Assembly: GCA_029962745.1 (NCBI GenBank) | Contig: CM057156.1 | Location: forward strand, 25,870,614 to 25,934,613 | Reading direction: 5' to 3' | Origin: Echinometra lucunter | Lineage: Eukaryota > Echinodermata > Echinoidea > Camarodonta > Echinometridae | DNA: 64,000 nt | Part shown: positions 1 through 64,000 of the stretch, one piece after another | How positions within the stretch are numbered: position 1 is the stretch's first letter | How the letters are laid out: each line of letters begins with the position of its first letter | Made by a program: the position numbers and the translations under genes | Notes under the pieces: generated by a model | What the model was told of the DNA's origin: nothing | Database searches by the model: none | Seen by the model: only the letters and a program-made list of their open reading frames with translations

Positions 1-241
1 CCTCTTTGTGGCTGAATGCAATGGCTCCTTCCTGCCTAGCGATTGCTTTTCTCCAATTCACCTTCATCTTCGCTGTGGTGGTCGTTCTCACAACCAAGAG
101 ACTTGGTGCTCCGATGAAACTCCACACATGGTGGATAGTGTCTGTCTCCCCTTTTGCTTGGAAGTGGACAAGGTTGTAGTAAGAGCCGTTTAGGCCCTTG
201 CATTCTGGGATGTCACAGCCATCGTTGTAGGTGACAGATAC
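1..241 (-). CDS. GLMP: GLMP homologue, exon 2 (partial, runs off the window)
   Basis: Minus-strand exon open from its acceptor (pyrimidine-rich, ending CACAAACAG at 250-242) to base 1. It adds 80 codons starting VSVTYNDGCD. The stretch IHHVWSFIGAPSLLVV followed by KVNW matches the luminal start of glycosylated lysosomal membrane protein, whose vertebrate form has LHYVW, a G-P/A turn, a hydrophobic strand and SVNW at the same place. GLMP is a type I, heavily N-glycosylated lysosomal membrane protein known as the partner that stabilises the transporter MFSD1. One N-glycosylation sequon (NGS) is visible. The remaining luminal domain, membrane segment and lysosomal tail must lie beyond base 1. 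Phase 0 agrees with exon 1. Orthology is from remembered family similarity, not from a search. Confidence 0.85.
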
Positions 242-466
242 CTGTTTGTGTGAGAAGGGTGTATCATTATCATTTTTTTCCTGTGGAATGGAGGTTAAAT
301 TTGCTGTCTAATTATAGACATAGCCCAGCATATAATGTTGTCATACTGCAAAAAAAGTTTAAAAGACAAAACAAAACAAAGGCCAAACATTAGTTAAGGC
401 TCACTCACACTAGTGCTTGGTTATACTGACCTCGCAGCATGCAAATTGCTGACAATAGGAAAGTAG

Positions 467-802
467 CACCCGTAGGTCAAAACGGCGTTTTGAATAGCGA
501 AACTAATTGCCAACGCGAACGCGAAATACATTAACTTAGATCTTCTATAAAAGAGAAGAAAAGTTTTGATTTTACTTACCAGCAATGTTCCTGAGGCTCT
601 CAATTTTCCCCTTTCTGCTTCATATCTGATGAATGAACTGATGGTGAATTTTTATGAAGAAAAACAACGCTTATCAGACTCGTAGGTCGACAGCATGCCA
701 TCGAGTAACCAATAGAAAAGCATGCTATGTAGTTTCAGTACAGACTTGCCACGTTTGCAGGACGAGGTCTATTCATTGATTGACTGAGTACACAAGATGA
801 GT
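467..802. mobile_element. 336-bp insertion with 8-9 bp target duplication (hAT-like)
   Basis: GGAAAGTAG occurs directly on both sides (458-466 and 803-811). The related copy at 7058-7068 (minus strand) has the uninterrupted empty site, GGAAAGTAGTGTTCT. The ends are CACCC and GAGTG, giving only a weak inverted terminus. An 8-bp duplication fits hAT elements, but no long TIR or transposase is visible, so the superfamily is inferred. Confidence 0.5.
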
Positions 803-979
803 GGAAAGTAGTGTTCTAGCAATGAATTTTGGGGCACAGAAGAGCAAGAGCTGTGTCACCAGTGATCAGAAAAATATTTTTCAAAATTCATTTGATCAAG
901 ATAAATTTACATCCAGTTGGAGGAATGGTATGGAAATAGGATTTTGATTATCCTAGGTGTATGAAAAGCAAAAATTTCA

Positions 980-1436
980 GAAAGAGTTCCATATGAACCC
1001 CTCACTAAAAAAAAAAAATTGAAGTTCGGAGATACCATATTTTCTACTGTTTTCTTCTCAACCCTTTGTTTTTTCTTGACTTACCATGCCTGCCGACATG
1101 ATTCGAACTCGAGACATCTAATTCTCAAGACTGACACCTTACCTATCGAGCTAGCGAGAGATCGCTGGAAGTGAAGGGTTTCATGATTATAAGCCGAAGT
1201 TGCGATTAGTCTCACTCCCAGGATGCATTGCTCTTATTTTTCTGACTAAATAAATCGATGTCTATGTGAAATGCACAGTTTACGTGTAAGCTCTTAATTC
1301 TGACGGAATAAACCCATATTTCTTAATTCATAGCATTTTTCCATGTTCAGTATATTATGATTAGACCTATCATTCCAACTCATATCCTTATATTTTTTTT
1401 TCAATTTTAGAGGGGGGTACATATGGAACTTTTGCC
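980..1436. mobile_element. TIR element with 9-bp target duplication (Mutator-like)
   Basis: The ends form an imperfect inverted repeat around AGTTCCATATGAACCCC (985-1001) and its complement at 1414-1430. They are flanked by AAAATTTCA at 971-979 and 1437-1445. A 9-bp duplication is usual for Mutator-like elements. Inside, on the minus strand at about 1086-1160, is a tRNA-like head with a B-box GTTCGAATC and an A-box-like TAGCTCGATAGG. No coding sequence is seen. Confidence 0.5.
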
Positions 1437-1876
1437 AAAATTTCATATGAATTTGTTGATTATTTTAGTGATTTCAATCTTCGACTATAGAGGGCAGCAT
1501 GTCACATAAATTTGCGCAGCTCAGCATACCAATGTCATGACATGAATGAAGCCGTGTGCTGTGTGTTTAAGTTGATAGGGACAGACATGCATCTACGAAA
1601 AAAATCATCAATTCGTTATCAATTTGGTGAGCCTAACGGTGAGATCTAGTAGTCGAACTTCGTCCATGTCTGGTCGTCTGCGAGTGCGAATGTGATAATC
1701 TGCCACTAAAGCACGGAGCGCTACGGTACGGGGCCCTGAGCAGCACTTGTCGCAGAACTTCCCGACGACCCTCAATGAAGTACCGTTAGAATTCCCATCT
1801 CGCATGACATGACTTCATTACGACAAAATCAACTAAAATTATCCATTAAAATAATGAAAAGATTAATCATACTTAC

Positions 1877-1963
1877 GTTTCTTGACTTTTCGTCACATAC
1901 TACACCAACTATCATTGCTGAAACGAAGAATAAGCAGAGAAAACTCGATTTAAGGGCAGTCAT
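1877..1963 (-). CDS. GLMP: GLMP homologue, exon 1 (start codon and signal peptide)
   Basis: The ATG at 1963 follows GCCAAC, a good start context. The 29 codons encode MTALKSSFLCLFFVSAMIVG and then VVCDEKSRN, a signal peptide with a hydrophobic core at residues 8-22 and likely cleavage near Cys23. The exon ends AGAAAC before the donor GTAAGT (1876-1871), in phase 0. Joined to exon 2 the protein reads DEKSRN-VSVTYN, which parallels the mature start EKTRQ-VSLEV of mammalian GLMP. That fit supports both the splice and the identity. Intron 1 (242-1876) is mostly repeat-derived. Transcription runs leftward, away from the alpha-arrestin gene. Confidence 0.85.
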
Positions 1964-2164
1964 GTTGGCGATACACACTTTCTGTCTGTTACTGATTTCC
2001 GCTTATTGTGTGATCATGTGATCAGGTAACGTGACTCATTGAGAAAATGTGCTCGTGCCACTGCTGCGCTGGTGCACTTTGAAATATAGACAAAAAAAAT
2101 GACTATCAAAGTTATCGTTAATTGTATTCATCATAGGTGCCGGAAGCGGGAGGGGGGGGGGGGG

Positions 2165-2294
2165 ATTTTTGATAAGATTGCACTACAACCATGTAAAATA
2201 AGCATTATTATCGCTCTAAAATGCAAAGAAAATTTTTGATAAGATTGCACTACAACTATGTAAAATAAGCATTATTAGCGCTCTAAAATGCAAA
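2165..2294. repeat. Tandem duplication, 67-bp unit
   Basis: ATTTTTGATAAGATTGCACT starts at 2165 and again at 2232. The two copies run to AAAATGCAAA with about two substitutions, so the duplication is recent. It follows a 13-base poly(G) run. Confidence 0.85.
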
Positions 2295-2629
2295 CCTTCA
2301 GCATTCAAAAATCAAAATCTTCTTTATACCAGGTATGTCTACGCTCCCTCATTATATTGATTAAATGCAATATTTCTCAGTTTTTAGAAATCCCTTCTAT
2401 CATATATGAAAAAAGGAGCAGATGCTTGTTTCATTCTGGAGGGGGGGGGGGGGGGACTTATTTTTGCGCCCAATACAATTTGCGGTATTGCGATCAGCTT
2501 TCTAGTCGTGTAAAAGAGCACTAATTGACACCTAAATTTTCTCACATTGTCTCTACATTAATTCACGTTATAGGCCCATATGATGCTTTATTATGCAGAT
2601 TGTTATAGGAGCAGTGTAGGCTAATAATA

Positions 2630-2935
2630 ATAATAATATACAATTCTTGTATAGCGCATATCACATTATGATATAACGTCTCTAGGCGCTTCCAAAGGAC
2701 TTGGATATTATTACCCCAGCTTTAGCCCGGCAGCCTTTTACAGCGCGCAAGCATTTCAAGGAATGAATTCCTGCCAGGTACCCATTCACCTCACCTGGGT
2801 TGAGTGCAGCACGATGTGGATGAATTTCTTGCTGAAGGAAATTAACGCCAGGGCTGGGATTCGAACCCACGACCCTCTGATTGAAAGACGAGAGTCAGAA
2901 CCACCAGACCACGACGCTTCCGTGTCGTGGAATTT
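2630..2935 (-). mobile_element. tRNA-derived SINE
   Basis: Read on the minus strand, a tRNA-like head (2935 to about 2850) has an A-box region GTGGTCTGGTGG and the B-box GGGTTCGAATCCC (2868-2856). A non-tRNA body follows, then a tail of ATT/AAT triplets near 2625-2640. The 3' body word TATATCATAATGTGATATG recurs at the 3' end of the plus-strand copy near 44510, so both belong to one family. Confidence 0.75.
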
Positions 2936-3048
2936 GGATTGACAACACTCCCACGACGATCGTATTTATCCTTTTACTGCCACATCCATTACAAGAATAC
3001 AAACGAGATTCCACTCTGGCCCTAGCCCTACAAATTCGTTTTCTTCTT

Positions 3049-3226
3049 CCCTTTCTCCTTTTCCTTCTTCTTCTTCTTTTTCTTCTTCTTCTTCTTCTTC
3101 TTCTTCTTCTTCTTCTTCTTCTTCTTCTTCTTCTTCTTCTTCTTCTTCTTCTTCTTCTTCTTCTTCTTCTTCTTCTTCTTTTTCTTCTTTTTCTTCTTTT
3201 TCTTCTTTTTCTCCTTCTTTTCCTTA
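3049..3226. repeat. (TTC)n microsatellite
   Basis: About 175 bases of TTC with scattered interruptions by runs of T. It gives long poly-Leu and poly-Lys open frames on the two strands, which are artefacts of the repeat. Confidence 0.95.
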
Positions 3227-3945
3227 ATTCTACTTCTTTTAATGTCTTTCCCTTTTTCTACTTCCGGTACGTGCTCCCATAGCGCTCTATCGTTTTTTAA
3301 TTCTTCGAGAGGATAAAGGGTTTTATCTGCAAATACAATATGACATACTGTGTTACAAAGCAACTGATGTGCAGATTCCTTTGGTCCATTTTCACTGATC
3401 TCTTTTTACAAGACAAATGCAATACCTTGTTAAGTATTCTATCATTACCCTTTTAACCTTTTAACCTTTTAACCGGAAGTACCGGTGCGGCAAAAGAAAG
3501 GGGCAGATTTTCTCCCTATCAAGGGGGGGGGGGGAAATCATCTTTGCCCCCTCTTAACCTATAACACTATAATATACCGTACGTGGTTACGATGATACTT
3601 TGATGAAATTACAATCAAAACCATGAAAGTACTACGAAAGTACCAGCAAATTACCATGATTTGATGGTATTTCGTTAATTACCATGGTAACCATGGTAAT
3701 TTTTTTACAAGGGCGAAAAGCTTTCTAGTGTTGAGAAATGCATGTTTTCAGCACGAAATAATCTGATTTTTCTTGCTTGCAGAGTTGCAAAAATCTATTT
3801 CCCCCCCCCCCAGTAGCCCACCCGGGGGGGGGGGGGGGGGGGGCTCAGTCGCAAGACAATAGTCCTATAAGAATCAATTTTATGTAAAATGATAATGAGC
3901 TTTTCTTTAGTCTAATGCATGGTCTCCACATTCCATTTCTTTAGC

Positions 3946-4569
3946 TCAGTCGCTACACATTCCCTCGTATAGATTAATGAAAAAGCTTCTTGACTTGTTA
4001 GAGACTTTAAAAAGCGCGGTGTGACGGGGCAGGTGCTTCTCTCTGCACTTGAAAAGAGGAATCATTTCAGTAATTAGGGCATGGGGTTTTCCTCTGTAAA
4101 AGAGATAAGGGAATGTGCGTTTTGTTCCCGCCCTTCGCAAGGTTATATTGGATGTAATATGTTCATTATCATAATGGATAACTTCTCTCGTGAAATCCCC
4201 CAAAACAACATTCCATAAACTAAAAAAATTCAAATGGGAGCAGCGTTCCCGAGTTGCATTTTTAAATAAGTGGTGTTTCGTGATAATTATACAAACCACC
4301 AAAGGCGCCACAAGCTGGGGGAGGCGGATATATGCTTCACTTTGTGTGTTGGGGCAAATCAATTTTCGCCGCCCTCTAAGTATAGCGATCATAAAGACAA
4401 AGATGTATAGTGATCTTCTTCTAAAGCGACATGAATGATGTATCAGTTTCATTATTTCACAACCTTTGCTCGCTTGGTCGGTTATGAGGCCCACATAATT
4501 CAGAACATTCTTTACAAGCACTAGAGAGACCCGCTTGGTTTGTGTACTATCAAAGTCTTCAAATAGCAA
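3946..4569 (-). other. Unassigned 207-codon open frame
   Basis: An ATG-initiated frame that is long for this base composition. It has no recognisable motif, one hydrophobic stretch near residues 54-64 and another near 86-97, and no splice context that ties it to a neighbour. It could be a chance frame or a relic of a repeat-encoded protein. Confidence 0.15.
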
Positions 4570-4619
4570 ATATTATCTTACTAAGTAAAAAAGTCCTAAC
4601 TTTTATATTTTCTGAATTG

Positions 4620-4785
4620 TTCAGGCGAGCCCACCACAAGCACTTCTTGCTTTTTATAGGGACCTCGCCTTCATCCATGATATATGTTATTGTAAGATAT
4701 TGTATAAGATATTGATGTTATACAAAAAATAAATCGATGGAAAAGAAATTTTATACTGAATTGAACTGAATTGAATAACCCTCCC
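4620..4785 (+). mobile_element. Non-LTR retrotransposon 3' tail
   Basis: Ends in short tandem words (ACTGAATTGAACTGAATTG) after an AATAAA-like stretch, which is typical of the 3' end of 5'-truncated CR1/L2-type LINEs. No ORF remains. The same type of tail ends the segment at 5520-5845. Confidence 0.4.
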
Positions 4786-5072
4786 ATTGCCATATACATG
4801 CCAAGAATTAGGACCTAACAAAATGTAATACTTCCAAAAAACAGTATACTCAATTAGAAGTGAATTTTTACTTCATCTGTAAAAAGCATAGCTGGTACTC
4901 ATGCACTACCATCCCTAATCAAAGGGCATGCCGTTATGGCCTTATGAAACTGGGAGGGTGTGATCTCGGATTTCTTCTCTCATTTTGTAATTTTCCCTTG
5001 GGGCGGCACATGATAAATCAGTGGGGATGAAGGCTGTGGCCGGTTCCCCCACCCCCTCTACAGTTTGCTGAT

Positions 5073-5101
5073 GGGGGGGGGGGGGGGGGGGGGGGGGGGG
5101 G
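5073..5101. repeat. Poly(G) run of 29
   Basis: The longest of some twenty G or C homopolymer runs of nine or more bases in the window. It sits in non-coding sequence. Confidence 0.95.
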
Positions 5102-5519
5102 TGCCGTCGAAAATTAATGTTGTTCTTCATCTCGGCTCTGCGTCCAAACTGTACGGTATTGGACAAAAGATGACGCTATTACAATTGAGCCAGAGCAGAG
5201 AAGTGGTGGATAATTTCCAGCAGCTGCATCAAAGTGTAGTCCTAGCTAGCTTGGCTGCGCTAACCAGTACAGTGCATCTTGAATCAGCTGACCCCCTATA
5301 TAGGCCCGCTGGCCAGATTAAATTGATGACCGATTCATGCATCTGTTGTGTGGCTCTTCGACTTCGTACGCGTATCGTAAGTAATTATTCCTTGAAATTG
5401 ACAGTATGTTTGACAGTATGTTTGCTAGATGATTTACAGAGTAAACTTTGAAATTAAGGAGCTTGAAAACGAAGTTTTAGATTTATGTTCGAAAATTGGA
5501 GTAACAAAATTAGATTCCG

Positions 5520-5845
5520 AGTAGCCGTGCACCTGACTGAGCTCCTCCTCCGGTCAGCTCAGGCCTGGCGCATCTTTGGGCTCGACGTGCCCGTGGACTT
5601 CATAGCATAACCTATTTCACTTTATTAAAGTAATTTGTCTTATATCCATGATGAATATATTAAGATCTACATGTTTGCATGTTCATATTTCCCCCCTTTG
5701 TATCACATTATGAATCGTTTCATGATTTATGATGTCATTTAACATTACTTTATGTACTAGAGCCTAGAGGTATTATTTCTTACATGCATGCATGTATTAT
5801 CATTTATGTGAAATATGAAAATAAACTGAAACTGAACTGAAGCAT
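5520..5845 (+). mobile_element. Non-LTR retrotransposon 3' tail
   Basis: A GC-richer start (5520-5600, with GGGCTCGACGTGCCCGTGG) passes into AT-rich 3' sequence and ends AATAAACTGAAACTGAACTG. This is the same (AACTG)-type terminus as the preceding tail. It is 5'-truncated and has no ORF. Confidence 0.4.
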
Positions 5846-6033
5846 AACCTTGCAAAGTCGCATAGTGTGAGTGATCCTGGTGAGTCGTCTGCTTGTTAAC
5901 GAATGACTGAGTGCCTGATGCGAGTGTGATATTGTGGCAATATTGTGAAATAGGCCCTGCTCTAAAAATTTTCTAGATCCAAGTTTTTTGGGTTTTTTTG
6001 GTAAGGAAGGGTTTAAGGTTCTAGAATTAGGGG

Positions 6034-6394
6034 CCTGGGGGGGGGGGGGGATATGTCTCATTAAGACATATACATGTATGTCATCCACTTAAATCACTTT
6101 CTGAAAAGCACCTTATGCAGGGATTAAAGTAGGATTGAAATAATATATTACATCTCCGATTTTTATACCCTTAACTGGGATTTTAAGCAAGAATTGCATC
6201 ATTATCTCCTAATTACATAACATTTTCCAGGTTTTTCCTGATTTTGATACCCTTTTTTCTGATTGTAAGTGTTTTTGATACCCTAAACTGGATCTCCGGG
6301 TTCCCCGCCCGGTGCTGAAAATGACCCTTTTTCTACGTTTTTGTTTACGCGGATGATGTACATGCTTCAATGAGACATATCCCCCCGGGATCAG
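6034..6394. mobile_element. TIR element with G-rich ends
   Basis: The word GGGGGATATGTCTCATTAAG at the left end (after GGGGCCTGGG) is repeated in inverted form at 6368-6389 (CTTCAATGAGACATATCCCC). Similarity extends inward for about 40 bases (ATGTCATCC against GGATGATGT). The interior holds AT-rich sequence with no ORF. The exact ends and target duplication are unclear because of the poly(G). Confidence 0.5.
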
Positions 6395-6405
6395 GCATAC
6401 TCATG

Positions 6406-6630
6406 ATCACACCCTAACCCTACTTTTAATTCTAAACCTTACCCTAACCCGAACCCTAATCCTAATCCCTAATCCTTAATCCTAATCCTAAAACCTGACG
6501 GGTCCTAACCCTAAACCCTAACCCTAACCCTCACCCTCACCCTAAAAAAACTTAGAAAATTTCGGGCCTATTTCACGATATTACTGATTAGGGTTAGGGT
6601 TTAGGGTTTAGGATTAGCATGATTAGGGTC
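6406..6630. repeat. Degenerate telomere-like repeats in two orientations
   Basis: 6410-6546 is a run of CCCTAA and variants (CCCTAAC, CCTAAT, CCCTCAC). 6586-6630 has TTAGGG variants on the same strand, so the two blocks point toward each other. A further TTAGGGTTAGGG lies at 7789-7800, just right of the hAT-like element. This is an interstitial telomere-like or simple-repeat tract, not a chromosome end. Confidence 0.65.
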
Positions 6631-6639
6631 GCACAGGGC

Positions 6640-7133
6640 TACATTGGTATGTTGAGCTGTGCAAATTTATGTGACATGCTGCCCTCTATAGTCAAAGATT
6701 GAAATCACTAAAATAATCAACATAAATTCATATAAAATACAGTGGAAACTCAGTATAACGAGATCCTTGGGACCAACAGAATTACCGTGTTAAAGCAGGA
6801 ATCTTGTTATATCAGGGTTAAAAGACAATGGAATATAAAGAACTGGGACCAGAATATTACCTTGATATATCAAGAATATTGTTAGATCTCTTCATATTGA
6901 GTTTCCACTGTATTTGCTTTTTACATCTAAGAATCCTATTTCCATTCCATTCCTCCAACTTGATGTAGATTATCTTGATCAAGTGAATTTTGAAAAATGT
7001 TTTTCTGATAATGGTGACACAGCACTTGCTCCTCTGTCCAATAAATTGGACAGAGAACACTACTTTCCTATTGTCACAATTTGCATGTTACAGCACGTCT
7101 ATTGTGCGAGCTTAGTACCGAGCACTAGTGTGA
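6640..7133 (-). repeat. Dispersed repeat, right copy (inverted relative to 400-1530)
   Basis: Reverse complement of the family described at 400-1530. It is continuous across the sites where the left copy is broken at 466/803, and is itself interrupted by the pogo-like MITE at 6740-6910. A hAT-like element sits at its right edge. Confidence 0.7.
6740..6910. mobile_element. pogo/Tigger-like MITE
   Basis: 171 bp with perfect 13-bp terminal inverted repeats CAGTGGAAACTCA (6740-6752 and 6898-6910), flanked by TA on both sides (6738-6739 and 6911-6912). CAGTxGAAACTC followed by a TATAACG-like word is the typical pogo/Tigger terminus. The interior is AT-rich and non-coding. Confidence 0.8.
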
Positions 7134-7141
7134 GTGGATTA

Positions 7142-7783
7142 CAGTGGCGGCACCAGGATTGTTTAAGTGGGAGGGGGGGGGGGGGCAAATGGAGGGCAAA
7201 AGAAAATGTTGGGGGGGGGCAGGGGCAGTCAATTTTTTTTTTGCGTGTATGGAAAAATCAAGCGTGAAGCGCGAGTTTTAGTCGCTGGCGTAAATCCACT
7301 TTCAGGAGTGGGGGGGGGATAATTGAATTTTTGGACTATTTTTTTTCCTCTTACACACATTTTAATATCAATTTTGCGAGCAAGTGAAGTGAGCAAACAA
7401 AAAAATAACCGCTTTTTTTGTTTTTAATCGCATTTTCCAATAAATATTTTGAAATATGACGAGCGAGCGAAGCGAGCGAGCCAAAAATGGCTACTTTTCT
7501 TGTTTTTAATTGCATTTTAGAAAGGAAATTTAAAAATATGACGAGCGAGCGAGCCAAAAATAACCACTTTTTGGGTTTTCAATCGAAGTTTTGAAGAGCG
7601 GAAAATGCTATTTTAGAGCACTTCACAGCTTGAATATGATGCTTATGACAACATCTACTTATTTACAAATTACTGTATAATTTTTCTTTCCAGTCCTCAA
7701 AATTTCTGGGGGGGGGGCAACTGGGGGGGCAAAGCTTCTGAGTGGGGGGGCAAATGCCCCCCCCCCCCTTGGTGGCGCCACTT
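7142..7783. mobile_element. Non-autonomous hAT-like element, 642 bp
   Basis: Inverted ends CAGTGGCGGCACCAGG and CCTTGGTGGCGCCACTT, flanked by the perfect 8-bp duplication GTGGATTA (7134-7141 and 7784-7791), as in hAT transposons. Inside are several poly(G) runs and repeated GCGAGCGAAGCGAGCGAGCC-like words. No transposase is seen. Confidence 0.8.
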
Positions 7784-8944
7784 GTGGATTAGGGTTAGGG
7801 TCAGGGACGGTATGGTGGGGCCTACATTGTACATGTATATCACGAACTATGCCGATATTGTTGCCATAGTTATGCTGGTGGTGGTGCAGGTGCTTGTGAT
7901 GTTTTTGTTTAATTTCCTTCTTCATTCTGTAAGAGTCCATTGGAGGCCATGGCATGCAGGGCATAACGTAACGGTTACAGTCTCATTTTCGTGAGGGGGA
8001 AGGCTGACACCTTTTGCCTGACTCGGTATCAGTAGAGATCTTTTGCAATTTCAACATTTTCTGCATGTTTCACTCCACCCACTTGCAATAATTTTGACAC
8101 TTTTTTGTAACATTGTACAAAAATTAACATTACATCTGTCATCGCCAAACAATAATTAATATGAGGATATTTTGGCATCTCGCTGCCAGGATTGATCTAA
8201 ACTTTAAGCATGTTAAAAGTCCTTCACTTGATCCATTGACTACTTAATTTTTGTTTTGTTTTTTTTTTCGCTTAGATTTTGTTACAGGGATAACCTGGTT
8301 CCATTAGGCAATGGGCAATGAAGGAACCCAACAAAAGAAATAGAATAAGGTTGTAGCATTTCAGTGCCCTCCATGTTCAAATGTTCTACCAACACCTGTT
8401 TGTACATATGTACGTGTACACTTGTCCTATTTTTATTTGTTTTGACTGATTTTATTTGTTGGTCAGTAGTCAGTACTCTGAATGTCATGTTACAATTGAA
8501 TATCCCACATTCCATGGCTACAATCAACCACTTCAACCCCCCCCCCCCCCCCCCCCGATGGTCTAGTGTCACCTCTGTTCTTGTGCTGGCATCTGTGCTC
8601 GTTACTTTGTTTTGATGGATGAACGTTTTTATTGGTCAGTATGTCATTCGACCTGGTATTATTATCCCACACTCCTTGACTACAATCACCCAGTTCAAGG
8701 GCTTGCCTCGTTTCCGTTTGGAAATGCATCACAGAGAATACTTCCTTTCCTCCATTTCCACTTTGCTATGCTCGATTTGTGGGCTGAAAGGAGTGAACGG
8801 CCTTTATACATTGTATGTTTGTAAGATGGTTCTGCTCAGATCAGGCAAGAATAATTCCAAAGCAGTTTGAATAATAATTCCAAAGTTTTTCTTTTAAAAA
8901 TAATTGTTCGTTATTATTATCATTATGTATTTGGTGTTACTTTA

Positions 8945-9272
8945 GTCTGGGAGGGGAAAGCAAACTCAAGCACTGTGACCCTTGGGTCTCTCATCCTGAT
9001 ATAACTTATTGGGATGTGCAGGTGTACCACTACACCAGGGTTTCCCCCTACACTTACCGTGCCAAGGTGGTGACTCTCCTCTACACGGGACCTCCATTTA
9101 ACGTCCTATCCTAGGGACAGAGTGTTTTCCACTGAAACATAACCTGCGTCTATGAAATGGGAGAGGCACGTTCACTTACAACACGGGCTTCAGTCATCTT
9201 CCCAGGGTGGACTCGAACCCAAGATCTTTGGTTAGCCAGGCAGACGCTTTACCGACTGAGCCAACTGGCCTC
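8945..9272 (-). mobile_element. tRNA-derived SINE
   Basis: On the minus strand the head begins near 9272 with an A-box TGGCTCAGTCGG (9263-9252) and a B-box GGGTTCGAGTCCACC (9220-9206). A body of about 230 bases follows (including the plus-strand word CTCTACACGGGACCTCC). It is a different SINE family from the one at 2630-2935. Confidence 0.7.
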
Positions 9273-10090
9273 CTTGTTTATTTATTTTCAGCAGTGTGGG
9301 GTTCAGAATTTTAGTGATGTTGAAATTGGAAATGACCTCCGGTGGACTCTTTCCCCCTTTTTTTTCATTAGTGATTTTGATAATTTGTAAAAATATTGCA
9401 AGAGTTTAGCCTTAGGATCTGGAGTGAGTTATAACAACAGGTCATTCGATGTACAATTCATAACTCACATGTGTGGATACATGTACATGTTGTTTCAAGA
9501 AGGGTATGGACTTGGGTACCTTTATAAATTGTAAGGATGGTCAAGCAGCGAGAAGCCAGTAGTAGATTATCAAATATTTGTTGAATTATCCCTACGGCCA
9601 GAGGACTCTAACCTGGAGGCTTGTTTGCCAGAAATACAAGCTTGAAAACAGGAAACATCTAAAAGATTTCGTAGTAACTAGTTGTTTGACTATAAAAAAA
9701 GAAAAAGATAAAGAAATCCTAATTGTACACTGTATATTCATGTCCTTTAATGTATCATGATACACAGACTGGACGATTTATCTGTAGGAATTGTTGCAGA
9801 TTCCAACACTTTGAATACAATGTGTGCAGTTTTTTGGTAAGCCTTCAAATCCTCCTTTTGTCTGATTTCTTTGCTTTATGATGCCACTATAAAGGTTCCA
9901 ATTACAAGATGAAGTTGCTGTGAAGCTTTCTCTTTTTCAAAAGGAACATCAAATAAAATGAAAGGCAAATATCACCTGATGTCACTCATACATTTTTTTT
10001 TATGCAAGGAGGAAAATGAAAGACAGTACATGTACTGGTCAGTTTCATGCCAGTTTTCTTTTTCTAGCCAGACTGGACATGAGCTCTTAA

Positions 10091-10491
10091 CCCATTCGTG
10101 ACAGGAATTATTTAAAGCCTAATTTGATCAGCTTTTATTTCTCAAATTGGCAACACCAACATTTTTATTTTATTGCTACATTTTTCTTATAAAACGCCAT
10201 CTGAAATGAATATAAATTGACAGAAATTATGATAAGTCAAAAAGTTGCCAATTTGCAGGGGGAAACGGTGATTTTAAAATTTCTATCACATTGCCAATTT
10301 AAGGATTTTAATGCTTATTTTCTTATAAAAAAATTCCAGCATCAAACAACGAATATTGACGCAACCAAAATGGGCACAGTTTGTGTAAAATTTTTTGCTC
10401 TTTCTGCTCATGTATTTGGTATGATTTTTCAGGCTCTGCATCAAAAGATATTAGGCCAAACCACAAAATGTGGACCTTTGTCACGAATGGG
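10091..10491 (+). mobile_element. TTAA-flanked MITE (piggyBac type), copy 1
   Basis: 401 bp with ends CCCATTCGTGACAG and TGTCACGAATGGG. TTAA precedes it and TCAA (a mutated TTAA) follows. CCC...GGG ends with a TTAA target fit piggyBac. Two more copies lie in alpha-arrestin intron 2. It is non-coding. Confidence 0.85.
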
Positions 10492-10606
10492 TCAATTGAA
10501 GAAATAAAAAGACATAAAATCATGATGCACAAATAGTGAACCCTATGTTTGACCTGATAAAGCATGATTTGATTTCAGTATCACAAAAATTTTCCATAGA
10601 CCTTAA

Positions 10607-11344
10607 CCCTTTGAACCCTGAATTACTTGGGACGGTCGTGACCCTCACCCTGAATTATTTGCACACATACATGTAAAGCATATTTTGCTAAGTACATGTA
10701 AATGATTGAATACATTTCTAATGGGCCTACTGTGTGAGATGAATTGTTTTTTTTATGTCATTATGCCTTGTTACTAGTGTATAATAACGATGATAATAAG
10801 ATAATCAATAATATTAATTTCAGCTATAAAAAATAATCACCACATTCACTGACTGTGACACGCCCCCCTTGGCTTTGTTTACTTCGACGGCCACGAACGT
10901 GATCATCTTTTCCAGCCCTAACAGCATCCCAGCTGTTATTTTCCCTGCTGGTACCCAGCTGAGATTGTGCACCTTATTGTACAGCAGCTAATTCATTTTC
11001 TGTGTCCATTTCATCTTCAAAATCACTGCTTTGATTATCAAAAGCTTCATCATAATCAGCAGATGTTTCACCTAAGATAACCACACAAGAATCCTCTGCA
11101 GAGTAGTATTTTTTGCCAATTTTGTGTCCAAATATTCCAAATCCAAGGTGTAATACTAGGCTGAATCTCTCCACACCATACCGTATAGCGAGATGGCGTT
11201 ATTTCTACATGTACATGTATAAGGTCACCTGACAATTAAAAGTCACGTTATCAAAGTCACATGATTTTCGGCCGGTAAACCGGCCTTTAGGGTATTTGCA
11301 CGTTCTGCGCGCGTCCAGTTTTCGGGCCTTTCAGGTTCAAAGGG
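10607..11344. mobile_element. TTAA-flanked element with a possible transposase remnant
   Basis: 738 bp with ends CCCTTTGAACCCTGAA and TTCAGGTTCAAAGGG, flanked by TTAA at 10603-10606 and 11345-11348. A minus-strand frame (11174-10974) has an acidic stretch (SSDFEDEMDTENE), and further downstream the minus strand reads SWDAVRAGKDD. Acidic N-termini are usual for piggyBac transposases, but no catalytic domain remains. It is probably an internally deleted piggyBac element. Confidence 0.65.
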
Positions 11345-12761
11345 TTAACCAAAATTATCTTGGGCTTTAAAAGTTCAACAAGTTAGTAGAAAGGAATTCT
11401 TCTGAATACCCACACTTTAGGTTCTTTTCATGCAAGAAGTTAGAGTTGAATTCACCAATCAAACTATCATAAAAGGTTAGATATCACAATATTTGTTTAA
11501 ATAAAGATAAAGAGACTTACAAGTCATGATACACACAAACAGTCACCCTATATTTTGTAGAAATCCATGTGAATTCCCACACTTTGGTTTCTATTTATAT
11601 TGGAAATCACTTTCACCAGTCATGGGTGACTAATTTGTGTCAGGAATGACTAAAAGTTTGCAGAACTCCCCTCCTGGCCCTAGGTATGCAGGAAATGGGT
11701 CATAGATCTAGGACTTTAATACATGTATGAGAGAGAGGGAGAGAGGAGGTCCTAGAAAACATTGCATAGCTCTGATCAATATTTCAAGTTCATAAAAAAA
11801 ATTATGGTTAGGCAGGGATAGATTTGTTCCCATGTTATTGTTTTATTTTATCTATTATATTTCCCATTATTTCCTTGAATATCCCCTCTCCCTTGTATAC
11901 CATTTGCATTTGGGCTAGGGGCTACATGTACATGAGTGGAGTGAAAATGCTCTTTTTTCCAGTCATTTTTATCTTCTTTTCTCAGTATGCTATTATTTTC
12001 TGCATTGTCTATTAAATGGTACAATATTTGATTCACATGACAACTTTTTCTTTATCTACCCCTCCCCCCCAATCCTCTTTCTCTGAACTCTGAATGCTGT
12101 GAAATTTTTGTCTGTACATGCATGTCTTTTTAATAGAGAATTTCTTTTCATGTCATTCATTTCAAGAAATTAGACAATTGTGTACTATTTTTTTTCGTTA
12201 ATCACTAACGTGTATTTCAATGGTACATTTTTTTTTCAATATCTTTGTGACCATATATGCACCACATGTCACACACTTACCTTTTCTTTATCTGTTGCCT
12301 ATGGGAACTGGGCAGTCCCTGTTTTAAGTCAATGGGAGGTTGAAAATTAAGAATTCAATGGGTTAAACGGCTTTTAACCTATAGGGGCTTTCATACATTC
12401 GTGGATTGCAAAGGATCACCATTTAAAAATTTCTGTGAATCTTTCTCTCTGTGCTGATGTATAAAGTGTAATTTCTTCATTTTAAGATACTGCATAAGTG
12501 TCTCTACAAGGAGACAGTGTAGTGCTTTTATAAGGTAACATACAATCTTTTATCCACTCATTCCATAAAAATGGAAATCTTGTGATTTAACCATTGACTG
12601 TTGGATATACTACCATAAATGATCAGCTGTAAATATGAAGAGAGTTTGTCATATTTGGAATTAATAACTAATCAAAATATAAAACCATATTTTCATGAGG
12701 GGCAGTTTGGAAGAAATTGCCATTTAGCCTGATTAATGAACATTTAAATACTTTTACAATC

Positions 12762-13112
12762 TTAAAGGTAGTAGCCCTCATGAGAACAACATTGTTTCAG
12801 AATTTGAAGAGAAATAAGCCAATTTCAGATTTGATGACAGACATTTATGTAAAACTATCATGTTATCAAATGTACAACAATATTCCAAGGAGTAAGTGAA
12901 AAATGAATGGTTTTACTCTTAAAGCATCAGGAAGACACCTTTACAAAACAAAGAAAATAAAGAAAATTTGTGCTGAATATTTCCTTCTCAATCCTGCATG
13001 GGAATGTACTGGGATCTAAAAATTACGAGTGTTTTTCTGTGGCATGAAGCATTCTAAGGTAAAACTTTGAGCAGATTGGGTGCCACTTGCAAATATTGGC
13101 TACTACCTTTAA
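12762..13112. mobile_element. TTAA MITE with 15-bp perfect TIR
   Basis: 351 bp. TTAAAGGTAGTAGCC at 12762-12776 is exactly inverted at 13098-13112, including the TTAA. It belongs to the same broad class as the elements at 41967 and 45333, which also start TTAAAGG. Non-coding. Confidence 0.8.
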
Positions 13113-14555
13113 TGTTGTGCTGTGACATTTACAGACATCATAATATGATTAGCAGGAGATGGGACACTGCATCACAAAACTATCATTTCCAGTGAGATTT
13201 GTATGGCTATTGTTTGTTTTGTTACAGATTCCATTTTTCTTCAAAGCCAAATTGAACCAAGGAGTTACTTGGCAAGCTTAGGAGATGAAACTGTTCAATT
13301 GCTTTCATAGCATAAGGGTATGATAGATGTACATGTATCTTTAAGTGCCAGCTCTTCAAGTTGTAGGTTACTTGTCTGTGACATTTACAGACATGATTGA
13401 TATGATGAGAAAGAGGTGGGGCTCTTGGAATGCTTTTGAAGGGTAGTCACCTGTGAGTCTGCTTCACAGACAAACCGGGGCCTGTATTCTTCACCAAGTA
13501 TGTTTATACTGTCAGTTCTACCTTTTAAAGTAACCTTTTCCCTGATGAAGAAATATCTGTTAATTAAAGTAGGCCTATAAACAACGGTATTCTTATCAAC
13601 ATACAATGATTGGAGTGACACCTTTTGTAGTGTTCATGCCAAATTTCTTTCTTTCTTTCTTTTTTTTATTTGTTTATTTATTTATTTGCTTTTTTTGGGG
13701 GGGGGGGGGGGTGGGAGGGGGAAATACTTGTAAGCTACAATAATAAAAGAGAATAAAGAATGCTTCTATTTCTTTTGTTTTTATTCTCTACCCTCCTCCA
13801 AGTTAAATATTATAAGGACAGTCACATTTCAAATGACATACATTTACTACTATGATGGAGGAAAGCCACCCACTTTGCAATATTATCTACTCCCTCTCCC
13901 CTTCCTTTCCAAAAAAGAGAAGACAATGAAAATACGTGTAAGATGACACAGTAGATCAACAGAAACTACAGTATACAGGTGTTACCACATGCATTGCCCC
14001 GAGTATCTATAGATACATGTACATCCGAAGAAAATAAAGTTGAGCCTAAAATTTTTGCTACCCCTCCCCAGCCCACCCCCTTCAAAAAAAAAAAAATCAT
14101 CTTTTGAGTGCGGCAGTATCACAGGACCAGTTAATCTGTCTTCTTGCTGGCGATAGTACAAGGGGGATGTGCCTGTTTTCCTGTACTTAGCAGGAAGCAA
14201 TAAGGCTCTGTGTGGCGAGTGTGCTGTGTGAACTGCTGAACTGAGAGGAACCAAGAGTTCGGGCTGATGTCAGTGTCACAGCTCAGTTGTCAGTCACTTC
14301 ATCGAGATTGAAGTTTGTTGGTATGGTGATCTGCTTGGAGCTGGCAGGGTCTTGTCACCTCTTTTCTCTGTTTACTTTTAATACAGGCTCATGCATGTGG
14401 AATGTAATTGCCAAGCTGTGCATGGATATGGAAGGTAAGTTAGTCGTACAGTTTCTTCATTCTTCTTCTTCTTCTTCTTTTATAAGAATTTTGAATTCAT
14501 TGAATGGACATGTTTCACAAACTGAAAAGCTGTTTTCAGTAATTTCAGTTTGCCT

Positions 14556-14760
14556 CGGTTGTTATTGACTTGCAAATTTACCACTTATATGAAATAATTA
14601 GCCTATTTGAAGGAGATTTTACTGCTTTTTATTGCTAAATTTATTCCTATGATGTTATTTTGCTGTTATTTTTTATTTGTTTATCTTATGTAATTGTCGC
14701 CTAATTTGTTTGTTTGTAATCATTAAAATCAATAAAACATATAATTAAAAAAAAAAAAGA
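14556..14760 (+). mobile_element. Retroposed 3' end with poly(A) and 18-bp target duplication
   Basis: A 205-bp insert ends in AATAAA (14731-14736) and a 12-base A run. It is flanked by direct copies of AGTAATTTCAGTTTGCCT (14538-14555 and 14761-14778). This is the signature of LINE-mediated target-primed insertion. The body matches no gene I recognise. It may be a truncated LINE or a retrocopied mRNA 3' UTR. Confidence 0.75.
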
Positions 14761-15973
14761 AGTAATTTCAGTTTGCCTAGGCAACAACTAGCATCTTGAA
14801 ATATTCATATTACCGTATATGATATAGAATTCCAAGCTTTAAAACTTTATTACCTATTTCAGAACAGGAAGAGATAAATCTGGATCTGACCTCTCAGTTT
14901 TATAATTGAGTGTCCTCGCTACATGTACATGTACATGTACATGTAACTGACTGTACTTAATTACAGCTCTGTTGGCTAGCATATTGGAAGCTGCTATTTG
15001 CTAGAAATTAATGTCTTCCAGCATATCTTTTTTCTACGCATTGTTCATTTTGTAGATACAAAACAAAAACATTCAAGTAAGGGGGAGGGGAGGGGGGCTG
15101 GGGGTGCACTGAATTGAGCAAGTGGATCAAAGGAAGAGAGCAAGACTATCAAGTGAGGGGATGATGCAGGAGGAGGTCTTTTTCAAGGAAAATAGTGACA
15201 GTACATGTACGTGTAGTTTTGAACTTAAATATTTTTGACAGTGGCTTCTACTTCATAACTCATCTTTGTTAATAATCTTTGTGGGATTCTTGAGAAAAGT
15301 TGGTGATACTCTTGTTTTTTTTCATATTCACAAAGTTGTAACTGTCCTTGTATTTTCAGAAGAACCATAGCTGCCACATTTGATATAAAACATGAACTTT
15401 GCAAAATACTGAAATAGAAAGTGGCACTGTATTTCACGTGAGCTTACAAATTTGGCACTAATCTGTAAACCTGTTCCAAATTAACATCCAATTAGTGCTG
15501 TATGACTGTATGTACATGTACTATTGATCAGACCTATAATCCAATTAACACTGTGCCATCATATTTAGAGAACCTCTTTTGTAGTATTATTAGCTACTTT
15601 GACAAGCTAAATTGGCATCAGGTTGAAGCTGTTTACACATATGTCCTGTACCTCTGAGTATGACTTCTTTGATTGAAATTGGAAAAAAAGGTCCTTTTTT
15701 TTTAGGTCATCCACATTCCAGTCTTGGACTGTGATAATCTAGAATTGGGGGACTTTTGTGGCAAGGTTGGGATATTTGAAAATTATGGGTACCTGTTGAA
15801 TACACATCACAAATTAGGTGCTTTAGAAAAACAGATCCATGAGCCTCCTGATATTATTCTTTGATTTGCTTTAATCTATTGTTCCTTGTTTATTAGACCA
15901 TGGAAATCACAACATGTAGGAGAGACTTCCCTAGTGATTATACTATAACAGGGTGTTCAGATGCAAAAAATTT

Positions 15974-16095
15974 ATACCAAAACGGTATAGCTATACCAAA
16001 ACGGTATAGCTATATGATGAATTTATACATCTGAACAATGACTACCGAAATGACGTATAACGAAATGACGTATAACGAAATGACGTATAACGAAA
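15974..16095. repeat. Two short tandem arrays
   Basis: A 19-bp unit, ATACCAAAACGGTATAGCT, is present twice at 15974-16011. A 15-bp unit, CGAAATGACGTATAA, is present about three times at 16046-16095. The first unit contains a small inverted repeat (ATACC/GGTAT). The surrounding sequence may be an AT-rich MITE, but no clear termini were found. Confidence 0.7.
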
Positions 16096-17710
16096 CAATG
16101 GTCAGAGCATCGTTTCAAACTATAACTCGATAACGAATCACCATTCCGTGTACGTCTGAACGTATGATGACCATTGAACGGTATAACTGGGCGGGGCTTA
16201 ACGTGAGCGCGCGTGGAAAGGAAGGTCAGGCAGGGGCTAGCGCTGACGTCATGACCATAACAACATGCTCAGTGGGAAACTGTGCATCTATACCATGTTT
16301 TCCAGAAGCACGTAGATTATGTGTCTGAATGGTCTGTCAGCTTTACGATAATTATTTATACGTCGTTTCTTTATCAAGTTTTGGTATAAACTGGTTTATT
16401 TCTCAACATGGGGTAATTCTGATAGATGAAGTACAACAACCATTAAAGACATTGGTTAACATTGTTATGAATTTACAAAAATCTCATTTTGTTACTTGAA
16501 AATGGGATAAACATTAGGGTTATAGACTAAAAATACCAGTCTGAAAGTTTCAGAGTATAATATCCACGGTAAGTATTTTTAAATATTAGAAATGTGAACC
16601 AATGTTTGAAAAATATGCAGGGGTCGGTTTCACAGACCAAATGTAAGGAGTGCGCATGCGCACATGACTCAACGGACTGCACTGAGTGTATTGACGTATC
16701 ACGCGGAGGAAGGCAGATAATGGTATTTTTTAATTCGTGCAAACGGTCCTCTTAGTTCATTGTCTCTCAAGACGAAAGCTAACAAAATCGCAGTTTGCGT
16801 CTAACTTACAGCTTTTCATTCCAAATTATGGTTGGTTTCAGGGTTTTTGAGTACAAATACAAGTACTCATACACATGTTTCATCTTAGTCTGAGAATTTT
16901 TTAAATCAGCTGCTCTCAAAGTTAGCCAATACCTTTACATATTGTACATTTCTTTTGTTCGTTTTATTTTGCATGCATGCCTGTGAAATTGCAAGAGGCA
17001 CAAGGTTGAAAGGGGAACCCCCTGTTATTGTTGCATGACAAAAGATGGTTGGCCTATTTTTGTTACTGAACTTGCAGTGTATTCAGGTGTGAATTTCATG
17101 CTCACAATCACGGTTTCATCATGAACACCAGATGGCATTTCTGTGAATTCACATGTGTGTATTGTCGGCTGCTTCGTCACGCAGGCCTATTGTACACAGT
17201 CCTGCGAAGCCCTGTTCTTACTGGTACACGATGGTTCCTGTACTAAGCCTATGGAGAATATTAGAATTCAGTTGTAGTCAACTTGATATTTGTATTGTAT
17301 CAGGAGCAGAAAGGCAGGATTTTGAGAATCTGGATTTCTATAAAAAAACAAACAATGAAACAAAAAAACCCTGAATAATGCTTGTTTTTTACCAGAATTT
17401 ATCTTTAAAAAATGGTATGGACTTTATCAGTAAAGACAATGTTACTGGAGATGGAGAAGAACTTGGCAAAATATCTGTAGAACTTGTTAATATGCACTGT
17501 GGAAATTGAAAACTATTTGTACAAGTTTCTGTGTACTATGAAAATAGCACACTAAGATACGTTCTGTATATTTTGCATTCATCAATTTTTTTGTTTGTTT
17601 TTTTTTAAATCTGAAACAGGCTATGTGTTTATGTATTAACATCAGATAGCTCTTTTTTTTTAAAGCAAATGTTCAAGGATTAATCATTCTCAGCATGCTC
17701 TTTTATTTTT

Positions 17711-18636
17711 ATGCCTCCGCCCACCGTAGGTGGTTGCCGGAGGCATTATGTTTTCGGGTCGTCCGTCCGTCCGTCCGTCCGTCCGTCCGTCCGTCCCGTT
17801 TTCGTTCTCGCGATAACTTAAGAACCGTTTGACAGATCAACTTCAAACTTGGCTCATGTATGCATATGGGAGGGACAATGATCTGATTAGATTTTGGAGT
17901 CTCAAGGTCAAAGGTCAAGGTCATAGAGGTAATAATACACATAAAAATGGCTCGTTCTCGCGATAACTTAAGAACCATTTGACAGATTGGCTTCAAACTT
18001 GGCTCATGTATGCACATGGAAGGGACAATGATCTGATTAGATTTTTGGGTTACAAGGTCAAAGGTCAAAGGTCATAGAGGTCATTATGTACATAGAAATG
18101 GTTCGTTTTCACCATAACTCAACAACCATTTGACCGATCAACCTCAGACTTGGCACAGGTATGCATATAGGAGGGACAATGATCTGATTAGATTTTAGAG
18201 TCTCAAGGTCAACGGTCAAGGTCATAGAGGTAATAATTCACATAGAAATGGCTCGTTCTCACGATAACTTAAGAACTATTTAGACAGATTGGCTTCAAAC
18301 TTGGCTCATGTACGCACATGGAAGGGACAATGATCTGATTAGAATTTGGGGTCACAAGGTCAATGGTCAAAGGTCATAGAGGTCATTATGTACATAGAAA
18401 TGGTTCGTTTTCACCATAACTCAACAACCATTTGACAGATCAACCTCAAACTTGGCACAGGTATGCATATAGGAGGGACAATGAGCTGATTAGATTTTGG
18501 GATCTCAAGGTCAAAGGTCAAGGTCAAAGATGTCATTGTATAAATGAAAATAAATCAACATGAAGTGCCATGTATTTCTGATTTGGTAATGGCGGAGGCA
18601 TAAAGTTCGACCACGCGTGGTCGAAGATTCATCTAG
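17711..18636 (+). mobile_element. Tandem-unit element, family 1 copy 1 (Helentron-like)
   Basis: Starts with a hairpin (GCCTCCG... to CGGAGGC, 17713-17744), followed by (GTCC)n and then about five to six tandem units of 150-160 bp with the phrase ATAACTTAAGAACC...CAAACTTGGC. Near the 3' end the terminal word recurs as GGCGGAGGC, then a perfect 20-base palindrome TTCGACCACGCGTGGTCGAA (18606-18625), then CTAG at 18633-18636 before a T run. It has no coding capacity. Four exact AGGTCAAAGGTCA words lie in the units. Confidence 0.75.
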
Positions 18637-20818
18637 TTTTTGTTTGCACTGGCTGACAAATTCCATTGATTCAAATCATGATGTCATCTTTTGAGCAATC
18701 TTCATGAATGATTTGTTTGTTCCAGGAAATTATGGATTGGTACAATATACATTACCCCAAAGGCAAGTAGTTTCTTGCCTGTGATAAGTTTTTGCTATAC
18801 ATGTATATATGGTTAAAAACATTGTTTTGGCATAAGTAGATAAATACTGAATTGTGCAATTACTTTGCCTGTTTTCTGGAACCTGTAAATATTTCAGTTC
18901 ATAATACCTTCCAAGGAGAGGATTTGAAGACAAATGTTTGTGACTGCACCCTTAATATTTGATTTGTTCACTGAAGTTTAATGGGATGTAAAACCACAGC
19001 TTTTTAACAAAAGACTGCATTGGGCCGATTAAACAATTACAATGTATCTTTCACCTGTATGTACCTTGGGCCTAAATAGGTGGGCTAGGTATGGACTTGT
19101 GCCAAATCTAGTCATTTGTAGCATATTCACACACACAGTTTCGTCGTACGACTACATGACGTATAACTCAATTTACTAACTACATTTTATCGTGTACTGG
19201 TTTTTTGTACAAGCATTCACACTCTCGCCTAGATCGTTCATGAAATTAGTCGGGCTTTGAAATTGTGGGGTGGGGCGTAAATTGTGCAGTGGATACGTGC
19301 ATGATGTTGTGTGCACAGATACGGGAGCTTTTCCATTAAAGACACAAGTTATGCAATATACACGATAAGATGCCTGAAACACTGTATAATTAAACAATGT
19401 ACAGTTGTATGGGCATTCATACACTCAATTTTTCACTTAAATGTCGTATACCTACATGTATACTGGTATATCGGATATACGATGTGTGAATGGAGGGCTG
19501 AATGTTTGGACTCTACTGCATGCTTTGCCAGAGTCTGTCCTTAGTCAAATAGTTTTGCTGATATGTGCCAAGTACATTTTTGTTTTACAATTCTTCAATT
19601 TCTAGTGTATTAACATTTTCATCTTGTTCTGTGATTTTCCCCTTTAAACAGATTCTCCCATGATGGTCTTTACATCTTAACCAAGATTGATCGGATAAAC
19701 TTGTGAAGTTGACAATTAAGGCAAGAATAAAGAACCTTGATTGGAGTGACAGTCTATTTAGATTGAGACAGAAACTGTTAGTAATGGCTTTCTTACTAAT
19801 CGCACTGTGTTGATCTGAAACTTCCCTTTATTGCCATTTCGAGGAGCTCCTTGGTGCTAAAGGGGGATTAGCGCCCTTGCTCTAGCTTTCTGTGATGACG
19901 TCTCTGAAAGGATATCGCTAACATCTCGATCATCCCAGGAAAATCCCTCTTCGTGTTCCAACAATCTTCGACAGGGATTAACGGCTCAAAAAAAGGGCAA
20001 AAGTGATGCATAGGAGGAGAAGTTGAATCAATTACCCAGGAGCACTTTCTATCACAATTTCTTAAACTATACCATGACTTTGTGATGTGATACCCTATCA
20101 TACATGTATCTGCTCAAATCTGACGTGAGATCTCAGAGATACGTGGCACTTTATAATTAAAGGGAATCATCTTTCACTGTTGCCCGTGGATATTTGCTAC
20201 TGTTTATATCTTATCTCACACACGATCAATAGCAGAGAACTTTAAACAATAAAGTTACATTGTATCAGTTTGCAATATTTGACTATGACTTGTCACGGTT
20301 GATGAAAAAGGACATTGTAGAAGGAGCAGATCGAGCAGTTTGTGTTTGACACCGCTATTTGCAAACAGATACCTCTGGACGATATTGATAGCTCCTGACG
20401 GGAACAGGCTTATGAAAGATCACTCTCGTATTTCAGTATAAAGCTATACGTCTATATGTACTCTATAGCAGTCTTTGTTTTTGAGCTGCCAGTTTCAGTA
20501 GAGCATTCCAGAGCTCTTGGAATCCTTGCATCATATCGTTCCTGGATCTGTTTTGGACGAAATCTTTAGTAAAATTGAGAGGCAGTTTTGTACCTAGAAG
20601 GTCAAAGAAGAACAAGTCTGCTTGTTGATAAACTGAAGAAGTCCAAGATCCTGCTTGCTCCTCTCATCTGAACTAAGTGTAAAATACCATCAGGAGGTGT
20701 CCCTAGTAACATTTAGCTCACGGGCACTTGTCGCAACACATCACATTGCCTATAGCGCCATTGATAGCCTTTATCAGCTTGAAGAGATTCTTCACCAAAT
20801 TGGACCAAGGACGTCACG

Positions 20819-20968
20819 ATGGGAGTGATCACGGGGTTCCACATTCTCTTCGCCAACGGGAAGAATGTCTTCACCGCCAAGGAGCATGTCACGGGAGAAG
20901 TCGTCATCACACTAGCTGAACCGATGAAGGTCAAAACGGTGGAGGTTACCCTGAGAGGACATGCGAAG
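20819..20968 (+). CDS. Alpha-arrestin exon 1
   Basis: The ATG is in strong context (A at -3, G at +4). The exon has 50 codons, ends GCGAAG before the donor GTAAGA, phase 0. It encodes strands 1-3 of the arrestin N domain, through TVEVTLRGHAK. The RGHAK-V continuation into exon 2 matches the vertebrate ARRDC3/TXNIP junction region. Confidence 0.95.
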
Positions 20969-23900
20969 GTAAGAAAAAGAGGCCTTGTTTTTTTTTTTCA
21001 TTAGAAGTATATGGCTCCATACTGGGTGTTAAAAAAAGGAAATCCCACTTTGAAAAATACCTGTAAATGGATTATGTACTTTATACCTGTATGGTAACAA
21101 TGGTTTTCACTGATGCGTAACCCTGGAAACCCAAACAAGTTACCATTGGAAAGCAAATGAATTACACTTTCATGTGATATGAAATTCAATATTGGAAAAT
21201 ACATAATCCATTTACAGGATTTTTTCAAAGCTGGGTTTCTTGGGTTTTTTAAAACACCCAGTATAAATGCAGCTTATCACCACCATCACATCATTAATAT
21301 TGAAGTATTATACATGTACCTACAATGTAACAGGGCTCCATACATGACACATGGGTGCCTGAAATATAAGTTTTGACTTAAGACCCCTCAGTTTCAAAAT
21401 CTGTGGGGCTCATGTGCACTGATCCTAAATGTTTCATTCAGGACTCCCAGTGGAGGAGGTACATGTAAGTGAAAGGGAGCACAGAAATGTCACAAGTACT
21501 TAGCTCTATGCAAACAAGTCTACCTGTACATGTTAAATGTAAGTCTTGACCCCACAGTTTCAAAAAGGGATTGAGTTTCATGCAGGAAGACCCTTAAAAT
21601 CTCAGTTGATAACCCCTGTGAAGGTAAAGAGAGGCATTTAAGACTCTATACTTTAATACAACTAGGCACCCACGATACATGTGCACTCCGCATGCCGGTT
21701 GACTGTGCCACTGAAACCATTTAATTCAATTCAATTCAATTCATGGTTTATTAAAAAACATGTCTTGCAGTAATAAAGACTGAATTGCACATGTTTTTGC
21801 AAAGTTTTAAGTAGTTTACAAATACAAAATACAATTGCAAGTAAAAAATATTTAAATACGGAATTACACAGAAACTCATTGACAAAGATACATGTAGTAA
21901 ATAACATAACATAATATGCATTTATAAAATTATTCATGATAAATTCTAAAAACAACATGTTCACAGAGTTGTAAAGATATATTACTTATATACATTTGTA
22001 AATGAACAGATTAAAACATTATAGAAAAGTTTGAATTATTTTGAGATTTGATGTTTATTAAGCACTCATACAAGATTTGGAAGGGCACTGTTTTTAAATC
22101 TGTTTGTCCTGCAATTAAATTCTTTATATTTGTGTACATTGCGTAGATTAAAATGATTATTTCTTAGATTTTTTAGATTTAGATTCATTTATTTCCACAA
22201 TCTGATAAAAATACAGGTACAATAGCATAAAAAACATTCAAAAATACATTCAAACATGAATACAAAAGGGTACATTATAAATACAGCAAATAACAGAAAG
22301 TGGTGGGATTAACAATAGGCCTCAAGACCTTTCAAAGGTCAATCCCTATAACACAAAAGAGCTACAAAACGAAAAACCAAAGGGGAGGGGGGGGGGGGGA
22401 GAGGAACGGATAGGCAAATTAATAGGAGTTCAAAAGAAAATTTCTGAATGTTCGTTTAAAAGTCGAAAGACTTTGGCAAGACTTCAGGCTACTCGGAAGG
22501 CTATTTGAGGAGGTAACCAGGATTGGCACATTGTATTTTTTTTTTCAAATAAAAGTGCAAAATCTTGAGTAAAGTTTTTCTCTTTGAGATAAAAGGGTTG
22601 GTAACCCTATTACCCTAGCCCTGTCTGCAGGAATGGTCAGTTTTGTTTTTTTAAATACACCTGTAAGGCTGTAAGGATATACATGTAGGCCTACATGTAT
22701 GTACATGGTCAGCTGGCAGTACAATATATGTACACTGTAGGTCAAGTTTTCTTTGTTTTCAACTCCATTATTAAGGTCAGCTCATTCAGGTCCAAGAGGA
22801 ACAGATCAATTTTTGAAAGTCAAATAAACCACAGGAAGAAATCAAAGAAAGCAGATTTTTTTTCTCTTTAAGATGACCTGAAATAAGACATAACCGCTTC
22901 TCAGTGGCTGTTAACTCTGAGAATTAATGATGTCACTGTTCTAATATTATAAATGTGATGTATGTCAAAAATTTCCTTTCATGAATTTTTAAGCCTCTGC
23001 CCACCGTAAGTGGTTGCCAGAGGCATTATGTTTTGGGGTCATCCGTCCGTCCGTGCGTCCCGTTTTCGTTCTGCCATAACTTAAGAACCATTTGACAGAT
23101 CAACTTCAAACTTGGCTCGTGTATGCATATGGGAGGGACAGTGATCTGCTTAGATTTTGGAGTCTCAAGGTCATAGAGGTAATAATACACATAAAAATGG
23201 CTCGTTCTTGCGATAACTTAAGAACCATTTGACAGATTGGCTTCAAACTTGGCTCATGTACATGTATGCACATGATCTGATTAGATTTGGGGGTCACAAG
23301 GTCAAAGGTCAAAGGTCATAGAGGTCATTATGTACATAGAAATGGTTCTTTTTCACCATAACTCAACAAGCATTTGACTGATCAACCTCAAACTTGGCAC
23401 AGGTATGCATATAGGAGGGACAATGATCTGATTAGATTTTGGGGTCTCAAGGTCAAAGGTCAAAGGTCATATAGGTCATTATGTGCATAGAAATGGTTCG
23501 TTTGTGATAACTCAGTAACAATTTGACAGTTCAACAAACTTGGCTCATGTATGGATATGGAAAGGGCAATGCTCTCATTAGATTTTGGGGTCACAAGGTC
23601 AAAGGTCAAGGTCGAAGATGTCATTGTATAAATGAAAATAAATCAACATGAAGTGCCATTTATTTCTGATTTGGTAATGGCGGAGGCATAAAGTTCGACC
23701 ACGCGTGGTCGAAGATTCATCTTTTTTTTTTTGTGGAGACTTTATTTTAGTCATAGAGATTTTGAGTGAAGTGCAACTGTAATCACAATATTCTTGAAGA
23801 TACATGTAGAAGTGCCTTTAAAGTACATGTAGGTGATTCATTGCACTTAATATATCACTTCGCTTCCTGTATGCTGATGAGACCTCATTTTTATGTGCTG

Positions 23901-26900
23901 AGTGAATGTGTCAACTCTCAAGATAAGGCTGGTTTTTACGAGGCATGCAAACGATTGGCGGAAGAATATGAATTGAAAGTTTATCAAATATGCGTGGGTG
24001 CTAAGCATTGTCAATTGTTCGTTACTTTGTTTTTACTTTTGCTGGCATTTTAAAAAGTTTGAAATTTCTTGTGAATGCTTCTTACATCCTCCTGAACAAT
24101 GGCTTACATGTAATATGCTTCAGAACCCCTGACCATGTTTGGCAAATTTTTGGAGCCTAAAATACAAATGTTGGACTTTGATATTTTTATTTGACACTCG
24201 CATCCTATGTGAATTGTTTCCGCATCCCATGAAGGATCCTTAAGGATCATTTTACTTATCCTCTCTAAAGTTGTACATGTACAATGTAGAGGGGACCTGA
24301 GCATATTGACTTAAGAAAATGTGTGATGAGGTGGTGAGAATATATAACAATGTAATATTCTACATTTACATTGTATATAGCAAGTAATACATCTCTCTGA
24401 GATGTGTCTAAAGTGCTTTACAGAAATATCACTACCCGGTCATTGGGTTCAGGCTTGCCCGCACACAATGTATGCACCTTCTATATTCCCAAGGGAGTAT
24501 TTCAGCCAGGCGCCATTTTCTTCTTCTTCTTCTTCTTCTTCTTGGTAGTAGTCTGCTTCCTTCAATCCTGAAGTTTCTTGCAGAACATAGGAGCTGCAAT
24601 GCTAAAACAGGCACTCACAATGCTAAAACAATCTCAATGACTTTCACATCCTTCTGGATTTCCACTTAACACTACATGTACATATTGCTGGAATTGTTTC
24701 TTTTACAGATGTATCAGAGCACAGGAAGTTAATAATGAAATACAGAGACTGAAACACCATACACTAGGGAGGTACAGATGAAGAATATCTGGCGATACAG
24801 AGTGATAGAGAAAAAGGAACAATGAGATAGGAGAGTGAATGAGAGAGAGAGAGAGACAGAGAAAGTTACATTAGATGAGGACAGAGACAAGGCAGTTGAA
24901 AATAAAGTCAATAAAAAGAAGATAACTTGTAAAATGGAATCTATGGAAAAGGAATGAAACTTCACCAAATAGAGCTGATTTTATGGTCTTTATCGTAATT
25001 GTGTAACTATTTTAGTATTGTATATTTTTAGAGTTATATTTCTTGCAGAGAATACATGCATACATGTATATACATCTCCATGATATCTTTTGTCCTGACT
25101 CCTTTATATACATGTAATAAAGAAAGATGAATGCATTTACTGCCACTGTGCATGCTGCATTGCTGATCATGACATGGCACTTTGCGAGATTTTAAATTTC
25201 CATGAAAAGATATTATATGAACTTCCTACCCCCAAACTCCAGTGATCTAATAATACATACAGACAGTACAGCTGTCTCTGATGTGCTCCGTCCCTGTGTG
25301 TGAGAAACCAATTTATACTTTCAATCATGATATTGACTTTAAATTGGATTGGGATGCATTCGATGAGTAGTCTTAATAAGGCTTTGGCTGTTGGAATATT
25401 GATCTCTTGAAGGAAGCGCTTTTTCAGCAGAATGACTGGGAGGAGGAAATTGGCTGGGCTATTTTGGAGTGTTGAGACAACCGAGTCGTCTGGCCTCATA
25501 ACTAAATTTGAAATCTCCTGTTTATGGACCGTATATAGTTTCTATGGTAACGCATAGTCAAACAAGTCGCTTTCCGGGGGGGGGGGGGGGGGGGGTAGAT
25601 CCAGGATTCTGCTTAAAGGAATTAGGGTGAGGGAGCACACAATTTAAAGAAAAATTCTGACCAGCTTGCAAAGAAAGAAAATAAATTGCTGCCATAAATA
25701 GATGAATAATAAATGAATGAATGAATGATAAATAAATAACTGAACAAATAGAGATATGTAAATAAGTAAGTGAATGAATAAATTATTGAATAAATGAATA
25801 CAGAATTAGATGAAAATCGAATATTAAATAATAAATTGAAAGGGGTTGAAGGCTCCCTTGTGAACTTATTTCATTAAACATGGTTGTGACAAGAAAAGTT
25901 TGTGAAAATTGAACTCTATTAATCTGAACGCACTTGACAAAGTACATGTGCGTAAATTGTCATTCTTTTTGATTTGTTAGAAAAAGTCTTTCTGCTTGGC
26001 CATAGGACCCATTTTCTCTCATTTCATTATAGTATAATAATCAATTAGGCCTGCAACATGTACATGCTTCTAAACAACTGACATTAAAAAACAAAAACTA
26101 AAAAACCGAGGTTTAACTATAATTATCCCCTATTGTTTTTATAGATTTACCTTGATACATGCATTTACATGTATAATATACATGTAACTAGGACAAGGAT
26201 AACCATGATTATGGCATATTTTCTGCTGAGAATGAGGTCATTGGCATTATTTGTTGCCCTTCTATACGTGTTGTATCAACAGATGATATTGAACAGATAG
26301 TTTCAACAACAGCATGGCTGTGGTGGTTGTCAGCTCCAGAACTTTAGCTGCAGTAGCCACTTGAGGCATACCCAGCATATTTTCTTTCAATATAAAGAGA
26401 TATGGAGGAGGGGGAGAGTGCTGGCATGGGTTAGTCTGTATATTCTGTGTTGAAGGGAATAGAAAAGACAACCAATAACAGTGGTTAGGAGCAGTATCTT
26501 AAAGGGGCTAGAAAATGAGAAATCATGGGGAAAGGCAGGGTAATCTCGGATGAGAGAGGGGGAATGCAGTCGGCCGCTCGAGTTTCAAGAAAAGGGATAA
26601 TCCATTCTAAACAACTGTGATTTATTGCCATATGTGTTTCAAATTTCGCGCAATGAAAAAGCTAATAAACAGCTAGTCATATGGAAAAACAATTACATGG
26701 CCAGCTCCCTGGGAGAGCCTAAGGGGTGTTACATAATCCGCGGCGATGACGTGTCGGGGAAAGGCAATGGAGTTAATGCCTAGATTAACAAACCAGAAGT
26801 AAACTATATTTTGTATTTTGAAATGTTGGAGCATTATACAAGACGTTTCTTTGAGTGAACACGATGAAACCCGTTAAGAGTCTAAACACTTAGAGTTGTT

Positions 26901-28342
26901 GAGAAATGTGAGAACCCGAAGTATATGACTAGGTTGAGTTCGGTAAACTTCGTGCTGTCCGAACTTTTGTCGCATTAGTCCGACGGGCTTGCATAACGGA
27001 CGGATTATAGTGTACAAGTAAACAAGCCTTTTGCAAATTCGTTTTCCCCATGATTTCCCATTTGTTGGCCTCTTTAATCAAACTTTAGTCCAAATCCAGA
27101 CATTGTTTTGCCATTGTCTTTATTGGTAGAGTCTAGATAATAACAAGAACAATCGCTATTGTTAAAGTACATTCCACCCTTGGTCCCTTGATATCATTAC
27201 AACCCTTCATCGTGTTTCGATATCTTTAAGGACTGGAGTGCCTCAGAGCTATTGGAACGATATGACAGCATTGGCGCTTATCAAAGTTAGAGCTGTCAGA
27301 TTGCATTTGATTGTATGGCATCAGACGTCTTCATCATTGCACATTACGTCTGGTAAAATACACTTGTGTGCCATACATGTATCGATGACTAAAGCCCCTT
27401 CCACCATGGTGTTCAATTTAGAATGTAGATCGTGTATCTGCTTTGATAGTTGATGTTTAAGGAAATCTTAGATTTTTGACTTTCAGCCAAGTTTGTTTAT
27501 TAATATCCTGCACTCTTTAGTTTGGATTTTAGTTGAATTGTGGACGTACATGTACATGTATACTGCAGTACATCCATGGTTGAATGGACTTGATCTTTGA
27601 AAATGTCATCTGTGTCAATTTCAAAATCCTAGGACTAAATGTACTGCATGAGCCAGTACCCCTGGTTAAAAAAAAATTAAAAAAATGAAAAAAAATATTT
27701 GATCGTGCATGAATTCAGAATATTCATCAAGGTATTATGAAAGTAAAAATTTTGATGAGATAAGTTGCCTGTTACTTGTATCTCTAAACTTCTAAAGGGA
27801 TCTCTGTATTGATGAGCTTTAAAAAAACCCACAGATTGGGTGATAAAGTACCTCTATCATGTTACCTATTCACAAAGGTTTTTTTTTTAAATTTGTTTTG
27901 GTTTTGTTTTATTTATTTTTTTACAACAAACTATCAAATGAGAGAGAAGGGACACTTGTACCTAAAACACAACCAAATTTATCAGAGGGGTGACACATTA
28001 ACATGCTGTTATACATGTACCTATAGGTGATAATTAGGACATGTGAATCTTTGTAACATCATACTTCCTTCCTTAGTTTTAGGTTCATGTGAAGTGTGAA
28101 ATTTATGACATAATAAGTCCGTTGATGCAGGTGTGTAAACTACATGTTTAGAGAAAAAATTGACAAATGATTCCATGTTCTTGTTCGTCTAGCATAATTG
28201 TCTCACATGTTCTTTTATTGATATAAATGTCTATTATTTACTTTTTAGATTGGAATGATTTCAGTTTTGAAAGCTTGTGTAAACTAGTGAAGAGTGATTA
28301 TGGCTAGAAGAATGTTCAGAGGATGACAGTAGAGAGGATATT

Positions 28343-28385
<43 letters not shown>

Positions 28386-31300
28386 AAAAGGGGAAAGACA
28401 CAAACTATCAGACATACAATATTTACAGGAACATCCCTGTACAGCCAGGGAGGTGGGCGTGGGGTATGATGATATTATGATCTCTCCCCAACTTTGTTTG
28501 GATTCAACAAGGTTTTTCTGCATCATAGTTCTTGGGACACCAGTAGCTTTCGGAAAAAGAAAGAGAAATATTTGTAAACAGCCACAAGGCCTCAGCTGAG
28601 TAAAAAATAATTATGAATTCATGCATGCCCCTTCTGCTCTCAGTAGAGTTTTCATCAGCTCTATTATTGTAGGCTTTATGTCGTAGTAGTGGCATGATAA
28701 GGTAAATTTATCACAAATCCCAGTATGACATCCCTTTTTTAAGTACACATTTCATAAACAAGATTGTCACCATATTCTGATGACTGTCTTTTTTCTCTCT
28801 CTTGTTTAAAAATCTTTATTTTGCTTTCTTTGGATATACAAATTGTATTGATTGCCCAATATAACCTATTATCTGAACTGGTTTTTTTTTGTTTTTTTTT
28901 ACAGGTAACAAAAAATGGAAATCTGTTGAAACCTGGAGAACAGGACAAGACTAAACTAGGCCAGGCTGTCAACGAATACCTGAACACTAAGCTTCAACTC
29001 ACGGGTAAGATATCAACAGAATATCCAATGAGTCTGAAGAACGAAGAACATCAACTCATACACTCATATGATAACAATTAAAGTAATCACCAGAGGGAAT
29101 CCTTTGTGTGATAGGGATCCAGAGGCACTATACTATATTCAAAATGAGCTTTGAATATTACTTGAAATTAGTGATCTCATTCTCATTTAAACATAAAAGC
29201 TACCTGCATATGTACTAAAAAGTAGCGAGGTAGACTTGTCGCTGTATGTCCATGCCTGCGCATCAACGAGGCGTTTACGGAATCGTGCGGCCATTCGAAT
29301 CTGTAAATGACTTTTTTTTTTAGGTCATATGTAATCCTTCGTTTTCAAACTATTTTAATCATTAAGCCTAGCATGCCGAAGAAAAGTTGCGGGGGGGGGG
29401 GGGCTATTTCCAAGTACTGGCTGTGTACATCCTCTGGTTCCTAGCAGATACTGTTGTCCCAATTGTTCTTGACAGAATCAAGCATCCTTAACCCATTCGT
29501 GACAGAGGTCCACATTTTGTGGTTTGGCCTAATATCTTTTGATGCAAAGCCCTAAAAATCATTCCAAATACATGAGCAGAAAGAGCAAAAAATTCTACAC
29601 AAACTGTGCACATTTTGATTGTGTCGATATTCGTTGTTTGATGCTGAAATTTTTTAAAGGAAAATAAGCATTAAAATCCTTAAATTGGCAATGTGATAGA
29701 AAGTTTAAAATCACTGTTTTCCCCTGCAAATTGGCAAATTTTTGACTTCTCATCATAATTTCTGTCAATTTATATTCATTTCAGATACATGACGTTTTAT
29801 AAGAAAAAAGTAGCAATAAAATAAAAATGTTGGTGTTGCCAATTTGAAGAATAAAAGCTGATCAAATTAGGCTTTAAATAACTCCTGTCACGAATGGGTT
29901 AACAAAACCAGGTCCCTCTGACATAGCAAAAAAAGTCAATTTGTAGGAGAAGAGTTGCACACGGACATTACCGCTAGTTGTACAATATACAGGGTATTCA
30001 GTTTTACAACAGCATTTATTTTATCATTAATTTATCTTTGTTTTATGGGGCCCAGAAATACTTGAAATGCTGCATATGGTTTTACTTCCTCATGAATGCT
30101 TTCAGTAGGGCTTGACACTTCTAGGTGCCTGTAACCAGTGATGGAGTCAAGGCAGGCAGTTCCGAGTCACGAGGCCGCTGGATAAAAATTTCTCCCATAG
30201 ACTTTGTACACGTGACTCGGACCGAGGCCAAGGCCAAGGCCGACAAAATGTGGCCTCGAGGCCGGCCTCGACTCCATCCCTGCCTGTAACACATAGCCCC
30301 CCCCCCCCCCACAAGTTAGACCCGGACCCTTAAAACTGAACAAATTTTAACACAGGCTGAATACATACCGATCCCAGAATTTCAATCTGGACCCCATACC
30401 AGAAATGTTATTTTGGAGTCCTGCTTTCAGGCCTGTCCTAGTTACCACACCTGTGAAGTGGCCATGTACCTCTATATAGACTACCTGTTTATAGTGGTTT
30501 CTCTGATAGCATGTGTGTGATAGAACCTGCCAAGAGAGGTCACCTGTCCACATTGCTTCAGTTTTCACATAATTCTTTATTCATGGATCGTACAAGAACG
30601 TTCTTGTGGAAGCCATGCTTTTAAAACACAGGATCTGACTGTGTCACGAGAGGGCCAAATTCTAGATTTGCCCGTACATGTATGTATATTATTGGAATCC
30701 CCTTTTATTTTATAATGCTACTATGAAGTTATGAACCTAACTTATGCTTTCATAATCAGTTTTCTGAGAAATTATCGCTTCTTGTATCCGCTGTTTAAAA
30801 GAAAGGCTCTTTATACCTGTGAAGGCAATGAGGAAATAATCAAGGAAGGAAAAGAGACAATTCATACTACTCCATATTCTTGGCTCAGCATATGATTTGA
30901 TTGTTATTACATGTATTTCATGCATGTTTACCAAGTGGAAAGGGGTGGGGGAAGACAACTTCCATTAGAAATGGAAGCTCTTGAACAGAATATCCAGAAT
31001 ATTCAAGAAAACTTCAAAAAACATTTCCATGTGATGATTTGTGTAATGTACAGAACTGATGTGAGCAAATTCGAGCAGTTGCCATCAGAACATGTGTCGT
31101 GCAATCGTTGCATGAGGTTGCGTGGTAGAACCGCAATCAATTTACACAATGATTATTATTCCAGATACCACAGTGGATCTACTTTGATTAGACCAAAACT
31201 CCTAGCTTACAATGCAACTGGCATTGTCCACTTCTAGGAATTAATGGGATGCAGAGTATTGCAGATCCCTCTCTCCATATTTAGCAAAAATTTGAATCCA

Positions 31301-31828
31301 GGACTAAAAAAAAGGTCATGCTGTGTAATGAGCTCTAAACTTAGATTAAAGTATATGAAAGTGCAGCTAGAATGTCAAAGCCTGACAAATTTCTTATCAG
31401 ACATTGTCATCAGAGGGTGGGATTTTGGTCACTGTATTACATCACGACAAAGAGCTTTTAAAGTGCAATACCATTCCCACTGCATGATATATTACTGTAC
31501 ACTTTATGTTTGATTTGTATGACCATCAGATGACTGTACATGGATTATGTTGTTAGAATAAGGCTGAGAGTCTAGTGTTATATCCCTGCATGGCCGACAT
31601 AGAAATGTGAGTCACATTGTAATCAAGGACAAAAGTAAACTTTGGCGTGGGGGGCATCCTGGATTGCAGACGCAAACAAGAAATGGGGGGGGGGGGTGAG
31701 GGGTGAGGCAAACAGCAAACAAATGTTGTGGTGTTGTGGAGAGTCATGGAGGTTGGAGGAATACATGTATGAAGGCATATATACATTCAGACATACACCC
31801 CACCCCCCCCCCCAAAAAAAAAAAAAAG

Positions 31829-31866
<38 letters not shown>

Positions 31867-34800
31867 CCGGCCAAAGGAAGGGCAGATCTATAGAAAGAGG
31901 TACATTGTAGTAAGATGAAAGAAAGAGCATTAGGGAGCACCCGTGCCAAAAAAGAAAGAAAAAAGCGTGAGCAAGAAAAGAAAAAGGTAAGAGAATATAG
32001 GAAGAGTGGGAGCAGACAAGGAACCATGAAAAGAAAGGTTGGAGCTCCCTGCACCCTCCCCCCTAGGAAGCACGCTTCACACGATCAGTAACTAATTCAC
32101 ACACTTTGCATACTCACTACCGCCTTCTCTAAAATGAAACCCTAGCTATGCCACTGTTAGGTAGGGAAAGAAGAAATGAGCAAAGGAGTATCCAACCTGT
32201 ACCCCCTTGAAATCTATGTGCCATATCTTTAGTACAAAAGTCTAAATTTGTGCTCTTTTGATGACTTTTTAAAGAAATTTGGCAGGGAGGGGGATATGTA
32301 AATGTACATACAGAAAAGAGAGAATAAGAAATATGTCATTACAGACATTAGGTACTGAAAGGGAAATGATAGATTAAAAAGCAGACAGATTTAAAGCAGA
32401 AAACATTTCCTCATTAAAAAGTCTTGGTTGCCGTACACATTTTCTTTCACCAATGTACTCAAGATGAAAGCTGAAACTTTTATTAATTGATCAATCACTC
32501 AAACCAAGTCTTGCTAAGCTCGGTCCCCCTCCATTCGATGTGTGAAAATCTGTGAGGATTATGTAATTCAACATCATTTCCCACTCATTGCCAGAAGCTT
32601 GGGAAAGATGGGCCAACTGCACGTAACTAGGTCATGGGAAAAATCTTTGCCTGAGTCATTCATTGATTAACAAATAATCAGTTATGACTACCAGAACTTT
32701 CCTTATTAATCTCAGATGCAAGAAAAGACTTAGTTTTGATTAAGGGGTAGATTAATCACAATTAAGGTTTGCCTTGACATATTTTATTGTCTTTGGTCTT
32801 ATTGTTAATTTGATTAGTGTGGTGGTCACTGTGGTCAGAAATTGAGGCAACAGATCGGGGCAACTTATTATCATTTGCCAGCGGTTGAAAGTTTGGAATT
32901 AACTAGGTCAGTGTAGTGAATGCTTTAAAGATTTTTCTTGATGCACATCAAGGAATATTTCAGATATGATAAGTTTGGAAAATTTTTTAGCCATCACTAT
33001 CATGTCTTCATTTGAGATTGAGATCATTAGCACTAAGTAATGGATGAATAGGGGGGGGGGGGGGGTGAAATGCATGGGTGGGTGGGCCATTGTGCTCATA
33101 TCTTCTCAAAATCAATGGATTATACACTTGTAAACATGTGCCCCTCTCCTTATCCCCCCCCCCCTTGGACCACATTTGAACTTTTTTTTTTTTTTTTGGC
33201 TTGTCAGTAATTTGGACAATTTGACCCTACCCAAAAATCCTATATCCACCAATGTTTCTGCTCCGTCTGGCTACATACATGTAGTATTCATATTTTACAA
33301 GTGTTATATGCATTTTCTTTGCACAACTGGGAATGAATGTGACATCAGGAAAGACATGCACTGTACACCCTCAGAATGACAAAGGATTTACCGAATGTCA
33401 ATATAGGTCAGATCAAGTGCTTTCCTCTCCTAATAAGTCTCATGGCATCCGTTAAGGAAATGGAACTAGGAAGCCTCATCCGTAGCAACAAGCGCAAGAA
33501 TGATAACTTTAAAACCATGATGAAATCATTGAAAGGAATATTTCTACTAAAAATTAGTAAAAAGAATTTTTACTAAACATCAGATTATGTGCTTTCCTCT
33601 ACTAAGTCTCATTGCATCTGCTTTGGACATAGAACTAGGAAGACTGCAGTATATTTTCATAGCATGATAACAACATACTGAAAATTAATGACATCACTGT
33701 TATATACGGTATGGTATAATTATTCAAAGGGGGCATTCTAACCCCACATTCAAATTCACTACTCTTGAACAGATTGTCTGATTTTGCTCAAACTTTCACT
33801 GTTAAATCTTCTTGTTCTTCTTCATTCACTGAAAGCACACTGATGCCTGGGTTTCATTCTCCTTTAAAGACATCACAGTGAATATCTCATTTAGCTGTGA
33901 ATTTTGTGTCATATCTCCCTTCCCTAAAACATCAGTATTTACATGTATCTTAATCGTAGAAAACACTACTGCATGCAGTTGTCACTTTATTTATCATTTA
34001 TTTTCCTGTTAGAATTCATTTTAAAGGTCATCTATTTCTGTGTAATTATTATCGCTTGCATTTTACAAGATTTGATTGTCGATAATAAATTTTGCATTCC
34101 CACGAAACGGTTCATACAGAGGTCTTCATACATCATTAACCCAGTCATGTAGTTTTGTGGTTAAAACATTTGTCACAGCTTCCTTCCTTTGAATCTGTTT
34201 ATCATCTGCTCAATAAATAATGGTTTGGTTAAACCATAAAAGAGTAGTTTGATAAAGAGAGTCTCAAACTATAGTTTTGAAGTAATTTCTAATTAAATTA
34301 CAAAGTGGTGACAATTGCAACATGATAATGAAAACAAACAAACACTTACAGGAAGTTTAATATGAATGCTGCATGTTTTGAAGTTGAACAGAAAATTTCC
34401 CTTCCCCTAACTTTTAGTTAGAAGAAATGTCTCATGGCATCATAACTACGATTACGAATGAGTGAGTGATATTTGTGATGATCAAGCCACTTATCAGATA
34501 ATGTTTTATTAGGATACTGTAGTATGCATAATTGCGTATGAATTAAGGATTATGTTGTAATGATGGCTGATGCATTGTTAGGAAGTTAACCATTATGATA
34601 GGCCTATTCTTGAAAAAATATATGAATGTACCTACAGTGTATATGTATCAACGTAATGGGAGCTCTACTTTATATTGGCTTCTTTACCTCAATTCTAATC
34701 TTGAAGTTTGAGTGTTCAAATTCTTGCATGAAGCTTACATGTATGTCCTGATGTAAAGCAAAGTTCTTCTCTGTACTCAAGCTGGGAAAATTGGTATGGG

Positions 34801-37800
34801 CAAGTAGAAATTACTGAATGATTGCATGTAACTCTGTGAAGAATACCAAATTAAAACGCATATCACAGAAGTGGAAATACTTGCACATGTGTAAATAATA
34901 CGTTAATAGAATCAGAATCATCTTGTTTAATTAACCCATTCATGACAGGAATTATTTAAAGCCTAATTTGATCAGCTTTTATTCTTCAAATTGGCAACAC
35001 CAACATTCTTATTTTATTGCTACATTTTTCTCATGAAATGTCATGTATCTGAAATGAATATAAATTGACAGAAATTATGATGAGAAGTCAAAAAGTTGTC
35101 AATTTGCAGGGGAAAACGGTGATTTTAAACTTTCTATCACATTGCCAATATAAGGATTTTAATGCCTATTTTCCTTTAAAAATTTTTCAGCATCAAACAA
35201 CGAATATTGACGCAACTAAAATGGGCACAGTTTGTGTAGAATTTTTTGCTCTTTCTGCTCATGTATTTGGTATGATTTTTAGGGCTTTGCATCAAAAGAT
35301 ATTAGGCCAAACCACAAAATGTGGACCTCTGTCATGAATGGGTTAAAAAGAAATGCTTGTGGAATAGACCTCTTCTCGATTACATGAAGTATCTAATTTT
35401 ATCTTTATTACACAAAGTATCAAATTTCATCTTCGCCTTTCCTTTTCTTGCAGTGGGACCTTCAACCACTCTACCGGCAGGCCAGAGTAGATTGCCATTC
35501 TCCTTTCTGTTGCCTGAGGGGTAAGAAGTAGGAAAGTCAGCTAATGAGCATAGTGTCAGGAGGGTGTTACCCATACAATGTTTATGATCTTCTTGCCCTC
35601 AGACCAGTCTGGGAAAATAAAATTCATGCCCCTTTTCTTCTTTGAAAAAAAAAAATAGTACTAGGGGTTTTGTTGTCATCGGTATGACAAATTTCCTTGA
35701 ACAAATTTCAGTATTTGTCAATGCACTCACAATATCAACTTGAGCAAAGCCCAAAATATTTCTGTGAGAAAAGAAACAAATATGAATTCTTACAACAGCA
35801 ATGAATTTATGAAACTTCACTCACATAATTCAGATTGAACAATTGCATTTACTCAGTATGGCAGACAGCAATGATGTATTTCTCAAGGAGTCACAGTGCG
35901 AATTACAAATACCTTCTATATTTAGAATGATTGGAGTTAGTCCAAGGGATGATATATCACTTCATTTCTATTTTAAGCCTAAAAAATAAGTATCACCAGC
36001 TTCTAATATCAGAAATCGTCATGACAGTAGGATTCTTTGGACAAAGGAATTTGTAGATGTTGTGGCAAGGTGTACGATGTGACTTTGACAGATTCACAGG
36101 GCCTGATGATTACCTGTTGATCCAGTCTGCTATTTTTGTGTGTCATGTGATGTTCACACATCCTCCTCAGCAGCTATCTGAAAGCTATTAGAAGATGTGT
36201 GGTGAAAGCTATTAGAAGATGTGTGGTTAAAGCTCTATAGAGTGGTGTATCCAGGTTTTATGTAGAGGGGAGGGGGAGCACCATCCCTCCCCCATTCCCT
36301 TTAAAAAGAAACGTTAGGTCATTTCATATTCTGGGTTTTTTATTTAGTCTAAAATTTGAATGCATAAGAAAACACTCAAGGGGCTCATTTTTTGTGGTAT
36401 GCCACACTGGGCTTTAAAGGTGGTGGTGGGGGGGGGGGCAGCAGGAGAGAGCAGAGAAACTACATCTCAAAGCTTTATCTATTGCCACAAATCACATGAC
36501 TCATGCACTTGGTCATGTGACCTGATCCAGGGATGCTCAAAAAAGGATGTTATGATTCTCTTAGGATCGAAATAGGTCGACCTAGCCTTTGAATTTTTCA
36601 CCAGACGTCAGAGAACATTGAATTGTATGGTATCGAGTTTGGCATTTAAGGGAGGTTACAAAAAATACTATGAAAGACCTCACTCCCATGTTGGGAAAAG
36701 GAATGTTCGTGTAAATTCAACCCTCTTCCTGTTCATGTGCCTTGATGTGCCAACTGAGGAGAGAGAGAGAGAGAGGGGGGGGGGGGATCGGGGCATTGTC
36801 CTGTAGAATTTGGCCTTGTGTTGTCTTCTAAGGGGGTGCTTGCATTACAGTAATCATAATTTTAAGAATTAGCTCTTCAGCTTTTGTCTTATGAAATGAG
36901 GTTATGGTTTAATATATGTAACAAATATTAACAGTTAAAAAGAAGAATATTATGTTTTGGATTGTATGAGATTGGATATTTAAAGCTTGATACTGATTAT
37001 ATCTGAGCATTTAAATAGTCTTGTTATGACCATATAGAATAATTTTGAAATTTTTAGCTTATTCTGTGTTTAAGGAGGTATTGCTCCTTCTATGCATTAG
37101 CTGCAAATAAACTTTACAAACCCTCATCAACACAAATCATATATTTAAATGTTCTCATTAAAGACCCTTATCAACATAAATTGAATATTTAGTCATGCTT
37201 TTTAACACCATACAGGTTACCAACATCCTTTGAGTCCAGGCATGCAAGAATACGGTATTGGTTGGAAGCCGTTATCATCAGAGCCTCATGGTTCAAATCT
37301 AAGAGGAGAATGTTGCAAGGTTTTACAGTCATTGAACATGTGGATGTCAATCAACCTGATCTATTGGTAGGTTCTACTGGTCTCTGGTTTTATGTTGGTG
37401 TAAACAGACATGAATTGGTTTGATATTTGAGGGGGGGGGGGGAGGGGGGGTGGATGGGGAGGTTGTACTAGATAGAAGCATAGAGTATAAGGCCCAAATT
37501 CACAGAGGAGGTTCAAACCATGGATAAGCTAGGTTTGAGCCTTCTTAACTCTTACAGTGCCGATGGAAGTATATGTGTCCAAGAGACTTTACTTTTTTAA
37601 TCGACCATTACTCCACTTAGAATAAAGGATATGGTCATGAAAATATGTCAAAGTTTAGAGGATAAGTATAGTATTCAAAATATCCATCAGTCACTATATG
37701 TTACTGTAGGATATTTTTTAGAAAACTGCAAATTTTTGAAAGGATCAATTCTTATTTAAGCATAAAACAATAGCAAACAAATGAGAAATGAAAACGAAAA

Positions 37801-40800
37801 GGTCAAGAGGGACGCTCATTTCTATTTCCAAATAATTTTTATGCAAGACATTGAATTCATGGTAATATTTGGTATCTTTTGAAAGGATAATAGATTTTCA
37901 ACAACTTTTGTGTACAACTTATCCGTATAGAAATTACTGCTGAAGACTCTAAATACGGGCATTTGAAAAGCAAGCATTGTTCATGCTTTGGTAGCATTTG
38001 GGAACAAGCAAAACTCCTTGGCACCATAAGAGTTAATTGGATCGGATTCTGGGTGCACTTACACTTTAAAAACCCACCCCATGGTTAAACCTCTTTTGTG
38101 AATTCTGACCTAAGGATTCGAATCTAAGAGAACCCATCAAATTTGTTCCTATTGCCAAAAGTAGATGTAAACTCAAAGTGAAAACTTTCATAGAGAGTCT
38201 TCTTATATATCATCCTTGATCATTGGACCTTACTTGGAAAGAAAACATTTTATTCAGAGAAAGTAAATCCGTCACAAGATTGAATGATTTTTACTCTTAT
38301 CAATGGGTCAACAGTATTTCACTGCTAATTTTTTTGCAGGCACCTGTACAAGAATCAAGAGAGCATACCATTGGGTGCCTATGTAGAAAATCATTTCAGG
38401 CCACTGTCACATTACACAGAAAAGCATTCTGCCCTGGTAAGTACAAGGTTTTCTCAGGAATGAAGAGCGGTATAACGAGGTGGGAGGGGGCAATCATGTG
38501 GACCTAATTGAAGGGTGAAGAAGTAAAACAGAAGAGGGAAAGAGAGAGAAAAGGGAAGAGAGGGTAGGAAAGGGAACGTGAAAAGAAGAAGATCTAGGAC
38601 TCTCTCACACACACTTTCCTTGTAATCGGTGGCCTTGTTGATTCTTACATCATCCACCTACATGTACACTTTACATGTAGAGCAGTGCCCCCACCTCTAA
38701 ATTCAGTTCACCCAATTTTGATAGAAAATACATCATAGACAAATACATTGTATCTGTAAAAACCTTATCTGGTGAAATAAAGAAAGTCCAAATTAAAGCA
38801 AGGGCAAAAGCACTATAAGTTTTGTTAGTCAATACTTAATACCTATGTATCTTTTAGGTCTGTTCTATGAGAGTCCATACAAATCAACCTCAAAATCGTC
38901 AACATCACCGTAGAGTCGGTACAGTCTCAGATAATTCTAATAATTCTGATCATAGATGTTTTGTTTTGAATACTAAATATGTATGATTCATATCTTTCCA
39001 AGGAGAGTCCGTTCACATCAACCTCGAGACCGTCAACGGCACCAAGAAGTCTCTGCAGGCCCAGACGACGTTCCTGCAGAAGATTGACTATCGGGTCAAG
39101 GGTCGCACGCACACGGACTCCCAGCAGATCAATGCCCTTGACCTTGGTGTGGTGCCAAAGTCACAGCGTCAGTTTTCAGGAAATTACTACATTCAAGTTC
39201 CTTCCATTGCGCCCTCTATCAACTCCTGTAAAATCATCACTGTTGGTTATATCTTGCGTGTAAGTACCCTTATGCACGTAGGCACTCCATGTTCTTGATA
39301 TTATAACAATAAAAGAAGAGAGAAAATGTTTTGACAATGGCAGGAGAAAACATTAAAAAAAATTGATTGATTTGAAGAGAGATTAAAAAAGCCCAGTACT
39401 TGAACAAATTTACTATCTACATGTATAGATGGACAACAGATAAAAATGTTATTTATCTGTATTATTTTTGTTTATACCAAATTTTTATATTTGTTTGATT
39501 AGTATGTTGACTGGTGAAGTTTACCTGAGTCCTGAAGGAAATTATATGCCTGCAGGGTAGCAACCAGGGGGACTCCTTGACTTGAAGTCTTATCAGAGGG
39601 ACTTCAATAGTAAGCATTAATGCTTTACTGAGAGGTGCTGGCAAATTGACTGTGTTTTAAAGCTTGGACCTTTTTGATCATAAAGATCATTGCTCTACAT
39701 AATATACATGTACTGAACCATCAAGCCTCCTTTTCTGGTGTTTACCTCTACGAACTCCTTTGTTGTTTATAGGGGTTTCTTTCTTACATAATCATAGATT
39801 CAGAATAGCCTTTGAACAGGTACCTGGAAATATACTTTCATGACCACAATTTAACATATTACCTCTAATTGATTTCCCATTATTGATGGCATAGTCATAG
39901 CAATAGTTTGTGCTAGACATACAGGAAATCATGATTTAGCGTGAGATGTTTTATTCTTGTATCATGTGGAAAGGTTATTTGGAAGTTAACTGTTCATATT
40001 TTGTTTAAGTCAAAAGTTCAACATGCATTTTGACATATGACAACAGTGCCAAAAATTCACTGATAAAACAGGATATTAGAGTCGGTCTGTTTCAGGATCA
40101 CAGTAATTATTTCCTTGGGGTTTTTTTCGCTGTGGTAAAAAAAAACATTCCTAGAGGATAATTGCTTTTTTGTCATTTCTTTTTTACTCACTTATGATTG
40201 TTGGGAGCTTAATGACTGAGGCAACAATGACCCTGTTCAGGCACTTTTTTGAAGCGAACCATACTCTGCCAACGTATGCCGCACCAAAGCGTACAGTACC
40301 GTACCTGAGAGGTACATATTTGGTATTGGTTTGTGTTCAGATGCTTGTCGAGGCACAATAAAGTTTGCTTTGGCACACTCTAAGAGGTGGTCCACTGTGG
40401 GACACCTCTGGAGCTGCACGGTACAGGTACGGTTCACTTGAAGAGCATCCAGGCCCCTACTCTCCACAGTACGGTACGGTACGGCTTAAAAGAGTGCCTG
40501 AACAGGGCCAGTGATTAGATTTTCCTCATCATCTCCTTTCAAGTAATTTGGGTATGTTATTTCAGTTGATTTCATGAAAGAAATGATAATAAGATTAGCT
40601 AAACAAAATGAAGTGGCACAAACGACACATCCAGAAAGCAATAAGCACATTGTTGTTTCAGTATTTGCATTCTGGATACATCTTTTCATGCCAACCGATT
40701 TGTTACAGCTATTTCATGATGTCAATAATTGAAAGCTCTCTCTTTTATTTTCATTATGAATAACAAGTCTGTTGGTGAGAAATGATTAAGAGCTGATTTT

Positions 40801-43350
40801 ATCTCTTAGTAATTAGGCAAAACAAGTTTCATTTTCTTTTTTATTATTTTGGTTTTTGTTTTTACAGTTTGCAGTCTGGGTTCCTGGCACAAAAGAGAAA
40901 GTGACATTTGATTGCCCGATAGCTGTTGGCACAATCCCTTTCAGACAGGCTCCCCCAATCAACCATCATCCTAGCCCACCACTCCACCAACCTAGCCCAG
41001 GACCAGGGCCAGACATGGGAGGCTTCTCTGTGGATATGCCTCCCCTGATAGATTGGTCCTCAAGAGACTTTGGTCCTTCCTTGGACCTAGCACCCAATCC
41101 CTACCCATCCTGCGCACCACCAAAGTACCCCGGTGGCCCTCTACCAGAAGGGACCAGCTTACCAAGTGCACCCCCACTTCCGGAGTATGAATCTGGATCA
41201 GGGACATTCATCGCACCACCGAGGACCACTACCACACCCCTGCGGAATGCACCTGATCTCCCAGAGTTCCACAAGTCAGCCTCTGACGGCAGGATCAATG
41301 CAGCGTTCCGACCAGCAAGCTTTGATGAAGCTGGCATCCATTCTCGAGCTCCGCCCGTCGCCCCTAAGCCTGCATCACCGAGGACTAGTCGGTCTTCTCC
41401 TTCCACCCCTAATGGTAACCCACTGGTCCTACCCAAGGTTGGTTCAACACCAGTCAAACTCAAGCCAACTAGACAAGCTCCTAAAGTAACAAACGGCAAA
41501 AAGCAAGGCTCTCCTCCTCGTTCTCGTGAGCTACCCCCGCCAAACATCTCACCAAACCGTCATATCTTTCAAGAACAAGGGGAAGGTGGGTATACTTTCT
41601 AAGTTAGTGTTAACCCGTAGGCCACTGGGATCAGGTGGTCCCTTTATCAAGCCTACATGGGAATATCTGATTTCAGTAGTCAATGTGTTAATAAATCTTT
41701 ATTGTGACTGCATGATGATCACCAATGCAAAATAAAGATAAAGCTTATTTGTGGGAAAATGCTGCAAGGGAGATGCAAAATTCAAGCAGGAATGCATTTA
41801 CAATGGTAGAAAGTGCAATACCCATTGGCTCTTAACGAATATTAGACAGATTGTACCATTAATTCAATTCTTAACTGAGACTGATTCCAAAGGCTTATTC
41901 AGATATCCAGCATCAAACTCCCACATTTCTTTTTTTCTTTTTATGTGTGTTTTTCTATTGTGCAACTTAAAGGAGAGGTCTAGGCGATTTCTGTAAGCAT
42001 GGATCATAAAGAGAAAAAATTCAGCAGCTAGAAAATGTCTTACTTTACACGACATACCCTAGGATTACCAAGTAATCAACAATTAACTTGTATAAACAGT
42101 AGTTCTAGTACAAGCCCATTTTCATCCACAATACAGTTTGCACCCGGGCCCAGTGACGTAACTGATGCACCGCAGGTAGGCCAGGCAATGCAAGCGATAT
42201 ATGTGTATGACATTCCGGCTCGAAGTGGTCTTCACACACTTTCTTTAACTTCGAAAATTTCTAAGTTTTGAAGTCGAATTTGTCCGTTCTAATATCATTA
42301 ATTCATCAGGCACACTTCTCCATGTCTGTCAGGGGATTCGGGATTGCAAAAAACTTCTCTTTGGAACAGAACTGGTGTGATTTGTATACCAAGAAGCTAG
42401 ACATATCGCCATTTTGCATAGAGAATGTGCAGAGAATAAGTGCGCATGCGCAGTGCAAATACATCGCCTACGTCACACGACCAATGACCATATTTGGGTT
42501 TCGGTGGGAAATTCAATTATTTGGAGTAAAAAAGCCAACACTTAATCGGTATTTAAAAATCACAGAAATCACTTTGATAAATGAAAGTAGCAATATCTGT
42601 TAGCGTGAATTTTAAGCTTTATAGTGTAATTTTAATGAAATCGTCTGGACTTCTCCTTTAATGGCATGAATTAATGAGATGCACATTAACCTGTCAATAG
42701 TAGTTCATGCTCATATAAAAGAGAATTTTGCAAAAAGCTGTGCAGGCAAATTGGCGCTGTCATACTTTGCACTTGCTTTATAAGATTTTGATTTTTCAGT
42801 CACCCCCTTCCCCCCCCCCCAAAAAAAAGGGGGGGGGGGTGCCCCTTCAGATGTGAACAAGCCATTGGGCAAAGGGTGTGTTTATTTGTTTGGTACATGA
42901 CCAATAACAGTTGAATATGAATTCAATTCTCTTTGCACTATTTTCTTTAGCTTTCTCAGACTGTGTTCATACATACATGTATCTGTATGCGGAGTGCATT
43001 CTTCCACATTCCAAGAAATATACATGTAATCCCACCTTTTTCTGAATTACACTGTTTATACCGGTATCTGTGTTTAAATGTTAAATCATTCATTCATATA
43101 ATAATCCTATTGCTTCTTTTCACTAACTCTTTCTTCCCTAGATTGTGCACATGCCTATGCTGAATGCATCTTTCCATCATCATCAGATCAGCCGGATGGG
43201 GGAAGAGGGAGAGGAGGAGGAGGAGGAGGGGGAGGAGGAAGGATAGAAGAGTATGATGACGATGTGGAAGACCAAGATCCTGATACCTACTCCTATGTAC
43301 CAATCTATGCCTATTCCATGCCAAATATTCAAGCCAATGGCGATGTTTGA
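20819..43350 (+). CDS. Alpha-arrestin (ARRDC/TXNIP family), complete eight-exon gene
   Basis: Coding exons are 20819-20968, 28905-29004, 35454-35520, 37216-37366, 38340-38436, 39003-39259, 40868-41585 and 43142-43350: 1749 nt, 582 residues plus TGA, with every GT-AG junction in phase. Residues about 5-150 form the arrestin N domain (LRGHAK, LPTSFESRHARIRYW, FTVIEHVDVN). About 157-300 form the arrestin C domain (CLCRK, HRKAFCPG-ESVHI, VGTIPF). The tail is proline-rich with one PPKY (358-361), a WW-domain ligand motif, and a related PPLPEY. Alpha-arrestins are cytosolic and membrane adaptors that recruit NEDD4-type ubiquitin ligases to receptors and transporters. The C-terminus has a poly-Gly tract and an acidic segment. 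The member (ARRDC2/3/4-like) cannot be fixed. Introns 3-6 hold AT-rich sequence and poly(G) runs. Confidence 0.95.
21022..21261. mobile_element. Hairpin MITE flanked by TA
   Basis: Arms of about 60 bases (21022-21080 and 21200-21261) are inverted copies with a few small gaps. The ends are CTGGGTGTT and AACACCCAG, with TA on both sides (21020-21021 and 21262-21263). This is mariner-type in target. It would form a long hairpin in the pre-mRNA just after exon 1. Confidence 0.8.
21720..22050 (-). mobile_element. LINE 3' tail
   Basis: On the minus strand the segment ends AATAAACCATGAATTGAATT with four AATTG-type repeats (plus-strand 21743-21720), the same style of tail as at 4785 and 5845. The rest is AT-rich with no ORF. 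Confidence 0.4.
22160..22540 (-). mobile_element. LINE 3' tail
   Basis: On the minus strand it ends GTGGAAATAAATGAATCTAA with repeated AATCTA words (plus-strand 22165-22190). This resembles a non-LTR 3' end. A 12-base poly(G) with one A lies inside near 22388. The left limit is not defined. Confidence 0.35.
22991..23722 (+). mobile_element. Tandem-unit element, family 1 copy 2 (Helentron-like)
   Basis: Same terminal hairpin (AGCCTCTGCCCACCG..., CAGAGGC), short GTCC run, tandem units and 3' module as the copy at 17711, including GGCGGAGGC and the same 20-base palindrome (23694-23713). It ends in a T run after GATTCATCT. It lies in alpha-arrestin intron 1 and carries five exact AGGTCAAAGGTCA words, some overlapping. 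Confidence 0.75.
28345..28383. repeat. (GA)n microsatellite
   Basis: About 19 uninterrupted GA units in intron 1. Shorter GA tracts occur at 24840-24854, 31832-31864 and 36757-36774. Confidence 0.9.
28905..29004 (+). CDS. Alpha-arrestin exon 2
   Basis: The acceptor is TTTTTTTTACAG. The exon has 33 codons plus one base (phase 1 exit) before GTAAGA. It encodes VTKNGNLLKPGEQDKTKLGQ and then AVNEYLNTKLQLT. This is the variable loop of the arrestin N domain, shorter than in vertebrate ARRDC3, followed by the strand that vertebrates write as a YFNHKDILIG-like segment. Confidence 0.9.
29492..29898 (-). mobile_element. TTAA-flanked MITE, copy 2
   Basis: Reverse-orientation copy of the element at 10091, with both terminal TTAA present (29488-29491 and 29899-29902) and ends CCCATTCGTGACAG and CTGTCACGAATGGG. 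About 407 bp, non-coding. Confidence 0.9.
30136..30282. mobile_element. hAT-like MITE, 147 bp
   Basis: Ends CAGTGATGGAGTCAAGGC and GCCTCGACTCCATCCCTG, flanked by the perfect 8-bp duplication CCTGTAAC (30128-30135 and 30283-30290). The interior is GC-rich with repeated GGCC-type words. Confidence 0.85.
34935..35342 (+). mobile_element. TTAA-flanked MITE, copy 3
   Basis: Plus-orientation copy with TTAA on both sides (34931-34934 and 35343-35346). Its ends carry one matching change in each arm (CCCATTCATGACAG and CTGTCATGAATGGG), so they remain complementary. It ends 111 bases before exon 3. Confidence 0.9.
35454..35520 (+). CDS. Alpha-arrestin exon 3
   Basis: A short exon of 67 nt. The acceptor is CCTTTTCTTGCAG; two bases complete codon 84 (GTG), 21 codons follow, and two bases are left before GTAAGA. 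It encodes GPSTTLPAGQSRLPFSFLLPE, the arrestin-fold strand equivalent to HSGRHEYAFSFELP in vertebrates. It was found by requiring a phase-matched exon between exons 2 and 4. Confidence 0.92.
37216..37366 (+). CDS. Alpha-arrestin exon 4
   Basis: The acceptor is CACCATACAG. One base completes codon 106, then 50 codons end at CTATTG before GTAGGT (phase 0). It encodes LPTSFESRHARIRYWLEAVI and then FTVIEHVDVNQPDLL. This is the most conserved part of the arrestin N domain; the SFE-R-RYW and FTV-IE-VDVN patterns are family signatures. Confidence 0.95.
38340..38436 (+). CDS. Alpha-arrestin exon 5
   Basis: The acceptor is TTTTTTTGCAG. It has 32 codons plus one base before GTAAGT. It encodes APVQESREHTIGCLCRKSFQ, ATVTLHRKAFCP, the start of the arrestin C domain. 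It parallels the KTLCCWFCTSGPISL and ERKGYTPGE region of ARRDC3. Confidence 0.95.
38869..38930 (+). pseudogene. Decayed partial duplicate of exon 6
   Basis: 62 bases align without gaps to the first 62 bases of exon 6 (39003-39064) at about 73% identity by hand count. In the matching frame they read ESIQINLKIVNITVESVQSQ beside ESVHINLETVNGTKKSLQAQ. The frame is preceded by TGA where exon 6 has its AAG-GA acceptor junction, and a TTTTAG acceptor 17 bases upstream enters the wrong frame. It is therefore read as an exon relic rather than a usable alternative exon. Confidence 0.7.
39003..39259 (+). CDS. Alpha-arrestin exon 6
   Basis: The acceptor is TCTTTCCAAG. Two bases complete Gly189, then 85 codons end at TTGCGT before GTAAGT (phase 0). 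This is the core of the arrestin C domain: ESVHINLETVNGTKKSL, FLQKIDYRVKGRTHTDSQQ and IQVPSIAPSINSCKIITVGY. The last phrase matches IPPVSPSI-C-II-V-Y of vertebrate members. Confidence 0.95.
40231..40507. mobile_element. TIR MITE in alpha-arrestin intron 6
   Basis: 277 bp. CCCTGTTCAGGCACTTTTTT at the left is inverted at the right as AAAAGAGTGCCTGAACAGGG. The interior has repeated TACGGTAC-like words. No clean target duplication could be read, so the superfamily is open. Confidence 0.7.
40868..41585 (+). CDS. Alpha-arrestin exon 7 (end of C domain and proline-rich tail)
   Basis: The acceptor is TTTTTACAG. It has 239 codons plus one base before GTGGGT. It opens with FAVWVPGTKEKVTFDCPIAV, GTIPF, which closes the arrestin C domain. 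About 210 residues rich in Pro and Ser follow, with PPKY at protein positions 358-361 and PLPEY at 377-381. The tail is predicted to be disordered. It is much longer than in vertebrate ARRDC3, which may reflect lineage-specific expansion. Confidence 0.93.
41967..42661. mobile_element. TTAA MITE in alpha-arrestin intron 7
   Basis: 695 bp with about 25-bp inverted ends: TTAAAGGAGAGGTCTAGGCG at 41967 and its near complement at 42642-42661 (CGTCTGGACTTCTCCTTTAA). The inner bases (ATTTC/GAAAT) also pair. Non-coding. Confidence 0.75.
43142..43350 (+). CDS. Alpha-arrestin exon 8 (C-terminus and stop)
   Basis: The acceptor is TTCTTCCCTAG. Two bases complete Asp514, then 68 codons and TGA at 43348-43350. 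It encodes CAHAYAECIF, a Gly/Arg run built from a (GGA)n microsatellite (43197-43245), an acidic stretch EEYDDDVEDQDPD, then TYSYVPIYAYSMPNIQANGD and a final V. The phase fits exon 7 exactly. Confidence 0.93.
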
Positions 43351-45116
43351 TGGGCTTTTTAGCTATGAAAGTGTTTTTAGCACCCCCCCCCCCCAACAGC
43401 CTGAACCCCAAAGTACTGTAAACAAACTGGCAAACCTAGAAAACATCTCCAGAAAGGTTCTCAGATGTATCTCACAATCCGTCAGATAGGATGTTAAATT
43501 GATGTCCAGCATGTTTGAAAACTATTCCCATTTGACTAATAATGATGATGATAACAACTGTATGCTCAACTCATCCTCTTCAATTTTATGGAGAAAATCT
43601 ATGGGATGTTCCACCAATCTGAGAAAATCTCTGCTGGAGGCTAATTGGAATGACTCAGTTAGATTGGGCTTCCAGCACTGATTATTTTGCACTGAGAGCA
43701 AGTCCAGCTCTCGGCTATTCAGTGTTGTCTGGGTGGGACCAGCTAGAGAAAATGGTTAAGTTATTGTTATTAAATTGAAAAGAAGTTTGGTACTTCAGAT
43801 TTCAGGAATAGCATTTCTATTTATATTGTCTGATTTCAGCTTTCTGTTAATTCTTGCTCTACACATGTGTACTCTGGTGAGTGCAAGTCCAAAAGCTTTA
43901 CTATGTCTGTTTTTTGATATTCTCTGATTAGTATGATCAGTTCTAAGGAAGGGTCTTTAACATATTCTCAATTGCACAGGTCACAAGGTACAGTTTCTCA
44001 TCTTTGTATGGCACAGGGTATATTTTACTCATGGCTGAATGCTTCTTTTGCTTCATATATGATGGGCTATAGATGATCATCCAGTAGATTGTGGGAGGTT
44101 GTATCTTTATGGTTTATGTGGTATATGACCGGCCAGATTTCAAACTACTCTAAGCACTCTTGTATCTAGATTTGAAGTGAGTTCCCCTGCACACCCACAC
44201 ACACACCCACACACACATGCACACGCTCATGCATGAGTTTTTATTTGATAATGAAATACATGTAGATAGGTTTTAGGGTGCTTTAAGTAGAGGTCTTGTG
44301 ATACAGTGGATAGGTCTATATACTGTTAACCACAAGGTATAGGGGTTTTGAATTCTTGCCACAGCACTAATGTCCTTAATTTGGCAAGACTTGAATCTAC
44401 ATTTGCCACACTCGACCCAGGTGTAGTCATGGTAGGAATTAGTCCTTGAATGCATGTAGCACTGTGGTTGCTCAAGCCCAAGCTGGGATGATAATATCCA
44501 AATTCCAAAGCTATATCATAATGTGAAATGTGCTATACAAGAATGGCATATTAAAAGTATTAGAAAGACTCAGTGTTGCCAGAGTCTTTGAATAGTAGTT
44601 CTAAATTTCTGTATTTTGAATTAAAAAGCAAATAAATTGTTAGTGTGTTTTTGACTGTATAGAAGCCCCAGCTAGAAGGGTGCCACGGAAATAAAGTTTT
44701 GCAACAATACTTTGATAATATGAGCCTTTGAACAGTGTGTGCAAATTTTAGTTAGTTCAGGAGTGTAATGAAATTGATATGATATCAAGCATTTATATTT
44801 CTCTTCTTCTACTCCTATCAAATCTTAAAATCTATTAATCATATTGTTGTAATATGGTTGAATCAATTTTTATAGTGTAGTAACATTTCTGTTGCAAGTG
44901 TGTGTACTTAGACTTTCATACAAATTTTTATATGAATGAAATATTGCTATGTTATGTTTATGTTTCTGTGACTGCTCACTGTTCTAAAGGTTGTTGATAG
45001 TTCTAATATTATCTGTTATCTATGAAACTCAACAGTTTATCCAACATCAGTACTAACATCTGAAAGCATACTTCGTAAAGAATCAAAGATATATGTTCAT
45101 AGTTGTAAAGAATAAA
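43351..45116 (+). other. Probable 3' UTR and downstream of the alpha-arrestin gene
   Basis: Starts with poly(C) at 43383 and contains a plus-strand SINE and a CA-rich stretch (44188-44226). AATAAA occurs at 44631-44636, 44690-44695 and 45111-45116. Any of these could be the polyadenylation signal; the sequence alone does not say which. Confidence 0.4.
44280..44565 (+). mobile_element. tRNA-derived SINE, same family as 2630-2935
   Basis: Head GTCTTGTGATACAGTGGATA and a degenerate B-box GTTTTGAATTC. The 3' end TATATCATAATGTGAAATG, GCTATACAAGAATGG matches the tail of the minus-strand SINE at 2630-2935. It is more diverged, so probably an older insertion. Confidence 0.65.
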
Positions 45117-45332
45117 AGATGTATGTTTTATCGTAAGTTTTTCTATATTTCATTAAGAATTGAACCTATACAATACTTAAATCGTGATTCTCATATAAGT
45201 AATTGTGTTATATGCATTTTTATAATTAGCTTCTTCATTGTAACATAGCTGTTACTGAGCTGTATTCAAGTTAAATCATACATTTGGATGCTTATAGTAT
45301 TGCCTTTATACACATGTAATCGCATAATCATG

Positions 45333-45820
45333 TTAAAGGGTAAGTCCACTCTAGAAGTTTCACTGTTTCAAAAAAAGGAGATGAATTTGAACAGCATTTT
45401 AAAAAAAAAATGAGCAAAATCGGGCAAACAATAAGAAAATTACACTCATTTACATTTACACACTTTTACACTTTTACATTTACACACTCATTACACATTT
45501 TCTAACCCCCATAATCAATGTATGTTCAGAAGAATTGCTTTTTACATAACATACTTTGACTATGGGGTAAGAAAATGTGTAACTTCTGAGAAAATTGAGA
45601 AAATGTGAAATTTCATGTACAAAGTGAATGGAGACCTGCTCGCATATGATGTCATCAGTGTTGCCAATTTGCAGAGCCGAGAGTAATTTACTAGAAAATG
45701 TAAATGAGTGTAATTTTCTTATTGTTTGACCGATTTTCCTCATTTCTTTTTTAAAATGTTGTTCAAAGTTATCTCCTTTTATTGAAACAGTGAAACTTCT
45801 AGGGTGGACTTTGCCTTTAA
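45333..45820. mobile_element. Foldback TTAA element
   Basis: 488 bp with inverted arms of about 115 bases (45333-45450 and 45700-45820). It starts TTAAAGGGTAAGTCCACTCT and ends AGGGTGGACTTTGCCTTTAA. The arms keep about 85-90% complementarity by eye, so it could form a long hairpin. Non-coding. Confidence 0.8.
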
Positions 45821-46738
45821 GTTGAAAAAGAGAGTTTCAGTGGGTAGTACAATTTTATGATTGATAATCTCTGAAATGATCAACAGGCATTTTTTTTTTT
45901 ACTTTCAGTTTAGTAAACGTGTAGAAATTTCTTATTTTTTATATTTTTAAAATGGTTAATGAAATGTACACAGAGTGCAATGCAGATTTTTATAGGAATT
46001 GGAATCATTTATTTTTATGAATTTTTTTCTTTGAAGCCGTTCATGAAATTATAACTATTTTTCCATAGAAGTGCATGTATGTTCTTTTGCTCAAAAGATC
46101 TGTATAGACCAATCCCATCTCCTATTTATGTATTTGGCCATCTATCAGTGACGCGATAGCTGCGGTGTGATAGCGCACTGACCGCGATTGGCTCTGTGTA
46201 CAAAATCAGTGAAAAATGTAAGATATGCCCTTTATTCTGAATCAATAAATAAAGTATGGATACATGCGTAGATGACATAAGACAATGGCCATATCTGACA
46301 GATGAAGGTATGATGTATTTTTGTACTTTCGTTACTTTTTTCCCCTTAATTTTGTCAGTAAAAGTTTGTTGATGACCAAGAATCGCTGTGTAGGGAGTAC
46401 GGCTTCTCACACTTACAGGCTTAATGAGCCAACGGCGAGTGAATTTTGCACTCAGTTAGCTTCCAATTTTTAAGCTTTCTCTAATTGTTGTGGCATTTGA
46501 GCACCGCACAGCTGCGACTTGAACTTCCCTGATTATTCCTCATTGCAACATTAAAAGAAATCTGCATATGTTGGTCCAAAATAGAAAAAATCGAACAAAT
46601 GTACATAACATGCTGTTGACTTACGTACTGTAAAAGTTGGGTACACACCGCAGTATGGCGACCAGTCCGCTGCCCCTTTGCGTTGTGGAATTGGTCTGTA
46701 TGGTTTGCTGAAAATGGCGTTTAACATTGGATATTTTT

Positions 46739-48270
46739 GTCTCGCCCACCGGAGGTGAAGGCGAGACTAAGGGATCCAAATGTCGTCCGTCCGTCGTCCG
46801 TCCGTCGTCCGTCCGTCGTCCGTCCGTCGTCCGTCCGTCCGTCCGTCACAAACGTTATGAAAGATAACTTGGCAACCGTGACTCACTTTTCAACCAAACT
46901 TGGGTTGTAGATGCACTAAGGGGACCTGCATGTTATGGTCCAGTCAGAGGTCACATGGTAAGGTCAAAGGTCATTTCAGGTCAAACGTTAAAGTTTACGT
47001 GCAAGACTCTCTTATGACACAAAACTCTGCAACCGTGACTCACTTTTCAACCAAACTTGGGTTGTAGATGCCCTAAGCGGACCTGCATGTTATGCTCTAG
47101 TCAGAGGTCACATGGTAAGGTCAAAGGTCATTTTAGGTCAAACGTTAAAATTTACGTGCAAGACTCTCTTATGACACAAAACTCTGCAACTGTGTGACAC
47201 TGTTCAATCAAACTTGGGTTGTAGATGCACTAAGGGGACCTGCATCTTATTGTCCAGTCAGAGGTCACATGGTAAGGTCAAAGGTCATTTCAGGTCAAAT
47301 GTTAAAGTTGACGTGCAAGACTCTCTTATCACACATAACTTTGCAACCGTGACTCACTTTTCAACCAAACTTGGGTTGTAGATGCACTGAGGGGACCTGC
47401 ATGTTATGGTCCAGTCAGAGGTCACATGGTAAGGTCAAAGGTCATTTCAGGTCAAACGTTGAAGTTTACGTGCAAGACTCTCTTATGACTCAAAACTCTG
47501 CAACCGTGTGACACTTATCTATCAAACTTGGGTTGTCGATGCACTAAGGGGACCTGCATGTTATGGTCCAGTCATAGGTCACATGGTAAGGTCAAAGGTC
47601 ATTTCAGGTCAAACATTAAAGTTTACGTGCAAGACTCTCTTATGACACAAAACTCTGCAACCGTGTGACACTTATCTATCAAACTTGGGTTGTAGATGCA
47701 CTAAGGGGACCTGCATGTTATGGTCCAGTCAGAGGTCACATGGTCAGGTCAAAGGTCATTACAGGTCAAACGTTGAACGGTTAAAGTTTACGTGCAAGAC
47801 TCTCTTATGACACAAAACTTTGCAACCGTGTCACACTTTTCAGTCAAACTTGGGTTGCAGATCACTAAGGGGAAGTGCATGTTATCATTCTGTTGGACTT
47901 CACATGATAAGGTGAAAGGTCATTGGAGGTCATATGTTACAGATGTTTTCAAATTCTTGAATTTGCTTTTCCTCTGTCATTTCTTGTATTTCAAACGTTA
48001 AAGTTTACCTGCAAGACTCTCTTATGACGCATAACTTGGCACATGTTGCTGCAATAGCAACCAAATTTAGGTGATAGATGCACTAGGGGTACATTCATGC
48101 TATTGTGCTGTCAGGTCACATGGTAAGGTGAAAGGTCATTTTAGGTCAAACTTTACGACCTGCAAGACTTTCTTGTGACATCAAACTTGGTTAGGGCAAG
48201 GGATGTACTTGGGGAAACTTTCGTGTTATTTAGCCACGGGTGGGCGAGACACAATCTTCCTATTGGCTTG
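46739..48270 (+). mobile_element. Tandem-unit element, family 2 (Helentron-like)
   Basis: The 5' hairpin is GTCTCGCCCACCGGAGGTGA ending GCGAGAC (46739-46767). A GTCGTCCGTCC microsatellite follows, then about eight units of roughly 155-160 bp (CAACCGTGACTCACTTTTCA, CAAACTTGGGTTGTAGATG, AGGTCACATGGTAAGG). The last units are degenerate. Near the end GGGTGGGCGAGAC (48238-48250) repeats the terminal word, and the element stops about CTTG at 48267-48270, before TTTT. Six exact AGGTCAAAGGTCA words are present. Confidence 0.75.
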
Positions 48271-49983
48271 TTTTAATGCTAGCCCTCCAACATTTGCTCT
48301 CTGGAAATGAGGGAAAGAGAGGGTAGTAAGAGGGCTGGGGATGAAGGAGAAAAATTGGAAATCAAGACATGGAAGATCTATAAATGGGAAGGAGAGGGGA
48401 GCACATGTCCCCTATGCCCCCTCCAATCCCCCCCCCCCTTCCCAGAAATGGAACCTGTTGTAATCAAGTTATTCAGTGACTTAGAGCTGTCTACTTATAC
48501 AGACAATAACGTTGAATGTTAGGGCCATTTGTATTTCTAAAATGCTTGTATGGTTTATTAGATTGCAATAAGATATCATATGATTTAATCTGTACATTTT
48601 GAACTTTGATATTTATAGATGTATTAATCAATTTTGTGTTCCAATACATACCTTTTTTGTATGTGGTGGGATGTAGAATTGAATGAATTTGCAAAAGGAT
48701 TTATTGTGTATATTTTGTTATCATTGTGTAAAAGTTACATAAAAAAATGAATATTAAAATGTATATCTCTTTATTAATCTTAGATATTTAGTACCTCATC
48801 ATTGGCACGTCATTCCACTTTTCATGATCCGACTGTAGAGGGCAGAGTGTGAAATGTTTATTTCCAGTGACCATTTATATTAGAGGGATGTCTTTAGAAT
48901 GCCAGAAGGACATTGGGCAGTATCTATAAAACTAGAAAAAGCCATGCAATTGCAAGCAAACAAGAACAACATTCTTCTTCTTCCAAGCAAATGTCTTCTT
49001 GTGGCTAGCAAGTACTTGTGGATTGTTCATGATTTTATACCCATATATCAAGCTTTTTCATGATATTTCCCAAGCTCCTCAAATAGTATACTACCTTGGC
49101 CTTTTAGTTTACTTTTAAAGTAGTTTACCTTTTACTATCAGAAAAGATCAACCATTATATTTTCACTCGAGATCACTTCATTTCCTTTAAGCTTACTTGA
49201 TAGTTTTGATAAAGGATAAACAAAAAAAAATAAATTGAATCATTGCTAAACTGTTTAGTTTAGCATTTATTACTGAATCTCAGAATCTCAGAAAGGCATC
49301 CAGACATCACTAAGAAGCACTAACGTCCAGAGATGGTGTCGCTTCTATGCAGTGTGCAATTTACATTGATGCATGTCTCTTTTCGAGGCATAATTCAAAG
49401 GTTTTTGTGGACTTCAAGTTTTTGACACCTGTCGCGAGATTGTTCCAGTCTCTTACTGTTTTTGGTATAATGCTGTTCAGGGATGCTTTTGTTAGGCATT
49501 GTAGTGGAACTAAATGATTGGTATTTTCTTTCTCTCCTCTCTTGGTGCTTCTAGGACATATTCAGGGATATCTACGTCAGCTTCTTGATGAAGTGTCTTG
49601 TGAAATAATGTTAGACTGCTATCTTTCCTTCATTGTTGGAGAGGAGCCCATTCTAGAGATCTGAGTAATTCAGAGACACTTGTAATGTCAAATCACTCCA
49701 TTTGGAAGATGTATGGGGAAGAAAACCCTTTTTGACTGTTTGGACTACAGGAAGCCAATTCAGTTCTGCATGTAGCATGCCTTGCTAGAGTCACTGAACC
49801 AGTGAATGCGCTCGGACACCACCTAGAGTGATGTTGGGGGAGCCAACTCAGTGACTCTTGCTCGTGTGACGTACCACATCACGTACCATACACACTAGCA
49901 AGAATCACTGAACCACTCCCACAACTCCACCAGGTGATAATTAAAAACATTTATTTCATTTCATTTTGAATATATTAGTTTTT
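48271..49983. other. Non-coding stretch between tandem-unit elements
   Basis: AT-rich sequence with a poly(C) run at 48429 and no supported gene. 49780-49920 has imperfect inverted phrases around GAGTCACTGAACCA and CAGTGACTCTTGC, which may be a small decayed MITE. Confidence 0.5.
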
Positions 49984-50030
49984 GTCTCGCCTGCGTAGCG
50001 GAGCGAGACATATGTATCACTATTTCCGGT

Positions 50031-50061
<31 letters not shown>

Positions 50062-51736
50062 TCAACAATTGTGTTGTACACCCAATAACTTTCTATAGCT
50101 TTAAGGTGGGATCACCAAATTCATACCAGAGGTCCATCTCTTGAAGGCGCAGGTCAAGTTCGAATATGAGTCGAATTTGAATAAGGTCAAAGGTCAATGA
50201 ACTTTCCATGACTGGCACTGTGCTATATTGTACACACAATAACTTTTTATACCTTCGAGGTAGGATTGCCAAATTCATACAAGAGGTCCATCTCTCGAAG
50301 GTTCAGGTCAAGTTCGAATGTGAGTTGAATTTGATTAAGGTCAAAGGTCAAAGGTCAATGAACTTTCCATGACTGGCACTGTGCTGTGTTGTACACACAA
50401 TAACTTTCTATAGCTTCGAGGTGGGATCACCAAATTTATACCAGAGGTACATCTCTTGAAGGCACAGGTCAAGTTTGAGTATGAGTTGAATTTGAATAAG
50501 GTCAGAGGTCAAAGGTCAATGAACTTTCCATGACTGGCACTGTGCTATGTTGTACACACAATAACTTTCTATACCTTCGAGGTAGGATTGCCAAATTCAT
50601 ATGAGAGGTCCATCTCTTGAAGGTGCAGGTCAAGTTCGAATGTGAGTTGAATTTGATTAAGGTCAAAGGTCAAAGGTCAATGAACTTTTCATAACTGGCA
50701 CTGTGCTATGTTGTACACCTAATAACTTTCTATAGCTTTGACGTGGAATCACCAAATTCATACCAGAGGTCCATCTCTTGAAGGCGCAGGTCAAGTTCGA
50801 ATATGAGTCGAATTTGAATAAGGTCAAAGGTCAATGAACTTTCCATGACTGGCACTGTGCTATATTGTACACACAATAACTTTTTATACCTTCGAGGTAG
50901 GATTGCCAAATTCATACAAGAGGTCCATCTCTTGAAGGTGCAGGTCAAGTTCGAATGTGAGTTGAATTTGATTAAGGTCAAAGGTCAAAGGTCAATGAAC
51001 TTTCCATGACTGGCACTGTGCTGTGTTGTACACACAATAACTTTCTATAGCTTCGAGGTGGGATCACCAAATTTATACCAGAGGTACATCTCTTGAAGGC
51101 ACAGGTCAAGTTTGAGTATGAGTTAAATTTGAATAAGGTCAGAGGTCAAAGGTCAATGAACTTTCCATGACTGGCACTGTGCTATGTTGTACACACAATA
51201 ACTTTCTATACCTTCGAGGTAGGATTGCCAAATTCATATGAGAGGTCCATCTCTTGAAGGTGCAGGTCAAGTTCGAATGTGAGTTGAATTTGATTAAGGT
51301 CAAAGGTCAAAGGTCAATGAACTTTTCATAACTGGCACTGTGCTATGTTGTACACCTAATAACTTTCTATAGCTTTGACGTGGAATCACCAAATTCATAC
51401 CATTTTTCAAACAATAAGTTTTCCATAACACCTTAATAATTAATTTAATTTTGCAATTTTACTCACATTATTATCAGTTACATTCTTTTTCACTAACATT
51501 CATTTCCTTACTTGCATGGAAATAATTATAGCTTCATAGTATTAACAGCATTCTTAGTGTTATCTGATTTCCTAGGGATAAAGTAGGCCTATACCATTAT
51601 TGCATATGTAAACTGTCAGAACCACAATTCACCCCCTAAACTGCTGACAGCCTCAGAAGTCATATAGCATAGTTTTGACATGCAGTCTCTTCATGACTGC
51701 AATATGCAGGCGAGACAACGCTTGGCGTTTGCCTTG
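49984..51736 (+). mobile_element. Tandem-unit element, family 3, with higher-order repeat (Helentron-like)
   Basis: The 5' hairpin is GTCTCGCCTGCGTAGCGGAG ending GCGAGAC (49984-50009), followed by a (GGCGTCGTC)n run (50034-50062). Then come about eight units of roughly 159 bp, arranged as two near-identical 637-bp blocks of four units (50084-50720 and 50721-51357) plus a partial unit. About 300 bp of unique AT-rich sequence follows, then GCAGGCGAGAC (51706-51716), a small hairpin AACGC-TTG-GCGTT (51717-51729) and CTTG (51733-51736). Twelve exact AGGTCAAAGGTCA words are present. Non-coding. Confidence 0.8.
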
Positions 51737-51974
51737 TTATATTCTTTTTATTATTTTCCCTAAGTTCTTTCCCGTTTATTTATGCTTGTCATTCCGTTTG
51801 TTTCTGTCTGTTTTTTGGTTGTTGTAGAACCCTTGATAAAGGCCTTTGAAGCCGAAAGCTCTGGACATTAAAAGTGGAACATACAGCTACGTCCTTCGCT
51901 GTCTTGCATTTTTCATTTTATATGCCATTAAACAAGACAGGGCCAATCATATTAATGGGTTGTGCACACACTGC

Positions 51975-52012
<38 letters not shown>

Positions 52013-52518
52013 GGTGGGGATATAAACATGTACCGGAAATTTTAGGTGGTTGAAGCCCGAAAAAAAAGGTCTTTGATAGAATGGAGGCAGCGGGGGAGGC
52101 AGGAAGTGGAGAAGGGTCGTTTACCTCCATTTCACGTTACCTTTCTCGAAGTTTTCCCCCTTTTTAGTTCATTGGAGATTAGGCATAATAGGCTAAAGTA
52201 AACGGGGGGCATCTGCCTCCGACCTGTTCGTATGATCAAAAGTCACCTAGCTAGCTGCCTTAATGTTACCTGGCCAACTGAAATACCTCGAATACATCAT
52301 TATGCCAGAGGTGATGAGACTCTGTGGGAACCCTTCAATGTTTTGCCAACAAGGGCTGGAAAACTAAAATATATGGTAACGAAATGGTAATATTCGTTCT
52401 ACCAACTTTGGAAGCACTGCCTTAAAGCAAATCATGCAAAAACAAAACAGACTATAAACGGCTTCTAGAGAAACAATGCGACCGCTCTCTTCGATGGAAA
52501 GTCTAGTGTATTTCATGG
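51737..52518. other. Non-coding stretch left of the LTR element, with (AT)n
   Basis: Contains a hammerhead-like core at about 51829-51860, an (AT)n microsatellite at 51977-52009, and otherwise AT-rich sequence without a supported gene. Confidence 0.5.
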
Positions 52519-52523
52519 CACAA
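52519..52523. repeat. Target-site duplication of the LTR element, left copy
   Basis: CACAA directly before the left LTR. The same five bases follow the right LTR at 61054-61058. Five bases is usual for gypsy-type integrases. Confidence 0.9.
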
Positions 52524-54380
52524 TGTCAGATCAATGCACTGTTTTGCAAAGTCTGGCGATAAGTACTGTTCTGTGATATAGGATTGTTGGTTAGGAATAC
52601 ACAAAGAAAAAAATTACTCGAGATTCATTGCCATTATATTAATCAACTCTTGGGATTTTAATGTATCTCCTTCTTTTCTTCAACTCTTCAATATTCACAT
52701 TGAGTATAATCTCATAAATTCCCAACCTACATACTTCAACAATATATTCACTTCATATGTCAATGAAATAGCTTTACATGACTCATGCAATATGATGTAT
52801 TCCAGTGATAAATGACTTTCACATCATAAAAGGAAATATTGACTATATAAATACAACAGGTTAACAAATCTTTCCATTTCTTCTGTAAGAAATAAAATTA
52901 CCCCCTTTTGGTACAGCAGTACTGCAAACATTCAAAAATACAAAACTTGAGCTCAACTAATCAAAATACTTGGGTTTACATAGCACGTGCAATATTTCTG
53001 GACTATTTGATAAACTGTAAATTATGTGTTCGCGACTGTTCTCAACCCTATGGACAGCCCTTACATTCTATCGCTCTGTGCTTCAGGTGAGTCTTTATAG
53101 CGAACCGCACATAGACTTGTGACAGAATGACCATGGGTGCTCGAGATAACAGTTGCTTTCGGGCTCGATGTCATCGACGTAGTCGTCATCGACGCTCTGT
53201 CGAACTCGGTGACGTTACACGTAGCTCGTCTAGTAGACAGAGGATCCCATCTCAGTGGTATAGGACAAGATATGTCCTGGAACCCAGCTGCCTGTCTGCT
53301 GTTAAAACATAATTACAACCTACGAGTCACAGCATACAGGTTTACCCAATAATTCTAAATATATACATTCATGAAACTTTTTCAAGAGACTGCTTCTTGC
53401 ATGTATAAGAAAGACAATTGAAGTATCAAAACGAATCAGAAAAGCAATATTCAAATATGTCCAAATACTGATTCAGGTCAATATCTCAAAAAGAAAAAAT
53501 AATCACTGAATTTCATGATCACTATAATGCAAACATTTCTTGGCTATCAAAGCTCTATATATAATTTATCTTCATTTAGCAGTCTAAATATCTATATTAA
53601 AAAAAATATTCCTTTTACTTTATTTTCAAGTAACTGCACATTAAATTACGAAATTAAATCTCTTCGTTTCTCCAATGTGCCACAGAAAAATATCCATTAT
53701 CTGTTAGCTTATTTGAGCAATATTTTAGCCACAGAATTTATTCTACACAAAATATCACCAAAATTTAATCTCTTAAATTCTTTCTGTCTGATGAAAATAC
53801 AAAGATTCATGGCACAGATATACTAGTTAACTAGTTTACTAATTAAATAATTCATTTCATTTGTTTTCCAGTAAAATGCTAGAGCTCTGTGTCTTACTTT
53901 ATGCAAATGAATTTTGATTCCTGTGCCACGCCTTAATTTGTGGCATTACACTATATACAAGAAAATAGGATAAATCATGGAAAATTACCGCAACAACATA
54001 AACTTACTGGTCTCAAAATCATGATGGGAGCTGTAGAGGAGTCTTCTCCTGGCCTGCTTTGCCCAGATTTTCATAGAAGATGGCACCAAAATATGAAGTT
54101 AATTGCTGCGCATCCTATCTCCTCTCACACTCACTCAGCACACAGGTCCTGCCTTGACCAATGCTGAAGTTGCTCTGCCCAGTAGCTAACTCATGCAACA
54201 TACACCAAGCATACTTGCTCAGCTCTGCATAGCTCATTGCACAAGGTATCACTGTCCAGCACACATCACTCACATAACTCTCCCATTCAATACGTGCACT
54301 CTGCCCTAAGAGACTATTGTTCCTATGGGTCTGGTAGTAATTGCTGTTCCCTCATTTAAATTCCTGGTCACTTTGTGACA
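52524..54380 (-). repeat. LTR (3' LTR in element orientation)
   Basis: 1857 bp, from TGTCA to TGACA on the plus strand. The lines compared are identical to the right LTR except for a run of eight A here (at about 53600) against nine there. Small open frames inside are present in both copies and are not considered genes. Confidence 0.95.
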
Positions 54381-54394
54381 TTCTCCCCCTCCTT
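54381..54394 (-). promoter_or_regulatory. Polypurine tract
   Basis: On the minus strand AAGGAGGGGGAGAA directly abuts the 3' LTR. This is the expected position and composition for the plus-strand primer of reverse transcription. Confidence 0.9.
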
Positions 54395-54535
54395 AAAAGA
54401 ATAATTATATCTTTAACTTGAATAAATATATAATTTTGATAGCTAAGAGTGACTTTTTCAAAACTGTAGAAACAAAACAAAATTCAAATTAAAAAAAAAT
54501 CAACTTGTCAGTCTGTCCTGTTCCTGCGTCTACAC

Positions 54536-57500
54536 TTAACTACCTTCAGAATCTGGGATTCTGCTAAGATAATCAGCTCCTACGTTCTCACTACTCTTTA
54601 TAGCAGTGATCGAGAATCGGTAAGGTTGTAGAGCTAAGGCCCATCTCAAGATCCTCCCATTTGCTACTTTAGACTTTGCGATGCAGGTGAGCGGCTGATG
54701 GTCTGTTTCGAGATGAAAATGAGTTCCATACAAGTAGGGCTCAAATTTCTGGATACCCCAGACAACAGCGAGACACTCGCGCTCCATAACTGCATATCGT
54801 TGTTCTCTCGGGAGCAGTTTTCTACTAGCGTATGCAATTGGGAACCTTTTCCCATCGACGTCTTGAAGAAGTATTGCTCCAAGTCCCACGTCGGATGCGT
54901 CTGTCCTTAGAATAAAAGATCGACTCAGATCTGGCAGGTGAAGAATTGGTTCCTCCGCTAGCTTCTGCTTGAGAGTAGTGAATGCACTCTCCTCAGATGG
55001 TCCCCATTTTACCTGTAATGGTTCGCCTTTCTTGGTTCTGTCCGTCAACGGAGCTGCTAGTGCGGCAAAGTTGGGGATAAACCGTCGATAATAACCGACG
55101 AGGCCAAGAAACGAGCGCATCTGTTTCTTGGTTCTTGGTTGGGGTGCACTCTTGATCGCTTCCACTTTCTCTGGGACTGGTCGTAGCTCACCATGTCCTA
55201 CTCGGTGTCCTAGGAATTCTACGTTCTCGCAACCGATGACACACTTGGTTGGTCTAGCCTTCAGGTGGGCTGCCTTCAACCTCTGCAACACATTCCTGAG
55301 GGTGTTGAGGTGCTCATCAAAAGTGGCTGTGTGGATGAGAATATCATCAATAAAGTTATCAACATTGTCTAATCCACGCAACAAATCACGCATGATTCGG
55401 CTAAAGCTTGCCGGAGCATTTACCAAACCAAAAGGCATAGCCTTGAACTGAAAAAGGCCATCCGGTGTCACAAAAGCTGTGAGTGGCTTTGCTTCGTCAG
55501 TTAGTGGCACTTGCCAGTAACCTTTCGTCAGGTCTATCTTCGTGAAAAATCTGTCATTGGCCAATTTACTGAAGATCTCCTCTGGGTCTGGGATGGGTTC
55601 TGCATCTGTCACTGTGACTTGGTTGAGTTTACGGTAGTCGCAACAAAACCTTACTGTACCATCCTTCTTTTTCACCATGACAACTGGGGATGCATACGGT
55701 GAGGATGAAGGCTCTACTATGTCGAGATCGATCATCTTTCGAACTTCTTTCTTCACTTCCTCTCGTAGTGCATGAGGTAAAGGGTAAGGCTTGCACTTGA
55801 TTGGCTCCTTATCTGTCAGCTTTATGTCATGTTGCCCGAGGTTTGTTCTTCCTGGTAAATCGGTCAAGGTATCTTCAAACTCCTGAAGAAGGGTGTTAAC
55901 TCTGTCATGCTGATCTTGGGTCAGATGTGGACTGATCTGTACATCATCGATGTTCTCCGACTGGGTGAGGGACGGAAGCTGGAGTAGATCCCTGCGCACA
56001 GCTGGTTTCTCTTCAGATTCCTCATCCATGGTATCATCGACGACAGATGTACACACCACATCCAAGACGCCAACATGGTCCTCTCTCCGGAAGAATTTCT
56101 TAAGGAGATTAGCATGAAAAGTCTTGATGTTTCCTTCTATGTCCAGTCTGTAGTCCATCTGTCCAACCTTCTCTACTACCTGGTATGGACCTCGCCATTG
56201 CATTAACAACTTGTTGTTGTCAGTTGGTAGAAGAAGGAGAACTTCATCGCCAATCTCGAACTTTCTCATCTTCGCCTTCTTGTTGTACTGCTTTCTGTAT
56301 CGATCTGCAGCCTTGCTCAGATTCTCCTGTGCTACTTTGCAGGTTGCCTCTAGTCGGTCTTTGAGGTCCAAGACGTACTGATAAGTAGTCTTCGTCTCTG
56401 GTTCGACTGCATTGCCTGTCCAAAGCTCTTGGAGAATGGCTAGTGGTCCACGAACAGAACGGCCATACAAAAGTTCAAAAGGCGAAAATCCTGTGCTCTC
56501 TTGAATCGATTCCCTGTATGCGAAAAGTAGAGGGTTAAGGTAACGATCCCAGTCCTTGGGTCTCTCCTCGCACATTTTCCTAAGCATCGATTTTAGAGTC
56601 CCATTGAATCTCTCAATTAATCCGTTACACGCTGGGTGATACGGTGTTGTCGTCATCTGCCGGATCGAGAGAAGTCTACTTACTTCCTTCATCAAGTTCG
56701 ATGTGAACTGACTGCCTTTGTCCGTCAGAACTTCACGTGGGATGCCAACTCGCGAGTAGATGTCGACCAATGCCTCTGCTACAGTCTGGGTATCTATCCT
56801 CCGAAGATCCACTGCCTCTGGATATCTTGTAGCATAATCCATGACAGTCAAGATGAATCTGTTTCCCTTGCTGGTAGCAGGTTCGATTGGTCCGACTAAG
56901 TCCATCGCAATTCTACGAAAAGGCTCGTCAATAAGGGGGGTTGAACCAAGCGGAACTTTACTGACCTTACCCTTCGGCATAGTTCGCTGACAAGGTTCAC
57001 ATGAACGGCAGTATCGGTCAACATCGGCATGCATTGCTGGCCAGAAGAAATGTAGGAGTATCTTCTCCAGCGTCTTCTTCACACCGAGGTGTCCAGCCAG
57101 AATGGACTCATGCGCCAGTCTCATCACCTGGTCTCTGTACTTGGTAGGCACGACTACTTGTAAGACTGGGTCGGCTCCCGGTTTGGTGTCTACGTATTCT
57201 CTGTGTAGCACTCCCCTCCTGTAGAAAAAATGAGAAGAGTTACCTTGCCGACTTGTCTTCTTTTCGCCGGTGTCTGCACACTTTCTTGGGGTTGACAATG
57301 ACTCGTCCTCTGCTTGGGCTTTGATCAGATCGTCGACAGTCACCGCATCATCGAATGGCTTGGGTACAGCAAGGGGTGGCCTAGCCCGTGATGCTTGCCT
57401 CTTTTGTTCCCTCGTTTCCACTGCATTCGCCTGATGATTCCGCGGTGTCCAGTCAGGATCGGGGTCGTCCGATTTCCTCACTCCTGACACTTGTCCTAGC

Positions 57501-58957
57501 ACCAAGTCGTAGACTGGATCCTTCACACAGAGTGCCTCTACCTCGCCTGTGAAGTAGGGTGTATCAATCTGTAAAATAGCAACTTGAAAAGATCTAACAG
57601 TCCTGTCAATTAATACACAAGTTTTTTCTTCTTTACAAAGCTGGTCTTCCCGCACCAAATCTCGTCTCACCACCACCGTAGAACAGCCTGTGTCCCGTAG
57701 CACGTCCACTAGGGTACCATTGACGACACCTCTGCAGACCCGGAGTCCATCCTGTCGTACTCCACATGCCGCTGCAGACAACAGTGGCAAGGTATCCCCG
57801 TCGGCTAACTTGACACTCATCCTGTCTTCGGTGAGATTCCTTTCTATGACCGAAGATTTATCTACGATTAGACACATACCTTCCTCATTCTCTGCAGAGA
57901 AGGAACGTTGCAGGCCAGTCTTTCCTGTCTCAACGTTGTCTGTTCCTGTTTCTGCCGATTCGCTGACAGGTCCAGCAACACTTAGGCTTGCTCCTTTCTC
58001 TGGTTTCTTCTTCTTCTGGGGGCAGTTCCAGGAAAGATGTCCAGCCTTCTTGCAAAGGTAGCATGTCTTCTCTGTCCCTTGACTTGACTTTGGTCCAGCC
58101 TTGTCACCAGAAGGCTGACTCTCCTGTCCCCTACTCTTTGAACTGTTTCCATCAGACAGCTGGGTTCCTGTAGATGGTCTATCTCTCATCCTGCGTATCC
58201 TTGGGTCTGCATGAGCATCTCTATACTGATCTGCAAGTTTCAAAAGATTCTGCAAATTCGAAGGTTGACGTTCTTTAACGAACATTAACAACTCTTTGTT
58301 ACATGTATCTAGCACTTGCTCTTGTAGTATGAGACTCTTGACACCAACAATATCATCATCATAACAGCTAAGTTCTAGCCATCTATCAAAATACTTTTCA
58401 ATTCTAGATGCGAATTGAACATAACTTTCTCCCGATTGGATTTTTGCATGTCGAAACTTCAACCTATAACCTTCCTCGGTTAAATCATAACCCTTCAATA
58501 AGGCGGTTTTTACTGCACTATAATCTTTAGCCTCAGAAACTGTAAGTCTAGAAACAATCTGAAGTGCTTTCCCTGTTAACAAAGCAGATAAAGCTAAGGC
58601 CAGATCATCAGAATTCCACCCAACACTAGAGGCATGTCTTTCGAAACGACAAAGGTAGCTATCAATATCATCCTTACCATCCTGAAAAGGTGGAATGGGA
58701 GGAATATTTACTTTAGGACCAGATCGCGAAGTACTTCCACTCTCTCTCCTAAGCTCCTCTAATCTAATCTGTTGTGCAAGTAACTCTGACTCTAACCTTT
58801 TAGCTTCAGTTTCAGCAGCTCTCGCTTCACTAGCAGCAGCTCTTGCTTCAGCCCTTTCCTCTCGTGCTTCTTTCACACAGTCATCAACATACACCTTCAG
58901 ATCATCCCCACTAAGACCAAAAGATTTCCCCTGTTCTATGAATTTATCCCGATCCAT
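54536..58957 (-). CDS. Gag-pol polyprotein of the LTR element (gag-PR-IN-RT-RH)
   Basis: 1473 residues from the first ATG of the frame (58957). The frame is open to 59020 upstream, but only a TTG and no ATG lies there. In order: an Ala/Glu-rich coiled coil (about 26-76); a gag domain (90-255); a CCHC knuckle C299-C302-H307-C312; a protease motif DTG at 422-424; integrase with H616-H623-C653-C656, a core D686-D746-E782 (35 residues between the last two) and a GPY motif near 923; reverse transcriptase with D1142 and FIDD 1202-1205; RNase H with D1353, E1394, D1419 and D1462, ending ADYLSR. No stop or frameshift is seen. The FIDD box is a variant of YxDD that gypsy elements tolerate. The integrase-before-RT order is unusual for this superfamily. 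Confidence 0.95.
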   Translation of the reverse strand: MDRDKFIEQGKSFGLSGDDLKVYVDDCVKEAREERAEARAAASEARAAETEAKRLESELLAQQIRLEELRRESGSTSRSGPKVNIPPIPPFQDGKDDIDSYLCRFERHASSVGWNSDDLALALSALLTGKALQIVSRLTVSEAKDYSAVKTALLKGYDLTEEGYRLKFRHAKIQSGESYVQFASRIEKYFDRWLELSCYDDDIVGVKSLILQEQVLDTCNKELLMFVKERQPSNLQNLLKLADQYRDAHADPRIRRMRDRPSTGTQLSDGNSSKSRGQESQPSGDKAGPKSSQGTEKTCYLCKKAGHLSWNCPQKKKKPEKGASLSVAGPVSESAETGTDNVETGKTGLQRSFSAENEEGMCLIVDKSSVIERNLTEDRMSVKLADGDTLPLLSAAACGVRQDGLRVCRGVVNGTLVDVLRDTGCSTVVVRRDLVREDQLCKEEKTCVLIDRTVRSFQVAILQIDTPYFTGEVEALCVKDPVYDLVLGQVSGVRKSDDPDPDWTPRNHQANAVETREQKRQASRARPPLAVPKPFDDAVTVDDLIKAQAEDESLSTPRKCADTGEKKTSRQGNSSHFFYRRGVLHREYVDTKPGADPVLQVVVPTKYRDQVMRLAHESILAGHLGVKKTLEKILLHFFWPAMHADVDRYCRSCEPCQRTMPKGKVSKVPLGSTPLIDEPFRRIAMDLVGPIEPATSKGNRFILTVMDYATRYPEAVDLRRIDTQTVAEALVDIYSRVGIPREVLTDKGSQFTSNLMKEVSRLLSIRQMTTTPYHPACNGLIERFNGTLKSMLRKMCEERPKDWDRYLNPLLFAYRESIQESTGFSPFELLYGRSVRGPLAILQELWTGNAVEPETKTTYQYVLDLKDRLEATCKVAQENLSKAADRYRKQYNKKAKMRKFEIGDEVLLLLPTDNNKLLMQWRGPYQVVEKVGQMDYRLDIEGNIKTFHANLLKKFFRREDHVGVLDVVCTSVVDDTMDEESEEKPAVRRDLLQLPSLTQSENIDDVQISPHLTQDQHDRVNTLLQEFEDTLTDLPGRTNLGQHDIKLTDKEPIKCKPYPLPHALREEVKKEVRKMIDLDIVEPSSSPYASPVVMVKKKDGTVRFCCDYRKLNQVTVTDAEPIPDPEEIFSKLANDRFFTKIDLTKGYWQVPLTDEAKPLTAFVTPDGLFQFKAMPFGLVNAPASFSRIMRDLLRGLDNVDNFIDDILIHTATFDEHLNTLRNVLQRLKAAHLKARPTKCVIGCENVEFLGHRVGHGELRPVPEKVEAIKSAPQPRTKKQMRSFLGLVGYYRRFIPNFAALAAPLTDRTKKGEPLQVKWGPSEESAFTTLKQKLAEEPILHLPDLSRSFILRTDASDVGLGAILLQDVDGKRFPIAYASRKLLPREQRYAVMERECLAVVWGIQKFEPYLYGTHFHLETDHQPLTCIAKSKVANGRILRWALALQPYRFSITAIKSSENVGADYLSRIPDSEGS

Positions 58958-59174
58958 ACCAACAGTTTGCAGCGCTCTGACCAACCTATGAAAATTGGGT
59001 AAGCAGTCTAGTCCACAGGCCTAGGGTGAAAACTCCTCTCAGCTCCAGTAGCCCTGACATGCACCGTTATTCTCTAAGGAGAAAAGACAAAATACAAACA
59101 AGTTAATTCAGTTTACAAATTCTACATTCGAAACCAACTTCTATACATTTTAACTGTACCTATCAAAAGAGAAA

Positions 59175-59192
59175 GTCCCTTCGTGGTCGCCA
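59175..59192 (-). promoter_or_regulatory. Primer-binding site, tRNA-Arg type
   Basis: On the minus strand, three bases after the 5' LTR, TGGCGACCACGAAGGGAC is complementary to a tRNA 3' end reading GTCCCTTCGTGGTCGCCA. From memory this is the T-arm and acceptor end of animal tRNA-Arg (UCG/CCG). Confidence 0.8.
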
Positions 59193-59195
59193 ATT

Positions 59196-61053
59196 TGTCA
59201 GATCAATGCACTGTTTTGCAAAGTCTGGCGATAAGTACTGTTCTGTGATATAGGATTGTTGGTTAGGAATACACAAAGAAAAAAATTACTCGAGATTCAT
59301 TGCCATTATATTAATCAACTCTTGGGATTTTAATGTATCTCCTTCTTTTCTTCAACTCTTCAATATTCACATTGAGTATAATCTCATAAATTCCCAACCT
59401 ACATACTTCAACAATATATTCACTTCATATGTCAATGAAATAGCTTTACATGACTCATGCAATATGATGTATTCCAGTGATAAATGACTTTCACATCATA
59501 AAAGGAAATATTGACTATATAAATACAACAGGTTAACAAATCTTTCCATTTCTTCTGTAAGAAATAAAATTACCCCCTTTTGGTACAGCAGTACTGCAAA
59601 CATTCAAAAATACAAAACTTGAGCTCAACTAATCAAAATACTTGGGTTTACATAGCACGTGCAATATTTCTGGACTATTTGATAAACTGTAAATTATGTG
59701 TTCGCGACTGTTCTCAACCCTATGGACAGCCCTTACATTCTATCGCTCTGTGCTTCAGGTGAGTCTTTATAGCGAACCGCACATAGACTTGTGACAGAAT
59801 GACCATGGGTGCTCGAGATAACAGTTGCTTTCGGGCTCGATGTCATCGACGTAGTCGTCATCGACGCTCTGTCGAACTCGGTGACGTTACACGTAGCTCG
59901 TCTAGTAGACAGAGGATCCCATCTCAGTGGTATAGGACAAGATATGTCCTGGAACCCAGCTGCCTGTCTGCTGTTAAAACATAATTACAACCTACGAGTC
60001 ACAGCATACAGGTTTACCCAATAATTCTAAATATATACATTCATGAAACTTTTTCAAGAGACTGCTTCTTGCATGTATAAGAAAGACAATTGAAGTATCA
60101 AAACGAATCAGAAAAGCAATATTCAAATATGTCCAAATACTGATTCAGGTCAATATCTCAAAAAGAAAAAATAATCACTGAATTTCATGATCACTATAAT
60201 GCAAACATTTCTTGGCTATCAAAGCTCTATATATAATTTATCTTCATTTAGCAGTCTAAATATCTATATTAAAAAAAAATATTCCTTTTACTTTATTTTC
60301 AAGTAACTGCACATTAAATTACGAAATTAAATCTCTTCGTTTCTCCAATGTGCCACAGAAAAATATCCATTATCTGTTAGCTTATTTGAGCAATATTTTA
60401 GCCACAGAATTTATTCTACACAAAATATCACCAAAATTTAATCTCTTAAATTCTTTCTGTCTGATGAAAATACAAAGATTCATGGCACAGATATACTAGT
60501 TAACTAGTTTACTAATTAAATAATTCATTTCATTTGTTTTCCAGTAAAATGCTAGAGCTCTGTGTCTTACTTTATGCAAATGAATTTTGATTCCTGTGCC
60601 ACGCCTTAATTTGTGGCATTACACTATATACAAGAAAATAGGATAAATCATGGAAAATTACCGCAACAACATAAACTTACTGGTCTCAAAATCATGATGG
60701 GAGCTGTAGAGGAGTCTTCTCCTGGCCTGCTTTGCCCAGATTTTCATAGAAGATGGCACCAAAATATGAAGTTAATTGCTGCGCATCCTATCTCCTCTCA
60801 CACTCACTCAGCACACAGGTCCTGCCTTGACCAATGCTGAAGTTGCTCTGCCCAGTAGCTAACTCATGCAACATACACCAAGCATACTTGCTCAGCTCTG
60901 CATAGCTCATTGCACAAGGTATCACTGTCCAGCACACATCACTCACATAACTCTCCCATTCAATACGTGCACTCTGCCCTAAGAGACTATTGTTCCTATG
61001 GGTCTGGTAGTAATTGCTGTTCCCTCATTTAAATTCCTGGTCACTTTGTGACA
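59196..61053 (-). repeat. LTR (5' LTR in element orientation)
   Basis: 1858 bp, one A longer than the left LTR. It should contain the element promoter reading leftward, but U3, R and U5 limits cannot be set from sequence alone. Confidence 0.95.
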
Positions 61054-61178
61054 CACAATATCAGTCATAATAAGTCTACTTGCCAATCCTGTTATAACTT
61101 AAAGATAAATTGCAAAAAAAGGCATGCAAGCGTAACCTGCATGACAAGTCATGTGTAATACATAGGAAGAACATGTCT

Positions 61179-61179
<1 letters not shown>

Positions 61180-61244
<65 letters not shown>
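61180..61244. repeat. (TC)n microsatellite
   Basis: About 32 TC units with one interruption (TTTC), 130 bases right of the LTR element. Confidence 0.95.
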
Positions 61245-61265
61245 ATGTGATCTTTAAAGACATAC

Positions 61266-62663
61266 CTATGGTGGCCCTGAAGTACGCTCGACAAAAGGCC
61301 ATGTGCGACGTGAATTTCACATCCCAGGTCCTGAACTTTGCATCCCAAGTCGTGAAATTCACGACCCGCGACGTGAATTTCGCATCCGAGGTCCCGCCCA
61401 GGTCCTGAACTTTGCATCCCAAGTCGTGAAATTCGCGACCCGCGGTGCGAAATTAAGGACTGGGATGCAAAGTTCGCGCCACGGGTCCTGAATTTCGCAC
61501 CGCGGGTCGTGAATTTCACGACTTGGGATGCAAAGTTCAGGACCTGGGATGTGAAATTCTAATGTGATATCTTTTTGGACCGATTTTTCAGACATAATAA
61601 TTTACACGGAGTATATAGTGGTATATATGAATGTGAATGATATGTAGGAAATGATTAACCTTAAAGCAACCTTACATGTTCCTGAAGATTACTAATTTGT
61701 CACTATATTTTCGCAAGTAGAAACCATGATTTTATCATAATGTAAGTCTAGTAGGAGCAATTAATATTGATTGTTTGAACAGTGTTGTACTTGATTCATA
61801 TTGATTTCGTTCTGTTTGATTCACAGCGGTAATTTCTCCGGCGTACTATGCAAAGTTCATTCCAAAGTACCAGCGTAACGCTACTCCCTGCAAACATACA
61901 CGTACCAACGAACTAAAGCATAGTTCTGTGGCACGTACCCATTGTTGTTGTTGTCGTTCGTTCCGTTCGATTCGTGTACCGAATATTGACGCCATCTACG
62001 TGCGGGTTTCTTTTTTGTTGTTGTTTTGGGGTTTTTTTTATAATGTATTTCACGAGGGGTCCACAGGTCCGTCTTGGTGACGGTCCTCCCACTTGCACGT
62101 ACCCATGACAATGGGTTTTGTAGATGGAGGATCAAGGGGGTCATATGGGGCAGAGGCAGATCAAGGATCTTGTAAGGAAGGGGTGCATGTGGGAATAAAT
62201 ATCAGAAAATTTCTGGCAAGCTCTCTCCCCCCCCCCCCGCCGCAAGTCATGATACATTATTTTGAGAGTCTTCTTGTCTTTCCAAGAAGAAAGGTCAAGT
62301 CATTTGGTTGAAAAAAGGTGTGTGTATGTGGGAGGGGGGGGGGGCACAATCTGCAAGTTGGTTTTAAGGGGGGAGTCCAGATGCCTATACTTTATTCGCC
62401 ACTGATAATTAGGCCTATGTGAAATATCATTCCACCCCCCCCCTCTCCCCAAGTCATGGCACTGCAATTTGAAGATCTTCTTATCTCTCCCAGGGAAAAG
62501 TTAAGTGAATTTCACGACTTGGGATGCAGAGTTTGCGCCACGGTCATGAATTTCGCATCGCGGGTCGTGAATTTCACGACTTGGGATGCAGAGTTCAGGA
62601 CCTGGGATGCGAAATTCACGTCCCACATGACCTGTTGTCGAGCGTTCTTCAGGGCCACCATAG
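61266..62663. repeat. Inverted-repeat element made of nested palindromic words
   Basis: The ends are inverted: CTATGGTGGCCCTGAAGTAC, GCTCGAC at 61266-61292 and GTCGAGC, GTTCTTCAGGGCCACCATAG at 62637-62663. Next to each end are blocks (61310-61560 and 62500-62625) in which the words GTCCTGAACTTTGCATCCCA, AGTCGTGAAATTC and ACGACCCGCG alternate in direct and inverted order. One 41-base arm (61331-61371) is exactly inverted at 61503-61543. The blocks are GC- and CpG-rich in an AT-rich setting. The 0.9-kb centre (61560-62500) is AT-rich with poly(C/G) runs. No transposase is seen and the family is not recognised. Confidence 0.7.
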
Positions 62664-62814
62664 GGCCACCATAATTCCCTGAACCAACTGAAGAAATACT
62701 GGTTCCGCCCACAGAAATAGAAGACGTAGAAGGCGCATACCCATTCACAAAGCACGCATCGCGGTATCGCCGTCGGACCCGCTGGGCGATTCGCTTGAGT
62801 GCACACGCCGCCAT
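62645..62814 (-). CDS. Possible first exon of an unidentified gene (minus strand)
   Basis: The ATG at 62814 lies in AAGATGGCGGC, both a strong start context and the consensus of a YY1 site often found at animal transcription starts. The frame begins MAACALKRIAQRVRRRYRDA and continues CFVNGYAPSTSS, with an Arg-rich amphipathic start as in mitochondrial targeting peptides. The frame then runs into the inverted-repeat element (MVALKNARQQV). No donor or later exon could be confirmed and the product is not recognised. It may be a real 5' exon, a retrocopy or chance. Confidence 0.25.
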
Positions 62815-62864
62815 CTTGCTTAGTCCTCGGTCTCTTCGGCAAGTCCACTTGACCGTATATCACA

Positions 62865-64000
62865 GTGTCAATTTCTGTTTTGAAATTTTCTCCAAAGAGG
62901 CCATGCATTCTGAGGTTGGCCTACCTATTCATAAGCCAATTGATCGTGTGCATTATCTACTTGCACAACGGCAGTATAAGTTATTATTTTTTGCCAAGAT
63001 GAATAAAGAAAGCTTCTAATTAACTCTTTCAAGATAATACGTTATTCTCCATTTTAGTACCTCAGTTTCTTTCTAACAGTTAGTTTCCTTATAATTTTCT
63101 TGTCAGTTTTCTTTAAGTTTGGGTTCTCTTTCAAGACACATTTCCTTATCTAATTTAATTTTTTTTAATATTTTGGGAGGGAGCTTCTCATAAAATAGAA
63201 ATACGTCGAATGAAGTATTGTTTTATTTTTTTTTTTTTTTCCATTTTTAAAAACTGAGCTGGAGGGATGTGATTTGTACATGAATTTCAATGAACATCCT
63301 AACCATAATTTGTCCAAATTCATTCATACCCCGTGATTTTGAAAATCTGAATTTAAAAAGTCGATTAAACTTTGATTTTTTTCCCTCTGGGGAGGGGGGG
63401 GGGGGGACTTATAAGTCACTTTCACACAATCACAGTACATGCACATGTAATATCATTTACGTGGTCAGTCCTCCCAACACTACATATAAACTCACACACA
63501 CGATGTCATTCTTCATTACACAAATGCTTAAACAAACATTTACTCAATCAACTTCATATATTTCAGCGCACTTCACAAAAAAAGAAAAAAAACAGTCAAA
63601 CAGACATACAAACAACCAAAAGGAAAAAAGATATAATATGTAAAGAGAATTTGCGAAACTATGCCACCCAAATAAAATTTAACAGGCTACAGATTATTTC
63701 AATTAAGTAACGTTCAATGTTTATTCTTTCCTCCAAGAAAAACTCGAGGTTCACATTATCAGTAACAGCAATAATGTGAAAATGGTGATGTAGAAACTGG
63801 CAAACACATTGGCAAGTAACAAGTAATAAATTAGGGAATACACTATGAACCTCCAATTAATTACTGAGTAGGGAATTAGTAGGGGGAAAATTACTGGAGG
63901 GCTACAGATGAATTGCCCCCGAATGTAAAAAAATAGCCCTTGTAAGTTGCAAAAGAGCCTCCATAAAATTGTCATTAGGTTCAATACAAAATGTAATTCG
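62865..64000. other. Right-edge non-coding stretch
   Basis: AT-rich sequence with poly(T) near 63228, poly(G) at 63396 and A-rich low complexity near 63577-63640. No gene is supported. Confidence 0.5.

Follow-up and report, generated by a model that had tools for sequence, protein, structure and literature searches.

How should a retrotransposon be classified that has gypsy-like motifs but, as in copia, an integrase encoded before the reverse transcriptase (RT), and what does that order tell us about its host? A single long open reading frame in the stretch of 64,000 nucleotides analysed here (the window) raises these questions. A preliminary description, which covered the ORF only, had placed it in the Gmr1-like group; Gmr1-type Ty3/gypsy elements were reportedly described by Goodwin and Poulter. 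From its anatomy, its domain order and trees that do not include the cod Gmr1 itself, we conclude with high confidence that the locus is a complete LTR retrotransposon that inserted recently and belongs to the integrase-first (Gmr1-type) branch of Ty3/gypsy; its host is most likely a sea urchin.

The open reading frame and the element around it

The frame lies on the minus strand, which the preliminary description had left unstated; it runs from an ATG at 58957 to a stop at 54536 and is open as far as 58984. A Pfam search, run on three pieces of the ORF, gave the domain order SCAN, Integrase_H2C2, rve, SH3_Tf2-1, RVT_1 and RT_RNaseH, with the following features:

54536..58957, minus: single gag-pol ORF, 1473 aa from ATG
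58208..58474, minus: SCAN-type domain of gag (Pfam PF02023, 34.4 bits, cut-off 27)
58022..58063, minus: CCHC knuckle of gag, CYLCKKAGHLSWNC (Pfam 16.5 bits, under the cut-off of 20.8; motif present)
57680..57694, minus: protease active-site motif DTGCS, aa 422-426 (gag-asp_proteas, E 0.048, under the Pfam cut-off; motif present)
56978..57151, minus: HHCC zinc-binding domain of integrase (Integrase_H2C2, 77.3 bits)
56609..56926, minus: integrase core with D686, D746 and E782, numbered from the ATG (rve, 49.3 bits)
56093..56224, minus: C-terminal SH3 / GPY module of integrase (SH3_Tf2-1, 33.0 bits)
55199..55675, minus: reverse transcriptase, FIDD at aa 1202-1205 (RVT_1, 111.6 bits)
54620..55006, minus: RNase H (RT_RNaseH, 128.8 bits)

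The HHCC residues of the integrase are H616, H623, C653 and C656, and the catalytic residues D1353, E1394 and D1419 of RNase H are present. In 54-row alignments, each HHCC and DDE residue is found in at least 97 percent of filled rows, and this is also true of D1204, D1205 and each of the RNase H residues named. A frame that stays open over 1473 codons and carries these domains in order is not a chance product. The Pfam order and the motifs bear out the reading of one ORF that runs from gag, CCHC knuckle and protease through an HHCC/DDE integrase with GPY module to RT and RNase H, and the open frame with its catalytic motifs agrees with the view that this member is apparently intact.

To this ORF we can now add the element that surrounds it:

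52524..61053, minus: whole LTR retrotransposon, 8530 bp
59196..61053, minus: 5' LTR (element orientation), 1858 bp, TG...CA
52524..54380, minus: 3' LTR, 1857 bp, TG...CA
52519..52523, no strand: target-site duplication CACAA, copy 1
61054..61058, no strand: target-site duplication CACAA, copy 2
59175..59192, minus: primer-binding site TGGCGACCACGAAGGGAC, complementary at 18 of 18 positions to the CCA-bearing 3' end of tRNA-Arg(TCG)
54381..54394, minus: polypurine tract AAGGAGGGGGAGAA, immediately before the 3' LTR

The element is complete, with both LTRs, the target-site duplication, the primer-binding site and the polypurine tract legible. One A in an A-run is the sole difference between the LTRs, and the absence of any substitution across 1857 bp indicates a recent insertion. 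Both outer ends are bordered by the 5-bp duplication CACAA. The primer-binding site starts three bases internal to the 5' LTR; it was matched to what we take to be the tRNA-Arg(TCG) sequence, which ARAGORN called as tRNA-Arg with anticodon tcg. From the 5' LTR to the ATG there is a leader of 238 bp, and the 155 bp between the stop and the 3' LTR leave no space for an env gene there. No further copy of the element was found within the window.

Ty3/gypsy enzymes with a common history

The RT with RNase H and the integrase with its HHCC, DDE and GPY parts are both of Ty3/gypsy type, and the integrase does not lie at the C-terminal end of pol, its place in ordinary Ty3/gypsy elements, where RT comes first. 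Among solved structures, the closest relative of the RT by sequence is Ty3 RT (E 2.1e-89), and that of the integrase is again Ty3 (E 2.1e-31), with foamy-virus integrase behind it (4.9e-26). This yeast element (PDB 4ol8, 7q5b) has its RT ahead of its integrase, unlike the element in the window; the matched stretches are 584-1009 and 1089-1449 of 7q5b. For a Ty1/copia element whose motifs are gypsy-like by accident, the domain order alone speaks. The strong RVT_1 and RT_RNaseH matches and the two Ty3 structures speak against it, as does the absence of RVT_2, presumably the Pfam name of the copia-type RT, from all matches up to E 10, and the probability of such an accident is practically negligible. 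We therefore reject a copia origin on the profiles, the trees being without copia sequences, and agree with the earlier view that the motifs are gypsy-like despite the copia-type order.

The order itself is common among relatives of the element. A protein search with the RT-RNase H region gave at least 5373 matches among 7960 candidates scored, and in the best 120, which were listed, integrase precedes RT in 115, the reverse holds in four and RT stands alone in one. All four RT-first proteins carry the label Cordylochernes scorpioides; in three, both domains occur more than once, and in the fourth RT occurs twice. Stricter length limits divide the same 120 into 100 integrase-first, 4 RT-first and 16 incomplete proteins. 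A second search, queried with one of the RT-first proteins among the best 120, supplied the comparison set, and its 116 new proteins comprise 76 RT-first, 29 incomplete and 11 integrase-first ones. These last 11 could be caused by several copies strung in one gene model, an arrangement seen for P0031, P0046 and P0055. The integrase core was also sought with a motif pattern, which missed 30 of the 120 proteins, including P0001, even though P0001 aligns over the integrase, and we did not use this unreliable count.

RT and integrase trees were built from 54 rows, namely the window, 37 integrase-first proteins, 15 RT-first proteins and Ty3. The 37 were drawn from the 100 usable ones as the 12 best plus 25 manual choices, many of them made because the host is named, and the 15 from 80, via 70 with integrase closely behind RT; no Gmr1-named record was among the fetched proteins. 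A single branch of the RT tree (100/100) separates all 38 integrase-first rows, including the window, from the others. The integrase tree of all rows has the same 38 on one side (SH-aLRT 99), and the split persists after removal of three long RT-first rows (100/99), with long-branch warnings for both integrase trees, even without those three, and with Ty3 long in all trees. P0001 and P0002 are the nearest rows to the window in RT and integrase trees alike, and a nine-row clade that includes the window has identical membership, with support, in both. Among the 38 rows, RT and integrase distances are correlated (r = 0.926), and none of 2000 permutations reached as high a value.

These results bear on whether the ORF is a chimera, with an integrase taken from a copia-type frame or from a second element, an idea that has in its favour the Ty1/copia order (as given in an excerpt of PMC6238403). 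The agreement of the distances argues against a join of two elements, and so do the two nearest rows and the nine-row clade shared by the trees, the gypsy type of both enzymes by Pfam and best PDB match without a copia RT profile up to E 10, and an order common to 115 of the 120 best-listed relatives. Thus, we reject a chimera, which is extremely unlikely given congruent trees and correlated distances, and retain a non-chimeric ORF. The phylogenetic check suggested in the preliminary description, made here with Ty3 and RT-first rows as references, places both domains in one integrase-first clade.

Gmr1-type organisation and host range

In Gmr1, a gypsy clade, integrase is encoded upstream of RT according to excerpts of PMC6238403 and PMC8220671, and excerpts of PMC4131045 and PMC4592553 describe a SCAN domain for over half of the Gmr elements of frogs and its resemblance to the Gmr1-like capsid. 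The element in the window has integrase upstream of RT in one pol, gypsy-type RT and integrase, and a SCAN-like gag capsid, as Gmr1-type elements do. We found no structural difference from them, in a comparison that left the 1.86 kb LTRs aside. Because it has these printed features, we place the element in the known group; the Gmr1-type order is already published, and the element is an ordinary further member. A SCAN domain is given for 92 of the 120 best-listed RT-RNase H relatives and was seen in none of the 120 listed rows of the second search, both tables being read by eye. It is very unlikely that the element belongs to an integrase-first Ty3/gypsy lineage apart from Gmr1 proper that reached the same order independently. 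Trees without Gmr1 itself leave room for this, but all 38 integrase-first rows, echinoderm, hemichordate and scallop ones among them, share one side of a branch, and the literature gives a gag of SCAN type as a trait of Gmr1 (in the same excerpts of PMC4131045 and PMC4592553).

The closest relatives share the domain order of the window, and each is distinct from it by sequence: RT-RNase H identity is 90 percent for P0001, 85 percent for P0002, 79 percent for P0004 (labelled Strongylocentrotus purpuratus XP_001186509.2) and 77 percent for P0009 (labelled Diadema antillarum). P0004 and P0009, the members of the nine-row clade with named hosts, are labelled as sea urchin proteins; unlike for the element in the window, the precomputed domain list shows no SCAN for either. 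Among the matches listed, named hosts of integrase-first relatives are sea urchins, sea stars, a brittle star, sea cucumbers, a feather star, a hemichordate and scallops, the last labelled Pecten, Argopecten, Ylistrum and Mizuhopecten among the best 120. Since scallop proteins have the order too, the order alone is no proof of a deuterostome host. Excerpts of PMC8556966 count Gmr1 among five gypsy clades found in several phyla, and those of PMC8220671 report it from an annelid. The Gmr1-type assignment stands by order and motifs, but the claim that the order supports a deuterostome host was too strong. A sea urchin affinity is what the closeness of the relatives, not the domain order, points to, and our results suggest that integrase-first order is a stable trait of the clade that by itself is no sign of a deuterostome host.

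In the oyster proteins among the best 120, only the HHCC part of the integrase lies ahead of RT. Thirteen of the 120 listed relatives (P0096, P0104, P0108 and P0111-P0120), eight of them labelled Magallana or Crassostrea, have one common junction, at which, compared with scallop relatives, the whole integrase core and part of the C-terminal module are gone in frame, with HHCC, RT and RNase H kept. A residue-by-residue alignment covered three of these proteins, and the junction string is present in all 13. These proteins may be either a spread subfamily that lacks an integrase and would borrow one, or the result of an intron in the gene models.

Proposed replication and other features of the window

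The anatomy fits ordinary LTR retrotransposition through one polyprotein. The 5' LTR would drive transcription of one RNA, whose single frame would need no frameshift to yield a Gag-PR-IN-RT-RH polyprotein. From this, the protease would release the integrase from its position between protease and RT, so that integrase-first order would shift the location of the cuts around integrase. Minus-strand synthesis would be primed by tRNA-Arg(TCG) and plus-strand synthesis by the polypurine tract, and integrase would insert the cDNA via a 5-bp staggered cut. The features described suggest that the element could be active at present. We consider it a tentative possibility, somewhat short of an even chance, that it is still active and that integrase-first order and SCAN-type gag arose once before the echinoderm-bivalve split, or spread between the two. 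If so, this copy could model how an integrase ahead of RT is excised and used. Intact and young, with readable LTRs, target-site duplication and priming sites, the element exemplifies a published but unusual pol organisation and adds an apparently echinoid family.

Searches of the window with Rfam (at gathering scores) and ARAGORN gave no matches. Four tandem arrays with units of 145-161 bp contain AAGGTCAAAGGTCA words (17760-18537, 23167-23625, 46782-47939 and 50031-51402), and in three cases a short array rich in CGTC or GTC precedes the start by no more than 30 bases. Just beyond the element, 21-bp units around GGGATGCAAAGTTC / GTGAATTTC form clusters at 61305-61559 and about 62510-62630; the former builds long inverted repeats, whose arms measure 64 and 70 bp (at 97 and 94 percent). 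An exon-like plus-strand frame of 248 aa at 40856-41602 is proline-rich after its start, which resembles the end of an arrestin-domain protein. A Pfam search with this frame gave nothing up to E 1, and one homologue, at 76 percent identity, was found among 673 candidates.
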